DNA of 64,000 nucleotides from Acidimicrobiales bacterium (GTDB lineage: Bacteria > Actinomycetota > Acidimicrobiia > Acidimicrobiales > Aldehydirespiratoraceae). The translations under genes and the position numbers were made by a program. The stretch is taken from assembly GCA_029263195.1 (NCBI GenBank), contig JAJCXX010000082.1, positions 113,622 to 177,621 of the forward strand, read 5' to 3'. Below the pieces are notes generated by a model. The model did not search any database. It saw only the letters and a program-made list of their open reading frames with translations, and was not told the DNA's origin. Shown in pieces: positions 1 through 64,000 of this stretch (position 1 is its first letter; each line of letters starts with the position of its first letter).

Positions 1-1651
1 GAATGGTGGAGAGGGTGAGCCAGTCGTCGTCGAGGTGAGGCGGTCCGGCCCGTTCCCCGGTCTTGCTGGGTGGGTCGAGTGTGAGTTCGGTGAGAAAGCG
101 ACCACGGTTGACGTAGTTGGCTGCCGTGGCGGCGAGTTGGTCGATGTCGGCGATACGGGCGGCCGAATTGTCGTAGCGGGTGGGGAACACCATGGAACAG
201 AACCCCTTGAGGCGGTCGACTTCCTGCGACGGGCTGGTGTCGGTGCTCGAACAGTCGGAGAGGGCGCTGCGGAGTTCCTGAGCCTGCTGGTCGGATGCCG
301 ATGGGGTACGCCCGGCACCGTCGATGAACAGCGACAGTGACTCGTCGGACTGCCGATCGATCCCGAGTTCGTCGGAGAGGCGGCGCAACGTTGCGGGGCC
401 GACTCCCTCCAGCATCGAAAGCACGCGGTGCCAGGCCAGCTGGTCGGCTGGGTTGTCGAGGATGCGAAGCAGCGACAGCAGGTCCTTCACGTGGGCCGCT
501 TCGAGATACTTGAGGCCGCCGTATTTCCGATAGGGGATGTCGCGGCGCGTAAGTTCGAGTTCGAGACCGTCGCTGTGGTGCCCAGCCCTGAACAGCACCG
601 CTTGGTCGCGCAGATCCATGCCTCTCTCGCGGGCGTCGAGCACAGCGGTTGACACGTAGCGGCTCTGATCGCCCTCGTCGTTGTGGGTGACGAGGGTTGG
701 CATCACGCCGTCGGTTCGGGTGGACCACAGTGCCTTGTCGTAGTGGTCGTTTGATTGGGCAAGAACCGCGTTGGCGACAGCCAAAACCGGCATCGTGGAT
801 CGGTAGTTCTGGTCGAGAGTGATGGTGGTGGCGCCGGGGAAGTGGTCGGGGAACTGCCACATGTTCTCGACGGTGGCGGCCCTGAACCCGTAGATCGCCT
901 GGGCGTCGTCGCCGACCGCGCACAGGTCGGTGTCGGGGCGACACATGCCCCGCACGATGTCGGCCTGAATCGGATTTGTGTCCTGGTATTCGTCGATCAG
1001 GATGTGGTCGAACAGCCGCCGCAGTTCGTCGCCCACCGCTCCGGCGGTGAGGCCTCGCCAGAACAGGAGCATGTCGTCGTAGTCGAGGACCTTGTTGGCC
1101 CGTTTGCGAGAGGTGTACTCGGTGAAGATCGTTCGGAGATCGTCGCCATGATCGGCGCACCATGGATAGTCGGTGTCGAGGACAGCAGTCAGCTTCGCCT
1201 GGCTGCTGACCATGCGGGAGTAGATGGCGGCCACTGTCTCCTTGCGGGGAAAGCGCTTGCCTCTCTCACCGAAGCCGTGTTCGGTGCGGACCATGCCCAT
1301 GAGATCGGTGCTGTCGGAGTTGTCGAGAACCGTGAAGCCCGAGGAGAGTCCGGCGGCCTGGCCGAAACTGCGAAGTAGCCGGTTGGCGACGGCATGAAAC
1401 GTGCCTCCCCAGACCTGGCTGGCTTGCCGGCTGGGGCTGGCCGCGGTGACCCTTCCGAGCATCTCGGCGGCGGCTCGGCGGGTGAAGGTGAGCAGCATCA
1501 CGCGGTTGGGGTCGGCGTCGTCGTCGAGGATTCGTGTGACCCGGGCGACGAGGGTTTTGGTCTTGCCGGTGCCGGCACCGGCGACGATCAGCAGAGGTGA
1601 ACCGGTGTGGCTGACCGCCGCCTGCTGCTGGGTGTTGAGTTCATCGAACAT
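1..1651 (-). CDS. UvrD/PcrA-type ATP-dependent DNA helicase (3' end beyond window)
   Basis: This superfamily 1A DNA helicase unwinds DNA in repair or replication restart. It is absent from the ORF track because it runs off the left edge. Translating the minus strand from the ATG at 1651 gives an open frame of 550 codons. The protein opens with a Q-motif (LNTQQQAAV), then Walker A (AGAGTGKTKT), motif Ia (LTFTRRAAAEM), motif II (ILIDEYQDTNPIQ), motif III (VGDDAQAIYGFRAA) and motif IV (LDQNYRS). The order and spacing are those of UvrD/Rep/PcrA. The 2B and C-terminal region is only partly visible, so UvrD1, UvrD2, or a form with an extra C-terminal domain cannot be separated. It diverges from the lipoprotein gene; a TAACCT hexamer 9 bp before the ATG and no clear Shine-Dalgarno suggest a leaderless or near-leaderless start. 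Confidence 0.93.
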   Translation of the reverse strand, partial: MFDELNTQQQAAVSHTGSPLLIVAGAGTGKTKTLVARVTRILDDDADPNRVMLLTFTRRAAAEMLGRVTAASPSRQASQVWGGTFHAVANRLLRSFGQAAGLSSGFTVLDNSDSTDLMGMVRTEHGFGERGKRFPRKETVAAIYSRMVSSQAKLTAVLDTDYPWCADHGDDLRTIFTEYTSRKRANKVLDYDDMLLFWRGLTAGAVGDELRRLFDHILIDEYQDTNPIQADIVRGMCRPDTDLCAVGDDAQAIYGFRAATVENMWQFPDHFPGATTITLDQNYRSTMPVLAVANAVLAQSNDHYDKALWSTRTDGVMPTLVTHNDEGDQSRYVSTAVLDARERGMDLRDQAVLFRAGHHSDGLELELTRRDIPYRKYGGLKYLEAAHVKDLLSLLRILDNPADQLAWHRVLSMLEGVGPATLRRLSDELGIDRQSDESLSLFIDGAGRTPSASDQQAQELRSALSDCSSTDTSPSQEVDRLKGFCSMVFPTRYDNSAARIADIDQLAATAANYVNRGRFLTELTLDPPSKTGERAGPPHLDDDWLTLSTI

Positions 1652-1660
1652 GCGTTCGTC

Positions 1661-1666
1661 AGGTTA
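1661..1666 (-). promoter_or_regulatory. Candidate -10 box of the UvrD-like gene
   Basis: TAACCT on the minus strand matches TANNNT and lies 9 bp before the ATG. The spacing is longer than the 6 bp seen at other genes here, so confidence is lower. Confidence 0.35.
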
Positions 1667-1759
1667 GCCGATGTCGGCCGTTGGGTGCGGTGGTCAATTG
1701 GCATCGGTGGCCGAATGAGCGATAGGCCTGAGGCACCGATCATCGAGGTAGGGACATCC

Positions 1760-3838
1760 ATGCGAAGGATTTCGGTTGTGATTGCGGGCTTCTCGTTGGT
1801 GGCGGCGGCCTGTTCCGGAGGTGGGTCCTCCGATGCCGAGGTGGCCGTCACATCGACCACCTCGCCTTCGACCACGGTGGCCACCACGGCGGCTCCCACC
1901 ACGGCTCCACCTCCCACTACCACAGCGGAATTCGAGGGAACGATCGAGTTGGCAGTCGAGCACCCTGATCGCTGCGAGTTCGTTGGCCAGGGCTGCATGC
2001 TGCCGTTTCCGTCCGACCACTTCACCGTCAGCGATGCATCCACGTTCACCGGACGCAGGGTCGACATCGCGCCGGAATCGATGCCCACCAATTCTGGTGG
2101 CGTATTGGTCGAAACGAGCCGCCTCAATCTCAACGACGGTTTCAGCCCCGGGTCGGCCGGCCTGGTCCTGATCCCGGGAATCGATCCGGTGGGATCGAAT
2201 CTGACGCCGGTCACCGATATCGGAGCATCGCTGTCTCCGGATTCGCCGACTGTGGTGATCGACGCCACTACCGGCGAGCTCTGGCCTCATTGGGCGGAGA
2301 TCGACTCCAACGCTCTGCCCGAGACCGATGCCGGACTCTTCATCCGTCCGGCCAGGAACTATCCGGACGGTCACCGAATAGTGATCGGCCTTCGCAACCT
2401 CGTCGGCGACGATGGCGCCGCGATCGAACCAACCGACGCTTTCCGTGCATATCGAGACCGTCTCGAGAGCAGTGTCACCGAGGTCGAGGCCCGCCGGCCG
2501 GCCATGAACCGGATCATCGAGGACCTTGAGGCCGCTGGCGTGGTCCGTGATGAGCTGGTGATCGCGTGGGACTTCACGGTGATCTCCACCGAGAACCTCA
2601 CCGGGCCGTTGCTCTCCATGCGCGACGACGCGTTCGATCAACTTGGCGACGATGTTCCGAACTTCACGATCGACACGGTTACCCGTGAGGATGATCGCAA
2701 CCGCACATGGATGGAGGGCACCTACGAGGTCCCCCTCTATCTGACCGGAGACGGATCTCCGGGTCAGGGCCTCAACCTCGTCGATGGTGCGGAGTTTCCG
2801 TCGCAGAACGGCTTCTACACGGCGCACTACCGCTGTCAGGTAACCGACACGACAACGCCGGCCAGCCCCGGTGCAGGAGTGCTCTACGGGCACGGACTAC
2901 TCGGTGAGATCGGTCAGGTCACATCGGCCGGACCATCGCTCCTGGCGGAGAACCACGGTTTTGTGATCTGCGGCACCGAGCTGATCGGAATGTCTGACCC
3001 CGACGTGGGCAACGCCATCGCGGCGCTCAGTGACTTCAGCAACTTTCCGACACTCGCCGACCGACTCCTGCAAGGCCATCTCAATACCTTGTTCCTCGGC
3101 CGGCTGCTGAAGCATCCGTCCGGCTTCGCGGCGGATCCGGCCTTCCGCTCAGCCGACGATGGGCAGTTGATCAACACCGACGAGCTCTACTACTACGGTA
3201 TTTCCCAAGGTGGGATCATGGGCCCGGTAACCACGGCCGTCGCGTTCGATTGGGATCGAGGTGTGTTCGGTGTGCCGGGGGTCAACTACAGCACCCTGCT
3301 CAACCGAAGTGTCGACTTCGCCACGTTCCAGCTGATCCTCGATCCTGCCTACCCCGACAAGCTCGATCAGGCAATCGTCCTGCTGGCCGCTCAGATGCTG
3401 TGGGACCGTGGTGAAGGTAACGGCTACGTCAACCACTTCACCGACCCGCTCCCCGGGGTCAACGAAAAGGTCGGACTGCTGCAGCTGGCACTCGGTGACC
3501 ATCAGGTGGCCAATGCGGCGGCCGATGTGATGGCCCGTTCGATGGGGGCCTCCGTGCATTGGCCGGCCTACGCCGACGGGCGTTCGATCGATGTCGAGCC
3601 GTTCTGGGGCGTGCCCCGAATCGATGAGTACCCGTTCGACGGTTCGGCGACCGTGATGTTCGACAGCGGCGCGGCGATTCCTCCGGCCGCCAACATCGCA
3701 CCCGCCGACGGGGAGGACCCGCATGAGGATGTGCGTCGTGCGGCGGCCGCCTACGACCAGGTCGCAGCGTTCCTGCAGCCCGACGGCATGGTGATCGATA
3801 CCTGCAGCGGCGGGCCGTGCATCATCGCCCCGAGATAG
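1760..3838 (+). CDS. Secreted lipoprotein with alpha/beta-hydrolase (lipase-like) domain
   Basis: A 692-residue exported lipoprotein, probably an esterase or lipase anchored outside the membrane. The start is placed at ATG 1760, not the track start at 1607, because it gives an exact lipoprotein signal (MRRISVVIAGFSLVAAAC, lipobox around Cys19) and has GAGGTAGGG 6 bp upstream. A Thr/Ala/Pro-rich linker follows to about residue 55. The N-terminal third has a CMLPFPSDHF...TGRRV stretch that I recall from VolA-type bacterial lipase N-terminal domains. The C-terminal half carries YGHGLLG (oxyanion region), the nucleophile elbow YGISQGG and a likely catalytic His in LALGDHQVAN. Substrate is unknown. 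It diverges from the UvrD-like gene and ends 7 bp from the convergent DUF1269 gene. Confidence 0.8.
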   Translation: MRRISVVIAGFSLVAAACSGGGSSDAEVAVTSTTSPSTTVATTAAPTTAPPPTTTAEFEGTIELAVEHPDRCEFVGQGCMLPFPSDHFTVSDASTFTGRRVDIAPESMPTNSGGVLVETSRLNLNDGFSPGSAGLVLIPGIDPVGSNLTPVTDIGASLSPDSPTVVIDATTGELWPHWAEIDSNALPETDAGLFIRPARNYPDGHRIVIGLRNLVGDDGAAIEPTDAFRAYRDRLESSVTEVEARRPAMNRIIEDLEAAGVVRDELVIAWDFTVISTENLTGPLLSMRDDAFDQLGDDVPNFTIDTVTREDDRNRTWMEGTYEVPLYLTGDGSPGQGLNLVDGAEFPSQNGFYTAHYRCQVTDTTTPASPGAGVLYGHGLLGEIGQVTSAGPSLLAENHGFVICGTELIGMSDPDVGNAIAALSDFSNFPTLADRLLQGHLNTLFLGRLLKHPSGFAADPAFRSADDGQLINTDELYYYGISQGGIMGPVTTAVAFDWDRGVFGVPGVNYSTLLNRSVDFATFQLILDPAYPDKLDQAIVLLAAQMLWDRGEGNGYVNHFTDPLPGVNEKVGLLQLALGDHQVANAAADVMARSMGASVHWPAYADGRSIDVEPFWGVPRIDEYPFDGSATVMFDSGAAIPPAANIAPADGEDPHEDVRRAAAAYDQVAAFLQPDGMVIDTCSGGPCIIAPR

Positions 3839-3845
3839 CGACCAA

Positions 3846-4355
3846 TCAGATCTCGACAGCCAAGCTCTCGCGGATCATGTCGTCGGCGGTGTCGGTGAGG
3901 GTCGACTCGAAGATCTCGGCATCGAATCTCCGGAGTTCCTTGGCCAGACCGCGGACGTCGTAGTTCTTCGTCAACAAGAAGACCACCGACTCGCCGTCCC
4001 TGAGGCGGTTGCCCATGTCTTTCATGTGGTCGTCGTCGACTCCCACATCGTGGAGCTTGCCCCACAAGCCGCCAACCGTGGCTCCGAGCGCACCGCCGGC
4101 GAGCATCCCGGGAGGCCCGCCGAGCATCCCTACCAGCGCGCCGACCCACACGCCGGCGCTGGCGCCTTGGCCGGTATTCAGGTCGCGGGTCTGACGAATC
4201 CGGGTGCGGCCGTCGGATCGGTTGACGATCGCCACGTCGTCAATTTCGATGACCGAGTTCTTGGCGAGCCGACCCATGGCGAGCACGAATTCCTGGGCCA
4301 TCAGAGGTTCGTCGAACCTGAGGGCCAGCAGTCCTGGTGGTTGTTCGTCGGTCAT
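3846..4355 (-). CDS. DUF1269-family membrane-associated protein
   Basis: A 169-residue protein of the DUF1269 family, whose function is not established. The start is at MTDEQPPGL (4355), because residues upstream in the track ORF overlap the preceding gene. The middle holds a glycine-zipper hairpin (AGVWVGALVGMLGGPPGML...GGALGATVGG) that probably inserts in or lies on the membrane. The flanking parts are soluble, with a C-terminal helix (RGLAKELRRFDAEIFES). It follows the LOG-like gene on the same strand with 17 bp between them, so the two are likely cotranscribed. Confidence 0.8.
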   Translation of the reverse strand: MTDEQPPGLLALRFDEPLMAQEFVLAMGRLAKNSVIEIDDVAIVNRSDGRTRIRQTRDLNTGQGASAGVWVGALVGMLGGPPGMLAGGALGATVGGLWGKLHDVGVDDDHMKDMGNRLRDGESVVFLLTKNYDVRGLAKELRRFDAEIFESTLTDTADDMIRESLAVEI

Positions 4356-4372
4356 GCGGGCCCCCGGTTGGA

Positions 4373-5500
4373 TCAGGATTCCACCGGTTGCGGCGGGTGA
4401 TCGGAGATCCAACGTAACGCCTCATCGGCCGAGTCAGCGGTGGCGATCATGCCGGCGTAGAGGCGATTTCCGGCCAGCTCTCGAAGTAGCTGTTCGGCGG
4501 GCAACGTCTGGTTCCAGTAGTCCCGACCGAGCAGCACCATCGGGCTCACTGCGCCGAACACTCCGTAGTGATTCTGGGTGGCGTCCTGGAAGATTTCCTG
4601 CACCGTGCCCGCCGACCCCGGAGCGAAGACAACGCCGTGACCGGCGATCGCGAGCAGCCCATCCTCTCGGATCGAGTTGGCGAAGTACTTGGCGACATGG
4701 GTTGCGAACTGGTTGGTGGGTTCGTGACCGTAGAACCAGGTGGGAACGGCCAGGCTTTCGCCACCGTCGGTGAACGTTTCGCACACCTCGAGTCCGGCGG
4801 TGAGGTATCGGTCGGTGTCGGCGAAGTCGACCGCCGTCGACAGTTGGTGCAACGCCAGCTCGATCGCCGACTCGGGATGGGTCGAGAGCCAAGCTCCGAG
4901 GTTGGCCGCTTCCATAGCCCCGGGTCCGCCGCCGGTGGCGACGTGGTAGCCGTTGTTTGTGAGCGACCAGCCGAGTTCGGTGATGGTGCGGTAGTTCGGG
5001 TCGGTGCGGGTCAGCCCGTGGCCGCCCATGATCGCCACTACCCCGGGCCGTTGGCAGAGATGGTCGCGTAGAGCGTCGTCGACGGCATGGTCGTGGAGGC
5101 GCCTGGCCAATGCGTGGACGACGGGCAGATGAGCGCCTCTCGGGTATCGGGCAGCCCAGCGGTAGATGCGGGTGTCCAGAGCCTCTTCGAAGCTGTGGCT
5201 GCCGCTGGTGTCGCCCGGAACCCAACCTTGAAGCAGCTCGCGCTGCCCATACAGACAAGGTCGATACGGATCGAAGGGCAGGTCGTTGAATCGAGGAAAG
5301 ACGACTGCACCGACTTCGTGGACGTGGCGCAGCGCGACATCGGTCAGGGCCGCGCCAAGAAATGTCGTGCCGGAACAGCTGGCTGCCACTATCTCATCGG
5401 TGCGACCGCACAAATCGATGCCCTGGATCACCACGTCATCGAGGGTGCCGTGTTGGGCAACCTGGGCATCGAATTCCTCGAGAGAGTGGATCTCGCGCAT
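4373..5500 (-). CDS. LOG-family / lysine-decarboxylase-like Rossmann nucleotide-binding protein
   Basis: A 375-residue protein whose C-terminal 250 residues have the LOG/PpnN Rossmann fold: VVAIMGGHGLTR, TGGGPGAMEAANLGAW and PGSAGTVQEIFQ. LOG enzymes hydrolyse nucleoside monophosphates to free base and ribose 5-phosphate; whether this divergent member does so is inference. The third motif reads PGSAGT where typical LOG proteins have PGGxGT. About 120 N-terminal residues (GIDLCGRTDEIVAASCSGTTFLGAAL) have no assigned role and look faintly like a pentapeptide coil. The start at ATG 5500 is chosen over the track start because TACTGT lies exactly 6 bp upstream and the extension runs through the divergent amidohydrolase. 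Confidence 0.8.
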   Translation of the reverse strand: MREIHSLEEFDAQVAQHGTLDDVVIQGIDLCGRTDEIVAASCSGTTFLGAALTDVALRHVHEVGAVVFPRFNDLPFDPYRPCLYGQRELLQGWVPGDTSGSHSFEEALDTRIYRWAARYPRGAHLPVVHALARRLHDHAVDDALRDHLCQRPGVVAIMGGHGLTRTDPNYRTITELGWSLTNNGYHVATGGGPGAMEAANLGAWLSTHPESAIELALHQLSTAVDFADTDRYLTAGLEVCETFTDGGESLAVPTWFYGHEPTNQFATHVAKYFANSIREDGLLAIAGHGVVFAPGSAGTVQEIFQDATQNHYGVFGAVSPMVLLGRDYWNQTLPAEQLLRELAGNRLYAGMIATADSADEALRWISDHPPQPVES

Positions 5501-5506
5501 GATCGG

Positions 5507-5512
5507 ACAGTA
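5507..5512 (-). promoter_or_regulatory. Leaderless-type -10 box (TACTGT) of the LOG-like gene
   Basis: TANNNT hexamer ending 6 bp before the ATG at 5500, with no Shine-Dalgarno. This is the arrangement expected when transcription starts at or next to the start codon. Confidence 0.6.
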
Positions 5513-5551
5513 TGCGCCGTGCCGGGATCGAACTGACCGTCGGCCCGGGTC

Positions 5552-5557
5552 TAGTGT
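5552..5557 (+). promoter_or_regulatory. Leaderless-type -10 box (TAGTGT) of the amidohydrolase gene
   Basis: TAGTGT ends 6 bp before the ATG at 5564, with no Shine-Dalgarno. It faces away from the TACTGT box of the divergent LOG-like gene 39 bp away. Confidence 0.6.
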
Positions 5558-5563
5558 CCGAAC

Positions 5564-6613
5564 ATGAGTCAGGACGTCCGAATCATCGACCCCCACGTCC
5601 ACATTTGGGATCCGGTCGAGACACCGCGAGCTGTCAGCCCGCTCGTGAAGCTGCTGAATCGATGGCCGAAGGTGCTCGATCGATCGGTGCGTCTGCTCAT
5701 GCCCAGTCCGCTGGTGGAGTTCGTGGGCGACCCTCGCTATGTGCTCAACGCCCACATGCCCGCCACCTTTCGTGCCGATGCCGGCAAGTACGACGTGGCC
5801 GGCTACATCCACGTGGAGGCGGGCTGGGAAGCCAAAGGTCCGCTGGGCCCGGTCGGTGAAACCAAATGGGTCGATGCCCTCGACGACCCGCCGCTCTCGC
5901 TGGTTGCCCACGCGACCCTCAGCGACACCGCCAACCTCGACGCGCTCCTCGATGCTCACGCTGCGGCGAGCGATCGGTTCGTGGGAGTACGCGACATGGT
6001 TGCCGCCCACCCGGCCCGACGCGTTCACAACTGGTCGGGCTCCGAGGCCACGCTCACCTCACCGGAGTTCGAGTCCGGGTATCGCCGGGTCGGCGAACGC
6101 GATCTCAGCTTCGATGCCTGGGTCTACTCCAATCAATTGCGCGATCTCTCCCGTCTGGTCGCCAAGGTCCCCGAGACGAAGGTTGTTCTCGACCACATGG
6201 GCACGCCCGTCGCGCTGGCCGGTCCTTTCGGCGGTCTCGGTCAGACCCCGCAGCAGCGAGACTCGATTCGACGGGATTGGTACGACGACCTCGCCCGTTT
6301 GGCCGAGAACCCGCAGGTTCATCTCAAGCTGAGCGGCCTGTTCATGTGCAGCACCGGTTTCGGCCATCACCAGAACGGCGGTCCAGCATCGGTGCAGCAG
6401 GTGGTCCACGACATCGGATCCCACATTCGCTATGGCATCGAGACGTTCGGAGTCGACCGGTGCATGTTCGCTTCGAATTTCCCGATGGACAAGGTGTCGA
6501 TCAGCTACGAGATGCTCTACGATGCTTTCTTCGAGATCGTGTCGGACTACACGCTCGACGACCAGCAGAAGTTGTTTGCCGACAACGCTGCGAGGTTCTA
6601 CAGGGCCGACTAA
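5564..6613 (+). CDS. Amidohydrolase-2 family metal-dependent hydrolase (lactonase-like)
   Basis: A 349-residue TIM-barrel hydrolase of the amidohydrolase-related family, which includes 2-pyrone-4,6-dicarboxylate lactonase and L-fucono-lactonase-like enzymes. The metal-binding HxH motif is at the N terminus (IIDPHVHIWDP). Later family features include VVLDHMGTPVALAG, HLKLSGLF and the late barrel strand RCMFASNFPMDK, which supplies the usual Asp/Asn region. Natural substrate cannot be told from sequence. Its stop codon overlaps that of the convergent phosphatase gene by 4 bp. Confidence 0.88.
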   Translation: MSQDVRIIDPHVHIWDPVETPRAVSPLVKLLNRWPKVLDRSVRLLMPSPLVEFVGDPRYVLNAHMPATFRADAGKYDVAGYIHVEAGWEAKGPLGPVGETKWVDALDDPPLSLVAHATLSDTANLDALLDAHAAASDRFVGVRDMVAAHPARRVHNWSGSEATLTSPEFESGYRRVGERDLSFDAWVYSNQLRDLSRLVAKVPETKVVLDHMGTPVALAGPFGGLGQTPQQRDSIRRDWYDDLARLAENPQVHLKLSGLFMCSTGFGHHQNGGPASVQQVVHDIGSHIRYGIETFGVDRCMFASNFPMDKVSISYEMLYDAFFEIVSDYTLDDQQKLFADNAARFYRAD

Positions 6614-7191
6614 TCGTCGATCAGGTGGCAGCTCTCGTTCCAGTAGCGAACGACGTGGGTTTCGCGCTCGAACCCCAGCGTCGACACGGTTGCGGTGTTC
6701 AGTGCGAGAAGTCGACCGGCTTGGGCGGGAAGGCCGAGCCATCGTGCGGCGAGGATTCGCAGGAAGTGCCCGTGGGCAAACAGACAAGTGTCGCCGTCGA
6801 TCTCCAGAGCCCGGCTGATCACGGAATCGGCTCGACTGCCCACCGACTCGACAGATTCGCCATCGGTGATCGGGTGGGTCCACACCGTCCAATCGGGGGT
6901 CTCTCGACGTACGTCTGCGGTTGTTGTGCCCTCGTAGATCCCGTAGTCCCATTCGAGGAGATCGGTGTCGATCTCCGCCGCGCTGGACAGCCCCGACCGT
7001 CGGCCCGTCTCGAGGGCGCGCTGGAGTGGGCTGGTCCAGACCGCGGCGAACTCTCGTCCGCCCAGTTTCGAGGCGATCTGATCGGCCTGTCGTTGACCAG
7101 CCTCGGTGAGTGGAACATCGGTGCGGCCGGTGTGTTGGCCGCTGCGACTCCACTCGGTCTCGCCATGACGCACGAGCACGATTTCGGTCAT
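6610..7191 (-). CDS. Histidine phosphatase (phosphoglycerate-mutase-like) family protein
   Basis: A 193-residue branch-1 histidine phosphatase. The RHG signature with the phospho-acceptor His is at the N terminus (EIVLVRHGETEW), followed by TGRTDVPLTEAGQRQA and the second catalytic region CLFAHGHFLRIL. Such proteins dephosphorylate small sugar phosphates or cobamide intermediates; acid-phosphatase and phosphoglycerate-mutase-like roles are both possible. Its start codon overlaps the stop of the upstream asparaginase gene by 4 bp, implying translational coupling. Confidence 0.9.
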   Translation of the reverse strand: MTEIVLVRHGETEWSRSGQHTGRTDVPLTEAGQRQADQIASKLGGREFAAVWTSPLQRALETGRRSGLSSAAEIDTDLLEWDYGIYEGTTTADVRRETPDWTVWTHPITDGESVESVGSRADSVISRALEIDGDTCLFAHGHFLRILAARWLGLPAQAGRLLALNTATVSTLGFERETHVVRYWNESCHLIDD

Positions 7192-8177
7192 CGGGGAAGC
7201 ACCGCTCGTCGCACTCCGGCCCGAAGACCCGCCTTGTTATCGACGGGAGTGTCGGTGAGGGGACCGGTGAGCGCACCTATGTGGTGCAGCACCGCTCTGA
7301 TGGCCTCTTGTGCCGCTCTCGACGCCCCATCATGGACCTTGAGGGCGATCCCGAGGCCACGCTGGGGCAGGGCGGCCATGAAGACGCCTTCGGCCCCGCT
7401 CTTGGCGATGAATGGCTCGCCGGCCGACTCGGCCAACTGGACCTCGCATCGCCCGGTGCCGGACACGAGGTGACTTCGGGACGGGAGAACACCGGCCAAT
7501 CGTCGGCACGCCACGGCTGTCGGGTCGTCGAGGCCCACCGGGTCGACCAGACGGGCCATGGCGAGAGCGAGATTCTCCAGAGGAATCGCGAACACGGGAA
7601 TCCCGCAGCCGTCGCTGCCGCTCTCGAGACGGCGGAGATCGACGCCGGTCATGGTCGCGACTGCGTTCTCGATCCTCTGTTGGGCCGGATGATCACGTCG
7701 GATGTAGTGCCGCGTGTCCTCGCTGAGATGAACAGCGGTGGTCAGGAAGCCGGCGTGCTTTCCCGAACAACAATTGAAGATCGGGGCGGTGGCCCTGCCG
7801 GCACGGACGGCCGCGTCGGCGGCAGCCTGGTCGATCGGACGGTCGTCGCCGCATTCCAGGGCGACCTCGGTGAGCCCGATCCGAGCCAACCAGGAGTCGA
7901 CCATCGCCACATGGTCTTCTTCCGCTGAATGGCTCGAACACGCCAGCGCGAGTTCGTCGTCGGTGACGTCGAAGGCATCGGCCGCACCGGAGGTGATGAG
8001 CGGGATCGCCTGGATCGACTTGATGGCAGAGCGGCTCAGAACGCGGCGGCCAGGATCACCCCACACCTCGGTGGGCCCTTCACGGTCGCTGATCACCGCG
8101 TCGACGATGTGGCAGCTCTCGACTTCGTTGGGCCGGGTGACCTCGATGATGATGGGAGAGTGGAGCTGCGATCGCAC
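7188..8177 (-). CDS. L-asparaginase, Rhizobium etli-type (asparaginase II family, PF06089)
   Basis: A 329-residue enzyme of the third, Rhizobium-type asparaginase family, unrelated to the E. coli enzymes. It hydrolyses L-asparagine to aspartate and ammonia. Characteristic blocks are visible: RSAIKSIQAIPL, CSSHSAEEDHV, NCCSGKHAGFL (a Ser/Lys/Cys-containing active-site region) and GSDGCGIPVFA. Length fits the family. The GTG start at 8177 is supported by TAGCGT 6 bp upstream. It heads a two-gene unit with the histidine phosphatase. Confidence 0.9.
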   Translation of the reverse strand: MRSQLHSPIIIEVTRPNEVESCHIVDAVISDREGPTEVWGDPGRRVLSRSAIKSIQAIPLITSGAADAFDVTDDELALACSSHSAEEDHVAMVDSWLARIGLTEVALECGDDRPIDQAAADAAVRAGRATAPIFNCCSGKHAGFLTTAVHLSEDTRHYIRRDHPAQQRIENAVATMTGVDLRRLESGSDGCGIPVFAIPLENLALAMARLVDPVGLDDPTAVACRRLAGVLPSRSHLVSGTGRCEVQLAESAGEPFIAKSGAEGVFMAALPQRGLGIALKVHDGASRAAQEAIRAVLHHIGALTGPLTDTPVDNKAGLRAGVRRAVLPR

Positions 8178-8183
8178 ACTCTG

Positions 8184-8189
8184 ACGCTA
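8184..8189 (-). promoter_or_regulatory. Leaderless-type -10 box (TAGCGT) of the asparaginase gene
   Basis: TAGCGT ends 6 bp before the GTG start at 8177, with no Shine-Dalgarno between. Confidence 0.6.
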
Positions 8190-8274
8190 GCCACGATCAG
8201 CCCTGGTGCCGCCACTGTCTTGCCTGCGTACCGCTCGACGGCGAGACTGACCCATCCCCCGAACGGAGACCGCG

Positions 8275-8745
8275 ATGACCGACTCGAACACCATCGAACG
8301 ATCGGCGACCCTGATAATCGAGCGCCCACCCGCCGACGTCTTCGATGCCGTCGCCGACATCACCCGAACCGGTGAGCGGAGCCCGGAATGTGTGCAGTGC
8401 TCCTGGGTCGACGGGGCCGACGGACCCGAACTGGGGGCCAGGTTCACCGGCGACAACATGGTCAAGTTGGGGCCGGTCACCGTGAAGAAGTGGACGACGA
8501 CATCGAAGGTCACGGCATGTGATCCGGGTGAGGTATTCGAGTTCGTGGCAGAGGGCTACACGACATGGCGTTACCAATTGGAGGCGACCGGCGACGGCGC
8601 CACCCGGGTCACAGAGACCTGCAGCTTCCCTCCCGGAGCGGGGTTCCGGGGATTCTTGTACGACCGGTTGCTCAGGCGACCGGCGTCGCTGGAGACCGGC
8701 ATGAAAAAGACCCTTGCGGCTCTGAAGTCCGAACTGGAGTCCTGA
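8275..8745 (+). CDS. SRPBCC (START/polyketide-cyclase-like) family protein
   Basis: A 156-residue helix-grip protein, a fold that binds hydrophobic ligands in a deep pocket. The family pattern is seen in the opening ERSATLIIERPPADVFDAVADI, the mid-strand VKKWTTTSKVTACDPGEVFEF and the closing amphipathic helix DRLLRRPASLETGMKKTLAALK. No ligand or catalytic role can be assigned. A GGAGACCGCG Shine-Dalgarno precedes the ATG. The thioredoxin gene follows 79 bp downstream on the same strand. Confidence 0.82.
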   Translation: MTDSNTIERSATLIIERPPADVFDAVADITRTGERSPECVQCSWVDGADGPELGARFTGDNMVKLGPVTVKKWTTTSKVTACDPGEVFEFVAEGYTTWRYQLEATGDGATRVTETCSFPPGAGFRGFLYDRLLRRPASLETGMKKTLAALKSELES

Positions 8746-8824
8746 GTCCCCGTCTCGGTACTTGGAGCCATCGATTCGACTCATTCCGAGGAATGAGCGT
8801 GTGTCGGCGTGGGTTCCACCGTTG

Positions 8825-9199
8825 ATGGCCAAACACAAGCACGCATCGGTCGCCCTGACTGCCGCCACCTTCGATGAAGCTGTCGCGTCGCATCGCGTCA
8901 CCTTGGTCGACTTCTGGGCGACTTGGTGTGGGCCGTGTCATTCGATGGCGCCCGATCTCGAGCAGGTGGCCCGTGAGTCACCCGACGACATCCTGATCGC
9001 CAAGGTCGACGTCGACCGTGAGAACGAACTCGTGGAGCGATTCGGCATCAGGTCGATGCCCACGATCATCACCTTCCACCAGGGTGAGCTCCATTCACGG
9101 TTCAGTGGAGCGGTGCCGGCTGCGGGTTTGTGGCAAGCGATCGCCGATGCCGAGAAGCCCCCTCGCAAGAGCCTGTTGAAGACACTGTTCAGGCGCTAG
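8825..9199 (+). CDS. trxA: Thioredoxin
   Basis: A 124-residue thioredoxin, the general cytoplasmic dithiol reductant. The redox motif is canonical (VDFWATWCGPCHSMAPDL), the cis-Pro loop reads IRSMPTIITF, and the buried-Asp and beta-sheet regions are in place. The start is set at MAKHKHASV (8825), giving normal thioredoxin length; the track start adds 21 residues without homology. The C terminus carries an extra basic tail (KPPRKSLLKTLFRR). No thioredoxin reductase is in the window. Confidence 0.92.
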   Translation: MAKHKHASVALTAATFDEAVASHRVTLVDFWATWCGPCHSMAPDLEQVARESPDDILIAKVDVDRENELVERFGIRSMPTIITFHQGELHSRFSGAVPAAGLWQAIADAEKPPRKSLLKTLFRR

Positions 9200-9252
9200 T
9201 CCTTCTCGGGCGGGGTCCGGGAATGTCACACCCCCTCATCAGGATGTTGATC

Positions 9253-9271
9253 GTGACCCGCTGGGTGTCAC
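9253..9271. promoter_or_regulatory. Imperfect inverted repeat upstream of the sigma-like gene
   Basis: GTGACCCGCTGGGTGTCAC: arms GTGA/TCAC and CCC/GGG around GCT with a two-base bulge. It ends 25 bp before the ATG of the sigma-like gene and could be an operator or an RNA hairpin. A further TGTCACA copy lies just upstream. No family assignment is possible. Confidence 0.3.
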
Positions 9272-9296
9272 GGACTTCCCCGACTGAGAGGGCGAC

Positions 9297-9977
9297 ATGG
9301 ATACTGATGATGAGGATCTCTGCAAATGCATGGAGGGCATGGCTGGGGGCGACACCGCCTTCCTGTTCACCTTCCACCAACGGTTCGGACCGAAGCTGGC
9401 ATGGGTTGTTCGCGACATCCTGCGCCAGATGGGGCGGATCGACATTCTCGCCAATGCCGACGAGGTCGACGGGCTCGTGCTCGACGCCTGCGAAGTTGTC
9501 TTTGATCGGTCGTCGGCCTGGCACCCGGGGGGTGCTCTCCCTTGGAACTGGGCTCGTCAGGCCATCCGCAGCAAGGTGGCCATGGTCATCGGTCATCGCG
9601 TTGTCGAGTTCGATCTCGACAGCCATGCGATGAGTCAGATCATCGATAGGGCGAGTGTCGGGAGCGGGCGGGTGGAGAGTGAGGCCGGCTTCCTCGGCGT
9701 GGAGGAAGCCGACCTCACTCTCGACCCTCGGGCCCGTCTCCTCGACACCGCGATCCGATCAGTGGGTTGCCGAAGAAGTCAGGAGATTTGCTGGCAGTAC
9801 GGCATCCAGAAGGGTCTGGGCGACCCCTCGCCGGCAATTACCGTGGCGCAGATGTTCGCGGTGACTCCCGGAAATGTTCGTCAAATCTTCCGCCGTCAGA
9901 AGGCCAAGGTCGCGGCGGTGATCGCGTCAGACCAACGCTTCGAAACGCTCCGCGAGATCGAGTGGTTCGCGGCGTGA
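9297..9977 (+). CDS. ECF-like sigma-70 family protein, divergent
   Basis: A 226-residue protein that reads as a divergent extracytoplasmic-function sigma factor. Residues about 1-100 follow sigma region 2: CMEGMAGGDTAFLFTFHQRFGPKLAWVV, then ADEVDGLVLDACEVVFDRSSAW and the tryptophan-rich LPWNWARQAIRSK. A C-terminal helix-turn-helix resembles region 4 (TVAQMFAVTPGNVRQIFRRQKAKVA). The linker between them (about 60 residues) is longer than usual. Its stop overlaps the GTG of the next gene by 4 bp and no typical anti-sigma gene with a zinc-binding motif follows. Sigma function is inference. Confidence 0.65.
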   Translation: MDTDDEDLCKCMEGMAGGDTAFLFTFHQRFGPKLAWVVRDILRQMGRIDILANADEVDGLVLDACEVVFDRSSAWHPGGALPWNWARQAIRSKVAMVIGHRVVEFDLDSHAMSQIIDRASVGSGRVESEAGFLGVEEADLTLDPRARLLDTAIRSVGCRRSQEICWQYGIQKGLGDPSPAITVAQMFAVTPGNVRQIFRRQKAKVAAVIASDQRFETLREIEWFAA

Positions 9978-10324
9978 CCACCGGGCTTCACGGCGATGCC
10001 ACCGCGGTCTGCCAGCGTCTCGCGCTTCGGCTCCAGTACTCGGGGGCACCCCATCCTGTGGCCGGGGCTGTCGTTCTGGCGGCGCGCGGTCATCTCGGGC
10101 TCACCCGGCTCGAGTTCGCCGAAGTCGTCGGCATTCACGTTGCGGTCCTCGGCGACCTGGAAGAAGGTCGAGTGTCGTTCGGCCAGCTTCCTCACGAGAT
10201 CGATTGGGTCCTCAGCCGCATCGAGGGACTCGACCTGCTGGCGCTGGCCGATCTCGCCCTCGCTACCCGATGTGGAGCTGTCGTCGATGCGTGCCAACAT
10301 GACACATCATGTTCCGACGCGTAA
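9974..10324 (+). CDS. Small helix-turn-helix protein (XRE-like)
   Basis: A 116-residue protein starting at a GTG that overlaps the sigma-like stop codon (GTGA), so the two are almost certainly translated together. The ORF track hides it inside a longer frame starting at 9767. The core LGLTRLEFAEVVGIHVAVLGDLEEGRV has the spacing of an XRE/Cro-type HTH, ending in the usual EEGRV. The C terminus is leucine-rich (IEGLDLLALADLALA), possibly for dimerisation, and ends in Cys-containing residues. Its last 16 bp overlap the following membrane-protein gene. The pairing with a sigma-like protein suggests a regulatory partner; this is inference. Confidence 0.65.
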   Translation: MTTGLHGDATAVCQRLALRLQYSGAPHPVAGAVVLAARGHLGLTRLEFAEVVGIHVAVLGDLEEGRVSFGQLPHEIDWVLSRIEGLDLLALADLALATRCGAVVDACQHDTSCSDA

Positions 10325-11664
10325 TTGCCGGTCTCTTCCTTGGCCCAGCCCTTCTGATCGGCTCCTTCGCCTGGACAGGCTTCATCGCGACTCGAACAGT
10401 GTTCGATCCCGATCGTTCGACCACGATTGCCCATGAGTTGCTCGACAACGACGAAGTTCGGGCCCAACTGGCCGACAACCTGGGTTCCGCCGTGGAGGCT
10501 GCCGTCCCCGAAGATGTGTCGGTCGACAGCTCCGATGTGGAATCTGCCGCCGAACGAATCCTCGCCGATCCCGAAGTCGAGAGACTGATCATCGAGGCGT
10601 TCAGCTCGACCCATCACGCCTTTCTGGGTGAAGGCGATGCCCCACGAACACTCGATCTCACACCTCTTGCCTCGATGGTGAGATCTGAAATTGTTGCGAC
10701 CGTTCCCTCTCTCGACCAACAACTGCCACCTGCCGCTCCGCTGGTCGTCACATTGCCCACCGACCAGATACCCAACGCCGGGCCGGTCGACGACTTCCTC
10801 CGCAAGGCGGTTCCGTTCCTCGCGGCGATGTCGGTGGTGGGTGTTCTCATAGCGTTGCTGGCCACCACCGACCGATCGGCGGTCCTGAAGCGTGCCGCCG
10901 GTTGGGCGATCGGCACCACCGCGGTCTACCTGATCATCGGTCTCGGAATCCCCGAGCTGCTTCAGAGATTCGCCCCCGACCAGGCCAAGGTCATCGCGGC
11001 CCTGCTCAGCGCTCTTCTCAGATCCACCCTCATCCCTTCGATCATTCTCGCTGTCGTTGGCGCTGGTCTGCTCATCGCTGCGTACGCATGGCCCGATGGC
11101 CCGCGAAGTACGCCCGAGGTCGCCGCGGCGCCGCAGCAACGGAGGCCGGTGCGAACTCCCATTGGCGCTCAGCCGCCACAGGATTCATGGCCGACGATGC
11201 CGACCGCTCAACCGGCTCAGGTATCCCAACCACCGCAAGCTGCTTCGAGTGCGGTCCCGCCGAGTGCCGCCCCCACCCGTGTTGAGCCCACTCGCGTCGA
11301 GCCGCCTGTCGCCAAACCCTCGGTTGTCGAGTCGCCGGTGGTCGAGTCGCCGGTGGTCGCGGACTTTGCTCCTCTGGCTTCGAGCAGCTTGCCGGCTCCG
11401 CCGGTCGCGCCAGCCGAAACGCCCGAGCCCGACGAAGCTGCCGGCCCGGGGCCTCAGATCCTGCCCACGCGTGCTCATCACCACTCGCCGGTCGATCTAC
11501 CGGCCTGGACCGGTGAGTCCGAGGGCCCCGTAGTTCTCCCACCGCGGTGGGTCGAAGGCCACGGCTGGGTCCTCGACCCCAACGACCAACGACCTCCGCC
11601 CCCCAACGCCCGGTGGGTTGAAGGCGTCGGCCACATTGTTCCGGGGCCACCGCCTCAGAGGTGA
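10309..11664 (+). CDS. Membrane protein with extracytoplasmic domain and long Pro-rich cytoplasmic tail
   Basis: A 451-residue membrane protein of unknown function. One N-terminal membrane helix (FRRVIAGLFLGPALLIGSFA) is followed by about 130 soluble, acidic residues (RSTTIAHELLDNDEVRAQLADN). Three further helices lie at about 163-185, 195-215 and 240-262. The last 190 residues are Pro/Ala/Val-rich and low-complexity, with a perfect 2x15-bp repeat, and end in two related blocks (RWVEGHGWVLDP and RWVEGVGHIVPG). Related actinobacterial proteins of the N-terminal type are uncharacterised. The gene overlaps the HTH gene by 16 bp, so all three form one transcription unit. Confidence 0.75.
   Translation: MFRRVIAGLFLGPALLIGSFAWTGFIATRTVFDPDRSTTIAHELLDNDEVRAQLADNLGSAVEAAVPEDVSVDSSDVESAAERILADPEVERLIIEAFSSTHHAFLGEGDAPRTLDLTPLASMVRSEIVATVPSLDQQLPPAAPLVVTLPTDQIPNAGPVDDFLRKAVPFLAAMSVVGVLIALLATTDRSAVLKRAAGWAIGTTAVYLIIGLGIPELLQRFAPDQAKVIAALLSALLRSTLIPSIILAVVGAGLLIAAYAWPDGPRSTPEVAAAPQQRRPVRTPIGAQPPQDSWPTMPTAQPAQVSQPPQAASSAVPPSAAPTRVEPTRVEPPVAKPSVVESPVVESPVVADFAPLASSSLPAPPVAPAETPEPDEAAGPGPQILPTRAHHHSPVDLPAWTGESEGPVVLPPRWVEGHGWVLDPNDQRPPPPNARWVEGVGHIVPGPPPQR
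11326..11355 (+). repeat. Two perfect 15-bp tandem repeats in the Pro-rich tail
   Basis: GTCGAGTCGCCGGTG occurs twice head to tail and encodes VESPV VESPV in the membrane protein's low-complexity tail. The length is a multiple of three, so the frame is kept. Confidence 0.85.
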
Positions 11665-11687
11665 GTCCACAGCGGTTCAGTCGTCGA

Positions 11688-12578
11688 TCAGCGCAGCGAG
11701 ATACCGGTCAGGTCGGCGAGGGCCTCATCGTTTCGTGAGCCCTCGCCGCCGGTTCCGCCCTGGATGATTCGGCGCCTCACCATGGCCGAGAGAGTGTCGA
11801 TCGAGACGACCGCCACCACCGTGACGAAGAGGACCGCACCGACCTCGGGGAAGTTCCGGAAGTTGAGCTGAGAGACGAGCTCCGAGCCGACGCCGCCGGC
11901 GCCGATCATGCCGAGAACAGCCGATGCTCGAACGTTGATCTCGAATCGAAACAGCCAATAGGAAACAACCGTAGGTAGGACCTGCGGGAATACCGCCCAT
12001 CTCATGGACGAGATCCAACGGCCGCCGGCGGCCTCGACGGCTTCGATGGGGCCGGCATCGATGCTCTCCACTGCTTCACTCGACAGCTTGCCGAGGGTGC
12101 CCACCGAGTGAATGCCAATAGCGAGGGCTCCGGCCCAAGGACCCAGCCCGGTCACAGCCAGAATGATCATGGCCACGATCAACTCCGGGACCGCACGGAT
12201 CGCGTTGAAGAGCTGGCGCATGGGCAGCCGGATCCAGACCGGTGAGACATTGCTTGCCGCGAGGAACGACAACGGCAGCGAGATCACCGCTCCGATGACC
12301 GTTCCGATCCAAGCGATGTAGACCGACTCCAGGACCTTGCCGATCACACCTCGGTCGATCTCTTCGGCGAAGGCCGGCGGCCACATTCGCTTGAGGATGT
12401 TCCAGGCGTCGCCGGGGGCGCTGGTGAGGCGGTCGATGCTGACGTCGAGACCGGTGATCGACCAGGTCGCGGCCACCAGAATGACAGCTGAAATGGCCCA
12501 CTTCCAGACTCGAGGCGCCACCGGCCTGGCCGGGCGTTGGGTCGAAGTGTCCGGCTCCGTGCTGGTTGTGTCGGTCAT
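11688..12578 (-). CDS. phnE: Phosphonate/phosphite-type ABC transporter permease (second PhnE)
   Basis: A 296-residue inner-membrane permease of the PhnE family. It carries the EAA-type loop contacting the ATPase (GKLSSEAVESIDAGPIEAVEAAGG) and the family block RAVPELIVAMIILAVTGLGPWAGALA. The end LGMIGAGGVGSELVSQL is also typical. The start is MTDTTSTEP at 12578, 1 bp after the stop of the first permease gene, which suggests coupled translation. A 35-residue Thr/Pro-rich N terminus precedes the first helix. With its paralogue it probably forms the transmembrane channel for PhnD/PhnC. Confidence 0.92.
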   Translation of the reverse strand: MTDTTSTEPDTSTQRPARPVAPRVWKWAISAVILVAATWSITGLDVSIDRLTSAPGDAWNILKRMWPPAFAEEIDRGVIGKVLESVYIAWIGTVIGAVISLPLSFLAASNVSPVWIRLPMRQLFNAIRAVPELIVAMIILAVTGLGPWAGALAIGIHSVGTLGKLSSEAVESIDAGPIEAVEAAGGRWISSMRWAVFPQVLPTVVSYWLFRFEINVRASAVLGMIGAGGVGSELVSQLNFRNFPEVGAVLFVTVVAVVSIDTLSAMVRRRIIQGGTGGEGSRNDEALADLTGISLR

Positions 12579-12579
12579 G

Positions 12580-13383
12580 TCAGACCAGCCTCCGGCGAAG
12601 GGCGACACTGATCTGCTCGAGAATGAAGACCACCGCGAAGATGATGACCAGAATTCCGAGAATTCGGTCGAACTGGAAGGCCCCACGCTGAGCTTCGATC
12701 ACCCGACCGATGCCACCGGCACCGACCAGACCGAGAACCAGCGACGCTCGGATGTTGAGCTCGAGAACGTAGAGCGAATACGCCACGTAGGCGGGAAACA
12801 CCGTGGGGAGGACACCGGTGGCAACCGAGGGCAGATGACGTCCGCCAGCGGCCTTGGCGGCTTCGAGGGGGCGCGGATCAGCGGAGTCGACCTCCTCGCT
12901 GAAGAGCTTGACCATCACCGCCAGAGAGAAGATCGACAACGCCCACGCGCCTGCGAACGCTCCGACTCCCACCGCGGTGACCAGAAGCTTGGCCCAGAAG
13001 AGATCGGGTACGGCACGGACGACATTCATCACGGCCTTGGTGACGTAGTAGACGCCACGATTCGGCGCGGTCAGGCGCGACATTGCGAATGACACGGGCA
13101 GGGCCAAAGAGCACCCGATGACTGCTGAAATTATGCCGATCTGAAAGGTTTCGATCAGCGGATCGATCACGTGGGACCGATCGAGAACCCAGTCCCACTC
13201 GATGGGCCAGAACTTCTCCCAGAGCGGGTTGGTCCACATGTCGACGAAGGTCGAGACGCGCATGTCGACCTGTTGAGCCGAGTACAACGTGAACACCACC
13301 GCGGCGACGAGACCGAGCACGACCGTGAGCTTGGGCCTTGGCTTGGTGGGCCTCTGGCCGACCTCCCCGACTGGTTGGGTCAC
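12580..13383 (-). CDS. phnE: Phosphonate/phosphite-type ABC transporter permease (first PhnE)
   Basis: A 267-residue permease paralogous to the next gene. It shows the same landmarks: RAVPDLFWAKLLVTAVGVGAFAG, the EAA loop VKLFSEEVDSADPRPLEAAKAAGG, and LVLGLVGAGGIGRVIEAQ. It starts with a GTG that overlaps the phnC stop by 4 bp (GTGA). Two permeases side by side are common in PhnDCE systems of actinobacteria and marine bacteria. Confidence 0.92.
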   Translation of the reverse strand: MTQPVGEVGQRPTKPRPKLTVVLGLVAAVVFTLYSAQQVDMRVSTFVDMWTNPLWEKFWPIEWDWVLDRSHVIDPLIETFQIGIISAVIGCSLALPVSFAMSRLTAPNRGVYYVTKAVMNVVRAVPDLFWAKLLVTAVGVGAFAGAWALSIFSLAVMVKLFSEEVDSADPRPLEAAKAAGGRHLPSVATGVLPTVFPAYVAYSLYVLELNIRASLVLGLVGAGGIGRVIEAQRGAFQFDRILGILVIIFAVVFILEQISVALRRRLV

Positions 13384-14153
13384 GGCTCGTCGTCGGCGAG
13401 GACGTCGCTGGCGGCGATTTCGCGGCCGTAGATACTGGTGAATGTGTCGGGGGTGACGTCGTCGATCAGACCATCGAACACGAGCAAGCCGTCGCGCAAT
13501 CCGATGAGCCGCCGACCGTATTCCTGGGCGAGATCGAGGTAGTGAAGGTTGATGATGGTGGTGATGCCGAGCTGTTGGTTGATTCGTTGCAGGTCGCCCA
13601 TGACCTGACGACTCGTGACCGGGTCGAGTGCTGCCACCGGCTCATCGGCGAGCATCACCGACGGCTTCTGGGCCAGGGCTCGAGCGATGCCGACGCGTTG
13701 TTGTTGGCCGCCCGACAGATTCGAGGCCCTCACGTAGGCCTTGTCGACGATGCCCACACGCTCGAGGGCCAGCATGGCCTCCTCGCGTGCTGTCGCCGGC
13801 CAGAGGCCGAGGGTAGATCGCCATGCCGGCACGGCCGACAGGCGGCCCATCAGCACGTTGTTGATCACTGTGGTGCGTTCAACCAAATTGAAGGTCTGGA
13901 AGATCATTCCGATGTTGGAACGCACCTCCCTGAGAGTCGCGGCCGATGCCCCCACCACTTCGGTTCCATCAATGGTGATGGAACCTTCGGTGGCGGGGAC
14001 CAGGCCGTTGAGTGCTCTCAGGAGGGTGGACTTGCCTGCCCCCGACAGGCCGACCACCACCACGAATTCCCCGTCCTCAATCGTCAGATCGAGGTTCCGT
14101 AATGCTTTCACTCCGCCCCTGTAGGTGACGGATACATTTTCGAAACGGATCAT
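13380..14153 (-). CDS. phnC: Phosphonate/phosphite-type ABC transporter ATPase
   Basis: A 257-residue ATPase that powers the importer. Walker A is [15 protein letters not shown], the Q-loop [10 protein letters not shown], the signature [16 protein letters not shown], Walker [13 protein letters not shown] and the switch His region [15 protein letters not shown] (rather than HQVDLA) and [10 protein letters not shown] are hallmarks of PhnC-like ATPases. AGGAATCAAG before the ATG serves as ribosome-binding site. The gene lies 54 bp after phnD. Confidence 0.95.
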
Positions 14154-14207
14154 CTTGATTCCTGGGATGTTCGTGAGGTGGTCGGTCGGGAGCAGTCGGA
14201 CTACGAC

Positions 14208-15371
14208 CTATGGCGGGTCGGTGATCCCAAGCTCCAGAGCGGCTTCGCGCACGATGTCGAAGTCGGATTCGACAGCCCTGCGAATGTCGGTCCATCCGTA
14301 GACCTCATCGAAGATCGCCTCGCCCTCTTCGGTCTCGAGGAAGGCTGCCACCGTGTCGAAGATGGCGTCCTTGAGGTCGGCAGGAAGGTCGCTGCGAACG
14401 GCCACGACATCGTTGGGGATCTCGTCGGTGATCGAGAAGATGATGACCTTGTCGCCCACATCGGTCTGTTCCTTGCGGAGCGTGCGACGGGCATCGTCGA
14501 AGGAGAGCCCGTAGGTGGCATCGCCGTTGTAGACCGCTACGACTGCAGCGTCGTGGCCGCCGGTGAAGACCGGGGTCACGTCGGATTCGGGATCGATGCC
14601 CATGTTGGTGAGCTCGAGCGCCGGGAAGAGATAACCGGAGGTGGAGCTCTCGGTGGTGAAGGCGATCGTTCCGCCGGCCACCTTGCTCACATCGCCGATG
14701 CAGCTCGATCCGGCCGAGATGGCAGTGCCATCATCGGTGGTCTCGCCGAGCGCCTTGCCGTCGTCACCGAAGAAGACTCCGACCTGAAGCGCAACCGCTT
14801 CGAGGGCGTCGACCTGAACGATGCCGTCGGGGCTATTTTCCAGAGCGGTCCCGGAAACCGGGGGCTCGTCGCAGATGCTCGCATCGTTGGTGAACCACTG
14901 GCCATGGTAGGTGGCAGAACCGAACCGGACCGACTGGATCAGCGCTTCCATGTTGCCGAACTGATCGGCACCCAACGTGTAGCCGAATGGGCCGAATGCG
15001 CCGAGGTCGGCGTTGCCGGTTCCCATTGCGGTGACCAAGCCGGTGTAGTCGGTGGTGACGATGCCCTCGACGTCGATGCCAAGACCATCTGACAACACGT
15101 CGATGAACGGCTGAATGTCGTCCTGAAGCGTGTCCTGCTCCTGGCTGGGCACGAAGCCGAACACCAGCGAGTCGGGCCAGCCGTCGGGCAGTGAACTGCC
15201 TTCGGTGGTTGTGGTGGCGGGCGCCGCGGTCGTGGTGGCGGGTGCCGCGGTTGTGGTGGCAGCTGCCTCGGTTGTGGTGGTGGGTGCCGCGGTTGTGTCG
15301 CCATCGTCGCCGCAGGCCGCGGCTATGAACGACAGCGCGAGCAGCACTGCTAATAATCTTCGGATCCTCAT
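14208..15371 (-). CDS. phnD: Phosphate/phosphite/phosphonate ABC transporter substrate-binding lipoprotein
   Basis: A 387-residue lipoprotein that captures the substrate outside the membrane. The start is MRIRRLLAVLL at 15371, with GGAGGG 4 bp upstream. The lipobox is SFIAAAC, followed by a 40-residue Thr/Ala/Pro linker built from 21-bp repeats. The PhnD core begins at SLVFGFVPSQEQDTL and includes TTDYTGLVTAMGTGNADLGAFGPFGY and KVAGGTIAFTTESSTSGYLFP. Family members bind phosphonates, phosphite, hypophosphite or phosphate; which applies here is not readable. I see no Pho box upstream. It heads the phnD-C-E-E operon. Confidence 0.92.
   Translation of the reverse strand: MRIRRLLAVLLALSFIAAACGDDGDTTAAPTTTTEAAATTTAAPATTTAAPATTTTEGSSLPDGWPDSLVFGFVPSQEQDTLQDDIQPFIDVLSDGLGIDVEGIVTTDYTGLVTAMGTGNADLGAFGPFGYTLGADQFGNMEALIQSVRFGSATYHGQWFTNDASICDEPPVSGTALENSPDGIVQVDALEAVALQVGVFFGDDGKALGETTDDGTAISAGSSCIGDVSKVAGGTIAFTTESSTSGYLFPALELTNMGIDPESDVTPVFTGGHDAAVVAVYNGDATYGLSFDDARRTLRKEQTDVGDKVIIFSITDEIPNDVVAVRSDLPADLKDAIFDTVAAFLETEEGEAIFDEVYGWTDIRRAVESDFDIVREAALELGITDPP
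15205..15297. repeat. 21-bp tandem repeats encoding the PhnD Thr/Ala linker
   Basis: Four full and one partial units of about 21 bp (GCGGTTGTGGTGGCGGGTGCC on the plus strand) with a few substitutions. On the coding strand they give (T)TTAAPA repeats after the lipidated cysteine. The length likely varies between strains by slippage without frameshift. Confidence 0.85.
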
Positions 15372-15468
15372 CAATCCCTCCAAGTTGCGTGGATATCGGT
15401 GTGGGTAGTGGGAACCTAGTACGACCGGCCCGACTTGAGTCGAGCCGAGATCGAAAAATGGGTGATTT

Positions 15469-15496
15469 GGATAGCGCCTCTCAGGCGGCGATATCC
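15469..15496 (-). terminator. Hairpin just after the HAD nucleotidase gene
   Basis: On the minus strand GGATATCGCC-GCCTGAGA-GGCGCTATCC forms a 5+4 bp stem with one mismatch, beginning 8 bp after the HAD stop codon. A TTTTT run follows about 10 bases after the stem rather than directly. It probably separates the HAD gene from phnD; an operator for phnD is an alternative. Confidence 0.4.
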
Positions 15497-15504
15497 CAGT
15501 TGGC

Positions 15505-16080
15505 TCACCGTCGGCTGGGCGACCCGAGAAGCAACTCGACGAAATCGGGCCAATCGTGAATGTCGATCAGTCTGTTGGCGGAGGAATTCCACGGCCGCAC
15601 GAAGCGGCAAACACTCGCATGTGAGCGTCGGGTGCTCAGCGCCTCAAGGTTGTGGTCGGCGTCGTCGAGGTAGACATCGCACTCCACAGTGGTCTTGTCG
15701 TCGAGGATGTGAACCTCGGTGGTGGGGATCTCGTGTTGGGCCAGCCACTCGTAGGTGTCGTGGACGGCGAAGTGAGGCTTGGTGGTGAGGATCACGATCT
15801 TGTGCCCGGCCTTCTGCAGAGTCATCAGAGACTCGACGGCTCCCGGGTAGGGGTCCAGTGGCCGGAAGATGCTGCGGCCTTCGCCGCATGTTCGGGCCCA
15901 TGACCAGAATTCGCCCATGTCGGGGAAGTGGGTCAGATGAGTGGGGGCATCCCACTCCACGATCTCATCGACTGTCAGTTCGGCGTCGAAATCTCGGTTG
16001 TACCGAGTGATCCAGCCTGCATTGAAGTCGGCCACCACGCCGTCTAGATCAATGCCAAGTCTCAAGCGTTCTCGATTCAT
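15505..16080 (-). CDS. 5'(3')-deoxyribonucleotidase-like HAD hydrolase
   Basis: A 191-residue HAD-superfamily phosphatase related to the NT5C family that dephosphorylates (deoxy)nucleoside monophosphates. The nucleophile motif I is LGIDLDGVVADFNAGW, with motif II KIVILTTKPHFAV and the acidic motif IV CDVYLDDADHNLEAL. Substrate is not determined. It is a paralogue of the divergent neighbour, whose start codon is only 25 bp away. A hairpin follows the stop. Confidence 0.82.
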   Translation of the reverse strand: MNRERLRLGIDLDGVVADFNAGWITRYNRDFDAELTVDEIVEWDAPTHLTHFPDMGEFWSWARTCGEGRSIFRPLDPYPGAVESLMTLQKAGHKIVILTTKPHFAVHDTYEWLAQHEIPTTEVHILDDKTTVECDVYLDDADHNLEALSTRRSHASVCRFVRPWNSSANRLIDIHDWPDFVELLLGSPSRR

Positions 16081-16086
16081 CCGTTC

Positions 16087-16099
16087 AGTGTGGCAGTCT
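16087..16099. promoter_or_regulatory. Back-to-back candidate -10 boxes between the two HAD genes
   Basis: On the minus strand CACACT (16087-16092) lies 6 bp before the ATG at 16080. On the plus strand CAGTCT (16094-16099) lies 6 bp before the GTG at 16106. Both match TANNNT except for a C at the first position, with the same 6-bp spacing as the better boxes in this window. The whole divergent promoter would occupy about 25 bp. Confidence 0.35.
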
Positions 16100-16105
16100 C
16101 AGGGC

Positions 16106-16759
16106 GTGTCCAGACCCTTTGTTCTAGGAGTGGATCTCGATGGTGTGGTGGCCGACTACACCCTTGGCTTCCGCGACGTTGCGGCCGAGGTACTCGACCG
16201 TGACCCCGAAACGCTTCCCATCGAACGCTCCTGGGACTTCAAGGAATGGGGGATCGACAAGGCTGACTTCGACCGTTTGCACGAAATCGCAGTGAATGAA
16301 CGGCGGATGCTGCGCGACCTTCCCATGATCGAAGGCTCCGATGATGCCCTGTGGCGGTTGTCCGATGCAGGCATCTGGATCCGGGTGGTGACCCATCGCC
16401 TCTACGTCAATTGGGGCCACGCCGCGGCGATCTCCGACACCGTCACCTGGCTCGACGATCATCGGATTCCGTATCGCGACATCTGTTTCCTCGGGGCCAA
16501 GCCCGAAGTGGAAGCCGACTGCTACATCGACGATGCCCCCCACAACATCGATGCCCTGAGACGGGCCGGCAACGACGTGATCGTCTTCGAACAGCCCTAC
16601 AACCGCGAGTACGGTGGCCTTCGTGCCGCCGACTGGTCGGAGGTCGAAGAGATCGTTGTGGAGCTGGCAGCCGCCCTGCAGGGAGCAATCGAAGTGCAGA
16701 TGCCGGGACTCGATGCCGGAAGCGAGAGGTTGACGCGAAGAATCAGAGATGGTCAGTGA
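16106..16759 (+). CDS. 5'-nucleotidase-like HAD hydrolase (paralogue of divergent gene)
   Basis: A 217-residue HAD protein with motif I LGVDLDGVVADYTLGF, motif II WIRVVTHRLYVNWGHAAA and motif IV ADCYIDDAPHNIDAL. It differs from its neighbour by a longer cap (PETLPIERSWDFKEWGIDKADFDRLH) and Arg instead of Lys context after motif II. The start is taken at GTG 16106 (VSRPFVLG); a GTG at 16088 is possible but would overlap the promoter of the divergent gene. Substrate is unknown. Confidence 0.8.
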   Translation: MSRPFVLGVDLDGVVADYTLGFRDVAAEVLDRDPETLPIERSWDFKEWGIDKADFDRLHEIAVNERRMLRDLPMIEGSDDALWRLSDAGIWIRVVTHRLYVNWGHAAAISDTVTWLDDHRIPYRDICFLGAKPEVEADCYIDDAPHNIDALRRAGNDVIVFEQPYNREYGGLRAADWSEVEEIVVELAAALQGAIEVQMPGLDAGSERLTRRIRDGQ

Positions 16760-16869
16760 GTACCAGTCCAGCTTGCGAAGATCAGAACGAGATTCAGTGT
16801 GTGACATATGGCCCTTGTCGGCGCAGCGTCGGATGTCGGACTTTGTAACCGAACCAGCGAGGTCAATGA

Positions 16870-17556
16870 ATGAGTGAGAACGCCGCCGAGACTGCAATCG
16901 GTCGCACAATTGAGGTCTTCCTGCTCGACGATCACGAGATAGTTCGTCGCGGGGTGGGAGAACTGGTCAACGCCGAACCCGATATGAAGGTGACTGCCGA
17001 GGCCGGCACCGCGAAGGACGCACTGGTCGCGGTGGAGCGCTATCAGCCCGATGTTGCAGTGCTCGATGTTCGTCTTGGTGATGGCAACGGGAACGGCATC
17101 GAGGTCTGTCGCGAGATTCGCTCGCTCCATCCTCGGATCGCGTGCCTCATCCTGACTTCCTTCGCCGATGACCATGCCCTGGTCGATGCGGCCATGGCCG
17201 GAGCTGCCGGCTACGTGCTGAAACAGATCCGCAGCAACGAGCTGATCGAGTCGATTCGCAAGGTTGCCGGAGGAGCCCAGCTTCTCGGTAAGACCGATGT
17301 GAGGTTGGGCCTGCAACGCTTCCGGCAAACCGAAGAAGGTCGCGTGTCCACGCTCACCCCTCAGGAACACCGAATCTTCGAGCTGATCGGTGAGGGATAC
17401 TCCAACCGACAGATTGCCGACGACATGTATCTGGCCGAGAAAACCGTGAAGAACTACGTGTCGAATCTGCTGTCGAAGCTCGGCATGTCGAGGCGAACTG
17501 AAGCAGCCGCCACGGCCGCGCGGATCGACGAGCGTCGCCGCCTACGCAACGAGTAG
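16870..17556 (+). CDS. devR: NarL/FixJ-family response regulator, DevR/DosR-like
   Basis: A 228-residue two-component regulator. The receiver domain has the acidic pair EVFLLDDHEIVRRG, the phospho-acceptor Asp66 in VAVLDVRLGDGNGNGIEV, the Thr/Ser switch CLILTSFADD and the Lys GYVLKQI. The C-terminal LuxR-type HTH reads LTPQEHRIFELIGEGYSNRQIADDMYLAEKTVKNYVSNLLSKLGM. The sequence closely tracks the mycobacterial dormancy regulator DosR, including the AEKTVKNYVS recognition helix. GCGAGG 7 bp before the ATG is the likely ribosome-binding site. The cognate kinase lies 66 bp downstream. I found no clear DosR box here. Confidence 0.92.
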   Translation: MSENAAETAIGRTIEVFLLDDHEIVRRGVGELVNAEPDMKVTAEAGTAKDALVAVERYQPDVAVLDVRLGDGNGNGIEVCREIRSLHPRIACLILTSFADDHALVDAAMAGAAGYVLKQIRSNELIESIRKVAGGAQLLGKTDVRLGLQRFRQTEEGRVSTLTPQEHRIFELIGEGYSNRQIADDMYLAEKTVKNYVSNLLSKLGMSRRTEAAATAARIDERRRLRNE

Positions 17557-17622
17557 CGCGCCACCGGTGTCGGATCGAGCGGGAGTCCTCCGTATCAGCG
17601 CGGCGCGTGCAACACTTCAGCG

Positions 17623-19734
17623 ATGACGTCAGCACTTGGTTCCCACGACTTCTTCGACGCAGCACCTGACGCTGTGCTGCTGGTCAATATCGAGGGGAAG
17701 ATCGTCTACGCCAACGATCTGGCGCACGTTGTTTTCGGATTCGACCCGGGGACATTGGAGGGCGAGGCAGTCGATCGCCTGATTCCAGACACCACCCGAG
17801 CGAACCATCGCGAATTGCGCCGCGGGTATCAGCGGAATCCCCGACGTCGGTCGATGTCTTCACTCGAGTCCCAGGTTTTGGGGCTGCGAAGGGATGGCGT
17901 GACGTTCCCGGCGGAAGTCAGCCTGGGATCGGTTGGTTCGGGGTCGGAAATGCTGGTGATGGCAGCCGTTCGTGACATCACCGAGCGCATCCGTTCCGAC
18001 GTTGAGACCATGGCGGCACGTCTCGCACTCGATTCGGTCGAAGATGGTGTGTTCGTATTCGACGGCCCGCAGTCGAATCTCACCTACGTCAACAATGGAG
18101 CACGAATCCAGACCGGATACACGACACATCAACTTCGCGGAATGTTTCCGCTCGATCTGATCGTTGATCTCGATCCGAGTCGATTCTCCGAAGTACTCGA
18201 CGACCTCTCGACAGGAGCAATCGGCAGCTATACGGCCACGGTCAGCCTCAAACGAATCGATCAGATCGCACATCCGGTCGAGATCCTCCTGCATCATGTC
18301 GAGTCGCCCAACCGTCTGGCCAAGGGATTCTTCATTGCTGTCGCTCGCGACATCTCGGCACGGCTCGTGGCTGAGGAGACGATCAGGGCCAGCGAGGCTG
18401 CATTCAGAGCCGCGTTCGACGGAGCACCGGTGGCGATGATGATCACCGATCTGGCCGATCCCGACCCGCGTCGTGTTCTCGATGTCAACGACGCCATGTG
18501 TGAGCTGTTGATCAGGTCGCGCGACGACCTGGTGGGCCGTACCGTCGACGAGATCACATTTGCCGATGATCGTGTCAGCTCGGAAGAGCACGCCCGGCAG
18601 GCCCGTGAGGGTTTGTTCTCGGTCGAGAAGCGCTATATCGACGGCAATGGAGACCCGGTGTGGTGTGCGGTGAACGCAACCAACATCGACTCCGATCTGG
18701 GTTCGCCGTACCGGTTGGCGCATGCCCTCGACATCAGGCAGCGGGTCGAGGCCGAGGCCGAGCGCGATCGCCGCGAGAAGTTCCTATCGAACTTGGGGGA
18801 TATCCGCATGCTCTTGCTGTCGGAGTGTCCCATGTCGGAGATCGATGCGGGGATCTGTCAGTCGGTGCTGAAGCTCTTTCCCGGGGTGGCGGCACGGATC
18901 ATCTCCAGCGACGAGAAGGTGCACGATCTGTTGCCGGGTATCCATCGGGTGGAGGCTCCTCTCGTGGTCCGAGGCGAGGTTGAGAGGGTGCTGGTGGTGG
19001 AGGGCCCCGATGTCGACGTCGATGACGACCCCGAGGTCCCCAAGATGATCGAGGCGCTCGCCAATGAGGGAGCGTTGGCGGCACAACTGTCCAGGTCTCG
19101 CCAGGATCGTCGTCAGCTCTACACCGTCGAAGATCGTGAGCGGATCGGTCGCGACCTCCACGATGTCGTCATCCAGCGATTGTTGGCGATCGGCATGCGG
19201 CTGCAAGCCGCGAGAGACTCCGACGTCCTCTCGGAGCGAGTGGCAGAGACCGTGGCCGGACTCGACGAAACGATCGACGTGATCCGGGAAACGATCTTTC
19301 GTCTGTCGACATCGGAAGCCGAACTGCAGACCGACGTGCAGACCCTGGTCCACAGCTTCCGTTCAGACGAAGGCCCCTCGGTGGCGCTCAATCTCACCGG
19401 CGACCTGGCATCGGTGCCCGAACGCATGACGGATCATCTACTCCCGGTCGTCAATGAGCTGATGTCCAACGCAGTCAGGCATTCGGGAGCGAGTCATGTC
19501 GAGGTCGATCTGGAAGCGGTGGCCGACTTCGAGGTATGTCTGCGAGTAGTCGACGACGGTGCCGGATTCTTGTCGAGACGTCGTTCCGGGCTGGGCCTCG
19601 ACAACATCGAAGCCCGGGCCGAGAGTCTTGGGGGCGATGTCGAGATCAAGTCGACCCGGGGCGAAGGGTCGACAATCATCTGGAGAGTGCCTCTCTCGTC
19701 CACCAACAGCGATGACGATCCTGACGTCAGTTGA
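17623..19734 (+). CDS. Triple-PAS sensor histidine kinase (DevS-type catalytic core)
   Basis: A 703-residue soluble sensor kinase, presumed partner of the DevR-like regulator. Three PAS domains follow one another (about 8-120, 130-250, 255-385; for example FFDAAPDAVLLVNIEGKIVYAN and FRAAFDGAPVAMMI). Then comes a poorly conserved GAF-like segment (about 390-500). The HisKA_3 phospho-acceptor helix is DRERIGRDLHDVVIQRLLAIG with His513, and the HATPase ends in NELMSNAVRHSG, VVDDGAGF and SGLGLDNIEARAESLGG. The core matches DevS/DosS, but the heme-binding GAF pair of those kinases is replaced by PAS domains, so the signal is likely different. No membrane segments are seen. Its stop overlaps the convergent ligase stop by 8 bp. 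Confidence 0.9.
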   Translation: MTSALGSHDFFDAAPDAVLLVNIEGKIVYANDLAHVVFGFDPGTLEGEAVDRLIPDTTRANHRELRRGYQRNPRRRSMSSLESQVLGLRRDGVTFPAEVSLGSVGSGSEMLVMAAVRDITERIRSDVETMAARLALDSVEDGVFVFDGPQSNLTYVNNGARIQTGYTTHQLRGMFPLDLIVDLDPSRFSEVLDDLSTGAIGSYTATVSLKRIDQIAHPVEILLHHVESPNRLAKGFFIAVARDISARLVAEETIRASEAAFRAAFDGAPVAMMITDLADPDPRRVLDVNDAMCELLIRSRDDLVGRTVDEITFADDRVSSEEHARQAREGLFSVEKRYIDGNGDPVWCAVNATNIDSDLGSPYRLAHALDIRQRVEAEAERDRREKFLSNLGDIRMLLLSECPMSEIDAGICQSVLKLFPGVAARIISSDEKVHDLLPGIHRVEAPLVVRGEVERVLVVEGPDVDVDDDPEVPKMIEALANEGALAAQLSRSRQDRRQLYTVEDRERIGRDLHDVVIQRLLAIGMRLQAARDSDVLSERVAETVAGLDETIDVIRETIFRLSTSEAELQTDVQTLVHSFRSDEGPSVALNLTGDLASVPERMTDHLLPVVNELMSNAVRHSGASHVEVDLEAVADFEVCLRVVDDGAGFLSRRRSGLGLDNIEARAESLGGDVEIKSTRGEGSTIIWRVPLSSTNSDDDPDVS

Positions 19735-21268
19735 TCTCGCGTTCGTGTCCTTGCCAGTAGCGCTCGCGTAGCTTGAACTTCTGCAGCTTGCCGGTGGCGG
19801 TTCGGGCCAACTCCTCCACCAGATCGATCGAGGTCGGACACTTGAAGTGAGCGATACGGTCGCGGCAGTGGTCGATCAGTTCCTGTTCGGTGGCCGAATC
19901 TCCGTCGGAGAGCACAACCAACGCCTTGACTGTCTCACCCCACTTCTCATCGGGCACTCCGATCACGGCCACTTCGGCGACGGCGCTGTGATCGAACAGG
20001 CAGTCCTCGACCTCGATCGATGAGACGTTCTCGCCCCCGGTGATGATCACGTCTTTCTTGCGATCAGAGATCACGACGAAGTTCTCGTCGTCGATCACGC
20101 CTCCATCGCCGGTGTGGAACCAGCCCCCGGACAGCGCGTCGGCCGAGGCCTCGGGCTGATTCCAGTAGCTCTTGAGGATGACGTTGCCCTTCGCCAGCAG
20201 TTCGCCGTCAGGTGTGGTGGTCATCGAGATCCCCAGAGCCGGGGCACCGGCCCTTCCGAGCTTGGAGGCGCGCTCAGAGGTCGAGAGGTCATCCCACTCC
20301 GCCCGGTTTCGATTGATGGTGAGAAGCGGGGCGGTTTCGGTCAGTCCGTAGAGCTGCATGAATTCCCATCCGAGATCGGTCTCCACCCGCTCGATGATCT
20401 GGCTGGGTGGAGGTGCTCCAGCGACACAGAACCGGACTTGGCCCCGTCCTGGAATTTCGCCGTCCCAGTCCTCGGCGGCACCGAGGATGGCACTCAGGAC
20501 GGCAGGTGCACCACACATGATCGTGACCCCGTGCTTCTCCACTCGCCTCAGTATCTCCGGCCCATCAACCTTGCGAAGCACGATGTGTTGAGCGCCCATG
20601 GCGGTCATGGCGTAGGGCATTCCCCAGCCGTTGACGTGGAACATGGGGAGAGTGTGGAGGTAGACATCGCGATCGTTCACCCCCGTATGCCAGCCGAACG
20701 TGGCTGCGTTGATCCAGAGGCTGCGGTGGGTCAGCTCCACTCCCTTGGGGCGCGCCGTGGTGCCGCTCGTGTAGTTGATGGTGGCGGTGCTGTCCTCGTC
20801 GGGTTCCCAGGGCCGAGGCTCGACGCCGAACTTGTAGAGCGAGTCGGACTCTTCACCGATAATGAAGCGATGCTCCACGCGCACGTCGCCGAGGCTGGCT
20901 TCGAGCTCCGGGTCGATCACCAATACTTCGGCTCCGCTGTGATCGACGATGTACTGCACCTCGTCGGGCCCGAGCCGGAAGTTGATAGGCACGCCGATTC
21001 GCCCGAAGGCGCTGGTGCCGAACAGATGCACGAGCATGCGGGCCGAGTTGTGCGACACGATTGCGACACGGGCCTGATCCGCCAGCCCGAGATCGTCCAG
21101 CCCGGCGGCGAGCGCGGTCGACGTTTCTTCCAACTGTTGGTAGGTGATTCCGTCGTCGCCGCCGAGTGGGTTGGCTGGTTGATCGGGTTCGTCGATGACC
21201 CCGATGCGGTCGCCGTAGACGAGAGCAGCCCGGCGAAGATAGTCGGTGACTGTGAGTGGAACCTGCAT
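19727..21268 (-). CDS. Long-chain acyl-CoA synthetase (AMP-forming)
   Basis: A 513-residue ANL-superfamily ligase that activates a carboxylic acid through an acyl-adenylate to acyl-CoA. The AMP-binding P-loop is INYTSGTTARPKGVELTH, with MQLYGLTETAPLLTIN (A5), GGWFHTGDGGVIDD (A7) and the C-terminal Lys in ATGKLQKFKLRERYW (A10). The organisation is that of medium/long-chain FadD-type enzymes. The start is MQVPLTVTDYL at 21268, preceded by CGGAGGTGGAG; the track start adds 78 implausible residues. Confidence 0.9.
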   Translation of the reverse strand: MQVPLTVTDYLRRAALVYGDRIGVIDEPDQPANPLGGDDGITYQQLEETSTALAAGLDDLGLADQARVAIVSHNSARMLVHLFGTSAFGRIGVPINFRLGPDEVQYIVDHSGAEVLVIDPELEASLGDVRVEHRFIIGEESDSLYKFGVEPRPWEPDEDSTATINYTSGTTARPKGVELTHRSLWINAATFGWHTGVNDRDVYLHTLPMFHVNGWGMPYAMTAMGAQHIVLRKVDGPEILRRVEKHGVTIMCGAPAVLSAILGAAEDWDGEIPGRGQVRFCVAGAPPPSQIIERVETDLGWEFMQLYGLTETAPLLTINRNRAEWDDLSTSERASKLGRAGAPALGISMTTTPDGELLAKGNVILKSYWNQPEASADALSGGWFHTGDGGVIDDENFVVISDRKKDVIITGGENVSSIEVEDCLFDHSAVAEVAVIGVPDEKWGETVKALVVLSDGDSATEQELIDHCRDRIAHFKCPTSIDLVEELARTATGKLQKFKLRERYWQGHEREIN

Positions 21269-21395
21269 CTCCACCTCCGGTTGAGTGGCGCCATCGCCGA
21301 CGAGCAGCCGGCGACTCTTGCACCATGACCTTGGACCATGATGCTGCGAAGAACATAGTGTCGAATCAGACGCCCGAACCAGTGACGGAGAAACA

Positions 21396-22742
21396 GTGGA
21401 AACCAACCCGAAACTCACAGCCGAGACGACGGAACTTCTCCAGGCGATGATCCGAAACGAATGTGTCAATTTCGGCACGATCGAATCGGGTGAGGAAGTC
21501 AAGAACTCAGATCTCCTCGAGACCTTCCTCGAAGGAACCGGCCTCGAGTGCGAACACTATGAATCGGCTCCGGGTCGGCGCTCCGTGGTGGCGCGGATCG
21601 AAGGATCGGATCCCGACGCTTCCTCGATGTGTCTGATGGGCCATACCGATGTGGTGCCGGTGTCGCCGTCGGGGTGGGACCGCGACCCGTTCGGTGGGGA
21701 ACTGATCGACGGTGAGGTGTGGGGTCGAGGGGCAATCGACATGCTCTGCCAGACCGCGGAGATGGCCGTGGCCTTCCGGCACCTCGCCGACACAGGGTTC
21801 AAACCCAAGGGCGATCTGATCTTCTTCGGGGTTGCCGATGAAGAAGCAGGCGGGGTCTACGGAGCCGAATGGATGATCGACAACCATCCCGATGCCTTGC
21901 GCTGCGACTACGTGCTCACCGAGTTCGGTGGTACGCCTACTGCCACGCCCGCTGGCACTGCACTCACCTTGAATGTCGCCGAGAAGGGCGTCGCCTGGCA
22001 GCGCCTCACGGTCAGAGGCACTCCGGGGCACGGCTCGATGCCCTATGAGGTCGACAACGCCCTGATCAAGGCCGCAGAGGTCGTTCGTCGGCTCGCTGAG
22101 TACCGGCCCACCCCCCAAATCCACGATCTCTGGAAGTTGCAGGTGGCGAACCTTCCCTACGACGACGACCTCAAACAGATGATGCTCGACTCCGGCCGAC
22201 TCGACGATGCGCTGTCCCGGATTCCCAACCGTACGAAGGCCCGACATCTACACGCCTGCACTCACACGACGTTCAGCCCCAATATCGCCATGGGCGGGGT
22301 GAAGACCAACGTCATCCCCGATGAGGTGATCATCGAGGTCGACATCCGCACTCTCCCCGGTGAGACCAGCAACGACGTTGCCGATCACCTGCGCGTCGCG
22401 CTCGGTGATCTTCACGATTCAGTCGAGATCGAAGCCATACACGACAGTCCGTCGACATCGTCGCCCACCGACAACGAAATGTGGGATGTCCTGTCGGGAA
22501 TCATGACTGCCGCCCATCCAGGAGCCACCATTCAGCCTTCACTGATCGTCGGAGGTACCGACGCGAGGTTCTTCCGAACGGCTGGCGCCGTCGCCTACGG
22601 TGCCGGGTTGTTCTCCCCGTCGGTCACCTACGAACTCTTCGCCGACAGGTTCCACGGCCACAACGAGCGCATCGATGTGGAGTCGCTGGCCTTGGGAACC
22701 CAACTCTGGATCGAGACTTCGAAGCAGATGCTGGGCGGCTGA
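21396..22742 (+). CDS. M20-family metallopeptidase / amidohydrolase
   Basis: A 448-residue di-zinc peptidase of the ArgE/DapE/CPG2 (M20) family. The metal ligands are visible in CLMGHTDVVPV (His-x-Asp), GRGAIDMLCQ (bridging Asp), GVADEEAGGVYG (catalytic and metal Glu), and the final His in DRFHGHNERID. The dimerisation domain opens with GTPGHGSMPYEVDNAL. The family cleaves small peptides or N-acyl amino acids; the substrate is not set. The GTG start at 21396 follows CGGAGAAACA. It is divergent from the acyl-CoA synthetase. Confidence 0.9.
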   Translation: METNPKLTAETTELLQAMIRNECVNFGTIESGEEVKNSDLLETFLEGTGLECEHYESAPGRRSVVARIEGSDPDASSMCLMGHTDVVPVSPSGWDRDPFGGELIDGEVWGRGAIDMLCQTAEMAVAFRHLADTGFKPKGDLIFFGVADEEAGGVYGAEWMIDNHPDALRCDYVLTEFGGTPTATPAGTALTLNVAEKGVAWQRLTVRGTPGHGSMPYEVDNALIKAAEVVRRLAEYRPTPQIHDLWKLQVANLPYDDDLKQMMLDSGRLDDALSRIPNRTKARHLHACTHTTFSPNIAMGGVKTNVIPDEVIIEVDIRTLPGETSNDVADHLRVALGDLHDSVEIEAIHDSPSTSSPTDNEMWDVLSGIMTAAHPGATIQPSLIVGGTDARFFRTAGAVAYGAGLFSPSVTYELFADRFHGHNERIDVESLALGTQLWIETSKQMLGG

Positions 22743-22778
22743 TTCAGGCTTCCGGTCGAGAGTGAGCCACACTCTTGT

Positions 22779-23153
22779 ATGCCGGTACGCGTCGACAAGT
22801 GGCTGTGGGCGGTGCGGGCCTTCAAGACCCGAACGAAGTCCACCGACGCGTGCAGCACCGGCCGGGTGATGGTCAACGATTCAGTGGCCAAGCCGGCCAC
22901 CAAGGTCGAGCCGGGTGATGTCGTCATCGCCAATCGCCGCGACCGGAAGCTCGTCTACGTCGTCGTACTCCCGATCGAACGTCGGGTGTCGGCCTCGCGT
23001 GCGGCCGAGTGCATCGAGGATCAGTCTCCGCCGCCGGTTCCGCGACCCCTGGCCGACTCAGCGGTGTTTGCCAGACGCGATCCCGGTACGGGTCGTCCCA
23101 CCAAACGGGAACGCCGTGAGACCGACCGACTACGAGGCCGCGAGACCGACTGA
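22779..23153 (+). CDS. S4-domain RNA-binding protein (Hsp15-like)
   Basis: A 124-residue protein with an N-terminal S4 domain (RVDKWLWAVRAFKTRTKSTDACSTGRVMVNDSVAKPATKVEPGDVV), the pattern of Hsp15/HslR, which binds stalled 50S subunits carrying nascent chains in E. coli. The C-terminal third is basic and disordered (TKRERRETDRLRGRETD), also as in Hsp15. It lies 36 bp after the M20 gene and may share its transcript, and stops 7 bp from the convergent MMPL gene. Confidence 0.85.
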   Translation: MPVRVDKWLWAVRAFKTRTKSTDACSTGRVMVNDSVAKPATKVEPGDVVIANRRDRKLVYVVVLPIERRVSASRAAECIEDQSPPPVPRPLADSAVFARRDPGTGRPTKRERRETDRLRGRETD

Positions 23154-23160
23154 AACGGGA

Positions 23161-25410
23161 TCATCCTTCGACGTTGAGCTTCGGCAGGACTCGATCGAGC
23201 CAGGCGGGGATCCACCAGTTTCGGGCACCGAGAAGCTCCATGGTTGCCGGCACGAGAAGCATCCGAACGAGCGTCGCGTCGAGAGCGATGGCCACCGCCA
23301 GACCCACACCGAACAGTTCGATGACCCGGTTGTCCTCGAGCATGAAACTCCCGAAGACCACGACCATGATCGTGGCGGCGGCGGTGATCACACGGGCAGT
23401 AGAAGCCAGCCCATCGGCCACCGATGTGACGGGATCGCCGGTTCGGTCGAACTCCTCACGTACCCGCGACAGCAGGAACACCTCGTAGTCCATCGACAGA
23501 CCGAACACGATCGCGAACATCATCATCGGGATGAACGGTTCGATCGGGGCCGGTTCGAGCCCGGTCAGCGACGACATCCAACCCCATTGGAAGACCGCGA
23601 CGATCACTCCGTAGGCGGCACCGATCGAGAGCAGGTTCATGATCACGGCCTTGAGTGGCACCAGCAGCGATCGGAATACCGCCATCAGCAAGAAGAAGGA
23701 CAAGAGCAATACCGCTCCGAAGAACAGAATCATTCGTCGGCCGAGGAATTCCGAGAAGTCGATGCTGGCCGCGGTTGAGCCCGACACCGACACCGTGAGG
23801 CTTGTGTCGGCTGTGTGGACTGGGATGACGTCGTCGCGAAGCCGACGGACCAGAGCACTGGTCTGCTCGTCCTGGGGCGACGACGTGGGTATCACCCGAA
23901 CGATGAAGGCGTTTGGTGCCGTCTGGTTGTCGGATATGGGTGGCGAAACGACCACAACTCCGGGATCGGAACCGATCGCTTGTGCCAGAGGTGCCACTGC
24001 GTCGGCATCGGTGGGCGACTCGACCTCGATCGTCACCAGGAGGGGGCCGTTGAAGCCCGGACCGAACCCGTCGGCCAGTAGGTCATAGGCCCGTCGGGTC
24101 GTCGTCTCGGGAGCGAAGTTGCCTTCATCGGAGAAGCCCAATCTCATCGACAACACCGGCACCCCGAGCAGAAGCAGCACTCCTGCTCCGACCGCGGCGG
24201 CCGACTTCGGCCGCGATTGGATCAGACGGCTCCAGCGGTACGACCTGGTCTCGCGCAGTGGTTTCACCTTTCGTGCCGGTACCTCGCGTCGAAGAGGCTT
24301 GAAGCCGATCCCGACCAGGAGCACGACCACGGCCAGTGGAGCGAACGCGATCAGAGCGGTCACGCCGAGTCCGACTCCGAGAAGCGAGAGGGCGATGAGC
24401 GTCGCCGCGATCAGGCCCCGATAGCGGGTGACTTCGATTCTGCCCTGCGCCAGACCCAGCAGGGCCGGCAGGAGCGTGATGGATGCCAAGATTGTGAAAA
24501 GCACGGTTGTGGCCGAGGCGATTCCCATCCCGGCGACGAACGGCAGTCCCATCAGGAGGAGTCCCAACAGCGAGATCACCACCGTGATGCCGGCGAACAC
24601 CACGGCGCGGCCCGCGGTGTCGGCGGCGGCCGCCGCGGCATCGACGGGCGACAGGCCGAGGTGAAGATTCTCGCGGTACCGGGTGACCATCAAGAGCGCA
24701 TAGTCGATTCCGACACCGAGTCCGATCATGGCGGCCAGGGTCGTGGAGAAGTCGGGCATCGACTTGAAATTCGACAGCAAGAGAATCGCTCCGAGACCAG
24801 TTCCGACGCCCGACAGAGCGAGGGCTATCGGTAGTCCCATAGCCAGTACCGATCCGGTCGAGATGATCAGCACGATGACAGCGAACGACAGGCCGATCAG
24901 TTCGGAGTCGGGAGGCGAGATCGATGCGAACGCGTCACCTCCGATCTCCACGTCAAGGCCGGGCAGATCGGGTTTCAGCGAGACCATTTCGGCCCCGGTC
25001 TGTTCGGCCGCTTCGTCGGCAGATTCGTCGAGGTCGACGGTCGCGTAGGCGACTATCCCGTCGGCGGAGACTCCGCCACCGCTACTTGAGTACGGGTCGG
25101 TGAGGGTCACCCCATCGAGCTGGGATACCTGGTCGAACATGTTGGTCATGGCGGCGACGACATCGGGGTCGTCGACTCCTTGCTCGGCGCGATACACGAT
25201 TGAGCCGCTTCGGCCCGACCCGATGCCGCCGAAATACTCGTCGATCACATCGAAACCTCGGGAGGACTCCGAACTCGGCGGAACGCGACCGCTGTCGAAG
25301 GATGAACCAACGACCGTTCCGGCTCCGATCATGACGACGAGCGCGGTGAGCCACAAACCAATGGTGAGCCATCGATTCGCGAAACACCAACGAGACAACC
25401 TGACCAGCAA
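23161..25410 (-). CDS. MMPL/RND-family membrane transporter
   Basis: A protein of about 749 residues with two symmetric halves, each with one helix, a large extracytoplasmic domain and a bundle of helices, as in MmpL/RND exporters. Examples are FANRWLTIGLWLTALVVMIG, ALLMVTRYRENL at the end of the first half and GLSMDYEVFLLSRVREEF in the second, both containing the GxxxDY proton-relay motif. Such proteins export lipids, drugs or siderophores by proton motive force. The start is uncertain: TTG at 25410 (7 bp after the upstream stop) is used, because the track start at 25503 lies inside the nucleotidase gene. Confidence 0.88.
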   Translation of the reverse strand: MLVRLSRWCFANRWLTIGLWLTALVVMIGAGTVVGSSFDSGRVPPSSESSRGFDVIDEYFGGIGSGRSGSIVYRAEQGVDDPDVVAAMTNMFDQVSQLDGVTLTDPYSSSGGGVSADGIVAYATVDLDESADEAAEQTGAEMVSLKPDLPGLDVEIGGDAFASISPPDSELIGLSFAVIVLIISTGSVLAMGLPIALALSGVGTGLGAILLLSNFKSMPDFSTTLAAMIGLGVGIDYALLMVTRYRENLHLGLSPVDAAAAAADTAGRAVVFAGITVVISLLGLLLMGLPFVAGMGIASATTVLFTILASITLLPALLGLAQGRIEVTRYRGLIAATLIALSLLGVGLGVTALIAFAPLAVVVLLVGIGFKPLRREVPARKVKPLRETRSYRWSRLIQSRPKSAAAVGAGVLLLLGVPVLSMRLGFSDEGNFAPETTTRRAYDLLADGFGPGFNGPLLVTIEVESPTDADAVAPLAQAIGSDPGVVVVSPPISDNQTAPNAFIVRVIPTSSPQDEQTSALVRRLRDDVIPVHTADTSLTVSVSGSTAASIDFSEFLGRRMILFFGAVLLLSFFLLMAVFRSLLVPLKAVIMNLLSIGAAYGVIVAVFQWGWMSSLTGLEPAPIEPFIPMMMFAIVFGLSMDYEVFLLSRVREEFDRTGDPVTSVADGLASTARVITAAATIMVVVFGSFMLEDNRVIELFGVGLAVAIALDATLVRMLLVPATMELLGARNWWIPAWLDRVLPKLNVEG

Positions 25411-25417
25411 CTGACTC

Positions 25418-26842
25418 TCAGCTCTCGTTGGTGTCGTGAGGGAGTGAACCTCTGGCCGCCCGGAGGTAGGCGTATGGGGTCTCGTCGGCGAAGTTCGACA
25501 CACGACTCGTGTAGGCGTCGGCGTACTTCTCCACCTGTCGGGCGAACAGGCTCTTGTCGGCGCCGGCTCGCATCAGCGGGCCCCATGTTGGATTGCCCTG
25601 CTCGGTCGCAGCCTTGGCGAGGGGAGCGATTCGGCCGTCGATTGCTTCGATCTTCTCGGCCAGGTCGGTGATGTCGGAGTCGACCCGGTCGTGGGGCAAG
25701 GTGTCGACCACCCTTCGACGGCGGGCCATTCTGAGACGCGAATGCTGTCGCTCGAGCCCGATCTTCTCCGCCATCATCGATTCGAGTTCGCGTTCGTTCT
25801 CGGCGAACCCGGCTGCCGCCTCGACTTCGGCTTCGAGCTCGCGCGCTATGAGGCAGGTGCGCCACCGGAGCAGATCCTTGGTCACGTGCACATCGCCGAA
25901 CAGGTGGTCACCGACGTAGAGATGCTGCGCGGGGTCGTGCCCTAGCGAGTCCTCCAGCATCAAAGCGTTGCCTCCGTGGTAGATCTCGCCGCGGTCGAGC
26001 CGGCCGAGGTGAGGCTCGAGCAAGCCGCGTTCGGTGTCGACCACTCGATAGATGGGGCCGCTCTCGGAGAAGAAGCGCGGCTTGGCTGCGGCCACGATCA
26101 CCACATCGAACAGGTCTCGCCAAGTTTCGCCGTCGGGCATGTATCGATCGAACGACCACGACATCATCTTCCGGGTGTACGACCACTCCGAGTTGGTGAT
26201 GAGCAAGAGCTCCTTTCCGGCCAGCCGCTGGTCCTGGAGCGTGTCGACGATGCCGGGGTCGTGATCGACGAATCGTTCCGGATCGGCAACGATCGCGGCC
26301 TTGAGCGACCCCTCGGTGTGCGCCGCGGTCAGAGCCTCGTCGATGGCTCGGTAGAGCTGGGCGTAGGAGGCGACCCCTGGGAGCGGCGAGCGGTCGTGAA
26401 GGGATACGAGCTGGGTCCACAGGGCGGCTCGACTCAGCTCGAACAGCGTGTTCATGAACTCGAAGCGGTCTTCGGACAGATCGATCACGGTGCCGAAGTA
26501 GGCCCGTCGCTGTTCATCGAAATTGAGCTTGTGATCACCGTGCTGAGATCGCATCACGTAGCCGAACCTGGTGGCCTTCACTAGGTTGCCGAGATCGAGA
26601 TCGAAGGTGAGGCCAAGCGTGAAGGCGAGCGGGTCGAACGCGAGATCACCGACCGGCCAGCCGTCTTCGGAGAGCTTGTTGCGAGCTTGCTCGAAGGCTG
26701 CTCGCTCCCATTCGTCGACGTGGTAGTGGATCAGGGTGTAGTCCATGTCGTAACCGATGGCCCTGACCCCGCGAAGATTCAGAGTCCGGTTGCAGAATAT
26801 GCGTCGCTCCGCGGGCGGGGGACGGCCATGGAATTGGGTCAT
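25418..26842 (-). CDS. HAD-IG family 5'-nucleotidase (cN-II-like)
   Basis: A 474-residue HAD protein of the cytosolic IMP/GMP-type 5'-nucleotidase II family. Motif I is AIGYDMDYTLIHYHVDEW, motif II LLLITNSEWSYTRKMM, then VVIVAAAKPRFFSES and motif IV LYVGDHLFGDVHVTKD. Eukaryotic relatives dephosphorylate purine monophosphates; bacterial members are little studied. A C-terminal coiled-coil stretch (AENERELESMMAEKIGLERQHSRLRMARRR) follows. It precedes the MMPL transporter with 7 bp between, so the two are probably cotranscribed. Confidence 0.87.
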   Translation of the reverse strand: MTQFHGRPPPAERRIFCNRTLNLRGVRAIGYDMDYTLIHYHVDEWERAAFEQARNKLSEDGWPVGDLAFDPLAFTLGLTFDLDLGNLVKATRFGYVMRSQHGDHKLNFDEQRRAYFGTVIDLSEDRFEFMNTLFELSRAALWTQLVSLHDRSPLPGVASYAQLYRAIDEALTAAHTEGSLKAAIVADPERFVDHDPGIVDTLQDQRLAGKELLLITNSEWSYTRKMMSWSFDRYMPDGETWRDLFDVVIVAAAKPRFFSESGPIYRVVDTERGLLEPHLGRLDRGEIYHGGNALMLEDSLGHDPAQHLYVGDHLFGDVHVTKDLLRWRTCLIARELEAEVEAAAGFAENERELESMMAEKIGLERQHSRLRMARRRRVVDTLPHDRVDSDITDLAEKIEAIDGRIAPLAKAATEQGNPTWGPLMRAGADKSLFARQVEKYADAYTSRVSNFADETPYAYLRAARGSLPHDTNES

Positions 26843-26866
26843 GGTTCAGTTTCGCACGAGCCGCGC

Positions 26867-27574
26867 TCAGTTGTTGCGGCTTGCTGCTGCCATATCGACC
26901 AGATCGACGAAGGCATCGACGCCGATTGATCCGGCTTGCCGGTGGAGCACGGTGTTGTTTTCGTCGAGCACCACCCAATAGGGCACCGAGGACAGGCCGA
27001 ACGCGTTGCCGATCGTGTCGGTGTCGGAGTCGAGAAGAACCGGGCTCGACCACGCGACATCTTCGAACCAAGCCGAGGGGGGGTAGTTTCCTCGGCCCGA
27101 GTTGACCAACGTCGACACGGCGATGACCTCGACCCCATCGGAGAGGGTGTTGCCCGCGAGCCAGTCCGAAACGGCGGGCACTTCTGCCTGGCAGTGGGGA
27201 CACCAGTGGGCGAAGAACCCGATGACCTTCGCCGTGTCGGAGGCACCTCCGGCACCGAACACCTCGCGGGAGAAGCCGTCGAAGTCGATGGTGGTGAAGC
27301 TCGGAGCCTGCAGGCCGATCGCCGGATCGCCGCCTTCGCTGAAGGTCGGTAGGACGGTTCCGCTCACCTGAACGTTGTCGTTGGTCTGAGCGACTCTCGG
27401 ATCTCCGGTGCTGTTGCCGGTGAACACGGCGATCAGGCCCACGACGATGCCGGCTGCCGCGAGTGAGGCGATGATGAGCAGCACGCGCTTGTCGAGAGAT
27501 GCCCCGCTCGGTTTCCGGGGAGGTGGACGGTGGGCGGTCTGGCGGGAAATCTTCCGGCCTGGTCGATTACTCAA
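26867..27574 (-). CDS. TlpA-like membrane-anchored thiol:disulfide oxidoreductase
   Basis: A 235-residue thioredoxin-fold protein with a cytoplasmic Arg-rich start, one membrane helix (VLLIIASLAAAGIVVGLIAVF) and an external redox domain. The active site is GFFAHWCPHCQAEVPAV and the cis-Pro loop LSSVPYWVVLDEN. WCPHC is unusual next to WCGPC and tends to be more oxidising or substrate-specific. The TTG start at 27574 is supported by GGAGGAAGAAG just upstream. It probably reduces or matures exported proteins or c-type cytochromes; no maturation genes are nearby. Confidence 0.87.
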   Translation of the reverse strand: MSNRPGRKISRQTAHRPPPRKPSGASLDKRVLLIIASLAAAGIVVGLIAVFTGNSTGDPRVAQTNDNVQVSGTVLPTFSEGGDPAIGLQAPSFTTIDFDGFSREVFGAGGASDTAKVIGFFAHWCPHCQAEVPAVSDWLAGNTLSDGVEVIAVSTLVNSGRGNYPPSAWFEDVAWSSPVLLDSDTDTIGNAFGLSSVPYWVVLDENNTVLHRQAGSIGVDAFVDLVDMAAASRNN

Positions 27575-27640
27575 CTTCTTCCTCCATCGGATTTCTCGGC
27601 AGCTTCCGCATCGAATTCGTGCTCACTCACAAGATGAGGG

Positions 27641-28738
27641 TCACGCGAGCGCGGATAAGGCATGATCCACCACTTCGACGAATCGCGACCACACAGGGAT
27701 CAGCCATGCCGGATCATCGTCGGCAAACGCCGCTCTCACTTGGGCACGAACCGCAGGGGCATCGTCCCCCACCGGATCGCCGTGGGCGTGGAGCCACGCA
27801 TCGGCCCGCAGAGATTGAAGCACGGAGATCGAGTCGACCGTCCCGTATTCGATGGCGGCGGCAGTAACTTCGGCGTCGCCGAGCCATTCTTCGGCGCGAG
27901 CCAGCCAGTCGCCATCGAGGCTGGCCGAGATGCTCTCGCCGTCGACCATCGATCTCACGTCTCCCCACCAGGCAGTGGCCCGCTGGTGAGCCGGATGGTC
28001 GGTCGGGTGATGGCCGATGAGTTCACCGTGGCCCCACTCACCGAGACCGGTGTGGATGTCGATGATCCCGATTCGTGATGCCGACCCTCGCCTCTGCGTG
28101 CAGATTCGATGAAGCTGCTCGTGGGACCACACCGGTCCGCTGCCTCCATAGAACACGCCGGTCGGGTGGGCGTACTGTCCGCTGCTCACCTCGGCTTGCA
28201 GCGCCTCCAGGCCGATGGTCAGAGCGCGCTCCATCAAAACGTTCGTCGTGCGTTCCTGCTCTTCGGCGGACCAGCTCGAAGGCACCAAGAGGTCGGCGAT
28301 CTCGTCGTATCCGGAATTGGTGGGCGGTGCCTTCGACCAGTCGATGAAATTGCGATTGAGATCGACGTTGTCCTCGTTGACGCGCCGGACCCATGCGAAC
28401 CCATGTGGATTGAGCGCGTGAACGAACACCATCCGCACGTTGGGTGGTCGCGTGCCGAGTTGACCGTTGATCCAGTGGGTCTGCAGGGCCGACCCGCAGT
28501 AGCCCTCGACACCGTGGGTACCGGAGACGATCATCAGCATCGACTCGGCGTCGGCCGGTCCGTACTCGGCGATGTCGACTCCGATGGTCTCACCGACGGG
28601 CCCCGTCGATGGGTGGCGAATGTGTTCGATGGCCCCTCCGGAAGCGATAGCGGTGCCCATGAACGACACGCGTGCCCCCGTGTAGTCGGCGGCGAGTTCA
28701 GATGGTGGAAGAGATGGATGTGCTCGGGTGTCTGTCAT
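27641..28738 (-). CDS. DUF2817 family protein (M14-carboxypeptidase-like)
   Basis: A 365-residue member of DUF2817, a family with a zinc-carboxypeptidase-like fold. Recognisable blocks are IVSGTHGVEGYCGSALQ, the long conserved HALNPHGFAWVRRVNEDNVDLNRNF, and IDIHTGLGEWGHGELIG. The His/Glu ligand positions (GTHGVEG and DIHTGLG) are present. Activity is not established, though a peptidase role is plausible. ATG 28738 is used; an alternative ATG at 28747 would overlap the start of the divergent gene. Confidence 0.83.
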   Translation of the reverse strand: MTDTRAHPSLPPSELAADYTGARVSFMGTAIASGGAIEHIRHPSTGPVGETIGVDIAEYGPADAESMLMIVSGTHGVEGYCGSALQTHWINGQLGTRPPNVRMVFVHALNPHGFAWVRRVNEDNVDLNRNFIDWSKAPPTNSGYDEIADLLVPSSWSAEEQERTTNVLMERALTIGLEALQAEVSSGQYAHPTGVFYGGSGPVWSHEQLHRICTQRRGSASRIGIIDIHTGLGEWGHGELIGHHPTDHPAHQRATAWWGDVRSMVDGESISASLDGDWLARAEEWLGDAEVTAAAIEYGTVDSISVLQSLRADAWLHAHGDPVGDDAPAVRAQVRAAFADDDPAWLIPVWSRFVEVVDHALSALA

Positions 28739-28745
28739 CACAGGC

Positions 28746-29309
28746 ATGATGGCCCGTATGGCCGTGCGACGCTATGCCACCATCATCAAATATCTCACCG
28801 AGGAGCCAGACTCGGCAGTCGAGTTGGCCGCGAGGCTCTCCGACGACGTTCTTGATCACCTGTCGGAGGCGTTGCGGGACGAGGCTCGGGGCCGCGCCGT
28901 CGATTCGGGTGACCAACAGGCTCTCCTCGACGAGGCGTTCGAGCAGGGTTTCAGGCGCGATGGTCTGGGGACCGACCCGTGGATCCACGACCGAGTCGTC
29001 GTCTGCCCGGGCGCTCTCGCCGCCAAGAGCCGTACCAACCATCGCTGCCGCTTCGTCAGCGTCGACGATGTCTGGATCTGGGAGTCAGCCGAACTCATCT
29101 ACGAAGAGAAGCGATCCAATCCGGGGCGTGACGAAGGCTTCAGGGCCGTCGCCCTGCTTCCTGTCATCGAAGGAATGATCCTCGACGTGGTCACGGGCCG
29201 GGCCCGGGCCGGACAACATTCCGTCGACAAGGCCACTTCCTACCAGGTCCGCCGCGGGGCATTGGTCGAGGTGAGTCACCGGTCGGTCGACAGCCGGGGA
29301 ATGAAGTAA
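28746..29309 (+). CDS. Conserved hypothetical protein
   Basis: A 187-residue protein I do not recognise. It starts with basic residues (MMARMAVRRYATIIKYL), has a helical N-terminal half rich in Asp/Glu/Leu (VELAARLSDDVLDHLSEALRDEARG) and a beta-like C-terminal half (GTDPWIHDRVVVCPGALAAKS, RFVSVDDVWIWES). No signal peptide, membrane helix or metal motif is seen. Three in-frame ATGs (28746, 28749, 28758) are possible. The gene diverges from DUF2817 with only 7 bp between start codons. Confidence 0.65.
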   Translation: MMARMAVRRYATIIKYLTEEPDSAVELAARLSDDVLDHLSEALRDEARGRAVDSGDQQALLDEAFEQGFRRDGLGTDPWIHDRVVVCPGALAAKSRTNHRCRFVSVDDVWIWESAELIYEEKRSNPGRDEGFRAVALLPVIEGMILDVVTGRARAGQHSVDKATSYQVRRGALVEVSHRSVDSRGMK

Positions 29310-29313
29310 CGCT

Positions 29314-29895
29314 TCAGTCCGGTGGAGGAATCTCGAACGCGGTCACCCGCTGAAGCGAGTTGGTGTCGGTGTGGTGATACGGCTCGTCGTATTCGTTCAT
29401 GACGAGTACAGAATCCTGGTCGTAGCTGAGGGTGTCGCCGTCGACCGAGACGTTGATGACATACGACGTGCAGCGGGCGTTCCGATAGAGGTAGGTGTTG
29501 GAGCAGATGCCGTATTCGTCGGAGTCGGCTTCCGCTCGCAACGTGAACGATGTGGCGGCCGGGGTAGTCTCGCCGCCGGCGAGAATCACCGATCCGCGGG
29601 GTATCACGAAGCCGCGCATCACATGTCGTAGCTCGCTGTCCCACAGCCAGTAGCCGACCTCGGTGTGGAAGGGGTCGGGCTCTCCGAGTCGCCATGCGGC
29701 CATCTTGTAGTCGAGCCCGTAGAGCTTCTGGGAGCCGTTTTCGACCGGGCCGAACGGCTTGTTGGTGATGTGTTCGCGGTAGGAGGTGTCTCCCGATTCA
29801 CCCTCGGCGTGGTGGTGCGAGACGTCGATGCCACCGGTGCCTTCCCAAATACCTGCCAGTTGAGCCAGCGGCCCGAAATGCGTTGTGTCGGTCAT
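29314..29895 (-). CDS. Nitrobindin-like heme-binding beta-barrel protein
   Basis: A 193-residue protein resembling the nitrobindin/THAP4 (DUF1794, FABP-like) ten-stranded barrel. The N-terminal block LAQLAGIWEGTGG is the family opening; LGEPDPFHTEVGYWLWD and EYDEPYHHTDTNSLQRVTAF follow. In nitrobindins a His near the C terminus binds ferric heme for NO or peroxynitrite chemistry, and the HH pair here is in about that place. Heme binding is inference, as the protein is longer than the usual 160-170 residues. TATCGT lies exactly 6 bp before the ATG. Confidence 0.65.
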   Translation of the reverse strand: MTDTTHFGPLAQLAGIWEGTGGIDVSHHHAEGESGDTSYREHITNKPFGPVENGSQKLYGLDYKMAAWRLGEPDPFHTEVGYWLWDSELRHVMRGFVIPRGSVILAGGETTPAATSFTLRAEADSDEYGICSNTYLYRNARCTSYVINVSVDGDTLSYDQDSVLVMNEYDEPYHHTDTNSLQRVTAFEIPPPD

Positions 29896-29901
29896 GGGCC
29901 G

Positions 29902-29907
29902 ACGATA
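29902..29907 (-). promoter_or_regulatory. Leaderless-type -10 box (TATCGT) of the nitrobindin-like gene
   Basis: TATCGT ends 6 bp before the ATG at 29895, with no Shine-Dalgarno. Confidence 0.55.
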
Positions 29908-29984
29908 GCCCAGACTCGAGGTCAGGCTTCGGTGGCCATGGCGGTCATCTGGCTGACCGGACCGCTATCGGCCAGAATCAGGTG

Positions 29985-30422
29985 ATGACCGATCCCAGCA
30001 CTGACGACAACTACGAGCCGAGTCCCTACGACTTCGTGGCCGATCACGTTGAAATGTACCTGTCGAGCAATGGCGAGGAAGGCAGCGAGTTCATCGGATT
30101 TCCGTGCATCGTTCTCACCACAACTGGCCGCCGGACCGGCAAGACCCGACGCGCACCTCTCATAAGGATCCGCGACGGCGACACCTACGTGGTGATCGCC
30201 TCGATGGGGGGCCAGCCCACCCATCCCGTGTGGTACCTCAATCTGACCGCCGACCCCGGTGTCGTCGTGCAGGATATGGCCGACACCCATCGACTCCGGG
30301 CCCGCACCGTCGATGGCGACGAACGCGACCGCTTGTGGAAACTGGCCACGTCGGTGTACCCGGAATACGACGAGTACCAGACCAGGTGCGATCGCCAGAT
30401 CCCGGTCGTCGTCCTCGAATAG
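29985..30422 (+). CDS. F420-dependent nitroreductase (Ddn-like) family protein
   Basis: A 145-residue split-barrel protein of the deazaflavin-dependent nitroreductase family. The family core is visible: VLTTTGRRTGKTRRAPLIRI, VVIASMGGQPTHPVWYLNL and the acidic C-terminal YPEYDEYQTRCDRQIPVVVLE. Ddn relatives use reduced F420 to reduce quinones, enones or nitro compounds. The start at ATG 29985 is preferred over GTG 29982 or the long track start, and CAGAAT 6 bp upstream resembles a leaderless -10 box with one deviation. Confidence 0.88.
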   Translation: MTDPSTDDNYEPSPYDFVADHVEMYLSSNGEEGSEFIGFPCIVLTTTGRRTGKTRRAPLIRIRDGDTYVVIASMGGQPTHPVWYLNLTADPGVVVQDMADTHRLRARTVDGDERDRLWKLATSVYPEYDEYQTRCDRQIPVVVLE

Positions 30423-30430
30423 CGCCGATT

Positions 30431-31333
30431 TCAGATTCGGCTGATGTCGTGGCGGGTCGGTTGGCGTCGATGTCTCGGAGGTCCGGACCCCGTGATCTTC
30501 ACCATCTTGATCACGCGCATGCGGTGGCCTCGGTAGGGCTCGAGTAACTCGAGCATGCGGGAGTCGTCGCCTTCTTCGCCCGATAGGGCGTAGGTGACCA
30601 TTCGGGGAAGATGCAGATCGCCGAGCGGCACAGCGTCGGGGTCGCCGCCTGCGATCGACATGGTGAGGCCGGAGGTCCAGGGACCGACCCCCGGGAGTTG
30701 CAGCAGTTGCTCCTGGGCATCGGCCGACGAGAGGGTGCTCAGACGCTCGAGCCGGTTGGAGTGCTTGGCCGCGACCCTGACCACGCGGGAACGCGACCGT
30801 TCAACCCCGGCCCGGTGAAACTCGGAATCGCTCAGGGCCAGCGCAGCGTCGGGAGTCGGGAAGGTCGCGACCGGCAGGCCCGGGAGTGTGATTCCGTGAC
30901 GTCGGGAGAGTCGGACTCTCGACTGTTGGGCATCGGCACGAACGACCCGCTGTCCGATCGCAGTCGTGGCCAAGGCTTCATACCACCGACCGGTAGCTCC
31001 AATTCTCGGGCTGGCGACCCGCGAGGCAATCGCGGCCAGACGCGGGCTCAAGGTACGGAAGCCAGATGGGTCGTCCGAACGACCGAGCAGATTCGGGAGT
31101 TGGCCGAGCGCCCAGTCGGTGCCCGCACCCCACCCATCGGCCCGCACCGCGTCCCCCGCCAATCGAAACGCGGTGATCGCCGGACCGATCGGAGTGTTCG
31201 TCGCCCACCAGTGGATGCCGTTGCGTTGGCTCACTGTCTTGGCCCACATCAAGCACATGGCAATGTCGACCTGATGTTCGGGTCGGTATGTGAGTGAACC
31301 ATCGGGTTGGGGGAACCCGCTCTCGGAGCCCAC
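30431..31333 (-). CDS. HhH-GPD DNA glycosylase (AlkA-like)
   Basis: A 300-residue base-excision enzyme. The C-terminal half holds the helix-hairpin-helix LLQLPGVGPWTSGLTMSIAGG and the downstream Asp region VPLGDLHLPRMVTYAL, which supplies the catalytic aspartate in 3-methyladenine glycosylase II enzymes. The N-terminal half (QVDIAMCLMWAKTVSQRNG) is less conserved. It probably removes alkylated bases. The GTG start lies 2 bp after the PAP2 gene stop, so translation is likely coupled. Confidence 0.83.
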   Translation of the reverse strand: MGSESGFPQPDGSLTYRPEHQVDIAMCLMWAKTVSQRNGIHWWATNTPIGPAITAFRLAGDAVRADGWGAGTDWALGQLPNLLGRSDDPSGFRTLSPRLAAIASRVASPRIGATGRWYEALATTAIGQRVVRADAQQSRVRLSRRHGITLPGLPVATFPTPDAALALSDSEFHRAGVERSRSRVVRVAAKHSNRLERLSTLSSADAQEQLLQLPGVGPWTSGLTMSIAGGDPDAVPLGDLHLPRMVTYALSGEEGDDSRMLELLEPYRGHRMRVIKMVKITGSGPPRHRRQPTRHDISRI

Positions 31334-31335
31334 CG

Positions 31336-32166
31336 TCAGCGGGTGGAGGCGGTCACCGAGTCAGCCGGCTGATGTGAGACCGACTCACGCAGCGAGATCG
31401 CGATCCGCTGGTCGGTGCGATTCGAGAGGAATTGCTGGAGTGGCCGATCGGCCTGAAACGCCACCACGACCAGCAGGGCTGCGACCACAACGTCGAGCCA
31501 CCAGTGGTTTGCCGTTACGACGACGGCCAGCGACATGGTGAGCGGGTGTATCGCCGCGATCCATCTCCACCGGCTGTCGAGGACACTCACCACGGCCCAA
31601 GCCCCAAGGAGGGCCCAAGCAACATGGAGCGACGGCATGGCGGCGATCTGGTTGGCGGTGGACGTGACTGCACCGCTGTCGTAGACCTTCGGGCCATATG
31701 TCTGGAGAGTGTCGACGAAACCCATTTCGGGGAACCATCTGGGCGGGGCCAGCGGGAAGACCACGTGAAGGGCCAGGCCCCCCATGGTGACCGCGAACAG
31801 GACCCGTCTGACGCGTCCGTAGCGATCGCGGTGGCGTACGAACAGCCAGGTGAGAACGATGGCCGTGCCGAGGAAATGAGCAATGAAGTAGTAACGGTTG
31901 AGCAGGAAGACCACGGGGTGGCTGCCGAGAAACGTTGATTGAAGGTTGACCTCGTTGAAGATTCCGACGGCCCGTTCCCAGTCGATCACTCTCTGAGCGT
32001 TGGAGAAGGCGTCGGGTAGATCGTCTCTGACCAAGTAACGAACCATGCGGTAGGCCACCAACCCGGCCGCGATCAACATGATCTCTCGGGTGGCGAGCAG
32101 GCCAACGCGGGCGCGACGAGGATCGGTCGAGCGTTCTGTCGGCTGATCGAGAGCTACTTGAGCCAC
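31336..32166 (-). CDS. PAP2-superfamily membrane phosphatase/phosphotransferase
   Basis: A 276-residue integral membrane protein with about six helices. The phosphatase motifs are spread as LHVVFPLAPPRWFPEMGF, AAMPSLHVAWALLGAW (catalytic His) and VVTANHWWLDVVVAALL (second His and Asp). The arrangement is that of the PAP2_3 group near inositol-phosphotransferase Aur1/Ipt1, so it may act on phosphatidylinositol- or isoprenoid-phosphate lipids. The GTG start at 32166 follows a strong GGGAGGAACA site; the track start 57 bp upstream has none. Confidence 0.85.
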   Translation of the reverse strand: MAQVALDQPTERSTDPRRARVGLLATREIMLIAAGLVAYRMVRYLVRDDLPDAFSNAQRVIDWERAVGIFNEVNLQSTFLGSHPVVFLLNRYYFIAHFLGTAIVLTWLFVRHRDRYGRVRRVLFAVTMGGLALHVVFPLAPPRWFPEMGFVDTLQTYGPKVYDSGAVTSTANQIAAMPSLHVAWALLGAWAVVSVLDSRWRWIAAIHPLTMSLAVVVTANHWWLDVVVAALLVVVAFQADRPLQQFLSNRTDQRIAISLRESVSHQPADSVTASTR

Positions 32167-32328
32167 TGTTCCTCCCGTCTCTATAACGGTACATGACTCT
32201 CTGGCATTCCCGAAGCAAACCAATGATTCGACAGGTGTCGCATCGGGAACTCAGTGAGGACTTCGGGGATACGGGCGAATAGGTGCAAGTGTTGCAGAGG
32301 CTTCAATTGCCGGGCTCGGCTGCTTGAT

Positions 32329-32712
32329 TCAACCGCTCTCCGTCAGCACAATCAGACGGTCGAGCAGTTTGCGGTCCGATGACGTGCTACGGATACCCGG
32401 GGTGGCCGAGAGGTCGAGCTTGGCTTGGTCGATTGCTTCTCGAGTCCTGGGGCCGATGATTCCGTCGACGCCGCCCATGTCGTAGTCGATCGACTCGAGC
32501 AGTGTTTGGAGCTGAGCGATCTCCTCGGTGTTGAGTGGAAGATCGTCGGCTTCCGCCTCAGACCCGATCGGCGGTTCGGGGGACGATGTCGCCTGGATGG
32601 CTCCTTCGGAACTGAACGCCTCGTTCACGACCGGGGCAGCCCAGTTGGCTATCCCCAGCAGGACCAAGAATACGGCACCGAGGAGGGCAATTCCCTGAAT
32701 GTGAATTCGCAT
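32329..32712 (-). CDS. Membrane-anchored peptidoglycan-binding-domain protein
   Basis: A 127-residue protein with an uncleaved signal or membrane helix (IQGIALLGAVFLVLLGIANWA), a Pro/Glu-rich spacer and a PG_binding_1-like repeat (IAQLQTLLESIDYDMGGVDGIIGPRTREAIDQ). The GGVDGIIGPRT turn is the hallmark of that domain. There is no catalytic domain. It lies 11 bp after the flavodoxin gene. Confidence 0.78.
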   Translation of the reverse strand: MRIHIQGIALLGAVFLVLLGIANWAAPVVNEAFSSEGAIQATSSPEPPIGSEAEADDLPLNTEEIAQLQTLLESIDYDMGGVDGIIGPRTREAIDQAKLDLSATPGIRSTSSDRKLLDRLIVLTESG

Positions 32713-32723
32713 CGGCGGACCTC

Positions 32724-33161
32724 TCAGCCCGAGACTTCGACACCCTCGACGGCATCGACGGCTGCGATCACGAAACCAGCGACGCCGTCGGGTAGATCAT
32801 CGCGCTGGAAGGCGCGACCACCAAGCCATTTACCACCCAACAAGGTGACCACATCGGCGAGCTTGTCGACCACCTTTCCGGCTCGGAAGGCGTAGGTGAC
32901 GAATCCGACCGTGGGCTTGTTCCAAATCCCGGGCATGGCGAGCAGATGTGCACTTCCGCCGGGTCGGTGTCCCGCGATGATCAGGCCATCGGTCCAGGTG
33001 CCGAGAAACACGAGGTCGGCGTCGGTGAGAAAGTCGAGATTCACCTTGTCGGTCGGCCAGACACCTACCTCGTTCTCGAGGTCCTGGAGGGCCGCGCCGA
33101 TCATCTGGGCGGCACGCGCTGTGTTGCCTGTGCGACTCTCGTAGATGACCGCGACCTTCAC
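32724..33161 (-). CDS. Flavodoxin-fold protein
   Basis: A 145-residue FMN-binding flavodoxin. The phosphate-binding loop VIYESRTGNTARAAQMI at the N terminus and the aromatic 60s loop LGTWTDGLIIAGH, which stacks on the isoalloxazine, are present. Its redox partner is unknown. The GTG start follows AGGAGCAATC. It is followed by the peptidoglycan-binding protein and preceded by the LLM oxidoreductase 65 bp upstream on the same strand. Confidence 0.85.
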   Translation of the reverse strand: MKVAVIYESRTGNTARAAQMIGAALQDLENEVGVWPTDKVNLDFLTDADLVFLGTWTDGLIIAGHRPGGSAHLLAMPGIWNKPTVGFVTYAFRAGKVVDKLADVVTLLGGKWLGGRAFQRDDLPDGVAGFVIAAVDAVEGVEVSG

Positions 33162-33226
33162 GATTGCTCCTGGTATGGGTATGACATCGGCGTTGATGAT
33201 CTCGCGTCAAGCAGGATAGTGGCTAG

Positions 33227-34144
33227 TCAGCTGTGGTCGTTCACATCAATCAACAGGGCCCTGGTTCGGGCGTAGTCCTCGCTGCTTCCGCCGATCTCAG
33301 CGGCCGAGAACTCGGTTGCACCGGCATTGGTGATCTCGGCGAGTTGCTCGCGCACGGACTCCTCGTTGCCGCAGACCATGGCTTCGCCCGGCCCGGCCAC
33401 ACCCTCGCGGTCGAGCATCGCCCGGTAGCTGGGAAGCTCGCCGTACTTGGCCAGCACGATGTCGACGAACTCGCGCATGCCCTTCTCGTCGTCGGTCACT
33501 GCGATCGGCAGCGAGCAGACGATTCGGGGATCGGGACGGCCAGCCTCTTCGGCGGCCTGGCGAATGGTCGGGGAGATGTGGGACGCGATTGTCTTCGGTC
33601 CGGTCATCCAAAGAAGCGTTCCGTCGGTTCGTTTCCCGGCGATACGGAGCATTTGGGTCCCCATCGCGGCCAACAGAACGCTCGGTGGGTCGTCGGTCGG
33701 TCGGGGGCCTTCGAATCTCGTGGTGAACGCTTCACCGGAGTAGTCGGACCGGCCTTCTTCGAGAAGTCCCTGCAAGCCGGCGAGGTAGTCGAGAACGTGG
33801 CGGATCGGTTTGTCGAAGCTTTGTCCCCAAATCTCCTGCACCGTCGGTGCGTGGCTGACACCGATGCCGAGGGCGAGGCGCCCACCGCACACGGCCTGCG
33901 TGGTGAGCGCCTTGGCGGCCAGAGCGGTCGGGTGAATGGGAAAGGTGGGCACGACTGCGGTACCCAGCTCGATGCCGGGGGCGACCGGAGCGGCGACGGC
34001 CATCACGGTGAGAGCGTCGATGAGACCGGCCTGGGCGAGCCACCATCCACTCAGGCCATCGGCGGCGGCTTTGGCGGCATGATCGATGACAACCTCGATG
34101 TCGGAGTTGAGAAGACTGGTACTGCCGTTGATACTGATTCGCAT
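33227..34144 (-). CDS. F420-dependent LLM-class oxidoreductase
   Basis: A 305-residue luciferase-like (LLM) TIM-barrel enzyme of the F420-dependent subgroup. Typical blocks are GLSGWWLAQAGLIDALTVMA, ALGIGVSHAPTVQEIWGQSFDKP and the C-terminal NAGATEFSAAEIG. Substrates of this group range from methylene-tetrahydromethanopterin to secondary alcohols; none can be chosen here. GGAG lies 6 bp before the ATG, and the DUF3039 gene is 14 bp upstream on the same strand. Confidence 0.88.
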   Translation of the reverse strand: MRISINGSTSLLNSDIEVVIDHAAKAAADGLSGWWLAQAGLIDALTVMAVAAPVAPGIELGTAVVPTFPIHPTALAAKALTTQAVCGGRLALGIGVSHAPTVQEIWGQSFDKPIRHVLDYLAGLQGLLEEGRSDYSGEAFTTRFEGPRPTDDPPSVLLAAMGTQMLRIAGKRTDGTLLWMTGPKTIASHISPTIRQAAEEAGRPDPRIVCSLPIAVTDDEKGMREFVDIVLAKYGELPSYRAMLDREGVAGPGEAMVCGNEESVREQLAEITNAGATEFSAAEIGGSSEDYARTRALLIDVNDHS

Positions 34145-34158
34145 TGGGACTCCCTGAG

Positions 34159-34404
34159 TCAGTTATTGCCGCGGTTGACGATTTCCTGTCGGATCTCGGC
34201 GCAGGTCTTGCAGACGGGATACTTCGACGGATCTCGGGTTGGTACCCAGACCTTGCCGCACAGCGCGATCACAGGGGTTCCTTCAACTGCGGCACGGGTG
34301 GCATCGGACTTCCGGACGTAGTGAGCGAACCGATCGTGGTCGCCGTCGTCGGTGACCGGGCTGGTGACCTGTTCCTCGACGGGTGCGTTGGTGATGTCTG
34401 GCAT
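34159..34404 (-). CDS. DUF3039 protein (small, putative zinc-binding)
   Basis: An 81-residue protein of DUF3039, a family largely restricted to Actinobacteria with no known role. The conserved core is FAHYVRKSDATRAAVEGTP followed by ALCGKVWVP and KYPVCKTCAEI; the three cysteines suggest a metal site. The start is MPDITNAPV at 34404. It precedes the LLM gene by 14 bp. Confidence 0.87.
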   Translation of the reverse strand: MPDITNAPVEEQVTSPVTDDGDHDRFAHYVRKSDATRAAVEGTPVIALCGKVWVPTRDPSKYPVCKTCAEIRQEIVNRGNN

Positions 34405-34454
34405 GGCCACAAGTGTGCCCGTTCCGACCGGGGTCGTGACACCCAAGCCTCCGT

Positions 34455-34460
34455 TAGGCT
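34455..34460 (+). promoter_or_regulatory. Leaderless-type -10 box (TAGGCT) of rarD
   Basis: TAGGCT ends 6 bp before the ATG at 34467, with no Shine-Dalgarno. Confidence 0.6.
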
Positions 34461-34466
34461 CGCCCG

Positions 34467-35402
34467 ATGTCGGAGGGAATGGGACTGGCGCTCGTCGCCT
34501 ACTTGATTTGGGGGCTCTCTCCGCTCTACTGGAAGCAACTCGACGATGTCGCGGCCGGCGACGTGATCGCGTTTCGGATCGTCGCCACGTTCCTGGTGCT
34601 GCTGGGAGTGCATGTCCTGAGGCGAACGCGCCGCAGAATCCTCGCCGACCGGGTCAGCCGACGGGCCGCGGCGTTCTCGGCCATCGCCGGCCTCCTGCTC
34701 GCCTCGAACTGGCTCATCTACGTCTGGGCGGTGTCGTCCGAGCGAATTCTCGAGTCAAGCCTGGGCTACTTCATCAACCCATTGGTGAGCGTCGTGCTCG
34801 GCGTGCTGATCCTCGGCGAGAGGCTGCGCAAGGTGCAGTGGGCTGCGGTGGCCATGGCCTCCGCCGGTGTGGTCGTGCTCACCATCGACGTGGGCACCCT
34901 GCCCTGGGTGGCGCTCACGCTTGCCGGCACCTTCGGCGTCTACGGCCTCTTGCGGAAGATGTCATCGATGGGTTCCCTCGACGGGTTGTCGCTAGAGATG
35001 TCGGTGCTGTTGCCGCTCGCACTGACGGTGGTGGCGATTCGGGCCGCAGGTGGTGACGGATCGGTGGGCGTGTCGGTTCCCTATCGCGATCTGTTGTTGC
35101 TCGGCACCGGAATCTTCACCGCTGTGCCGCTTCTGCTATTCGCCTCGGCGGCTCGGCGCATCGACCTGTCCCTCGTGGGAATCCTCCAGTACATCGCTCC
35201 GACTCTCCAATTCTTGGTTGGCGTGTGGATCTACGACGAGAGCTGGTCCGGTGGGCAGGTTGTCGGATACTGCATCATCTGGCTGGCTCTGATTGTGCTC
35301 GCCATCGATGGAATCGCATCGGGTCGCCGACTCGATGTGGCCGGCGAGGCATCAGCCGGTGATCAGGTCGAGGGCATCGTGATCAACGATCTGAGCGGCT
35401 GA
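34467..35402 (+). CDS. rarD: RarD-type EamA/DMT-family transporter
   Basis: A 311-residue inner-membrane protein with ten predicted helices in two EamA repeats. RarD hallmarks are the opening LVAYLIWGLSPLYWKQL, the strong LASNWLIYVWAVSSERILESSLGYFINPL and late SLVGILQYIAPTLQFLVGVWIYDE. The transported substrate of RarD proteins is not settled. The last 51 bp are antisense to the end of the phosphotransferase gene. Confidence 0.93.
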   Translation: MSEGMGLALVAYLIWGLSPLYWKQLDDVAAGDVIAFRIVATFLVLLGVHVLRRTRRRILADRVSRRAAAFSAIAGLLLASNWLIYVWAVSSERILESSLGYFINPLVSVVLGVLILGERLRKVQWAAVAMASAGVVVLTIDVGTLPWVALTLAGTFGVYGLLRKMSSMGSLDGLSLEMSVLLPLALTVVAIRAAGGDGSVGVSVPYRDLLLLGTGIFTAVPLLLFASAARRIDLSLVGILQYIAPTLQFLVGVWIYDESWSGGQVVGYCIIWLALIVLAIDGIASGRRLDVAGEASAGDQVEGIVINDLSG

Positions 35403-36422
35403 CCTCTCGGCCATGGCCATGAACATTTCGTCGCCACGATCGGTCTGGCCGACGGCGATCGAACCGAGCATGGTGATGAACGGCCCCTGAAAGGTGCCGT
35501 GGCGGTATTGGGCCATGGTCTCGGCGTGAGACAGATCGATCCCGTGGGCCCCCATGGCGCTCACGTATCCATCGATTGCGGCGGTCTCGTGTTGTCGACG
35601 ATCGGCCGACTCTGACGAGTTTCCGAGCAGATAGGCGAGATCCCGCCCGCCGGCGCCTATCCCGAGCGTCTGCCAGTCGACGGTGGTGACCGGAGCCCCT
35701 CCCTCGGCCGAAGAGAACATGAGATTGTCGAGGCGAAAGTCGCCATGAACGAGAGTGAACGAATCCGACTCGGAACCGATCCACTCGGCCACGTTGGCGC
35801 CAAATGCCTCGAACACAGAGCGGGTCTGATCGGTTAGGCGATGTCGGTAGCGATCGATGAATATCGGCGTCACGAGTTCGATGAAATCGATCGCGTTGGC
35901 GCCGCTCGCGTCGAGCCAGTCGAGATCGAAGAGGGTCGGATCGTTCCACCTCGGGGCGTGGAGCCCAGCCAGGTCGGTCGCTGCGAGCAGCACCTGCTCG
36001 TCGGTGGCGCCGTGGAGTTGGTCTCCCGGTCGGGCCGGGGCGAGATCCTCCAACACCAGGGTGAAGACGGTGGAGTCGTCGGACACGGCGCCATGGATGC
36101 AGCCCGCGGTCGAGATCGACAAACCCTCGGCCAGGTCGGTGTAGAAACGAACTTCGCTGCGGTATCCGCCCTGGGCACCGGCGGCACGGCTCTCCTCGCT
36201 GGGTGAAGGGAACTTCACCACGACTGTTGCCGGGGAAGTACCGGGGTCACCCGCGGCGAAACTGAAGTGGAACCGCTCGTTGTGGGCCATTTGCCCGGTG
36301 CCGACCGACTCGCGTACGAGATCGGTGATCCGAACATCGTGACCGGCCCCCCGCATCACTTCGGTCATCCACTCCGGGGTGACATCGCCAGGGTCACTGA
36401 TGATCGCTGGCCGGATTGTCAT
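35352..36422 (-). CDS. Aminoglycoside-phosphotransferase/kinase-like family protein
   Basis: A 356-residue kinase-fold phosphotransferase of the APH/ecdysteroid-kinase-like group. The catalytic loop is FTLVHGDFRLDNLMF (Asp and Asn ligands) and the DFG equivalent is TTVDWQTLGIG. The N-lobe Lys probably lies in ATVVVKFPSP. Relatives in actinobacteria are often annotated as phosphotransferases of unknown substrate; antibiotic resistance should not be assumed. It overlaps the convergent rarD by 51 bp and follows the alpha/beta hydrolase gene by 33 bp. Confidence 0.85.
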   Translation of the reverse strand: MTIRPAIISDPGDVTPEWMTEVMRGAGHDVRITDLVRESVGTGQMAHNERFHFSFAAGDPGTSPATVVVKFPSPSEESRAAGAQGGYRSEVRFYTDLAEGLSISTAGCIHGAVSDDSTVFTLVLEDLAPARPGDQLHGATDEQVLLAATDLAGLHAPRWNDPTLFDLDWLDASGANAIDFIELVTPIFIDRYRHRLTDQTRSVFEAFGANVAEWIGSESDSFTLVHGDFRLDNLMFSSAEGGAPVTTVDWQTLGIGAGGRDLAYLLGNSSESADRRQHETAAIDGYVSAMGAHGIDLSHAETMAQYRHGTFQGPFITMLGSIAVGQTDRGDEMFMAMAERSAAQIVDHDALDLITG

Positions 36423-36455
36423 GGAGATCCTGCAGCTCGCCGGATCATGACGAGC

Positions 36456-37340
36456 TCATCGAGCGGGAACAGCGGCCCGAGAGAAGTTGGCGATGATCGC
36501 GTCGATGGTCTCGTCGGTGCGATTGGCCGGCAGGTCGTGGCCCATGTCGGGGAACATCAACAATCTCGACCCGCCAACGGCCTTGGCGGTGGCGATTCCA
36601 CCGGAGGGCTTCACGAGGGGATCCTGGAGTCCGTGGATCACGAGAGTGGGAACCTTCAATCGCCTGAGCCCGGAGGTGCGGTCGGGGCTGCCGGCGATGG
36701 CGGCGGTCTGGCGGGACATGCCTTCGGGTCGGTAGCTCCGTTCGACGCTGCGCTCGACCAACGGACGTTGGGAGTCCGGATCGAAGTTCTCTCCGCCGAT
36801 CAATACGAATGTCTCGAGTGACTGCTCGACGGCGTTCTCGCGACTCGTTGATTGCAGCTTGCGAGCCTTCATCATCAGACGCCCGGTCATCATCCCGTTT
36901 CGCCGGTCGCCGGGGTTGGACATTATCGAGCAGAGCGACACGACGAGTCCGGGATGGTTGATCGCCATGGCTTGGGAAATCATGCCCCCCATCGAGATGC
37001 CGACCACGTGGGCGGGCCCGATATCGAGCGCGGTGAGCAGACCGGCGGCATCGGCTGCCATGTCGTCGATTGTGTAGTCGACACCTTTCAGCTTCCGGCG
37101 CAGGAGATAGGACCTGATGGTGGCCGGAAGGCCCGGTGCCTCCCAGTCGGTTTCCGAACTGAGCCCAGAGTCGCGATTGTCGAACACGATCGTCTTGAAG
37201 CCCCGGTTGACGAATCCGTCGACAAGCTCTTCGGGCCAATCAGTGAGCTGTCCGCCTAGCCCCATCACCAGCAGAACTGGCGGCCCCTCACCGCGGACTT
37301 CGTACTCGATGGATACACCGTTGGCTTCGACTGACGACAT
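36456..37340 (-). CDS. Alpha/beta hydrolase
   Basis: A 294-residue alpha/beta-fold hydrolase. It shows the oxyanion-side LLVMGLGGQLTDWP, the nucleophile elbow VVGISMGGMISQ, the acid in VIHGLQDPLVKP and the catalytic His in MFPDMGHDLP. This pattern groups with haloperoxidase/esterase-like proteins; the substrate is unknown. TAGCTT lies exactly 6 bp before the ATG. Confidence 0.9.
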   Translation of the reverse strand: MSSVEANGVSIEYEVRGEGPPVLLVMGLGGQLTDWPEELVDGFVNRGFKTIVFDNRDSGLSSETDWEAPGLPATIRSYLLRRKLKGVDYTIDDMAADAAGLLTALDIGPAHVVGISMGGMISQAMAINHPGLVVSLCSIMSNPGDRRNGMMTGRLMMKARKLQSTSRENAVEQSLETFVLIGGENFDPDSQRPLVERSVERSYRPEGMSRQTAAIAGSPDRTSGLRRLKVPTLVIHGLQDPLVKPSGGIATAKAVGGSRLLMFPDMGHDLPANRTDETIDAIIANFSRAAVPAR

Positions 37341-37346
37341 GTCGTG

Positions 37347-37352
37347 AAGCTA
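37347..37352 (-). promoter_or_regulatory. Leaderless-type -10 box (TAGCTT) of the alpha/beta hydrolase gene
   Basis: TAGCTT ends 6 bp before the ATG at 37340, with no Shine-Dalgarno. Confidence 0.6.
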
Positions 37353-37394
37353 GCCGGGCCGAGGGGTCGTGGAACAGCGGAGCGGCGAGACGGA

Positions 37395-39353
37395 TCAGCC
37401 GAGGGCGAGCGACGGATGTCCGGCGAAGTGATGTAGAGACTCCGGATTGGCGATCGCATCGGCGTTGTCGATTGGCAGGCCGTGGACGACCTTGCGGACT
37501 GCAAGCTCGACGATCTTCCCGCTACGAGTGCGAGGAATCTCCGGTACGGCCGCTATCACCGACGGAACGTGGCGGGGCGTTGCCCCCTCGCGGACGGTCC
37601 GTTTGATCGTTGCGATGAGCGGGTCGGTGAGTTCCTCGCCGTCACGCAAGACCACGAACAGCACTACACGGGTGTCGTCGCCCCAGTCCTGGCCGATCAC
37701 GATCGACTCGAGCACCTCCGGCACCTTGTCGACCTGTCGATAAATCTCGGCCGTGCCGATGCGTACCCCTCCAGGATTGAGAGTCGCGTCGGAGCGGCCG
37801 TGGATCACGAAGCCGCCATGTTCGGTTCGTTCAGCGAAGTCACCTTGATGCCAAATCCCGGGGAAGCGGTCGAAATAGGCCTCGTGGAACCGTTGGTCGT
37901 TCGGGTCATCCACGAATCTCAGCGGCACCGACGGGAACGGCGACCGACACACCATCTCGCCGCGTTCGCCTGGGCCCAACGTCAAGCCCTCGGGTCCGAC
38001 GACGTCGATCGCCAGGCCGAGAGCCGGACGTTGGATCTCTCCGGCCCACACCGGGGACGTGGGGTCGCCGGCCACGAGGCATCCGCAGAGGTCGGTTCCG
38101 CCGGAGATCGAGGCCAAGTGCACGTCGGCCTTGATCGACTCGTGGACGGTGTGGAATCCCTCGGCCACCAACGTGGAACCGGTCGAGGTGATGGTGCGGA
38201 CGCTCGACAGATCGTGAGTCGTGATCGGCTGGATGCCCGCCTTTGCCACCGACTCGATGAACTTGGCCGATGTTCCGAACAACGTGATGTCGACCTCGTC
38301 GATGAGATCGAACAGACGGTTTCCGTCGGGATGGAACGGGGATCCATCGTAGAGCACCAACGTGGCCCCCGATGCCAGCCCCGATGCCAGCCAGTTCCAC
38401 ATCATCCAACCGGCGGTCGTGTAGTAGAAGACGTGGTCGCCGGGCTTCACATCGCAATGAAGTTGGTGCTCGACGAGGTGCTTGAGCAGGACCCCGCCGG
38501 TGCGGTGCACGATGCACTTCGGTCTTCCGGTGGTGCCCGAGGAGTAGAGGATGTACCACGGATGGTCGAACGGGAGCCGCATGAACTCAGGTGACCGAGT
38601 CTCGACGCCGTCAAGGAAGCCATCGAGTGTGGACGCCCTCTCGATTCCTCCGGTGGTCCCATCTCCCATGAACGGCACCACGACCACGTCGCGAACCGTC
38701 GGCAGGGCCGCGGTGACCTCGGCCAGAGGTCCCAGTCGATCATGATCACGGCCGCCGTAGGAGTAGCCGTCGCAGGCAAACAGGATGCTGGGGGATATTT
38801 GGCTGAATCGGTCGATCACCCCATCGACGCCGAAGTCCGGCGACGTCGAGGAGAAGACGGCGCCGATCGAAGCGGTAGCCAGCATGACTGCGTAGGTCTC
38901 CGGAATGTTGGGAAGCCATGCCGCAACCCGGTCGCCTTCGCCAACGCCGGCGCGCCTCATGGCGCCCTGAAGTCGCCCGACCAGAGTCCTGAGCTCGTTC
39001 CAGGTGACCTCGCGATTGGTGATCTCGGGTCGAGCCGTTGGGTCCTCACCACGAAAGATCATGGCGATGTCGTCGTCGGCTGCGCCCGCCCCGGCGAGCA
39101 GATTCTCGGCCACGTTGAGTCGGGCGTCGGGATGGAATCGCACGTCCGGCAAACCGCCGGACCGGTCGATGAGCGTGTCGCCCCTCTCCCCGATCATTCC
39201 CAGATGATCCCAGGCTGCCGCCCAGAACTCTCCCGGATGGGTCAGCGACCATTCATGGAGTTCCTCGAATCCGTCGACCCCTATTTGATGGGCGAACCGG
39301 GTGAGGTTGGCGCTGGCCACCCGGTCGGGCGACGGTGTCCAGATAGGTGACAT
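37395..39353 (-). CDS. Acetoacetyl-CoA synthetase
   Basis: A 652-residue AMP-forming ligase with the length and motifs of acetoacetate-CoA ligase: an N-terminal PDRVASANLTRFAHQIG, the P-loop YILYSSGTTGRPKCIVH, FYYTTAGWMMWNWLASGL, ISGGTDLCGCLV and the C-terminal Lys in RTRSGKIVELAVRKVVHG. It activates acetoacetate for sterol/PHB-type or ketone-body use; valerate-type substrates are possible for relatives. The start is MSPIWTPSP at 39353, not the track start, which runs into the ABC-F gene. Confidence 0.92.
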   Translation of the reverse strand: MSPIWTPSPDRVASANLTRFAHQIGVDGFEELHEWSLTHPGEFWAAAWDHLGMIGERGDTLIDRSGGLPDVRFHPDARLNVAENLLAGAGAADDDIAMIFRGEDPTARPEITNREVTWNELRTLVGRLQGAMRRAGVGEGDRVAAWLPNIPETYAVMLATASIGAVFSSTSPDFGVDGVIDRFSQISPSILFACDGYSYGGRDHDRLGPLAEVTAALPTVRDVVVVPFMGDGTTGGIERASTLDGFLDGVETRSPEFMRLPFDHPWYILYSSGTTGRPKCIVHRTGGVLLKHLVEHQLHCDVKPGDHVFYYTTAGWMMWNWLASGLASGATLVLYDGSPFHPDGNRLFDLIDEVDITLFGTSAKFIESVAKAGIQPITTHDLSSVRTITSTGSTLVAEGFHTVHESIKADVHLASISGGTDLCGCLVAGDPTSPVWAGEIQRPALGLAIDVVGPEGLTLGPGERGEMVCRSPFPSVPLRFVDDPNDQRFHEAYFDRFPGIWHQGDFAERTEHGGFVIHGRSDATLNPGGVRIGTAEIYRQVDKVPEVLESIVIGQDWGDDTRVVLFVVLRDGEELTDPLIATIKRTVREGATPRHVPSVIAAVPEIPRTRSGKIVELAVRKVVHGLPIDNADAIANPESLHHFAGHPSLALG

Positions 39354-39360
39354 GCAGTGG

Positions 39361-39366
39361 AGACTA
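39361..39366 (-). promoter_or_regulatory. Candidate -10 box (TAGTCT) inside the ABC-F stop codon
   Basis: TAGTCT includes the TAG stop of the ABC-F gene and ends 7 bp before the ATG at 39353. It may give the acetoacetyl-CoA synthetase gene its own leaderless transcript within the gene array. Confidence 0.4.
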
Positions 39367-41307
39367 GGACCCGTCGATAGCCCTTGGCGGCTCGTTCGAG
39401 CCGATTGACTCGAACTCTTCGGCGGCGGCATGCCACTGAGCGAGGAGTGATTCCGCCAGCTTGGTTGCCTTCTCGTGGGCTGTCGCCAGCCGATGAACGT
39501 CGTCGCGCTTGGCGTAGATCTCCGGATCGGCGAGCTGTTCACCCAGTTCAGCGGCCTTGGCTTCGGCGATCTCGCTGTCGCGCTCGAGCTTCTTGACTCG
39601 CTTGCGAAGATCGTTCGTGGCCTGCCGTGATCGGGCCGTTTCACGGCGTCGCTCGGCTCTCGGATCTGTGGTCTTGGAACCGTTCCGTGGCTTGGACCCG
39701 ACTCTTCCCAGATCGGCAGGCGTCAGAACCGTGTCGGGCACTCCCGCGTGCCAGGTGGCATGCCCGTCCCTCACGTCGATCAGAGCGTCAGCGACGTTTC
39801 GGATGAGATGCCGATCGTGGGTCACCAGAAGCACCGTGCCCGGATAGGCGGTGAGGGCATCCTCGAGCACATCGCAGCTCGGCAGGTCGAGGTGATTGGT
39901 GGGTTCGTCGAGCACCAGCAGATTCACCGGCTCGATCATGGTGCGGGCCAGAGCGAGGCGGGTTCGCTCGCCGCCCGACAGGTCGCGCACGTGGCGATCG
40001 GCAGCATCTCCCGGGAATCCGAATGATCCGAGAACCGTGCGCAAGTTGCGTTTCCCCGGGACGATCCCGCCCGAGAACACCTCGATGACGGTCTTGTCGA
40101 CGTCGAGTTCGTCGGCTTGGTGTTGATGGAAGGTGGCGATGCTCACGTTGGCGCCGAGTCCGGCCGTGCCGGCCGTGGCTTTCAGTTCACCGAGAATGAG
40201 CTTGAGCAGAGTGGTCTTGCCGGCCCCGTTGGGGCCGACCAACGCGACCGTCTGACCCCGTTCCACCGCGAACGACACGTTGGACACGACCGGGAGGTCG
40301 TCGTAGCCGACAGTGGCGTCGTGGAACTCGGCCACGACCCGCGATGACCGCGGGGGTTCGGGGAACGCGAACTTCGCGATGAGTTGTTTTCGGTCGGGAG
40401 GTTTGATGAGCTCCAGCTTCTGGAGGGTCTTGATGCGGCTCTGGACCTGTTTGGCCTTGGTGGCCTTGTATCTGAACCGGTCGATGAACTGCTCGACCTT
40501 GGCGACCTCGCGGGCCTGCCGGCCGGCAGCGGCTTCGATCCGTTGGAGACGCTCCTCGCGGGCCACCACGAACTCGGCGAATCCGCCCACGAACTCGAGA
40601 GCGGTGCCTTCGGCGAGCTCGACGACTCGATCGGCAACAGTGTCGATGAAATCGCGGTCGTGACTGACGAACAAAAGCGCAGCCGCCCAGTTGGCGAGGT
40701 GCTGTTCGAGCCAGGCGACCGAATCGACATCGAGGTGGTTGGTGGGCTCATCGAGAATCAAGACGTCGGGCTTGGCGAGCAGCAACCGGGCCAGAGCGAC
40801 CCGCATGCGCCACCCGCCTGACATCTCGCGCACCGGCCGGTCGGCGTCGGAGTCGCTGAACCCGAGGCCGGCCAGTACCTTTCTGGCGTCGGCTTCGAGG
40901 GCATAGCCACCCATGGCGCTGAAATGCCCCTGGACCTCGCCGAACTCGGCCAGGACGGCTTCCTGGTCGACCGATGAATCCTGGGTCTGCATTTGGGTTT
41001 CGAGGTGATGCAGCCGGTGGGCCAGATCGGCGAGTTCGCCGGCACCTGCGATCACTTCCTCGATCACCGTGCCCGTGGTCGTGTCGACCAGATCCTGGGG
41101 AAGGTAACCGAGCTTCATGTCGCGGGGCTTGGTGATCTTGCCTTCGTCGGGTTCTTCGAGGCCGACGAGAATCTCGATGAGGGTCGTCTTGCCCGTGCCG
41201 TTGCCGCCGACGAGAGCTATTCGTCGGCCCGCCGACAATTCGAGGGTCACGTCGTGAAAGAGCTGGCGCGGACCGTAGGACATCGCAAGACCCGAGGCGG
41301 TGAGCAT
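39364..41307 (-). CDS. ABC-F family ATPase
   Basis: A 647-residue soluble protein with two nucleotide-binding domains and no membrane segments. Walker A motifs are GGNGTGKTTLIEIL and GPNGAGKTTLLKLI, signatures EMSGGWRMRVALARL and DLSGGERTRLALARTM, with both Walker B motifs reading LxLDEPTNHLD. An interdomain linker (ERLQRIEAAAGRQAREVAKVEQFIDRFR) and a C-terminal coiled coil (RKRVKKLERDSEIAEAKAAELGEQL) are present, as in Uup-like members. ABC-F proteins act on ribosomes; some protect from antibiotics. The role here is unassigned. Confidence 0.92.
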   Translation of the reverse strand: MLTASGLAMSYGPRQLFHDVTLELSAGRRIALVGGNGTGKTTLIEILVGLEEPDEGKITKPRDMKLGYLPQDLVDTTTGTVIEEVIAGAGELADLAHRLHHLETQMQTQDSSVDQEAVLAEFGEVQGHFSAMGGYALEADARKVLAGLGFSDSDADRPVREMSGGWRMRVALARLLLAKPDVLILDEPTNHLDVDSVAWLEQHLANWAAALLFVSHDRDFIDTVADRVVELAEGTALEFVGGFAEFVVAREERLQRIEAAAGRQAREVAKVEQFIDRFRYKATKAKQVQSRIKTLQKLELIKPPDRKQLIAKFAFPEPPRSSRVVAEFHDATVGYDDLPVVSNVSFAVERGQTVALVGPNGAGKTTLLKLILGELKATAGTAGLGANVSIATFHQHQADELDVDKTVIEVFSGGIVPGKRNLRTVLGSFGFPGDAADRHVRDLSGGERTRLALARTMIEPVNLLVLDEPTNHLDLPSCDVLEDALTAYPGTVLLVTHDRHLIRNVADALIDVRDGHATWHAGVPDTVLTPADLGRVGSKPRNGSKTTDPRAERRRETARSRQATNDLRKRVKKLERDSEIAEAKAAELGEQLADPEIYAKRDDVHRLATAHEKATKLAESLLAQWHAAAEEFESIGSNEPPRAIDGS

Positions 41308-41310
41308 CGA

Positions 41311-42135
41311 TCAGTTGAAGAGTGAGCCGAGGGCGATCTCGGTGGCGGAGGTCTGCGGAGTATCGATTCCGGTGTCGTCGATACGTCCCAGCCAAGTGAC
41401 CGAGACGTAGCCGGCCATTACGACGCCGGCATCACAGTCGGGCGGGACCTCGATCGAATCGCCCCACGACATGTTGATCGTGAACGCCCCGTCGTGTCCG
41501 GGCTTGGCCTCTCGCTCCACCTTCATCACGGTTCGCGGTGGGAAAACCCCGACGTTGGTTCTTCGCCAACCCAACATCTCCGAGACCGGTGTATTCGGAA
41601 CGTTGATGTTGAGCAGCACAGGATCGTCGGGTAGATCGACCAGGAGTTGTTCGACCATTGTCGCCGCCACTTCGGCGGCGCTCTGCCACTGCTGGGCTTC
41701 GAGCACAGCGTCCCAGCCCTGGCCCTCGACCCCCCAGTTCTCGACCGATTGGCTCACAGCCACGGCGTTGATGCCGCCGTTTCGTGCGGTGATGGCAGCC
41801 CCGACCGTGCCGGAGTGATAGATGCTGCGACCGACGTTGGCGCCGGGGTTGATGCCCGACACCACGATGTCGATCTCGCCGAACAGGCCCAGCCTGGCAA
41901 ACATGGCGCACAGCGCCGGTGGCCCGGTGACCGCCCACGCCTCGTCGATTCCCTCGACGATTGCTTTGTGCATCTCAGGCTTCATCTCAGAGAACGAGCC
42001 GACAGCAGCTCCGAATCCCGAGTACTCGCGATCGGGGGCGCCTATCACGACTTCGCCGAGAGGCAGCAAGGCCCGGGCCAGGACGTGCAGGCCCACCGAG
42101 TCGATTCCGTCGTCGTTCGTAACCAGAATTCTCAC
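41311..42135 (-). CDS. surE: 5'/3'-nucleotidase SurE
   Basis: A 274-residue SurE phosphatase that dephosphorylates nucleoside 5'- or 3'-monophosphates. The N-terminal metal site is ILVTNDDGIDSVGL; the conserved SGINPGANVGRSIYHSGTVGAA, then LLNINVPNTP, complete the fold. The GTG start at 42135 is preceded by TAGGGT at 6 bp. It is probably transcribed with ABC-F, whose start lies 3 bp after the SurE stop. Confidence 0.94.
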   Translation of the reverse strand: MRILVTNDDGIDSVGLHVLARALLPLGEVVIGAPDREYSGFGAAVGSFSEMKPEMHKAIVEGIDEAWAVTGPPALCAMFARLGLFGEIDIVVSGINPGANVGRSIYHSGTVGAAITARNGGINAVAVSQSVENWGVEGQGWDAVLEAQQWQSAAEVAATMVEQLLVDLPDDPVLLNINVPNTPVSEMLGWRRTNVGVFPPRTVMKVEREAKPGHDGAFTINMSWGDSIEVPPDCDAGVVMAGYVSVTWLGRIDDTGIDTPQTSATEIALGSLFN

Positions 42136-42141
42136 CCGGTG

Positions 42142-42147
42142 ACCCTA
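42142..42147 (-). promoter_or_regulatory. Leaderless-type -10 box (TAGGGT) of surE
   Basis: TAGGGT ends 6 bp before the GTG at 42135, with no Shine-Dalgarno. Confidence 0.6.
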
Positions 42148-42264
42148 CCTGCCGTCGCCGTGCCCACGATCCGCGGGAAATCGGCAGTTCTCAACCTTCT
42201 CTCACCCGGGCCGGTCATGCTGCGGGGGGTATCGTGCGGTCCGTCCCGCCGATGGAGGTGAGTC

Positions 42265-42945
42265 GTGTCAGTGATCCTTATCGCCGAAGATGATCGTCGG
42301 GTCCGTGAATCCCTCGACCGGGCGCTCCGACTCGAGGGTTACGAGATCGTGACCGCCAACGACGGGATCAAGGCACTGCAGATCCATTCGGAGACTCCAG
42401 CCGATCTGTTGATCCTCGATGTGTCGATGCCCAACGCCGACGGCCTCACGGTGTGCCGCAAAATCCGCCGGTCGGGCGACAAGACCCCGATCCTGATGCT
42501 CACTGCTCGCCATGAGGTTCCCGACCGCGTCGCCGGCCTTGATTCGGGAGCCGACGACTACCTAGTCAAGCCGTTCGCCCTCGAGGAGCTGCTGGCGCGG
42601 ATTCGTGCCCGACTTCGACCTTCGGAGGTCGACGACTCCGAGACGCTCGTCGTGGCCGACCTGAGCCTCGAACAACTGGGCCGCCGCGCCTCGCGCGGGA
42701 ATCGCCACCTCGATCTGTCCAGAACCGAGTTCGATCTGCTCGAGGTGTTGATGCGCAACGCGGGAGTCGTGCTGAGCCGCGAGGTTCTATACGACCGCGT
42801 GTGGGACGGCGAACTGGAATACGACTCGAAGACACTCGACGTCTACGTCGGCTATCTCCGCAAGAAGACCGAGCAGGGTGGTGGGTCGAGGCTCGTACAC
42901 ACCGTGCGCGGGGTCGGATATGTGGTCAGGAGCGACGATTCATGA
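42265..42945 (+). CDS. OmpR-family response regulator (MprA/PrrA-like)
   Basis: A 226-residue two-component regulator. The receiver has VILIAEDDRRVRESL, Asp52 in LLILDVSMPNADGL, PILMLTARHEV and the Lys of ADDYLVKPFALEELLARI. The winged-helix domain ends in YDSKTLDVYVGYLRKKTEQ and LVHTVRGVGYVVR. This pattern groups with actinobacterial MprA. The GTG start follows a strong GGAGGTGAGTC. Its stop overlaps the kinase start by 4 bp (ATGA). Confidence 0.93.
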   Translation: MSVILIAEDDRRVRESLDRALRLEGYEIVTANDGIKALQIHSETPADLLILDVSMPNADGLTVCRKIRRSGDKTPILMLTARHEVPDRVAGLDSGADDYLVKPFALEELLARIRARLRPSEVDDSETLVVADLSLEQLGRRASRGNRHLDLSRTEFDLLEVLMRNAGVVLSREVLYDRVWDGELEYDSKTLDVYVGYLRKKTEQGGGSRLVHTVRGVGYVVRSDDS

Positions 42946-44300
42946 GCCTGCGCGCACGAGTCACGATCGCGGTGGCAACGGTGGTCGCCGTCGTGGTGGC
43001 GGCCGTCGGACTCACCGTCTACCGGTCGACCAGAGATGAGCTGTTCGCCCAGATCGACCGCGATCTCATGTCGAGAGCGGAGGTCGTGGCTCGCCAGCCA
43101 CGGGGATTCGCTCGGCCGACCGCCGGGCGTTTCCAGTCCGGAGATGGTGTCCCGAGAGCTGATCCCTTCGGGGCCATCGTCTCCTTCGACGTACTGGCCC
43201 GATTCATCGATGCGGACGGGAATGTGATCCTCTCCATCGGCCCTGACTTCGGTCGCGATCCCGACGTCGACCGTTTGCTCGATGCCGTCGACGGGCCGGT
43301 GATCGCGACCGACCACGACGGGTCGGGGTCGCTGCGAAGCGTCGTGGTCCCAGCACCCGGGGGCAACTTCGTGGAGCTGGCGCGACCATTGGACGAAACC
43401 CAATCCGTATTGTCCACCCTACGGTCACGGATTCTTCTGATCGGGCTCCTCGCGACAGCGGCCGCGGCTCTCGTGGCGTGGTTCATCGCCCGGCGTACGG
43501 TGAGGCCGATCACTCGGCTCACCGAAGCCGCCGAGCGAGTCGCGGCCACCGGCGACCTGAGCGAGACGGTCGAGGGTTCGGGAGGTGACGAGGTCGGGCG
43601 CCTGGCCGGGAGTTTCACGACGATGCTCGATGCCCTCGCCGAATCGCGGCGCCAGCAACGTCGATTGGTGATGGATGCCAGTCACGAACTGCGAACACCA
43701 CTGACGAGCCTGCGCACCAACGTCGATGTCCTGGGGCGGGGCTACGGTCTCGCCCCCGATCAGCAGGAGGCGTTGGTGGCCGACATCGACGCCGAACTCT
43801 CCGAGCTCACCGATCTGGTAACCGAACTGGTCGATCTCGCCTCGGATCTCCGCGACGACGAGGAGCCTCAGCTGCTCCGTCTGGAGGACCTTGCCGCGCC
43901 GGTGGTGGACCGAACCGCCCGCCGTACCGGTCGCCCGATCGAGCTACGGCCGATTCACTCGACAGTGGTGGAAGGCAAACACGACGCTCTCACGCGCGCC
44001 ATTCGAAATCTCGTCGACAATGCCGCCAAGTTCAGCCCGCCGGGATCGAGGATCGTGGTGGAGGTCGACGATGGTTCGCTGACCGTTCACGATTCCGGCC
44101 CAGGAATTCCCCCCGACGAACGGGATCGGGTTTTCGATCGATTCCACAGAGTCGAGACGACCCGCTCGATGCCCGGGTCGGGGCTCGGCTTGTCGATCGT
44201 TCGTCAGGTCGCAGAGAGCCACGGTGGTCGGGTCGGCGCCACCGAATCACCCGAGGGCGGGGCGGCAGTCGGATTCGTCATCCCGACCGTCGACGACTGA
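42942..44300 (+). CDS. Membrane sensor histidine kinase (MprB-like)
   Basis: A 452-residue kinase. One helix (VTIAVATVVAVVVAAVGLTVY), an extracytoplasmic domain of about 130 residues, a second helix (ILLIGLLATAAAALVAWFIA), a HAMP segment (RPITRLTEAAERVAATGDLSE) and a HisKA domain with His248 in VMDASHELRTPLTSL. The HATPase carries AIRNLVDNAAKFSPPG, VHDSGPGIPPDERDRVF and GSGLGLSIVRQVAESHGG. The start is the ATG overlapping the regulator stop; the longer track frame is a shadow of the regulator. MprB relatives respond to envelope stress. Confidence 0.93.
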   Translation: MSLRARVTIAVATVVAVVVAAVGLTVYRSTRDELFAQIDRDLMSRAEVVARQPRGFARPTAGRFQSGDGVPRADPFGAIVSFDVLARFIDADGNVILSIGPDFGRDPDVDRLLDAVDGPVIATDHDGSGSLRSVVVPAPGGNFVELARPLDETQSVLSTLRSRILLIGLLATAAAALVAWFIARRTVRPITRLTEAAERVAATGDLSETVEGSGGDEVGRLAGSFTTMLDALAESRRQQRRLVMDASHELRTPLTSLRTNVDVLGRGYGLAPDQQEALVADIDAELSELTDLVTELVDLASDLRDDEEPQLLRLEDLAAPVVDRTARRTGRPIELRPIHSTVVEGKHDALTRAIRNLVDNAAKFSPPGSRIVVEVDDGSLTVHDSGPGIPPDERDRVFDRFHRVETTRSMPGSGLGLSIVRQVAESHGGRVGATESPEGGAAVGFVIPTVDD

Positions 44301-44313
44301 TCGAACGCGGCAA

Positions 44314-44337
44314 CGCCGGGACCCGAGGGCCCCGGCG
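44314..44337. terminator. GC-rich hairpin between the kinase and the secreted-protein gene
   Basis: CGCCGGG-ACCCGAGGGC-CCCGGCG forms a 7-bp stem with a loop of 10 that can pair further. It starts 13 bp after the kinase stop and lies in the convergent gap, the only convergent junction in the window with room for one. There is no T-run, so it is either a weak intrinsic terminator or an RNA-stabilising element. Confidence 0.5.
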
Positions 44338-44380
44338 CTGCTCGGATTCTGAGCTTGGTGTTGCCTGGAATCAGATGGAT

Positions 44381-45016
44381 TCAGGCCGCTTCACTGTCGG
44401 CCGGAGCATCGGTGCCGCCGGGTCCACGGTGGCCGCCCGGGCCACGAGGACCGGCGTTGCCGTCGATCACGTCCTGGGCTTTGGTCTCGGCGTCGGCGAG
44501 GATCTCATCGGCCTTGTCCTGGTCTATGCGACCGCTGTCGATACCGGCCTGAACTCGCTCCTCGATGCCGTCGACGATCGTGTCGACGAGGGCCTGAGTG
44601 TCGACTCCGTTCTCAGCGGCGATGTCGGCCAGCGACTGGCCGCCCCTGAGCTGTTCGCCGAGCGACTGTGCATCGGTTCCGAGAACCTCAGCGAGACTCT
44701 CGAGGTTGGGTCCGCCGGGGCCGCGCTGGCCCTGGCCGCGGTGCTGGCCGCGCTCTGGGCGGGCCTCTTCGAGCGCACCGATGACCGCTTCGACCTGGCT
44801 CTCGGTGAGAGTTCCGTCGTCGATGAGAGGCTGAAGGGCCTCGGTCAGGTGGGCGCCCTGGTCGGGCCTTTCGGCGTCGAGGTCCGGGGCGGTCGAGGGT
44901 GCCGGATCGGTGGAATCCTGGGCTCCGGCCAATCCCGGGCCCAGCACGGTGGCGCCCGCGGCGACTCCACCGAGCGTTGTTGCGGCGATCAGGGTCGCTG
45001 CTAGTGGTTTCTTCAT
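44381..45016 (-). CDS. Secreted Gly/Pro-rich protein with helical repeat
   Basis: A 211-residue exported protein with a Sec signal (MKKPLAATLIAATTLGGVAAGATVLGPGLAGA). The mature part has an acidic helical segment (LTEALQPLIDDGTLTESQVEAVIGAL), a charged Gly/Gln/Pro spacer and the motif LAEVLGTDAQSLGEQLRGGQSLADIAAENGVD, followed by VQAGIDSGRIDQDKADEIL. I recall this SLADIAAENGVD/ITxxQAD pattern from uncharacterised secreted proteins of Gram-positive bacteria. AAGGAGAAAG precedes the ATG. It faces the MprAB-like pair and could be a product of its regulon; this is inference. Confidence 0.8.
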   Translation of the reverse strand: MKKPLAATLIAATTLGGVAAGATVLGPGLAGAQDSTDPAPSTAPDLDAERPDQGAHLTEALQPLIDDGTLTESQVEAVIGALEEARPERGQHRGQGQRGPGGPNLESLAEVLGTDAQSLGEQLRGGQSLADIAAENGVDTQALVDTIVDGIEERVQAGIDSGRIDQDKADEILADAETKAQDVIDGNAGPRGPGGHRGPGGTDAPADSEAA

Positions 45017-45158
45017 TTGACTTTCTCCTTGAGGTGATTGTTCTTGGGGGTGGTTCGCCTCTCTGGAGAACACATTCGTCGCTGAAGGTAAGAGGATCCC
45101 TAGATGTCCACCATCATGCGATGAGGAGTTTGTGAGGGAAGTGTGAGCCGTCGAGTTC

Positions 45159-45164
45159 TAGGAT
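45159..45164 (+). promoter_or_regulatory. Candidate -10 box (TAGGAT) of the aminotransferase gene
   Basis: TAGGAT ends 8 bp before the ATG at 45173. It matches TANNNT and leaves no room for a leader if transcription starts 6-8 bp downstream. Confidence 0.45.
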
Positions 45165-45172
45165 CGGCTGTC

Positions 45173-46360
45173 ATGGGTTCCGCCGAATCACAAAATCGCT
45201 ATCTCAACCCGTCGATGGCCGAATTCGGAACGACGATATTTGCCGAGATGAGCGCCTTGGCCGTTCGCACCGGGGCGGTGAACCTCGGCCAGGGGTTCCC
45301 CGACACCGACGGCCCGCCTGAGGTGTCCGCCGCTGCGATCGAAGCGATCAGGGCCGGGCACAATCAATACCCACCGGGCCAGGGAATCCAGCCCCTTCGC
45401 GAGGCGATCGCCCGACATCGCCGCCGGTTCCGCGGCCAGGTGTTCGATCCGGAAGCCGAGGTACTGGTGACCGCCGGGGCAACCGAGGCCATTGCTGCAT
45501 CGCTACTGGCGTTGTGCCGCGCTGGTGATGAGGTCATCACGTTCGAGCCCTACTACGACTCGTATGCCGCCAGCATCGCTATGGCCGGAGCGACCCGCCG
45601 CGTTGTCACGCTGCAAGCCCCCGACTACACGTTCGATCCCGATGATTTGGCCGCCGCGTTCACATCGAATACCCGGATGGTGCTTCTCAACAGCCCTCAC
45701 AATCCAACGGGCAAGGTCTTCGATGCCGCCGAGCTTGCTCAGATTGCCGAACTCTGCGTGGAACACGACGTGTTGGTGGTCTCCGACGAGGTCTACGAGC
45801 ACCTCGTCTACGGAGTCGAACACATTCCGATCGCGACGCTGCCGGGCATGTCGGACCGGACCGTGACCGTCTCGTCGGCCGGGAAGATCTTCTCGTTCAC
45901 CGGCTGGAAGATCGGGTGGGCGTGTGGTTCCGCCGAACTGATAGCGGCGGTTCGTACCACCAAGCAGTTCCTCACATATGTGAGCGGCGGGCCGTTTCAG
46001 CACGCCGTGGCGGTCGGGCTTGATCTCGAAGACGATTTCTTCGACGGCTACACCACGGCGATGCAGTCCAAGCGCGATCGGCTCTGCGCCGGATTGACCG
46101 ACGCTGGTTTCGACGTGATGATCCCCGATGGCACCTACTTCGTCACCGTCGACATCGCATCGGTCGGAGCCGACGACGGCATCGAGTTCTGTCTCTCACT
46201 CCCCGAACGCTGCGGTGTGGTTGCCGTGCCCACGCAGGTCTTCTACGACGACGTGGAGGCCGGCCGGCGTCTCGTGAGATTTGCGTTCTGCAAGCGAGAT
46301 GAGGTCCTCGACGAGGCCGGACGTCGGCTCGCAGCAATCGTCGAGAGGTCAGGCCGATGA
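45173..46360 (+). CDS. Class I/II PLP aminotransferase (glutamine transaminase K / MetC-type donor-side)
   Basis: A 395-residue fold-type-I aminotransferase. Landmarks are AVNLGQGFPDTDGP, VTAGATEAIAASLLAL (PLP phosphate loop), VLLNSPHNPTGKVF (Asn), VVSDEVYEHLVYG (Asp-x-x-Tyr) and the PLP lysine in SSAGKIFSFTGWKIGWACG. These are shared with methionine aminotransferase YbdL and kynurenine/glutamine transaminase K. An omega-amidase follows with a 4-bp overlap, which favours the glutamine transaminase-omega-amidase route that regenerates methionine from its keto acid. DapC-type activity is the alternative. The start at MGSAESQNR is chosen on promoter spacing. Confidence 0.87.
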   Translation: MGSAESQNRYLNPSMAEFGTTIFAEMSALAVRTGAVNLGQGFPDTDGPPEVSAAAIEAIRAGHNQYPPGQGIQPLREAIARHRRRFRGQVFDPEAEVLVTAGATEAIAASLLALCRAGDEVITFEPYYDSYAASIAMAGATRRVVTLQAPDYTFDPDDLAAAFTSNTRMVLLNSPHNPTGKVFDAAELAQIAELCVEHDVLVVSDEVYEHLVYGVEHIPIATLPGMSDRTVTVSSAGKIFSFTGWKIGWACGSAELIAAVRTTKQFLTYVSGGPFQHAVAVGLDLEDDFFDGYTTAMQSKRDRLCAGLTDAGFDVMIPDGTYFVTVDIASVGADDGIEFCLSLPERCGVVAVPTQVFYDDVEAGRRLVRFAFCKRDEVLDEAGRRLAAIVERSGR

Positions 46361-47115
46361 TCAAAGCGGCGGCCGTACAACACGACATCGTCTGGGAAGA
46401 CCCGGCCGCCAATTTCGAACGGGTCTCGCCGCTCATAGCGGAGGCCGCCGATCAAGGATCCGGTCTGGTCGTGTTGTCGGAGATGTGGTCAACCGGATTC
46501 TCGATGGAGTCTCAACGAATTGCTGAAGCTCCCGACGGCCCAACCACCACATTCATGCTCGAGCGCGCCGCTCGCCACGACGTCTGGGTGGCCGGCTCGG
46601 TGCCGATATCAAGACCGGGCGAAGGCCTTCCCACCAACACCTTGGTGATGGCCTCGCCCGACGGCACCAGCCACACCTACGACAAGATTCATCCGTTCTC
46701 GATGGCCGGTGAGCACGAGCACTATTCGGCCGGTTCGGGCTCCACGACGGTGGAGATCGAAGGAGTTCGGTTCACGCCGTTCGTCTGCTACGACCTGCGG
46801 TTTGCCGACTTGTTCTGGGAGAGCGCCGCGGACACCGACTGCTACATCGTCCCCGCCAATTGGCCGGAATCGAGGTGCTGGCACTGGATCTCGTTGCTAC
46901 GGGCGCGGGCCATCGAGAATCAGGCCTACGTGATCGGTGTGAACCGTGTAGGTGTGGCGGGCCGGCTGACCTACTCAGGCGACACCCGCATCATCGATCC
47001 GATGGGGGAGGAGACGATGGCCAGGGCTGGGGAGGAACAGATCGTCTACGCGGACATCGATCCCGAAATGGTGCTGCGAACCCGGCGCGACTTCCCGTTC
47101 ATGGTTGATCGCTGA
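46357..47115 (+). CDS. Carbon-nitrogen hydrolase, probable omega-amidase
   Basis: A 252-residue nitrilase-superfamily amidase. The catalytic Glu lies in LVVLSEMWSTGFSME, the Lys in HTYDKIHPFSMAGE and the nucleophile Cys in FTPFVCYDLRFADL. The WSTGFSME block is typical of omega-amidases such as E. coli YafV, which hydrolyse 2-oxoglutaramate to 2-oxoglutarate and ammonia. It overlaps the aminotransferase stop (ATGA), and its 3' end is antisense by 17 bp to the ABC exporter gene. Confidence 0.88.
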   Translation: MIKAAAVQHDIVWEDPAANFERVSPLIAEAADQGSGLVVLSEMWSTGFSMESQRIAEAPDGPTTTFMLERAARHDVWVAGSVPISRPGEGLPTNTLVMASPDGTSHTYDKIHPFSMAGEHEHYSAGSGSTTVEIEGVRFTPFVCYDLRFADLFWESAADTDCYIVPANWPESRCWHWISLLRARAIENQAYVIGVNRVGVAGRLTYSGDTRIIDPMGEETMARAGEEQIVYADIDPEMVLRTRRDFPFMVDR

Positions 47116-48889
47116 GATCGTCGTCGGATCCGGTTCCGCGTTGCCAGGCCTGGTGCAGAGTCGCGTAGCGGCCGCCGAGATCGACCAGATCGATGTGCGA
47201 CCCCGTCTCGACCACGTGACCCTGATCGAACACCACGATGAGGTCGGCCCGTTCGGCGGTCGACAGACGGTGGGCGACACTGATGGTTGTGCGTTCGCGG
47301 CTGATCCGATCGAGAGCGGCGGACATGGCCTTCTCCGTGACCGGATCGAGAGACGAAGTGGCCTCGTCGAGCACGAGCAGCCCGGGGTCGGCGAGTTGGG
47401 CCCGGATGAGCGCCACGAGCTGTCTCTCGCCCACCGACAGGCCTTCGCCACCGGGACCGAGCTCGGTCTCGAGTCCGTTTGGGAGGCGGTTGATCCAGTT
47501 GCGGAGTCCGAGCCGGTCGACGGCGACCTCCACGTCGGCGTCGGAGGCGCCATCGCGGCCGCGGAGAATGTTGTCGCGAACCGAGGTCGCGAACAGGAAC
47601 CCGTCCTGGGGAACCATGCGGACCCGGTTTCGTCGTTCCGCCGAAGTCACGTACCGAAGATTGGCCCCTCCGAGCCGGACCTCTCCGCGCGTGGGATCGG
47701 CGAGGCGGCACAGCAACCTCACGAACGTGGTCTTGCCCGAACCGGTCGCGCCCACGACAGCCACCGATGTGCCGGCGGGAATGTGCAGGTCGACCTCCTG
47801 GAGCACCACCTGCGAGTCGTAGGCGAAGGACAGGCCCTGGACGTCGATCGACAGGGCTCCAACGGGCATCGAAGTCGAGGTGAGGTCGTCGGGCTCGGGT
47901 AGGGCGGACGGGCGATCGAGGAGCTCCATCGATCTTCCCCAGCCGGCCAACGCCAACGAAGTCTGATCGATGACCTCGGTGAGTTCCGATATCGGCGCAA
48001 TCACCAACTGGACGAGGAAGAGGAACGCGATGACGGTCCCGGTGTCGAGGTTCCAGTCGGGGCCCCACACGGCGGTGATCACGATCACTGCCGATAGCGC
48101 AAGGGTGCCGAAGACGTCGGCGACCGTGAACAGCACGGCGGTGAATCGGTTCACGTCGATCTGCGCCTCGTAGACGTCGTCGATGGCGACATCGAGCGAC
48201 TCGATGGAGGCATCGCCGTGCCCCAGCGCACGGACCACCTCGGCCCCGCCGACGGTCTCGGACACCTCTCCGAGCAGTACCCCGACCCGTGAACGCATCG
48301 TCCGGTAGCCCCGGCGTTGGTGGTGCTGGAGAACCCTCAACACCGGGATCATGAAGAGGAAGCTCGCCAACACCACCAGCGCCAGCTGCCAGGAGTAGAA
48401 GAACATCACGATGATGGCGCCGATCGCCACGGACGAGTCAACGATCCACGAATACGCCCCCCAGTCGAGAAATCTCGCCACGGTGTCGACATCGCTGGTG
48501 ACCCTCGAAACCAGATCGCCGCGACGCTCGTCGGCGTGTTCGGCCAACGAGAGGTCGATGGCCCGCCGAAGCACGAGCACTCGCAGCCGGGCCAGGGCCC
48601 GTTCCGCCACCCGAAGCACCGACAGTTCCGCGATCAACGAAGCCAACGTCACGAACAGGATCACCGCCACCGTGATCAGCAGAAGGCGGGTCAGGGTGTC
48701 GGTGGAGATACCGCCGGGGCGCAAGAGTCCCTCGTCGATTATGAGCTGGAACAGCACGGGAACGACGGCCCGGCCTGCCGCCTCGAACACCCCCACGATG
48801 GCCAACAAGATGGTGGCTCGCTTGAAGCCGGGACTGATCTCGAACCCACGGCGGATGATGTCGAACGTGCCGGGCTCGGTGGCGGTCAC
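47099..48889 (-). CDS. Heterodimeric ABC exporter half-transporter, subunit 2 (consensus Walker B, degenerate signature)
   Basis: A 596-residue half exporter: six membrane helices (type IV ABC fold) followed by an ATPase domain. Walker A is VVGATGSGKTTFVRLL, the Q-loop VRMVPQDGFLF, Walker B LLVLDEATSSLD with the catalytic Glu, and the switch SVAHRLST. Its signature is degenerate, LSVGERQLVAL in place of LSGGQ. Pairing with the upstream subunit gives one consensus and one degenerate ATP site. The GTG start at 48889 overlaps the upstream stop (GTGA); the track ORF start lies inside the first gene. Confidence 0.92.
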   Translation of the reverse strand: MTATEPGTFDIIRRGFEISPGFKRATILLAIVGVFEAAGRAVVPVLFQLIIDEGLLRPGGISTDTLTRLLLITVAVILFVTLASLIAELSVLRVAERALARLRVLVLRRAIDLSLAEHADERRGDLVSRVTSDVDTVARFLDWGAYSWIVDSSVAIGAIIVMFFYSWQLALVVLASFLFMIPVLRVLQHHQRRGYRTMRSRVGVLLGEVSETVGGAEVVRALGHGDASIESLDVAIDDVYEAQIDVNRFTAVLFTVADVFGTLALSAVIVITAVWGPDWNLDTGTVIAFLFLVQLVIAPISELTEVIDQTSLALAGWGRSMELLDRPSALPEPDDLTSTSMPVGALSIDVQGLSFAYDSQVVLQEVDLHIPAGTSVAVVGATGSGKTTFVRLLCRLADPTRGEVRLGGANLRYVTSAERRNRVRMVPQDGFLFATSVRDNILRGRDGASDADVEVAVDRLGLRNWINRLPNGLETELGPGGEGLSVGERQLVALIRAQLADPGLLVLDEATSSLDPVTEKAMSAALDRISRERTTISVAHRLSTAERADLIVVFDQGHVVETGSHIDLVDLGGRYATLHQAWQRGTGSDDDLSDQP

Positions 48890-50634
48890 GACAGCACCTC
48901 CGATGCGAGGTAGGCGTCGACGAGGCCGCGATAGATCGGATTGCGAAGGAGCTCCTCGTGATGACCGACCTCGGCGACCCTTCCCTCGGCCACGAGCGCC
49001 ACGCGGTCGGCAGCGGTCATCGCCGCAACTCGGTGCGTCACCATCGCGACGGTCATGGGGAGGCCGGCCAGGCGCCGGATGATCTGCTCCTCGAGAGTGG
49101 GATCGACCGCTGAGGTGGCGTCGTCGAGCAGGACCATCCCTGGATGACCGGCCAAGGCCCGCGCCAGGGCCACCCGCTGACGTTGACCACCCGAGAGAGT
49201 CACGCCGCGTTCTCCGACGGTGGTCAAGTATCCGTCTGGAAGCGTGTCTTGGAGATCGTCGGCGCCTGCGGTATGGAGCGCAGCGAGCAGGTCCTCCTCG
49301 TCGATGTCGCGTGCGAACGACACGTTGTCGAGAATCGTGCCGTGGAACAGAGCGGCGTTCTGGGACGCCAAGGTGAGCCGACTTCGCAAGGTGGAGTCGT
49401 CGATGCCGGACAGTGGCGTGCCGGCGATCGAGACCGAGCCATCGCCACACGGTCGGAGCCTCGCCAGCACTTCGAGAACCGTGGACTTGCCGCCGGCGGT
49501 GGGGCCGACGATAGCGAGCGTCTCTCCGGCCCGAATCTCCAGATCGGCGTGGCGTAGTCGGCGGCGGTCGGAGTTGCCGACGCTGACGTTGGTGAGTGCC
49601 GCGCTGAGCGATCCGGACGGCAGCGAATCCCCGTCCAGAGTGTGGAGCAACGGGTCGTCGGGTTCCGACAGCACCAGGCTCACGCGGTCGTGGCCCACCA
49701 CCGAAGGCGGGAGATCGAAGAGGAAGAAGCCGATCACCTGCAGCGGAAATGCCAAGACGCTGAACAGCGCCACTGCTTGAACGAGACCACCGGCGTCGAG
49801 ATGCCCGTCGCTGACCCGCACCGCACCCACCGCGAGAATCACGATGGTGGTGAGCTGCGGCACGGCCGAGAACGACACGGCGAAGGCGGTCTTCCTGGTT
49901 CCGAGCCGCACCCTGGCGACTCGGAGTTCCTCGACTGTGTCGGCGAACAGATTCGTCTCGGCGTCCTCGCGGCCGAGAGTCTTCACCACCTGCACTCCGT
50001 CGATGACCTCTGACGCCGCCGCGGTCACAGCGTTGTTGGCCTGTCTCTCGATTGCCGCGGGGTGTTGAACGACGGTGGCGTTGAGCCAGCTCATGAAGCC
50101 GATGACCGGGAGAAGCCCGATGGTTACCAACAGCAGTGGGATGTCGAGCAGGGCCAGGCTGATCGTTCCGAAGATCAACATGCTCACCACGCCGATCGAG
50201 AACGGGAGAGGATGGATGGCATCCACGGCGGATTCGGTGTCAGAGTCGATGTGGCTGAGAAGCTGGCCTTGGGGGCGGGACCTGACTCGGTCCAAGGGCA
50301 TGGCGATGATGCGCCGCGCCACGCCCTTCTGGAGCTCAACCCTGGTGGCCGCACCGGTCTTTCCGGCGTAGTACCGGCGCACGATCACGCCACCGGTGCG
50401 CAGAATTGCTACGCCGATTAGTCCGGCGACCGCCCACCACGGGTTGGGGCTCTCACCCTCAAATGCCGGAATGATGGCCTCGTTGGTGGCGTATCCGAGA
50501 GCGACGGTCGACAGAACCGACCCGGCGGCGTAGACCACCGACCCGGTGACGGCTACGGCGAAGCTGCCCGGATGGGCCCGGACGTAGCCGGCGACGAGCC
50601 GGAATCCCCGGCGGATGATCGATGGTTCAGACAT
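48886..50634 (-). CDS. Heterodimeric ABC exporter half-transporter, subunit 1 (degenerate Walker B)
   Basis: A 582-residue half exporter with six membrane helices and a C-terminal ATPase domain. Walker A is IVGPTAGGKSTVLEVL and the signature is canonical (TLSGGQRQRVALARAL). Walker B reads MVLLDDATSAVD: Asp replaces the catalytic Glu, so its own ATP site hydrolyses poorly. The switch His is in VTHRVAAM. Such asymmetric pairs act as drug, lipid or peptide exporters; the cargo is not readable. It precedes subunit 2 with a 4-bp overlap. Confidence 0.92.
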   Translation of the reverse strand: MSEPSIIRRGFRLVAGYVRAHPGSFAVAVTGSVVYAAGSVLSTVALGYATNEAIIPAFEGESPNPWWAVAGLIGVAILRTGGVIVRRYYAGKTGAATRVELQKGVARRIIAMPLDRVRSRPQGQLLSHIDSDTESAVDAIHPLPFSIGVVSMLIFGTISLALLDIPLLLVTIGLLPVIGFMSWLNATVVQHPAAIERQANNAVTAAASEVIDGVQVVKTLGREDAETNLFADTVEELRVARVRLGTRKTAFAVSFSAVPQLTTIVILAVGAVRVSDGHLDAGGLVQAVALFSVLAFPLQVIGFFLFDLPPSVVGHDRVSLVLSEPDDPLLHTLDGDSLPSGSLSAALTNVSVGNSDRRRLRHADLEIRAGETLAIVGPTAGGKSTVLEVLARLRPCGDGSVSIAGTPLSGIDDSTLRSRLTLASQNAALFHGTILDNVSFARDIDEEDLLAALHTAGADDLQDTLPDGYLTTVGERGVTLSGGQRQRVALARALAGHPGMVLLDDATSAVDPTLEEQIIRRLAGLPMTVAMVTHRVAAMTAADRVALVAEGRVAEVGHHEELLRNPIYRGLVDAYLASEVLS

Positions 50635-50703
50635 GGGGTTATTGGCCTGAACGGTCCACGCGTCAGTGCCGTCAGCAGACGCTAGTGGTAGCGCGGCCGT
50701 ACT

Positions 50704-52428
50704 TCAGGTGGATTTCGACGGATCGAGACGATCGCGCAGCTCTCGCTTGACGAACTTGCCGTTGGCGTTGCGGGGGAGCGGTTCGTCGAGGAACCAGACC
50801 ATCTTGGGGTGCTTGAAGGCCGCCAGAAGCGGTTCGAGGTGCGCGATGAGAGCGGCGGCGTCGAGCGTGCTCCCATCGACCGTGACGATGGCCGCCGCGA
50901 CCTCCTCCCCCAAACGTTCGTCGTCGATGCCGAACACTGCGGCTTCCGCGATGTCGGGATGTTGGTAGATCGCCGACTCGACCTCCGTGCAGAAGATGTT
51001 CTCGCCGCCTCGGAGAACCATGTCCTTGGCCCGGTCGACGATGTGCACGAATCCTTCTTCGTCTATCCGCACGATGTCGCCGGTGTTGAACCAGCCGTCT
51101 CTGATCGCGTCTGCGGTTTCCTCGGGTCGATTGAGATATCCCTTGATCACGGCCGGACCCTTCACGCAAAGTTGGCCGACCGAACCCGATGGCAGATCGT
51201 TGCCTTCGTCGTCGACCACCTTGCTCTCGAAGGTCGGCAGGATCGGACCAGCGGAGGTTGGCTTGGCGGTGAAGAAGGCGTGGCCCACCGCCGTGGCCAC
51301 CCCATGGGTTTCTGTCAGCCCGTAGCCGGTAGTGGGCTGCACGGCGCCCTTGGCGCTGTGGATCTTCTCGACCAGATCAGGCTGAAGAGCGGCGCCTCCG
51401 CCTCCGAGGGTCGCGAGGGTCGAGGTGTCGGTGGTCTCCCAGTTCGGATGCATGAGTAGCTCCCGGGCCATCGTGGGCACGCCGGTGAAGCCCGACACCT
51501 TCTCGCGTTCCACCAGCTGCAGAGCACGTCCCGGGTCCCATTTGTGCATCAGCACGATCTTGGCTCCGACCGCGGTGACCGGGTGGAGTACGCAATTGCA
51601 AGCGGTCACGTGGAACAGCGGCGTGGGAACCAGCACCGCCGGTAGGGCCTCGGCGGCCTGTGCGGTCTGAGTCCCGGTCGCGGCATCGATCTTGGCGGTG
51701 CCGACCGATGCGAGCGCGTTGGCGAACCCCAGATGCATCACATTGTGGATCGAGCCCCGATGGGTGAGCTGCGCACCCTTGGGGAAGCCCGTGGTGCCCG
51801 ATGTGTAGAAGATGCAGATGTCGTCGTCTGGGTCGATGGTTGCTTCCGGCAGAGCGTCCGGTGCGCTGTCGGGGCGCACCACGTCGGTCCAGCGCACGGC
51901 GTCGGCCACTTCGCGGTCGGATCTGACCGAGATGATCGGCAACGGGCCACTCTCACGAATCGTGTCGAGTTCGGGTGTCACCCGTTCGAGCCGTTCGTCA
52001 TCGACAATCAGCGCCTTGGGTCGTGAATCCTCGAGGCCGAACTTCATTTCCGGGCCGGTCCACCAAGCGTTCATGCCGACAATGGCGGCGCCGAGGGACG
52101 TGATCGCCCAGTAGCTCACGACCCATTCGGGGTAGTTGCGCATGGCGACCGCCACACGGTCGCCCTCCACGACTTCGACTTCATCGCGAAGGTAATGGGC
52201 AAGGGAACGCACCTGGGCGTGCACCTCGGCGTAAGTGTAGGTCTCGTCCTCGAAGACGATGTAGGGCCGGTCTCCATGCTGAGCCGACATCTCCCAGAGC
52301 AAACGCATATGGGGAGGGGCCGTGTCGAACACTCGCATCGGTAGGCCACGTACGTCGTGCACCGACCATGCGAAGGGCGCCCCCGGCGCGGTGAGTTCGT
52401 TCCAGGTTGATTCGAATGCGTCTATCAC
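50704..52428 (-). CDS. AMP-forming acyl-CoA synthetase (FadD-like)
   Basis: A 574-residue ANL ligase. It has ICIFYTSGTTGFPKGAQLTH, TGYGLTETHGVATA, DGWFNTGDIVRIDEEGF, HIVDRAKDMVLRGGENIF and the catalytic Lys in LPRNANGKFVKRELRDR. The N-terminal WEMSAQHGDRPYIVFEDETYTYAEV is typical of long-chain or steroid side-chain ligases of actinobacteria. The GTG start is at 52428. A chain-length preference cannot be read. Confidence 0.9.
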   Translation of the reverse strand: MIDAFESTWNELTAPGAPFAWSVHDVRGLPMRVFDTAPPHMRLLWEMSAQHGDRPYIVFEDETYTYAEVHAQVRSLAHYLRDEVEVVEGDRVAVAMRNYPEWVVSYWAITSLGAAIVGMNAWWTGPEMKFGLEDSRPKALIVDDERLERVTPELDTIRESGPLPIISVRSDREVADAVRWTDVVRPDSAPDALPEATIDPDDDICIFYTSGTTGFPKGAQLTHRGSIHNVMHLGFANALASVGTAKIDAATGTQTAQAAEALPAVLVPTPLFHVTACNCVLHPVTAVGAKIVLMHKWDPGRALQLVEREKVSGFTGVPTMARELLMHPNWETTDTSTLATLGGGGAALQPDLVEKIHSAKGAVQPTTGYGLTETHGVATAVGHAFFTAKPTSAGPILPTFESKVVDDEGNDLPSGSVGQLCVKGPAVIKGYLNRPEETADAIRDGWFNTGDIVRIDEEGFVHIVDRAKDMVLRGGENIFCTEVESAIYQHPDIAEAAVFGIDDERLGEEVAAAIVTVDGSTLDAAALIAHLEPLLAAFKHPKMVWFLDEPLPRNANGKFVKRELRDRLDPSKST

Positions 52429-52491
52429 GGGCGAATTGATACACCTTCGGGAGCAACCTTCGCCAACTCCCCCGTATCGGCTCGGCTCACG

Positions 52492-52497
52492 TACCCT
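52492..52497 (+). promoter_or_regulatory. Leaderless-type -10 box (TACCCT) of psuG
   Basis: TACCCT ends 6 bp before the ATG at 52504, with no Shine-Dalgarno. Confidence 0.6.
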
Positions 52498-52503
52498 CCA
52501 CCC

Positions 52504-53436
52504 ATGTCATCTCCGAGCCTTCGTGTGTCCGATGAGGTAGCCGACGCGCTCACCGCGAACCGGCCGATCGTGGCGTTGGAGTCGACGATATTCAGCAGCC
52601 TCGGCCTGCCTGATCCTCACAATGGCGAGTGCCTCGAGAGGTGTGTCGCCGCGATTCGGGGCGGGGGCGCAGTTCCGGCGCTCACCGCGGTGCTGGATGG
52701 TCGGGGTGTGGTCGGTGTAGACGACGACGAGATCGGGCGGGTTCTCGCCGCTACCCGGAAAATCGCGGCCCGAGACCTGCCGGTTGCTCTGGGATCGGGG
52801 GCCGACGTGGGGGTCACCACAGTGTCGGCTTCGGTGACGCTCGCCGCCGCCGCCGGAATCGAGGTATTTGCGACCGGCGGCGTTGGGGGAGTCCACCGAG
52901 GATCGGAGTTGAGCGGAGACGTGAGCCATGATCTCGTGGCGCTTTCGCGACACCCCGTGGTCACGGTGTCGGCGGGAGCCAAGGCGTTTCTGGATCTGGC
53001 ACGAACCCTCGAGCTGCTCGAGACGTTGGGAGTGCCCGTGGTCGGTTGGAAGACCGATCGATTCCCTGCCTTCTACGTTCGCGACAGTGGCCTTCCGGTG
53101 AGCTTCCGCGCTGATGACCCGACAGTGATCGCCCGAGTGTTTCGCTCGGCCCACGACCTCGGTCATCCCGGAGGCGTGCTCGTGGCCAACCCGATCCCGA
53201 GTGCCGACGAGCTCGATCCGGAATTGATCGACTCCGCCCTCGAGGCCGGTCTCGACCAGGTCACGAGACTGGGCCTGTCGGGGCCAGCGGTGACCCCGGT
53301 GGTGCTGGGTGCGATCGCGGCGGCCACCGACGGATTGAGCGTGCCGGCCAACCTCGCGTTGGCCGAGAGCAACGCCGCTGTGGCGGCCGAGATCGCCACC
53401 GCTCTGGCCCTCGAGCCGAGTTCGGCAGCTGACTGA
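52504..53436 (+). CDS. psuG: Pseudouridine-5'-phosphate glycosidase
   Basis: A 310-residue PsuG, which cleaves the C-C bond of pseudouridine 5'-phosphate to uracil and ribose 5-phosphate in pseudouridine salvage. Landmarks are PIVALESTIFSSLGLP, VFATGGVGGVHRGSELSGDVSHDL, TVSAGAKAFLDLARTLELLE and VVGWKTDRFPAFYVRDSGLPV (active-site Lys). The partner kinase PsuK is not adjacent. TACCCT lies 6 bp before the ATG. Confidence 0.94.
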   Translation: MSSPSLRVSDEVADALTANRPIVALESTIFSSLGLPDPHNGECLERCVAAIRGGGAVPALTAVLDGRGVVGVDDDEIGRVLAATRKIAARDLPVALGSGADVGVTTVSASVTLAAAAGIEVFATGGVGGVHRGSELSGDVSHDLVALSRHPVVTVSAGAKAFLDLARTLELLETLGVPVVGWKTDRFPAFYVRDSGLPVSFRADDPTVIARVFRSAHDLGHPGGVLVANPIPSADELDPELIDSALEAGLDQVTRLGLSGPAVTPVVLGAIAAATDGLSVPANLALAESNAAVAAEIATALALEPSSAAD

Positions 53437-53453
53437 CCGAATGATCTGGCGGG

Positions 53454-54290
53454 TCAGGCCTGAAGGGTGATGTCGGGCCTCACGTCGGGCCGGCCCGAGT
53501 CGAGCCAGGCCATGGCGCTGTTGTAGCCGTCTTCGATGAGCTTGGGGGCCTGCGAGAAGTCGATCGGTGAGATCTCGAGAGGGCACGGAGGAGGCACGAT
53601 TCGCAGATCGACCTTCTTGTGATAACGCTCGATGTTGAGAACCAGGCGTTGTGAGGACATGATGCCGATGGCATGGAGGATCATGGCCAAGGCACTGGTG
53701 GGTGCGCGGCTGGCCGAACACGAGAACCCGGTGGGCAGAGCCCAGATCACGTCGGCGCCTGCACCGATGGCGTGGCTGACCGGGGTGTCGTTGACGACAC
53801 CGCCATCGATCTGGGGTCGGCCGTCGATGTCGACAGCGGGAAAGACGCCCGGAATGGCCGAGCTTGCCAATATGGCTTGGACGGCGTTGCCGGTGCTGAT
53901 AGCGGTCTCACGACCGGTGAGAACGTCGGCGGAGATCACCGTGAGAGGTATCGGAGCATCTTCGAGGCTGTCGAACTGGAGCTCGCGTTCGAGCAGACGA
54001 CGCAGATGCCCGTTGGAAACAAGATGGTCGCGCTTGCCCATGAAGCCGAGCAGGCCTCCGAGAGGCGACAGCGGGAAGATGTCGTTGCGAGACATCCTTT
54101 CCCAGGTCGTGGCCAGCCTGTCGATGTCCTTCACGTTGCATCCCGCGGCCAGCCATCCGCCGTTGACCGCTCCCACCGAAGCACCGATGATCATGTCGGG
54201 GTGAATGTGTCGCTCGGCGAGGGCTCGCAGCATTCCAACCTGCACCGCGCCGAGGTTGTTGCCACCTGACAGAACAAATGCCGTGGTCAT
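53454..54290 (-). CDS. Patatin-like phospholipase
   Basis: A 278-residue patatin-family serine hydrolase, likely a lipid acyl hydrolase. The oxyanion glycine loop is FVLSGGNNLGAVQVGM, the nucleophile Ser is in IIGASVGAVNGGW and the catalytic Asp in QIDGGVVNDTPV. No membrane segment or signal is seen, so it is cytoplasmic or membrane-associated. TAGGTT lies 6 bp before the ATG. Confidence 0.92.
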   Translation of the reverse strand: MTTAFVLSGGNNLGAVQVGMLRALAERHIHPDMIIGASVGAVNGGWLAAGCNVKDIDRLATTWERMSRNDIFPLSPLGGLLGFMGKRDHLVSNGHLRRLLERELQFDSLEDAPIPLTVISADVLTGRETAISTGNAVQAILASSAIPGVFPAVDIDGRPQIDGGVVNDTPVSHAIGAGADVIWALPTGFSCSASRAPTSALAMILHAIGIMSSQRLVLNIERYHKKVDLRIVPPPCPLEISPIDFSQAPKLIEDGYNSAMAWLDSGRPDVRPDITLQA

Positions 54291-54296
54291 GTTCGG

Positions 54297-54302
54297 AACC
54301 TA
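54297..54302 (-). promoter_or_regulatory. Leaderless-type -10 box (TAGGTT) of the patatin gene
   Basis: TAGGTT ends 6 bp before the ATG at 54290, with no Shine-Dalgarno. Confidence 0.6.
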
Positions 54303-54338
54303 CTCCGGTACGGTGCTGCGCCGAAGGAGATCGACGCC

Positions 54339-55232
54339 TTGTCCTCAGATAACACCAGCTCACCCGACGTGATTCCCCGAGGCCCCGTCCACATCGAGGT
54401 GCCGGAGTCGAGTGTGTCCAAGGCTAATCTCGACGCCTATCTCTTCGAGATCGAGGGCGACACGGTCACGCCAACCGAACTCTGTGGCGGACCATGGGAC
54501 CGAGGCGCCCAACACGGGAGTGCGGTGGCGGCAGTGTTGGCCCGGGCGACCGAGACGATCGAGACCAAGGTGCCGATGAGGCCGGCTCGGTTCACCGTCG
54601 ATCTTCTCAGTCGTGTCCCGCTGACCCCCATGCGTCAGGTGGTGAGGGTCGTGAAGATGGGCCGTGAGATTGCGGTTATCGATTCCGAACTCCACACCGA
54701 CGACAGAATCGCCGCTCGGGCGAGTGCACTGTTGATACGCGATGGCGCCGATCTCGAGTTCCCGGCCGATGCTCGGGTCACTGCTGATCCGGCCGTGCCG
54801 GACACCGATCCGCTTCCGCCCCCGCCCGGAGAAATTTTCAGCTTCCCAGGATTCTGGAACGCCATGGACTACATCAGAACCCAGGGTCAGATGGCGAGTG
54901 GCTCTCCGGCGTCGGCCTGGCTACGGCTTCGATGTCGGGTCGCTGCCGGTGAGGAAGTCACGCCGTTCCAGAGACTGGCCATTGCCGCCGACATGGGCAG
55001 CGGGCTGGGCAGTTTCCTGCCTTTCACACGGTTTCGATCGATCAACGCCGACATCTCGCTGCACATACTCCGACTACCCGAATCGGAGTGGGTCGGACTC
55101 GACGGCGAGACGAGGGTGGTTCCCGACGGCATCGGTCAGTCGACGAGCACGTTGTTCGACGACACGGGGATGGTTGCCCGTATGCAGTCATCGATCCACG
55201 CATCTGAGGGCCGGCCAGCCGAGTTGGGGTAG
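54339..55232 (+). CDS. Acyl-CoA thioesterase family protein (TesB-like double hotdog)
   Basis: A 297-residue double-hotdog protein resembling TesB/4HBT_3 thioesterases. The first hotdog includes TPTELCGGPWDRGAQHGSAV and ARFTVDLLSRVPLTPM; the second includes RFRSINADISLHILR, GETRVVPDGIGQSTSTLFDDTG. It likely hydrolyses acyl-CoA to free acid and CoA. The TTG start at 54339 is supported by AAGGAG 9 bp upstream. It diverges from the patatin gene. Confidence 0.82.
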   Translation: MSSDNTSSPDVIPRGPVHIEVPESSVSKANLDAYLFEIEGDTVTPTELCGGPWDRGAQHGSAVAAVLARATETIETKVPMRPARFTVDLLSRVPLTPMRQVVRVVKMGREIAVIDSELHTDDRIAARASALLIRDGADLEFPADARVTADPAVPDTDPLPPPPGEIFSFPGFWNAMDYIRTQGQMASGSPASAWLRLRCRVAAGEEVTPFQRLAIAADMGSGLGSFLPFTRFRSINADISLHILRLPESEWVGLDGETRVVPDGIGQSTSTLFDDTGMVARMQSSIHASEGRPAELG

Positions 55233-55262
55233 GTCCGGTCGAGCAGGATCGCCGGGCGTGGG

Positions 55263-56090
55263 TCAGTAGCCCTTCCACTCGGGTGCTCGTCGCTCCCGGA
55301 AGCTGGCAAGCCCTTCTTCGGAGTCGACGGTGTGCATGTTGAGCTCGACCGCGAGCGCCTCGTTCTCGATCATGGTGCGCCGATCGGTGTCGAGGCTCTG
55401 ATTGACCAGCCACTTGGTGAGACCGAACGAGCGGGTGGGGCCGTTGGCCAGACGTTCGGCCCATTCGGTGGCGGCCGCGGCCAGCTCTTCGTGAGGCACA
55501 ATCCTGTTGACGAGCCCAATCTCGAGGGCCCGTTGCGCCGGGAGATCGTCGGCGAACAACATCAATTCCATGGTGCGGCGAACTCCGATGATTCTCGGCA
55601 GCAACCACGGTCCGAGGGCGTCGGGCACCAGACCACGACGCGCGAAGACCTCGACAAACTTGGCCCGATCGGAACAGATCACCAGATCGCACGCCAGAGC
55701 CAGGTGGGAGCCCATGCCGGCGGCGGTTCCGTTGACCGCGGCGATGATCGGTATCTCGCAATCGAGGATTGCCGGGAAGAGTGTGTATTGGCCGTCGAGC
55801 ATCATGCGACGGGCATCGCCCACCACTCGATCGGGGATGTCGGCCGATCGGTCCTGTTGATGGACGTGGGTGAGGTCGGCGCCGGGACAAAACAGCTTGT
55901 CGCCCTCCGCTGTGAGCACCGCCACCCGTGCTTCGTGGCTCGTGTTGAGCCGCTTGAAGATGTCGCGGAGTCGGTCTCGGCAGGGCGGATCGAGTGCGTT
56001 GCCGACCTGCGGCCGGTCGATGGTGATCCACGCGATCTTGCCGCGGAACTCGAGTCTGATCTGGTCCTCGATCGGGCGGTCGTCGGTCAT
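55263..56090 (-). CDS. Enoyl-CoA hydratase/isomerase family protein
   Basis: A 275-residue crotonase-fold enzyme. The oxyanion-hole segments are FCPGADLTHV and AVNGTAAGMGSHLALACDLVI. In the third segment (EVFARRGLVPDALGPWLLPRI) the canonical Glu of the second catalytic position is replaced by Asp, so true hydratase activity is uncertain; isomerase, hydrolase or thioesterase-like relatives are possible. The start is MTDDRPIEDQ at 56090. It probably belongs with the acyl-CoA genes around it. Confidence 0.86.
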   Translation of the reverse strand: MTDDRPIEDQIRLEFRGKIAWITIDRPQVGNALDPPCRDRLRDIFKRLNTSHEARVAVLTAEGDKLFCPGADLTHVHQQDRSADIPDRVVGDARRMMLDGQYTLFPAILDCEIPIIAAVNGTAAGMGSHLALACDLVICSDRAKFVEVFARRGLVPDALGPWLLPRIIGVRRTMELMLFADDLPAQRALEIGLVNRIVPHEELAAAATEWAERLANGPTRSFGLTKWLVNQSLDTDRRTMIENEALAVELNMHTVDSEEGLASFRERRAPEWKGY

Positions 56091-56218
56091 GTCTCGGTCG
56101 TGTCTCGGATCTGGTGGGCTGGATGCGACGCTATATCGGTTGGGTCGTGGCGGCCGCATTCGTGGTCGATAGCGTCGCAGGTCTTGCCCATCCTGACCCA
56201 CCAGCGGCACTTGTCGAG

Positions 56219-57859
56219 ATGAAACGCAGCATCACCCTGCGTCGATGGCAACACGAGGCGCTTGGTGCCTTTCTCGCCCACGGTCGACCGGACTTTCTCG
56301 CCGTGGCCTGCCCGGGCGCCGGCAAGACCACGTTTGCTCTCACCGCGGCCCGTCATTGGCTGCTCGGGGAGCGTCTGCCGCTCGTGATCGTGGCCCCCAC
56401 CAGCCATCTCAAACACCAGTGGGCTCGCGCCGCGTTGGGCATGGGGTTGCATCTCGAGCCGGAGTGGGACGCCTCCACTCGATCGATTCCGTCCGACATG
56501 CACGGCATAGTCGTCACCTATGCCCAGGCATCCACTTCGTCGTCGGCATTGCGCCCACTCGCCCGCGGCGGTCTCGTCGTTCTCGATGAGATCCACCACG
56601 CCGGAGGAGACCGAGCCTGGGGGGAGGGTGTGGCCGAGGCGTTCGAAGAAGCCGGCTGTCGATTGCTGTTGTCGGGTACCCCGTTTCGTTCCGACGACCT
56701 GCCGATCCCCTTCGTCAACTACACCCTTGGTGACCATGGCGACGCGGTGGCCGACTACGAGTACGACTACGGCCGTGCCCTCATCGATGGCGGTGTGGTG
56801 CGACCGGTGTTCTTCCCCCGTTTCGACGGCCATATGGAATGGATTTCCGCTGATGGTTCCCACAAGGAGGCGGGCTTCGCCGACGAAATCGACGCCGATG
56901 ATCGAGGGGCTCGGCTTCGCACGGCTCTGAGCGCGGAGGGGGAGTGGCTTCCGACCGTTCTCACCCGAGCCGACCATCAACTACGCCGCATTCGCAAAGC
57001 TTCTCCGGGTGCCGGTGGCCTGGTGATCGCGATCGATCAGGACCACGCGCGCGGGGTGGCGGCGATGCTGAAGAAGCGCACCGGAGAGGACCCGTTGGTT
57101 GCCCTCTCCGACGACCCCCGAGCCTCGGCGGTGATCGACCAATTCGCCGAGGGAACGACCCCGTGGATCGTGGCGGTGAGGATGATCAGCGAGGGAGTCG
57201 ACATCCCCCGGCTCAGGGTTGCGGTGCACGCCACCACGACCCTCACATCTCTGTTCTTTCGCCAGGCCGTCGGCCGAATCGCCCGTTGGGTTCCCGGTCA
57301 GGCCTCTCAGAAGGCGTACTACTTCATCCCCGACGACGTTCGCCTTCGTCACCATGCCGGAACGATCGCCGAGCAGCGTCACCACAGCATTGCGAAACGA
57401 ATCGAATCGGGCTCGCAGGACGGATCGGTGCTCGACGATCTGAGCAGGGCCGTTCGTATCGAAGCGCAGCCGTCGCTGTTCGAAGCGTTGTCATCCGTGG
57501 CGGTGGTGGCGACAGCGGACGACGGAATCGACCCGCACGAGGACCTGGTGGCCGCGGCTGACGATCTGTCGGGCCAGCCGGTCGATCTTCCGCCGGCCCC
57601 TCCGCTACCCGAACGTCAACCCGATGCCCGCTCGACCCTCGGGGATCTCCGAACCCGGCACGCCCGAAAGAAGGAACTCCGACAATGGAACGCCGATCGA
57701 GTTGTCGAGTTGGTGCGAGCAACCGGGCTCGACCACCGATCGGTCAACGCCGATCTCAACCGACGCTCGGGAGTCGGACGGGTCGCCGAAGCCGACGAGC
57801 GGTCGCTCAGACGGCGACTCGAGGCCGCCGACGGCTGGCTCGAATCGCTACGCAGGTAG
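56219..57859 (+). CDS. SF2 DExH-box helicase-like protein
   Basis: A protein of about 546 residues with superfamily 2 helicase motifs: ACPGAGKTTFALTAA (Walker A), VVLDEIHHAGGD (DExH), LLLSGTPFR (motif III), and RQAVGRIARWV (motif VI). The linker RLRVAVHATTTLTSLFFR is motif V-like. The C-terminal 140 residues are charged with an Arg-rich end. Nucleic-acid substrate and partners are unknown. The start at MKRSITLRRW is a choice: the track start (56114) adds 35 residues that look like noncoding translation, and no Shine-Dalgarno is seen for either. Confidence 0.85.
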   Translation: MKRSITLRRWQHEALGAFLAHGRPDFLAVACPGAGKTTFALTAARHWLLGERLPLVIVAPTSHLKHQWARAALGMGLHLEPEWDASTRSIPSDMHGIVVTYAQASTSSSALRPLARGGLVVLDEIHHAGGDRAWGEGVAEAFEEAGCRLLLSGTPFRSDDLPIPFVNYTLGDHGDAVADYEYDYGRALIDGGVVRPVFFPRFDGHMEWISADGSHKEAGFADEIDADDRGARLRTALSAEGEWLPTVLTRADHQLRRIRKASPGAGGLVIAIDQDHARGVAAMLKKRTGEDPLVALSDDPRASAVIDQFAEGTTPWIVAVRMISEGVDIPRLRVAVHATTTLTSLFFRQAVGRIARWVPGQASQKAYYFIPDDVRLRHHAGTIAEQRHHSIAKRIESGSQDGSVLDDLSRAVRIEAQPSLFEALSSVAVVATADDGIDPHEDLVAAADDLSGQPVDLPPAPPLPERQPDARSTLGDLRTRHARKKELRQWNADRVVELVRATGLDHRSVNADLNRRSGVGRVAEADERSLRRRLEAADGWLESLRR

Positions 57860-58036
57860 TGGGGCTGTTGGTGAAAAATTGGGCCGTCGGGCCGATGGAA
57901 TGTGCCGCGAACCCTGATTTGATGCGGTACCGTGATTCCATAAGGGACCCCGACTCCTCGTGAGCCGGCCCCTGATCCGACCTGATATGACGAATGCCAC
58001 TGGTTCCCTCGGAATACTCTTCCTCTTGGAGGCGCT

Positions 58037-58297
58037 GTGACTGACATGAGAGATGTCGAAGCCACCATTCACGTGATGCGCGAAGCCGTAGACGGCGATG
58101 TGCTGAGTCGGTCACGGGTCATGGATTCGCTGCTGGATCTTCGCCTCGAGGCCGCTCAGCGCACCGATGTCGTCGAACTCGTGGACTCGGCGCTGGCCGA
58201 TCTGCCCGGCAAGAACATGGTTCCCGCATCGTGGTGGACCGAACAGCTCGACATGTTCGAGCTCACCGCCATCAACCCGATAGAGCCGGTCGTCTGA
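58037..58297 (+). CDS. Small acidic hypothetical protein
   Basis: An 86-residue helical protein (DVEATIHVMREAVDGDVLSRSRVMDSLLDLRLEAA) ending in LDMFELTAINPIEPVV. I do not recognise a family. The GTG start follows GGAGG 5 bp upstream, a strong site, which supports translation. It lies between the helicase and the following acyl-CoA synthetase gene (78 bp). Confidence 0.7.
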   Translation: MTDMRDVEATIHVMREAVDGDVLSRSRVMDSLLDLRLEAAQRTDVVELVDSALADLPGKNMVPASWWTEQLDMFELTAINPIEPVV

Positions 58298-58375
58298 TCC
58301 CAGTCGTCGTCTCCGACGACGAACTCAATCTCTCGGCTGATTGGCGCGCCCACGTTGAATTGTCGATCATCTGAC

Positions 58376-59935
58376 ATGGCCGACACTGATGTGAAGGGGT
58401 TCTGGAAGATCGCAGAGACCGATCCCGGTCATGTGGCGATCGTAGAGCCCGACTACAGCGAGGTCACCTACGGAGAGCTCTACGGACTCACCAACAGGAT
58501 CGCGAAGGGTCTGGCCGCGGCGGGCCTCGGCCCCGGAGATCAGGTCACAACGGTGCTGCCCAACGGTCTCGAGCAGGTGGCGGTGTGCTTGGCAGCGTTC
58601 CAGAGCGGCCTCTACGTCACGACGGTCAACTGGCACCTGGTCGGACCGGAGATTTCCTACATCGTCAACGACTCCGACACGAAAGCGCTGATCGTCAGCG
58701 ATCTGTTCGCGGCCGAGGCGGTGAGAATTCTCGAGGATTGCGTGACCCCGACGGAGAATCGCTTCTCGGTGGGGGAGGTGGACGGCTTCAGGCCATTCGA
58801 CGACCTGATCGAGGGGCAGACCGGAGAACGTCCGGAGAAGCTCGCCACTGGTTCGTACATGTTCTACACATCGGGCACTACCGGGCGGCCCAAGGGGGTG
58901 AGGCGAGCGCTCGACCAGCGCGGGCCCGACGAGGCCGGGGCCGCAGCGGGTGGCCTATTCATGCTTTTCGGTACTTTGCCCCACGACGACAATGTGCAGC
59001 TCACCCAGGCCCCGCTGTACCACACCGCGGTCAACAACTGGACCACGATGTCGCTCCACATGGGTCACACAGTCGTGTTGATGGACCGCTGGACCGCGGA
59101 GGGCGCGCTCGAGCGGATCGACCGGTGCCGCGTCACCCACTCCCACATGGTTCCGACGATGTTCAACCGACTGCTGCACCTGCCCGACAACACTCGGGCC
59201 CGCTACGACGTGTCGTCGCTTCGCCGGATGGTTCACGCCGCGGCGCCGTGTCCGGTGGAGACCAAACGCCGGATGATCGAATGGTGGGGCGACACCATCT
59301 GGGAGTACTACGCCGCGACCGAAGGAGGCGGCACCTACGTGGGCGCCGCCGACTGGCTCAACCACCCGGGCACCGTCGGACGTCCATGGCCCGGAGCTGA
59401 GGTGATCGTCGTCGACGACTACGGCGAAGATCTACCGGCGTACGAGAGCGGCACGATCTACATGAAGATGCCGGGCAATCTGTTCGAGTACAAGGGTGAC
59501 AAGGACAAGACCGTCAACTCCAGGTTGCGGGGCTTCTTCACCGTCGGTGATGTCGGGTACCTCGACGAGGAGGGATACCTCTTCCTCAACGACCGAGCCA
59601 ACGACATGATCATCGTGGGTGGCGTCAACATCTACCCCGCGGAGATCGAGGGAGCGTTGGTGCAACATGAGGCCGTCGGCGATGTGGCCGTGTTCGGTGT
59701 CCCCAACGTCGACGTCGGCGAGGAGATCAAGGCAGTGATCGAGCTGCGTGAAGGGTGGGAGCCATCCGAAGCGACCACCCGAACGATCATGACCTGGCTG
59801 GGCACTCGGGTGGCGAAACAGAAGTTGCCTCGGTCGGTGGAATACACCACTGAGATGCCTCGTGATCCCAACGGCAAGCTCTACAAGCGTCGCCTGCGTG
59901 ATCCCTACTGGCAGGGTCACGAGAAGTCGATCTGA
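58376..59935 (+). CDS. AMP-forming acyl-CoA synthetase (FadD13/FadD3-like)
   Basis: A 519-residue ANL ligase. The P-loop is YMFYTSGTTGRPKGVRRAL; the A5 region WEYYAATEGGGTYVGAADW, A7 RGFFTVGDVGYLDEEGYL and A8 NDRANDMIIVGGVNIYPAEIE are all present. The C-terminal Lys is in PRDPNGKLYKRRLRDPYW. FadD-type steroid or fatty-acid-like substrates are likely. The start is MADTDVKGFW; the track start lies 21 bp upstream. Confidence 0.9.
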   Translation: MADTDVKGFWKIAETDPGHVAIVEPDYSEVTYGELYGLTNRIAKGLAAAGLGPGDQVTTVLPNGLEQVAVCLAAFQSGLYVTTVNWHLVGPEISYIVNDSDTKALIVSDLFAAEAVRILEDCVTPTENRFSVGEVDGFRPFDDLIEGQTGERPEKLATGSYMFYTSGTTGRPKGVRRALDQRGPDEAGAAAGGLFMLFGTLPHDDNVQLTQAPLYHTAVNNWTTMSLHMGHTVVLMDRWTAEGALERIDRCRVTHSHMVPTMFNRLLHLPDNTRARYDVSSLRRMVHAAAPCPVETKRRMIEWWGDTIWEYYAATEGGGTYVGAADWLNHPGTVGRPWPGAEVIVVDDYGEDLPAYESGTIYMKMPGNLFEYKGDKDKTVNSRLRGFFTVGDVGYLDEEGYLFLNDRANDMIIVGGVNIYPAEIEGALVQHEAVGDVAVFGVPNVDVGEEIKAVIELREGWEPSEATTRTIMTWLGTRVAKQKLPRSVEYTTEMPRDPNGKLYKRRLRDPYWQGHEKSI

Positions 59936-59949
59936 CCGGCCGAAGAGAC

Positions 59950-60465
59950 TCAGGTCGAGCCGCGGAGCGAAGGATCGCTGCCGCACCGCCGTTCGAGCAA
60001 CATGGTGTCCCAGTATTGGCCGAGCTTGGTGCCGACTTCGTGCAGAATGCCGACCTCCGAATAGCCGAGCTTGCGATGCAGCGAGACGGAGGCGTCGTTG
60101 GGTAGAGCAACTATCGCCACCGCGAGGTGGACCCCTTGCTCGGTGAGGCGATCGAGTAGAGCACCGAGCAGAACGGTACCGAACCCCTTTCCGCGGCACG
60201 CATCGTCGAGAACGATCGTGGTCTCCATCGTCGAGCGGTAGCCGAGCTTGGGCCGGTAGAAGGTCGAGTAGGTGACTCCCACCACGGTTCCGTCATCCTC
60301 ACCGACCAGACAAGTGAGGTCGGGGTGCCGGTCGTCCCACCAGGCGGAACGGCTCTCGAGGTCGAACGGCTCCGTATCGAACGACACGTGGTTGTCGACG
60401 AGTGTCCAGTTGTAGATCTCGTTGATTCGTCCGAAATCCGATCGGGTCGCGTCGCGGATCAGCAT
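59950..60465 (-). CDS. GNAT N-acetyltransferase (phosphinothricin/amino-acid acetyltransferase-like)
   Basis: A 171-residue acetyltransferase of the PAT/MnaT group. The acetyl-CoA loop is CRGKGFGTVLLGALLDRL (Q/RxxGxG/A), with family blocks RDATRSDFGRINEIYNWT and PNDASVSLHRKLGYSEVG. Such enzymes acetylate amino acids or phosphinothricin-like analogues; the substrate is not proven. TAAAGT lies 6 bp before the ATG. Confidence 0.88.
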   Translation of the reverse strand: MLIRDATRSDFGRINEIYNWTLVDNHVSFDTEPFDLESRSAWWDDRHPDLTCLVGEDDGTVVGVTYSTFYRPKLGYRSTMETTIVLDDACRGKGFGTVLLGALLDRLTEQGVHLAVAIVALPNDASVSLHRKLGYSEVGILHEVGTKLGQYWDTMLLERRCGSDPSLRGST

Positions 60466-60471
60466 TTCCCG

Positions 60472-60477
60472 ACTTTA
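60472..60477 (-). promoter_or_regulatory. Leaderless-type -10 box (TAAAGT) of the GNAT gene
   Basis: TAAAGT ends 6 bp before the ATG at 60465, with no Shine-Dalgarno. Confidence 0.6.
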
Positions 60478-60524
60478 GGTCGTGTCTTCGCGAGCCTGCT
60501 GCGCGCAATCGTGGAGGTTTCCGC

Positions 60525-60530
60525 GATACT
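60525..60530 (+). promoter_or_regulatory. Candidate leaderless -10 box (GATACT) of the PLP/MarR operon
   Basis: GATACT ends 6 bp before the GTG at 60537. It differs from TANNNT only at the first base and keeps the spacing found at other genes. It lies close to the divergent TAAAGT box of the GNAT gene, making the intergenic 71 bp a two-way promoter. Confidence 0.4.
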
Positions 60531-60536
60531 GAGCCG

Positions 60537-62069
60537 GTGACAGACCAAGCAGAGATCGCCAGAGCCCACGCATCGTTGGGACTCACCACCGCCATCGCCG
60601 ACCAGGGCGTCTACCAGAGAACCGTTGACCGGTTCCGTGAGCGCAACATCGCCCTGCCGACGTTCGCCGAGTTGGCCGATCCCTCAACCATCCCTTCGGC
60701 GCGGATCGAGGCTTTGAGTGGGCTCGACCGAAATGAGCCCGATGCCCGAAACCTGTTCCGGGTCAACTGGTTCGGGAAGCTCGACGGCAGCGGGCCCCAC
60801 GCCGTACCCGACTACATCGAGTTGCCGAGCGAGCTCACTGGAGTCGACGCGCGCATCGTGCTGGCATTCGGAAACCGTTTCCCGATGATCAAGGCTCACA
60901 AGGTGCTGGCCGCCTACGCCTGCCTCGTCCCGCGGCTCGTGACCGGCCGGTTCGATCCGACGGCCCACCGAGCGGTCTGGCCCTCCACCGGCAACTACGC
61001 CCGCGGTGGTGTGGCGATCAGCCGCATCATGGCGTGTCGTGGCGTCGCCGTGCTGCCCGAGGGCATGAGCAAGGCCCGCTTCGATTGGCTCGAGAAATGG
61101 ACGCTCGATCCCGCCAACGACATCATCCGCACGCCCGGCACCGAGAGCAACGTCAAGGAAATCTACGACACGTGCAACGAGCTGGAGAAGGATCCCGAGA
61201 TCGAGATCCTCAACCAGTTCTCGGAGTTCGCCAACTATCTCGGCCACTACTCGGTCACCGGTCCGGCCTTGGAGAAGGTCTATCTCGATGCCGCCGGCAA
61301 CAACCCCGACTCGCGTCTGGCCGCCTACGTGTCGGCTTCCGGTTCGGGTGGCACCCTCGCGGCCGGCGACTATCTCAAGGCCAACCACGGTGCCCGGATC
61401 GTGGCAGTTGAGGCGCTCGAGTGTCCGACGCTTCTCGAGAACGGGTTCGGAGACCACAACATTCAGGGCATCGGCGACAAGCACGTGCCGCTGATCCACA
61501 ACGTCATGAACACCGACGACGTCGTGGCCGTGAGCGACCGGTCGACCGATTCGCTCGACGCTCTGTTCAACACGCCGGCCGGCCGGGCCTACCTGGTCGA
61601 CAACATCGGACTTGCACCAGCGCTGGTCGAATCGCTCCACGACATGGGCTACTCGTCGAGTTGCAACGCCCTGGCCGCCATCAAGATCGCCAAGGAACAC
61701 GATCTCGATCACAACGACGTGATCGTCTCGGTCGCAACCGACGGTGCGGAGATGTACGACGCCGAGCGAGACTCGTACTTGGCCGATCATCACCCCGGCG
61801 GATACGACACGGTCGCCGCGGCCGCCGATTTCGGCCGCGAGCTGGCATCGGGCGACACCGCACAGCACCTCGAGCTCACCCAGGCCCAACGTCGCCGCAT
61901 CTTCAATCTCGGTTACTTCACCTGGGTCGAGCAGCAGGGCACTGATTTCGCCGACTTCACGGTGCGTGCCGACCAGGCGTTCTGGACGGGAATGCACGGG
62001 TTCGTCGCTGACTGGGATGAGCAGATCCGAGAATTCAACGGCCGCACCGGCACCCGCGCCGCCGACTGA
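60537..62069 (+). CDS. Fold-type-II PLP enzyme, large form (cysteine synthase-like beta family)
   Basis: A 510-residue PLP-dependent enzyme of the tryptophan-synthase-beta superfamily. The PLP lysine is probably in FPMIKAHKVLAAYACL, the phosphate-binding Asn loop in WPSTGNYARGGVAI and a glycine loop in SASGSGGTLAAGDYL. It has an extra 60 N-terminal and about 130 C-terminal residues over plain cysteine synthases. I know of this family in actinobacterial genomes but not of a biochemical activity; lyase, synthase or racemase roles are open. It is first in an operon with a second PLP enzyme (1 bp gap) and a MarR regulator. Confidence 0.78.
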   Translation: MTDQAEIARAHASLGLTTAIADQGVYQRTVDRFRERNIALPTFAELADPSTIPSARIEALSGLDRNEPDARNLFRVNWFGKLDGSGPHAVPDYIELPSELTGVDARIVLAFGNRFPMIKAHKVLAAYACLVPRLVTGRFDPTAHRAVWPSTGNYARGGVAISRIMACRGVAVLPEGMSKARFDWLEKWTLDPANDIIRTPGTESNVKEIYDTCNELEKDPEIEILNQFSEFANYLGHYSVTGPALEKVYLDAAGNNPDSRLAAYVSASGSGGTLAAGDYLKANHGARIVAVEALECPTLLENGFGDHNIQGIGDKHVPLIHNVMNTDDVVAVSDRSTDSLDALFNTPAGRAYLVDNIGLAPALVESLHDMGYSSSCNALAAIKIAKEHDLDHNDVIVSVATDGAEMYDAERDSYLADHHPGGYDTVAAAADFGRELASGDTAQHLELTQAQRRRIFNLGYFTWVEQQGTDFADFTVRADQAFWTGMHGFVADWDEQIREFNGRTGTRAAD

Positions 62070-62070
62070 C

Positions 62071-63339
62071 GTGGCCGAACAGCGGTCGACATTCGAGATA
62101 CACGCCGATCGGCTCGACTCTCATCGACTAGCACTCGACTCCGGGGTCGGCGCCGAAGCGGTGTTGTTGATGATCAGACAACTCGACGCGGCTGTGAGCG
62201 ACATCGACGGTCGTGGCTTCCTGCCGACCCCGATTTCGATCGAGTCTCGGCTGGCCTCCGCCCTCGGCATTGAGTCCGAGCTCTGGGTGAAGGACGAGAC
62301 CCACAACGTCTCAGGATCCCACAAGGGTCGCCACCTGTTCGGGGTGGCGCTCCGTCACCTGGTCGACGCGGCCGGCGGACAAGGCTCGGAGGGCCGCTAT
62401 GCCATCGCCAGTTGCGGGAACGCTGCACTAGCGGCCTCGGTCGTGGCCAAGGCAACCGGGCGGGAGCTCGATGTCTTCGTGCCGACCTGGGCCGACGCTG
62501 GAGTCACCGACCGCATCGAGTCGCTCGGCGGCTCGGTGATCAGATGTGATCGCGATCCCGATGTGCCCGGTGACCCCTCCCATCACGCCATGGTCGAGGC
62601 GATCCGAGAAGGAGATGTCGCATTCTCCTGTCAGGGAACCGACACACCGTCGACTCTCGACGGAGGCCGCACGCTCGGCTGGGAACTCGTCGATTCCCTC
62701 ATCGCGCACGACAACGCCGACACCACGCATCTCGACCGGCTCGTGATCCAGGTGGGGGGTGGGGCTCTGGCATCATCGACGGTGCTGGCTCTGGCGTCCG
62801 ATGTCGCCGCCGGGCGGTTGGCGGCCATGCCCGTGATCCACCCGGTTCAGCCCGAGGGGAATCACCCGTTCGTTCGGGCCTGGGACCTGGTCGTCGGCGA
62901 GCTTCTCGTTGCTGAAGTGACCGCCGACCGGGCCGGTGCCGCGGCGTCGCTCGGCCGGCTCGACTCCGCGGCGGTGCGTGTCGTGCTCGCCCGGATCGGA
63001 TCTCGCCCCGACACCTACATGTGGCCCTGGGATGATGAGCCGATGTCCTACGCGTCGGGGATCCTCGACGATGTGACTTACGACTGGCTGCCCATTCTCG
63101 AGGCGACTCTCACCACCGGCGGATGGCCCGTGGTCCCAACCGAGGAGCAGTTCCGGCTGGCGCACACCCTCGGCCACGCCCACACCTCGATCGACGTCTG
63201 CCCGACCGGTTCGGCGGGGCTGGCGGGGCTGGTGGCCCTGCTGGAATCGTCGTCGATCCCGACGGTCGACGAACGGGTCGCCCTGTTGTTCACCGGCCTC
63301 ATGAGATCGGGCGACCCACAGCCAGAACCGCTGGCCTGA
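62071..63339 (+). CDS. Fold-type-II PLP enzyme, threonine synthase/dehydratase-like
   Basis: A 422-residue enzyme from the same superfamily as its upstream neighbour but distinct in sequence. The PLP lysine lies in ETHNVSGSHKGRHLFGV, the phosphate loop in IASCGNAALAASVVA and a glycine pair in VIQVGGGALASS. These recall threonine synthase, threonine dehydratase and diaminopropionate ammonia-lyase. The GTG start at 62071 follows the upstream stop by 1 bp; the track start lies inside that gene. The downstream MarR start overlaps its stop (TGATG). Confidence 0.82.
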   Translation: MAEQRSTFEIHADRLDSHRLALDSGVGAEAVLLMIRQLDAAVSDIDGRGFLPTPISIESRLASALGIESELWVKDETHNVSGSHKGRHLFGVALRHLVDAAGGQGSEGRYAIASCGNAALAASVVAKATGRELDVFVPTWADAGVTDRIESLGGSVIRCDRDPDVPGDPSHHAMVEAIREGDVAFSCQGTDTPSTLDGGRTLGWELVDSLIAHDNADTTHLDRLVIQVGGGALASSTVLALASDVAAGRLAAMPVIHPVQPEGNHPFVRAWDLVVGELLVAEVTADRAGAAASLGRLDSAAVRVVLARIGSRPDTYMWPWDDEPMSYASGILDDVTYDWLPILEATLTTGGWPVVPTEEQFRLAHTLGHAHTSIDVCPTGSAGLAGLVALLESSSIPTVDERVALLFTGLMRSGDPQPEPLA

Positions 63340-63836
63340 TGGCCGACGACGAGATGCTGGCCCCGCTGACCCCCTATCTCGAGGGGCGCCAGAAATCGAC
63401 CATCGAGGTCCTGATCTGGGTGTTGCGGACCGGCCGACAGGTCGAGGCATGGCTTGCCGACACGGTGTCGAGCGAGGAGCTCGACACTTCTGAGTACGCC
63501 ATGCTCTCGGCGCTCTGGCTCGACGGTTCGCCGCACCGGCTGTCGGCGGGTGAGATTTCCATACGCATCGTCCAGACCACCGGCGGCACCACCAAGACCA
63601 TTCGTCGTCTCGAGGAACGGGGTTTGGTGCGCCGGATTGCCGACCCCGACGACGGGCGCAGGTCGCTCATCGAACTCACCGACGAGGGCCTGGCGTTGGC
63701 GCGTTCGACTCTCGATCATGTACTCGACGCTTTTGATCTCGACATCGGCGGTCTCGATACCGCCGAACGAACCGAGATCAGCGAGCGAATGGTGAAGCTC
63801 TCAGCCGAACTCGACGACAGGCTTCGTCGGCGCTGA
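63339..63836 (+). CDS. MarR-family transcriptional regulator
   Basis: A 165-residue winged-helix regulator. The HTH and wing are seen in EISIRIVQTTGGTTKTIRRLEERGLVRRIADPDDGRRSLIELTDEGL, the standard MarR layout. The flanking helices (EYAMLSALWLDGSP and the C-terminal ERMVKLSAELDDRL) would form the dimer. The ATG overlaps the stop of the second PLP enzyme, so the regulator is cotranscribed and may control its own operon in response to a substrate; this is inference. Confidence 0.9.
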   Translation: MADDEMLAPLTPYLEGRQKSTIEVLIWVLRTGRQVEAWLADTVSSEELDTSEYAMLSALWLDGSPHRLSAGEISIRIVQTTGGTTKTIRRLEERGLVRRIADPDDGRRSLIELTDEGLALARSTLDHVLDAFDLDIGGLDTAERTEISERMVKLSAELDDRLRRR

Positions 63837-63841
63837 ACTCC

Positions 63842-64000
63842 TCAGCCTTCCGGCGGGGCCACGAAGTCGATGAGTTGCTCGACCGCACCGAGGAGAGGAG
63901 TCTCGAGGTCGGTCCATGAGTCGACCTTCCCCAGGAGCATCTTCCAGAACTGGCCCGATGTTCCCGTGAATCCGATCGAGTCGAGCACGCCCTGTTTCCA
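63842..64000 (-). CDS. C-terminal end of an unidentified protein (cut by window edge)
   Basis: The minus strand is open for 52 codons to the right edge and ends 5 bp from the convergent MarR stop. The visible residues (GVLDSIGFTGTSGQFWKMLLGK ... LGAVEQLIDFVAPPEG) show no motif I recognise. Coding is supported by the open frame and gene spacing. Confidence 0.6.
   Translation of the reverse strand, partial: WKQGVLDSIGFTGTSGQFWKMLLGKVDSWTDLETPLLGAVEQLIDFVAPPEG

Follow-up and report, generated by a model that had tools for sequence, protein, structure and literature searches.

Organization of the locus

The window, by which we mean the whole 64,000-nucleotide stretch of an Acidimicrobiales genome that was analysed, carries three consecutive genes on the forward strand: gene A (60537–62069; GTG start, 510 amino acids, stop TGA at 62067–62069), gene B (62071–63339; GTG start, 422 amino acids), and a MarR-family regulator gene (63339–63836; ATG start, 165 amino acids). 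A single base separates A from B, and the stop of B overlaps the start of the regulator gene by one base as TGATG. The open reading frames, spacing, and strands agree with the preliminary description of this DNA, which had read the layout as two fold-type II pyridoxal phosphate (PLP) genes followed by a MarR gene. The neighbours in the window encode an acyl-CoA ligase and a GNAT protein, both upstream, as well as a helicase and the MarR protein. The GNAT gene (59950–60465, reverse strand) is divergent from gene A, and the intergenic DNA that separates them (60466–60536, about 70 bp) is the likeliest candidate location for the operon promoter. No consensus promoter site was recognized in this stretch, and a promoter and terminator scan returned zero promoter-like sites and a single terminator-like site within B, which does not exceed chance expectation. 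Given that contig C82 ends where the window ends, the sequence 3' of the MarR gene is limited to about 160 bases.

The third gene product matched Pfam MarR_2 above the gathering score (3.9e-9). The earlier idea of a dedicated regulator did not hold, given that a MarR orthologue was linked to A/B in only three genera of the family (g1, g3, and g6), was unlinked from the pair elsewhere (e.g., in G011, G028, G013, and G024), and was also present in G029, which lacks A/B. A role as a urate-responsive sensor of the HucR type was considered and set aside, HucR (2fbk, E 8e-5) being only one of many weak matches.

Two distant members of one superfamily

Both A and B matched Pfam PALP above the gathering score (4.9e-13 and 2.3e-29, respectively), and neither reached a curated NCBIfam equivalog. 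The best profile for A was cysK (TIGR01139) with 75 bits (cut-off 351), and that for B was PRK08246 with 57 bits (cut-off 331). Against the threonine synthase profile PRK08197 (cut-off 303 bits), B scored 54 bits and a zinc-ribbon homologue of B (L105) scored 88 bits. SbnA, cysteate synthase, and similar enzymes were discarded as identities of A, as their profile matches were very weak. A and B resemble each other at the superfamily level only: in an all-against-all BLASTP of 27 PLP proteins, B fell outside the 14 best matches of A, which bears out the earlier remark that these are two members of one superfamily that are not close to each other.

E. coli CysK, CysM, TrpB, IlvA, TdcB, ThrC, and YgeX served as references for a tree in which A joined CysK/CysM with a support of 99/99 but had a stem length of 3.1 changes per column, while B formed a separate clade (100/100) near a threonine-synthase-like group, hereafter B', and apart from diaminopropionate lyases. 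Three lyases from these genomes grouped with E. coli YgeX (100/100), with A and B in clades of their own; the placement of ThrC and TrpB was unsure owing to their very long branches. Thus, the phylogeny that had been proposed as a check placed neither protein within a known enzyme clade, A being a long-stemmed sister of CysK/CysM and B a clade by itself. B represents a deep threonine-synthase-like lineage.

The AlphaFold model of A (pLDDT 85.7, with a loose loop at residues 295–315) has a CysK-like core at approximately residues 100–407, flanked by helical N- and C-terminal extensions of approximately 95 and 100 residues, which are the long extra ends previously noticed in the larger protein. 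Using Foldseek, this model matched cysteine synthases, and the model of B (pLDDT 93) matched threonine synthase and serine racemase with TM scores of 0.71–0.78 by target length. The Schiff-base lysines, Lys122 in A (motif AHKV, codon 60900–60902) and Lys85 in B (motif GSHK, codon 62323–62325), were observed to be invariant, and the PLP-phosphate loops were retained in both proteins. Where E. coli YgeX has its catalytic Asp120, A has Thr151 and B has an invariant Cys115 (codon 62413–62415).

Conservation and spread of the pair

A and B are real genes, kept at about 58–97% (A) and 36–91% (B) identity across about 37 related genomes. Among 61 related genomes, 37 have A, and all but one of these (36) also have B; in the exception, the locus stops at a contig edge. 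Scanning 85,000 species genomes, we obtained at least 584 relatives of A and analysed the best 80 loci, with gene calls in the fetched DNA made by a simple codon-usage script. These 80 loci derived mostly from MAGs and, following the labels in their records, belonged to Actinomycetota, Alpha-, Beta-, and Gammaproteobacteria, Acidobacteriota, Gemmatimonadota, Myxococcota, Planctomycetota, and Chloroflexi. B lay directly downstream of A in the same orientation, mostly no more than 200 bases away, at 55 of these 80 best loci, so the pair, whose conservation had been raised as a check, is not unique to this genome and recurs in many phyla. At the remaining 25 loci, the partner of A was a CoA-transferase (10) or a diaminopropionate lyase (1), no partner was recognized (9), or the sequence ended (5).

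In four genomes from other families, A was preceded by B', another threonine-synthase-like protein, as its partner, and purine clusters with A and no B nearby were found at L094, L130, L143, and L149. Conversely, a test of 59 genomes, 32 of them without A, detected B in 19, each of which carried A. Because some clusters have A without a nearby B, and B was detected exclusively where A was present too, A is the constant member of the pair. In Aminobacter (L163), A adjoins a true diaminopropionate lyase, and therefore A need not be interchangeable with this lyase. In Rhizobiales, A is located in an F420 cluster without B and with a CoA-transferase, a setting outside the reach of an explanation through urate degradation; a literature search on F420 clusters with 5-oxoprolinase in Alphaproteobacteria found nothing. 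Our literature search also found no paper naming or testing the A/B pair.

Association with the reductive uric-acid pathway

The reductive uric-acid pathway was worked out in 2025 in E. coli and C. difficile (PMC12507026; comment in PMC12990295) and was described as limited to obligate and facultative anaerobes. In the E. coli cluster, ygeW-ygeX-ygeY-hyuA-yqeA...ygfK-ssnA-ygfM-xdhD, XdhD converts urate to yanthine, YgfK and SsnA perform reduction and ring opening, and HyuA, YgeW/UacY, and YgeY lead to 2,3-diaminopropionate (PMC12507026). The PALP enzyme YgeX, a diaminopropionate ammonia-lyase equally active on D- and L-diaminopropionate, then converts 2,3-diaminopropionate to pyruvate and ammonia (PMC12507026), with Lys77 and Asp120 as catalytic residues (PMC4000059). 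Given that the published survey scored any PF00291 gene near SsnA as YgeX (PMC12507026), a swap for A/B would have stayed hidden.

In several families, the pair was observed alongside a selenium-type xanthine dehydrogenase (XDH), a YgfK-like protein, and an SsnA-like amidohydrolase, the SsnA-like and short YgfK proteins being below curated cut-offs and named by closeness and context; the same loci also carried carbamoylase, CN-hydrolase, and nucleoside-type ABC transporter genes. The order XDH-SsnA-A-B or equivalents recurred in Betaproteobacteria, Acidobacteriota, Gemmatimonadota, and Acidimicrobiia. SsnA was present at 22 of the 80 best A loci, 17 of them with both SsnA and XDH, and 50 of the 80 had no XDH, SsnA, or YgfK within the fetched DNA. 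Co-location with SsnA, XDH, or YgfK was also found in G011, G024, G028, G121, G360, and others. With E. coli genes as queries, homologues of YgeW, YqeA, YgeY, and HyuA were detected around A/B in several phyla, with at least one of YgeW, YgeY, and HyuA at L097, L098, L125, L090, L240, G121, and G360. Locus L097 encodes YgeW (68% to E. coli), YgeY, XDH, SsnA, A, B, and YgfK, that is, the whole E. coli set except for ygeX, with A-B following SsnA; the order was YgeW-YqeA-B'-A-SsnA-YgfK in G360 and A-B-YgeY-XDH-SsnA in G121. Homologues of ygeX were found among the A loci only at L122, L145, and L163, and at L193 (G060) a ygeX homologue was next to SsnA, with A/B located elsewhere.

Co-occurrence patterns pointed in the same direction. 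Among the 61 relatives, SsnA was present in all 37 genomes with A, and the three SsnA genomes without A all had a YgeX-type lyase; SsnA genomes thus comprised 37 with A and nine with the lyase, including six with both, and neither A nor the lyase was found in any SsnA-less genome. Collapsed to 25 families, the counts of A-or-lyase versus SsnA were still 8/0/0/17. In a sample of 397 genomes drawn evenly across Actinomycetota, SsnA was observed in 25 of the 27 genomes with A (Fisher 4e-25), and the two exceptions were only 67% and 74% complete. The 45 SsnA genomes of this sample were divided into 24 with A only, 14 with the YgeX-type lyase only, one with both, and six with neither, a near mutual exclusion (p = 3e-6). 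As these genomes are related and the counts are not phylogenetically independent, both p-values overstate the independent evidence.

These patterns also bear on a biosynthetic reading, namely that A and B are an ordinary cysteine synthase and threonine synthase in an unusual arrangement. Although the nearest solved relatives are indeed cysteine synthases for A and threonine synthases for B, the identities of 20–25%, far below curated cut-offs, the separate deep clades of the two proteins, and a distribution that is sporadic (27 of 397 genomes) and tied to SsnA rather than universal make this reading very improbable; ordinary CysK/ThrC roles were discarded on the basis of profile scores, tree, and distribution. 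Instead, a role in purine (uric acid) catabolism is strongly indicated by gene context and co-occurrence, in line with the previous suggestion of a function outside threonine, serine, and cysteine metabolism.

In the window, A and B were not co-located with pathway genes; SsnA and YgfK are encoded on another contig (C84) of the same genome. There, a full-length YgfK follows SsnA, and a YgeX-type lyase lies beside a short YgfK-like gene (C84:134.9–137.3 kb). This genome has two copies of A/B, away from the urate genes, and it shares the possession of both systems with five further relatives. Given that the YgeX-type lyase is also present, the pair in this genome probably represents a second, separately regulated route or acts on a related substrate. 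In another reading, A acts generally in heterocycle catabolism on a context-dependent substrate, urate being only one setting, and in the genus of the window it has drifted to another substrate under MarR control. The presence of A/B away from the urate genes together with the lyase in this genus would fit, as would the Rhizobiales A genes, which occur with F420 biosynthesis, an F420 luciferase-family oxidoreductase, PxpABC-like genes, a CoA-transferase, and an amino-acid-type ABC transporter. However, A tracks SsnA almost perfectly in Actinomycetota, and the A proteins share roughly 45–65% identity across all settings; we consider this reading unlikely.

A candidate replacement for YgeX

Based on the position in clusters, the trade-off with the lyase, and the conserved active sites, we infer that A and its partner perform the YgeX step. 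We consider it probable, with substantial reservations, that A and a second fold-type II PLP protein (B or similar) form a non-homologous replacement of YgeX in the reductive uric-acid pathway. In this scheme, XDH would convert urate to yanthine, on which YgfK or an F420 luciferase-family reductase would act; SsnA, HyuA, YgeW or carbamoylases, and YgeY would deliver 2,3-diaminopropionate; and A/B would catalyse a PLP-dependent alpha,beta-elimination of this substrate to 2-aminoacrylate and further to pyruvate and ammonia.

How the work would be shared is more conjectural. The simplest guess is that A and B split what YgeX does alone, given that YgeX takes both D- and L-diaminopropionate using Lys77 and Asp120 and that A and B differ at the Asp120 position; with different second-base residues, each could take one enantiomer. 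Alternatively, one protein could be the lyase and the other an accessory, stabilizing, or regulatory partner in a heteromer. Such an arrangement would fit with the constancy of A, whose partner can be B, B', a diaminopropionate lyase, or a CoA-transferase or can be missing from the neighbourhood, with the occurrence of B only in the company of A, and with the extra terminal helices of A, which could hold a partner; we nonetheless regard it as rather unlikely, as both proteins retain their catalytic lysines and PLP-phosphate loops, unlike a typical pseudo-enzyme subunit. The two-step conversion or heteromeric enzyme suggested before may apply to A and B. A bolder and quite doubtful extension is that A and B form an obligate hetero-oligomer whose two PLP sites handle both diaminopropionate enantiomers or albizziin and keep 2-aminoacrylate confined, with A as a scaffold that, with other partners (B', the lyase, or CoA-transferase plus F420 enzymes), serves reductive N-heterocycle pathways, including in aerobes.

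A/B could also belong to the same pathway but act on another amino-acid intermediate, for example by eliminating the ureido group of albizziin (2-amino-3-ureidopropionate) directly and thus bypassing one hydrolytic step, or by racemizing an intermediate. The literature has not settled the order of ureido removal (PMC12990295), no recognizable YgeY was present in the A/B clusters L233, L095, and L110, two PLP enzymes exceed the need of one lyase step, and the fold of B is similar to those of both threonine synthase and serine racemase. On the other hand, YgeY is clustered with A/B in G121, L097, and L125, indicating that the hydrolytic step is kept there, and the trade-off with the YgeX-type lyase points to the lyase step, so we give this option a low probability. 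The same three YgeY genes weaken a replacement of both YgeY and YgeX by A/B.

If A and its partner do replace YgeX, the reductive uric-acid pathway would be wider than published accounts indicate, with more variety in its final step, and would extend to large free-living groups of Actinomycetota, Acidobacteriota, and Proteobacteria. It would also provide a function for a family of several hundred genes without a known role, correct surveys in which any PF00291 gene near SsnA is scored as YgeX, and make it possible to test cleanly why two PLP enzymes take the place of one.

Comparison with known systems

The regulator shares the common winged-helix MarR domain with PcaV, HucR, and other members of its family, with no special closeness to HucR. 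CysK and CysM share the core fold with A and are its nearest neighbours in the tree, whereas identity is only about 25%, the stem of A is much longer, the lysine lies in AHKV in A and in SVKxR in CysK/CysM, and the extra N- and C-terminal helices of A are absent from these enzymes. Similarly, threonine synthase, like serine racemase and threonine deaminase, shares its fold with B, and the N-terminal zinc-ribbon-like CxxC...C segment of ThrC is also present in some B homologues; however, identity between threonine synthase and B is about 20%, and B has its own clade, the GSHK motif, and an invariant Cys before GN.

YgeX (NF006058/TIGR03528) is, like A and B, a fold-type II PLP enzyme, and its reaction and pathway position would be the same as those proposed for the pair. 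It shares with B the (T/S)G-x-AGLAGL segment near the PLP ring, and the lysine equivalent to Lys77 is kept in both A and B, while Asp120 is replaced by Thr in A and by Cys in B; against the NF006058 cut-off of 276 bits, A had no match and B scored 16.7 bits. Finally, homologues of the XDH, YgfK, SsnA, YgeW, YqeA, YgeY, and HyuA genes of the E. coli cluster also surround A/B in several phyla, where carbamoylase M20, CN-hydrolase, and F420 luciferase-family genes are often added. While the E. coli cluster has ygeX, almost all A/B clusters lack it and carry A and a second PLP gene instead.

Results

The source genome (G000) carries two copies of the segment comprising A and B, the adjacent genes for fold-type-II PLP enzymes, and the MarR gene that follows them, one in the window (60472-64000) and one on contig C31 (locus L064, 9034-12561). 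The copies share 92.1% DNA identity, the match beginning 65 bases 5' of gene A, and the end of the window's contig, C82, falls within this repeat. The single A-B-MarR locus of genome G001 has the left flank of the window copy and the right flank of the C31 copy. The double occurrence may reflect either duplication and rearrangement or two strains in a single assembly.

Divergent from gene A lies a GNAT acetyltransferase gene (window 59950-60465, minus strand), whose closest families were arsinothricin/phosphinothricin N-acetyltransferases (113 bits, under the cut-off of 210). The window also holds an Indigoidine_A-family gene of the pseudouridine-5'-phosphate glycosidase type (52504-53436, plus strand), relatives of which occur near A/B loci L070, L073, and L074.

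MarR orthologues were unlinked to A/B in G011 (C1, 92743), G028 (C10, 295251), and G029 (C5, 372028), the last of which has no A/B anywhere; therefore, the regulator probably has another target in these genomes.

Gene A also occurred with other partners. At L163 of Aminobacter ciceronei (8669-11458), a true diaminopropionate ammonia-lyase gene (468 bits vs. a cut-off of 276) lies directly 5' of A, in B's place. At L233, L234, L235, and L237, B is replaced by B', a second family of threonine-synthase-like PLP proteins with a zinc ribbon and the lysine motif SLKDR, whose gene precedes A.

In Rhizobiales and other Alphaproteobacteria (L123, L126, L154, L156, L160, and L162), A without B sits in a conserved cluster with genes for F420 biosynthesis, an F420 luciferase-family oxidoreductase, CoA-transferase subunits, PxpABC-like 5-oxoprolinase, and a branched-chain-amino-acid-type ABC transporter. 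With gene functions assigned by sequence, this cluster would encode an F420-linked catabolic pathway that is apparently undescribed so far.

Discussion

Regarding the reductive uric-acid pathway proteins SsnA and YgfK, on contig C84 of the source genome (L182 and L184; 95227-99637 and 134917-137338) SsnA is followed by a full-length YgfK scoring 879 bits, and a YgeX-type lyase gene with an adjoining short YgfK-like gene lies 35 kb away. At four Actinomycetota loci, an F420-dependent luciferase-family gene adjoins SsnA (L081, 11630-12637; L187, 8600-9595; L188, 11150-12160; L239, 14738-15715). This arrangement resembles that published in 2025 for Chloroflexota, in which such a gene replaces YgfK next to SsnA (PMC12507026).
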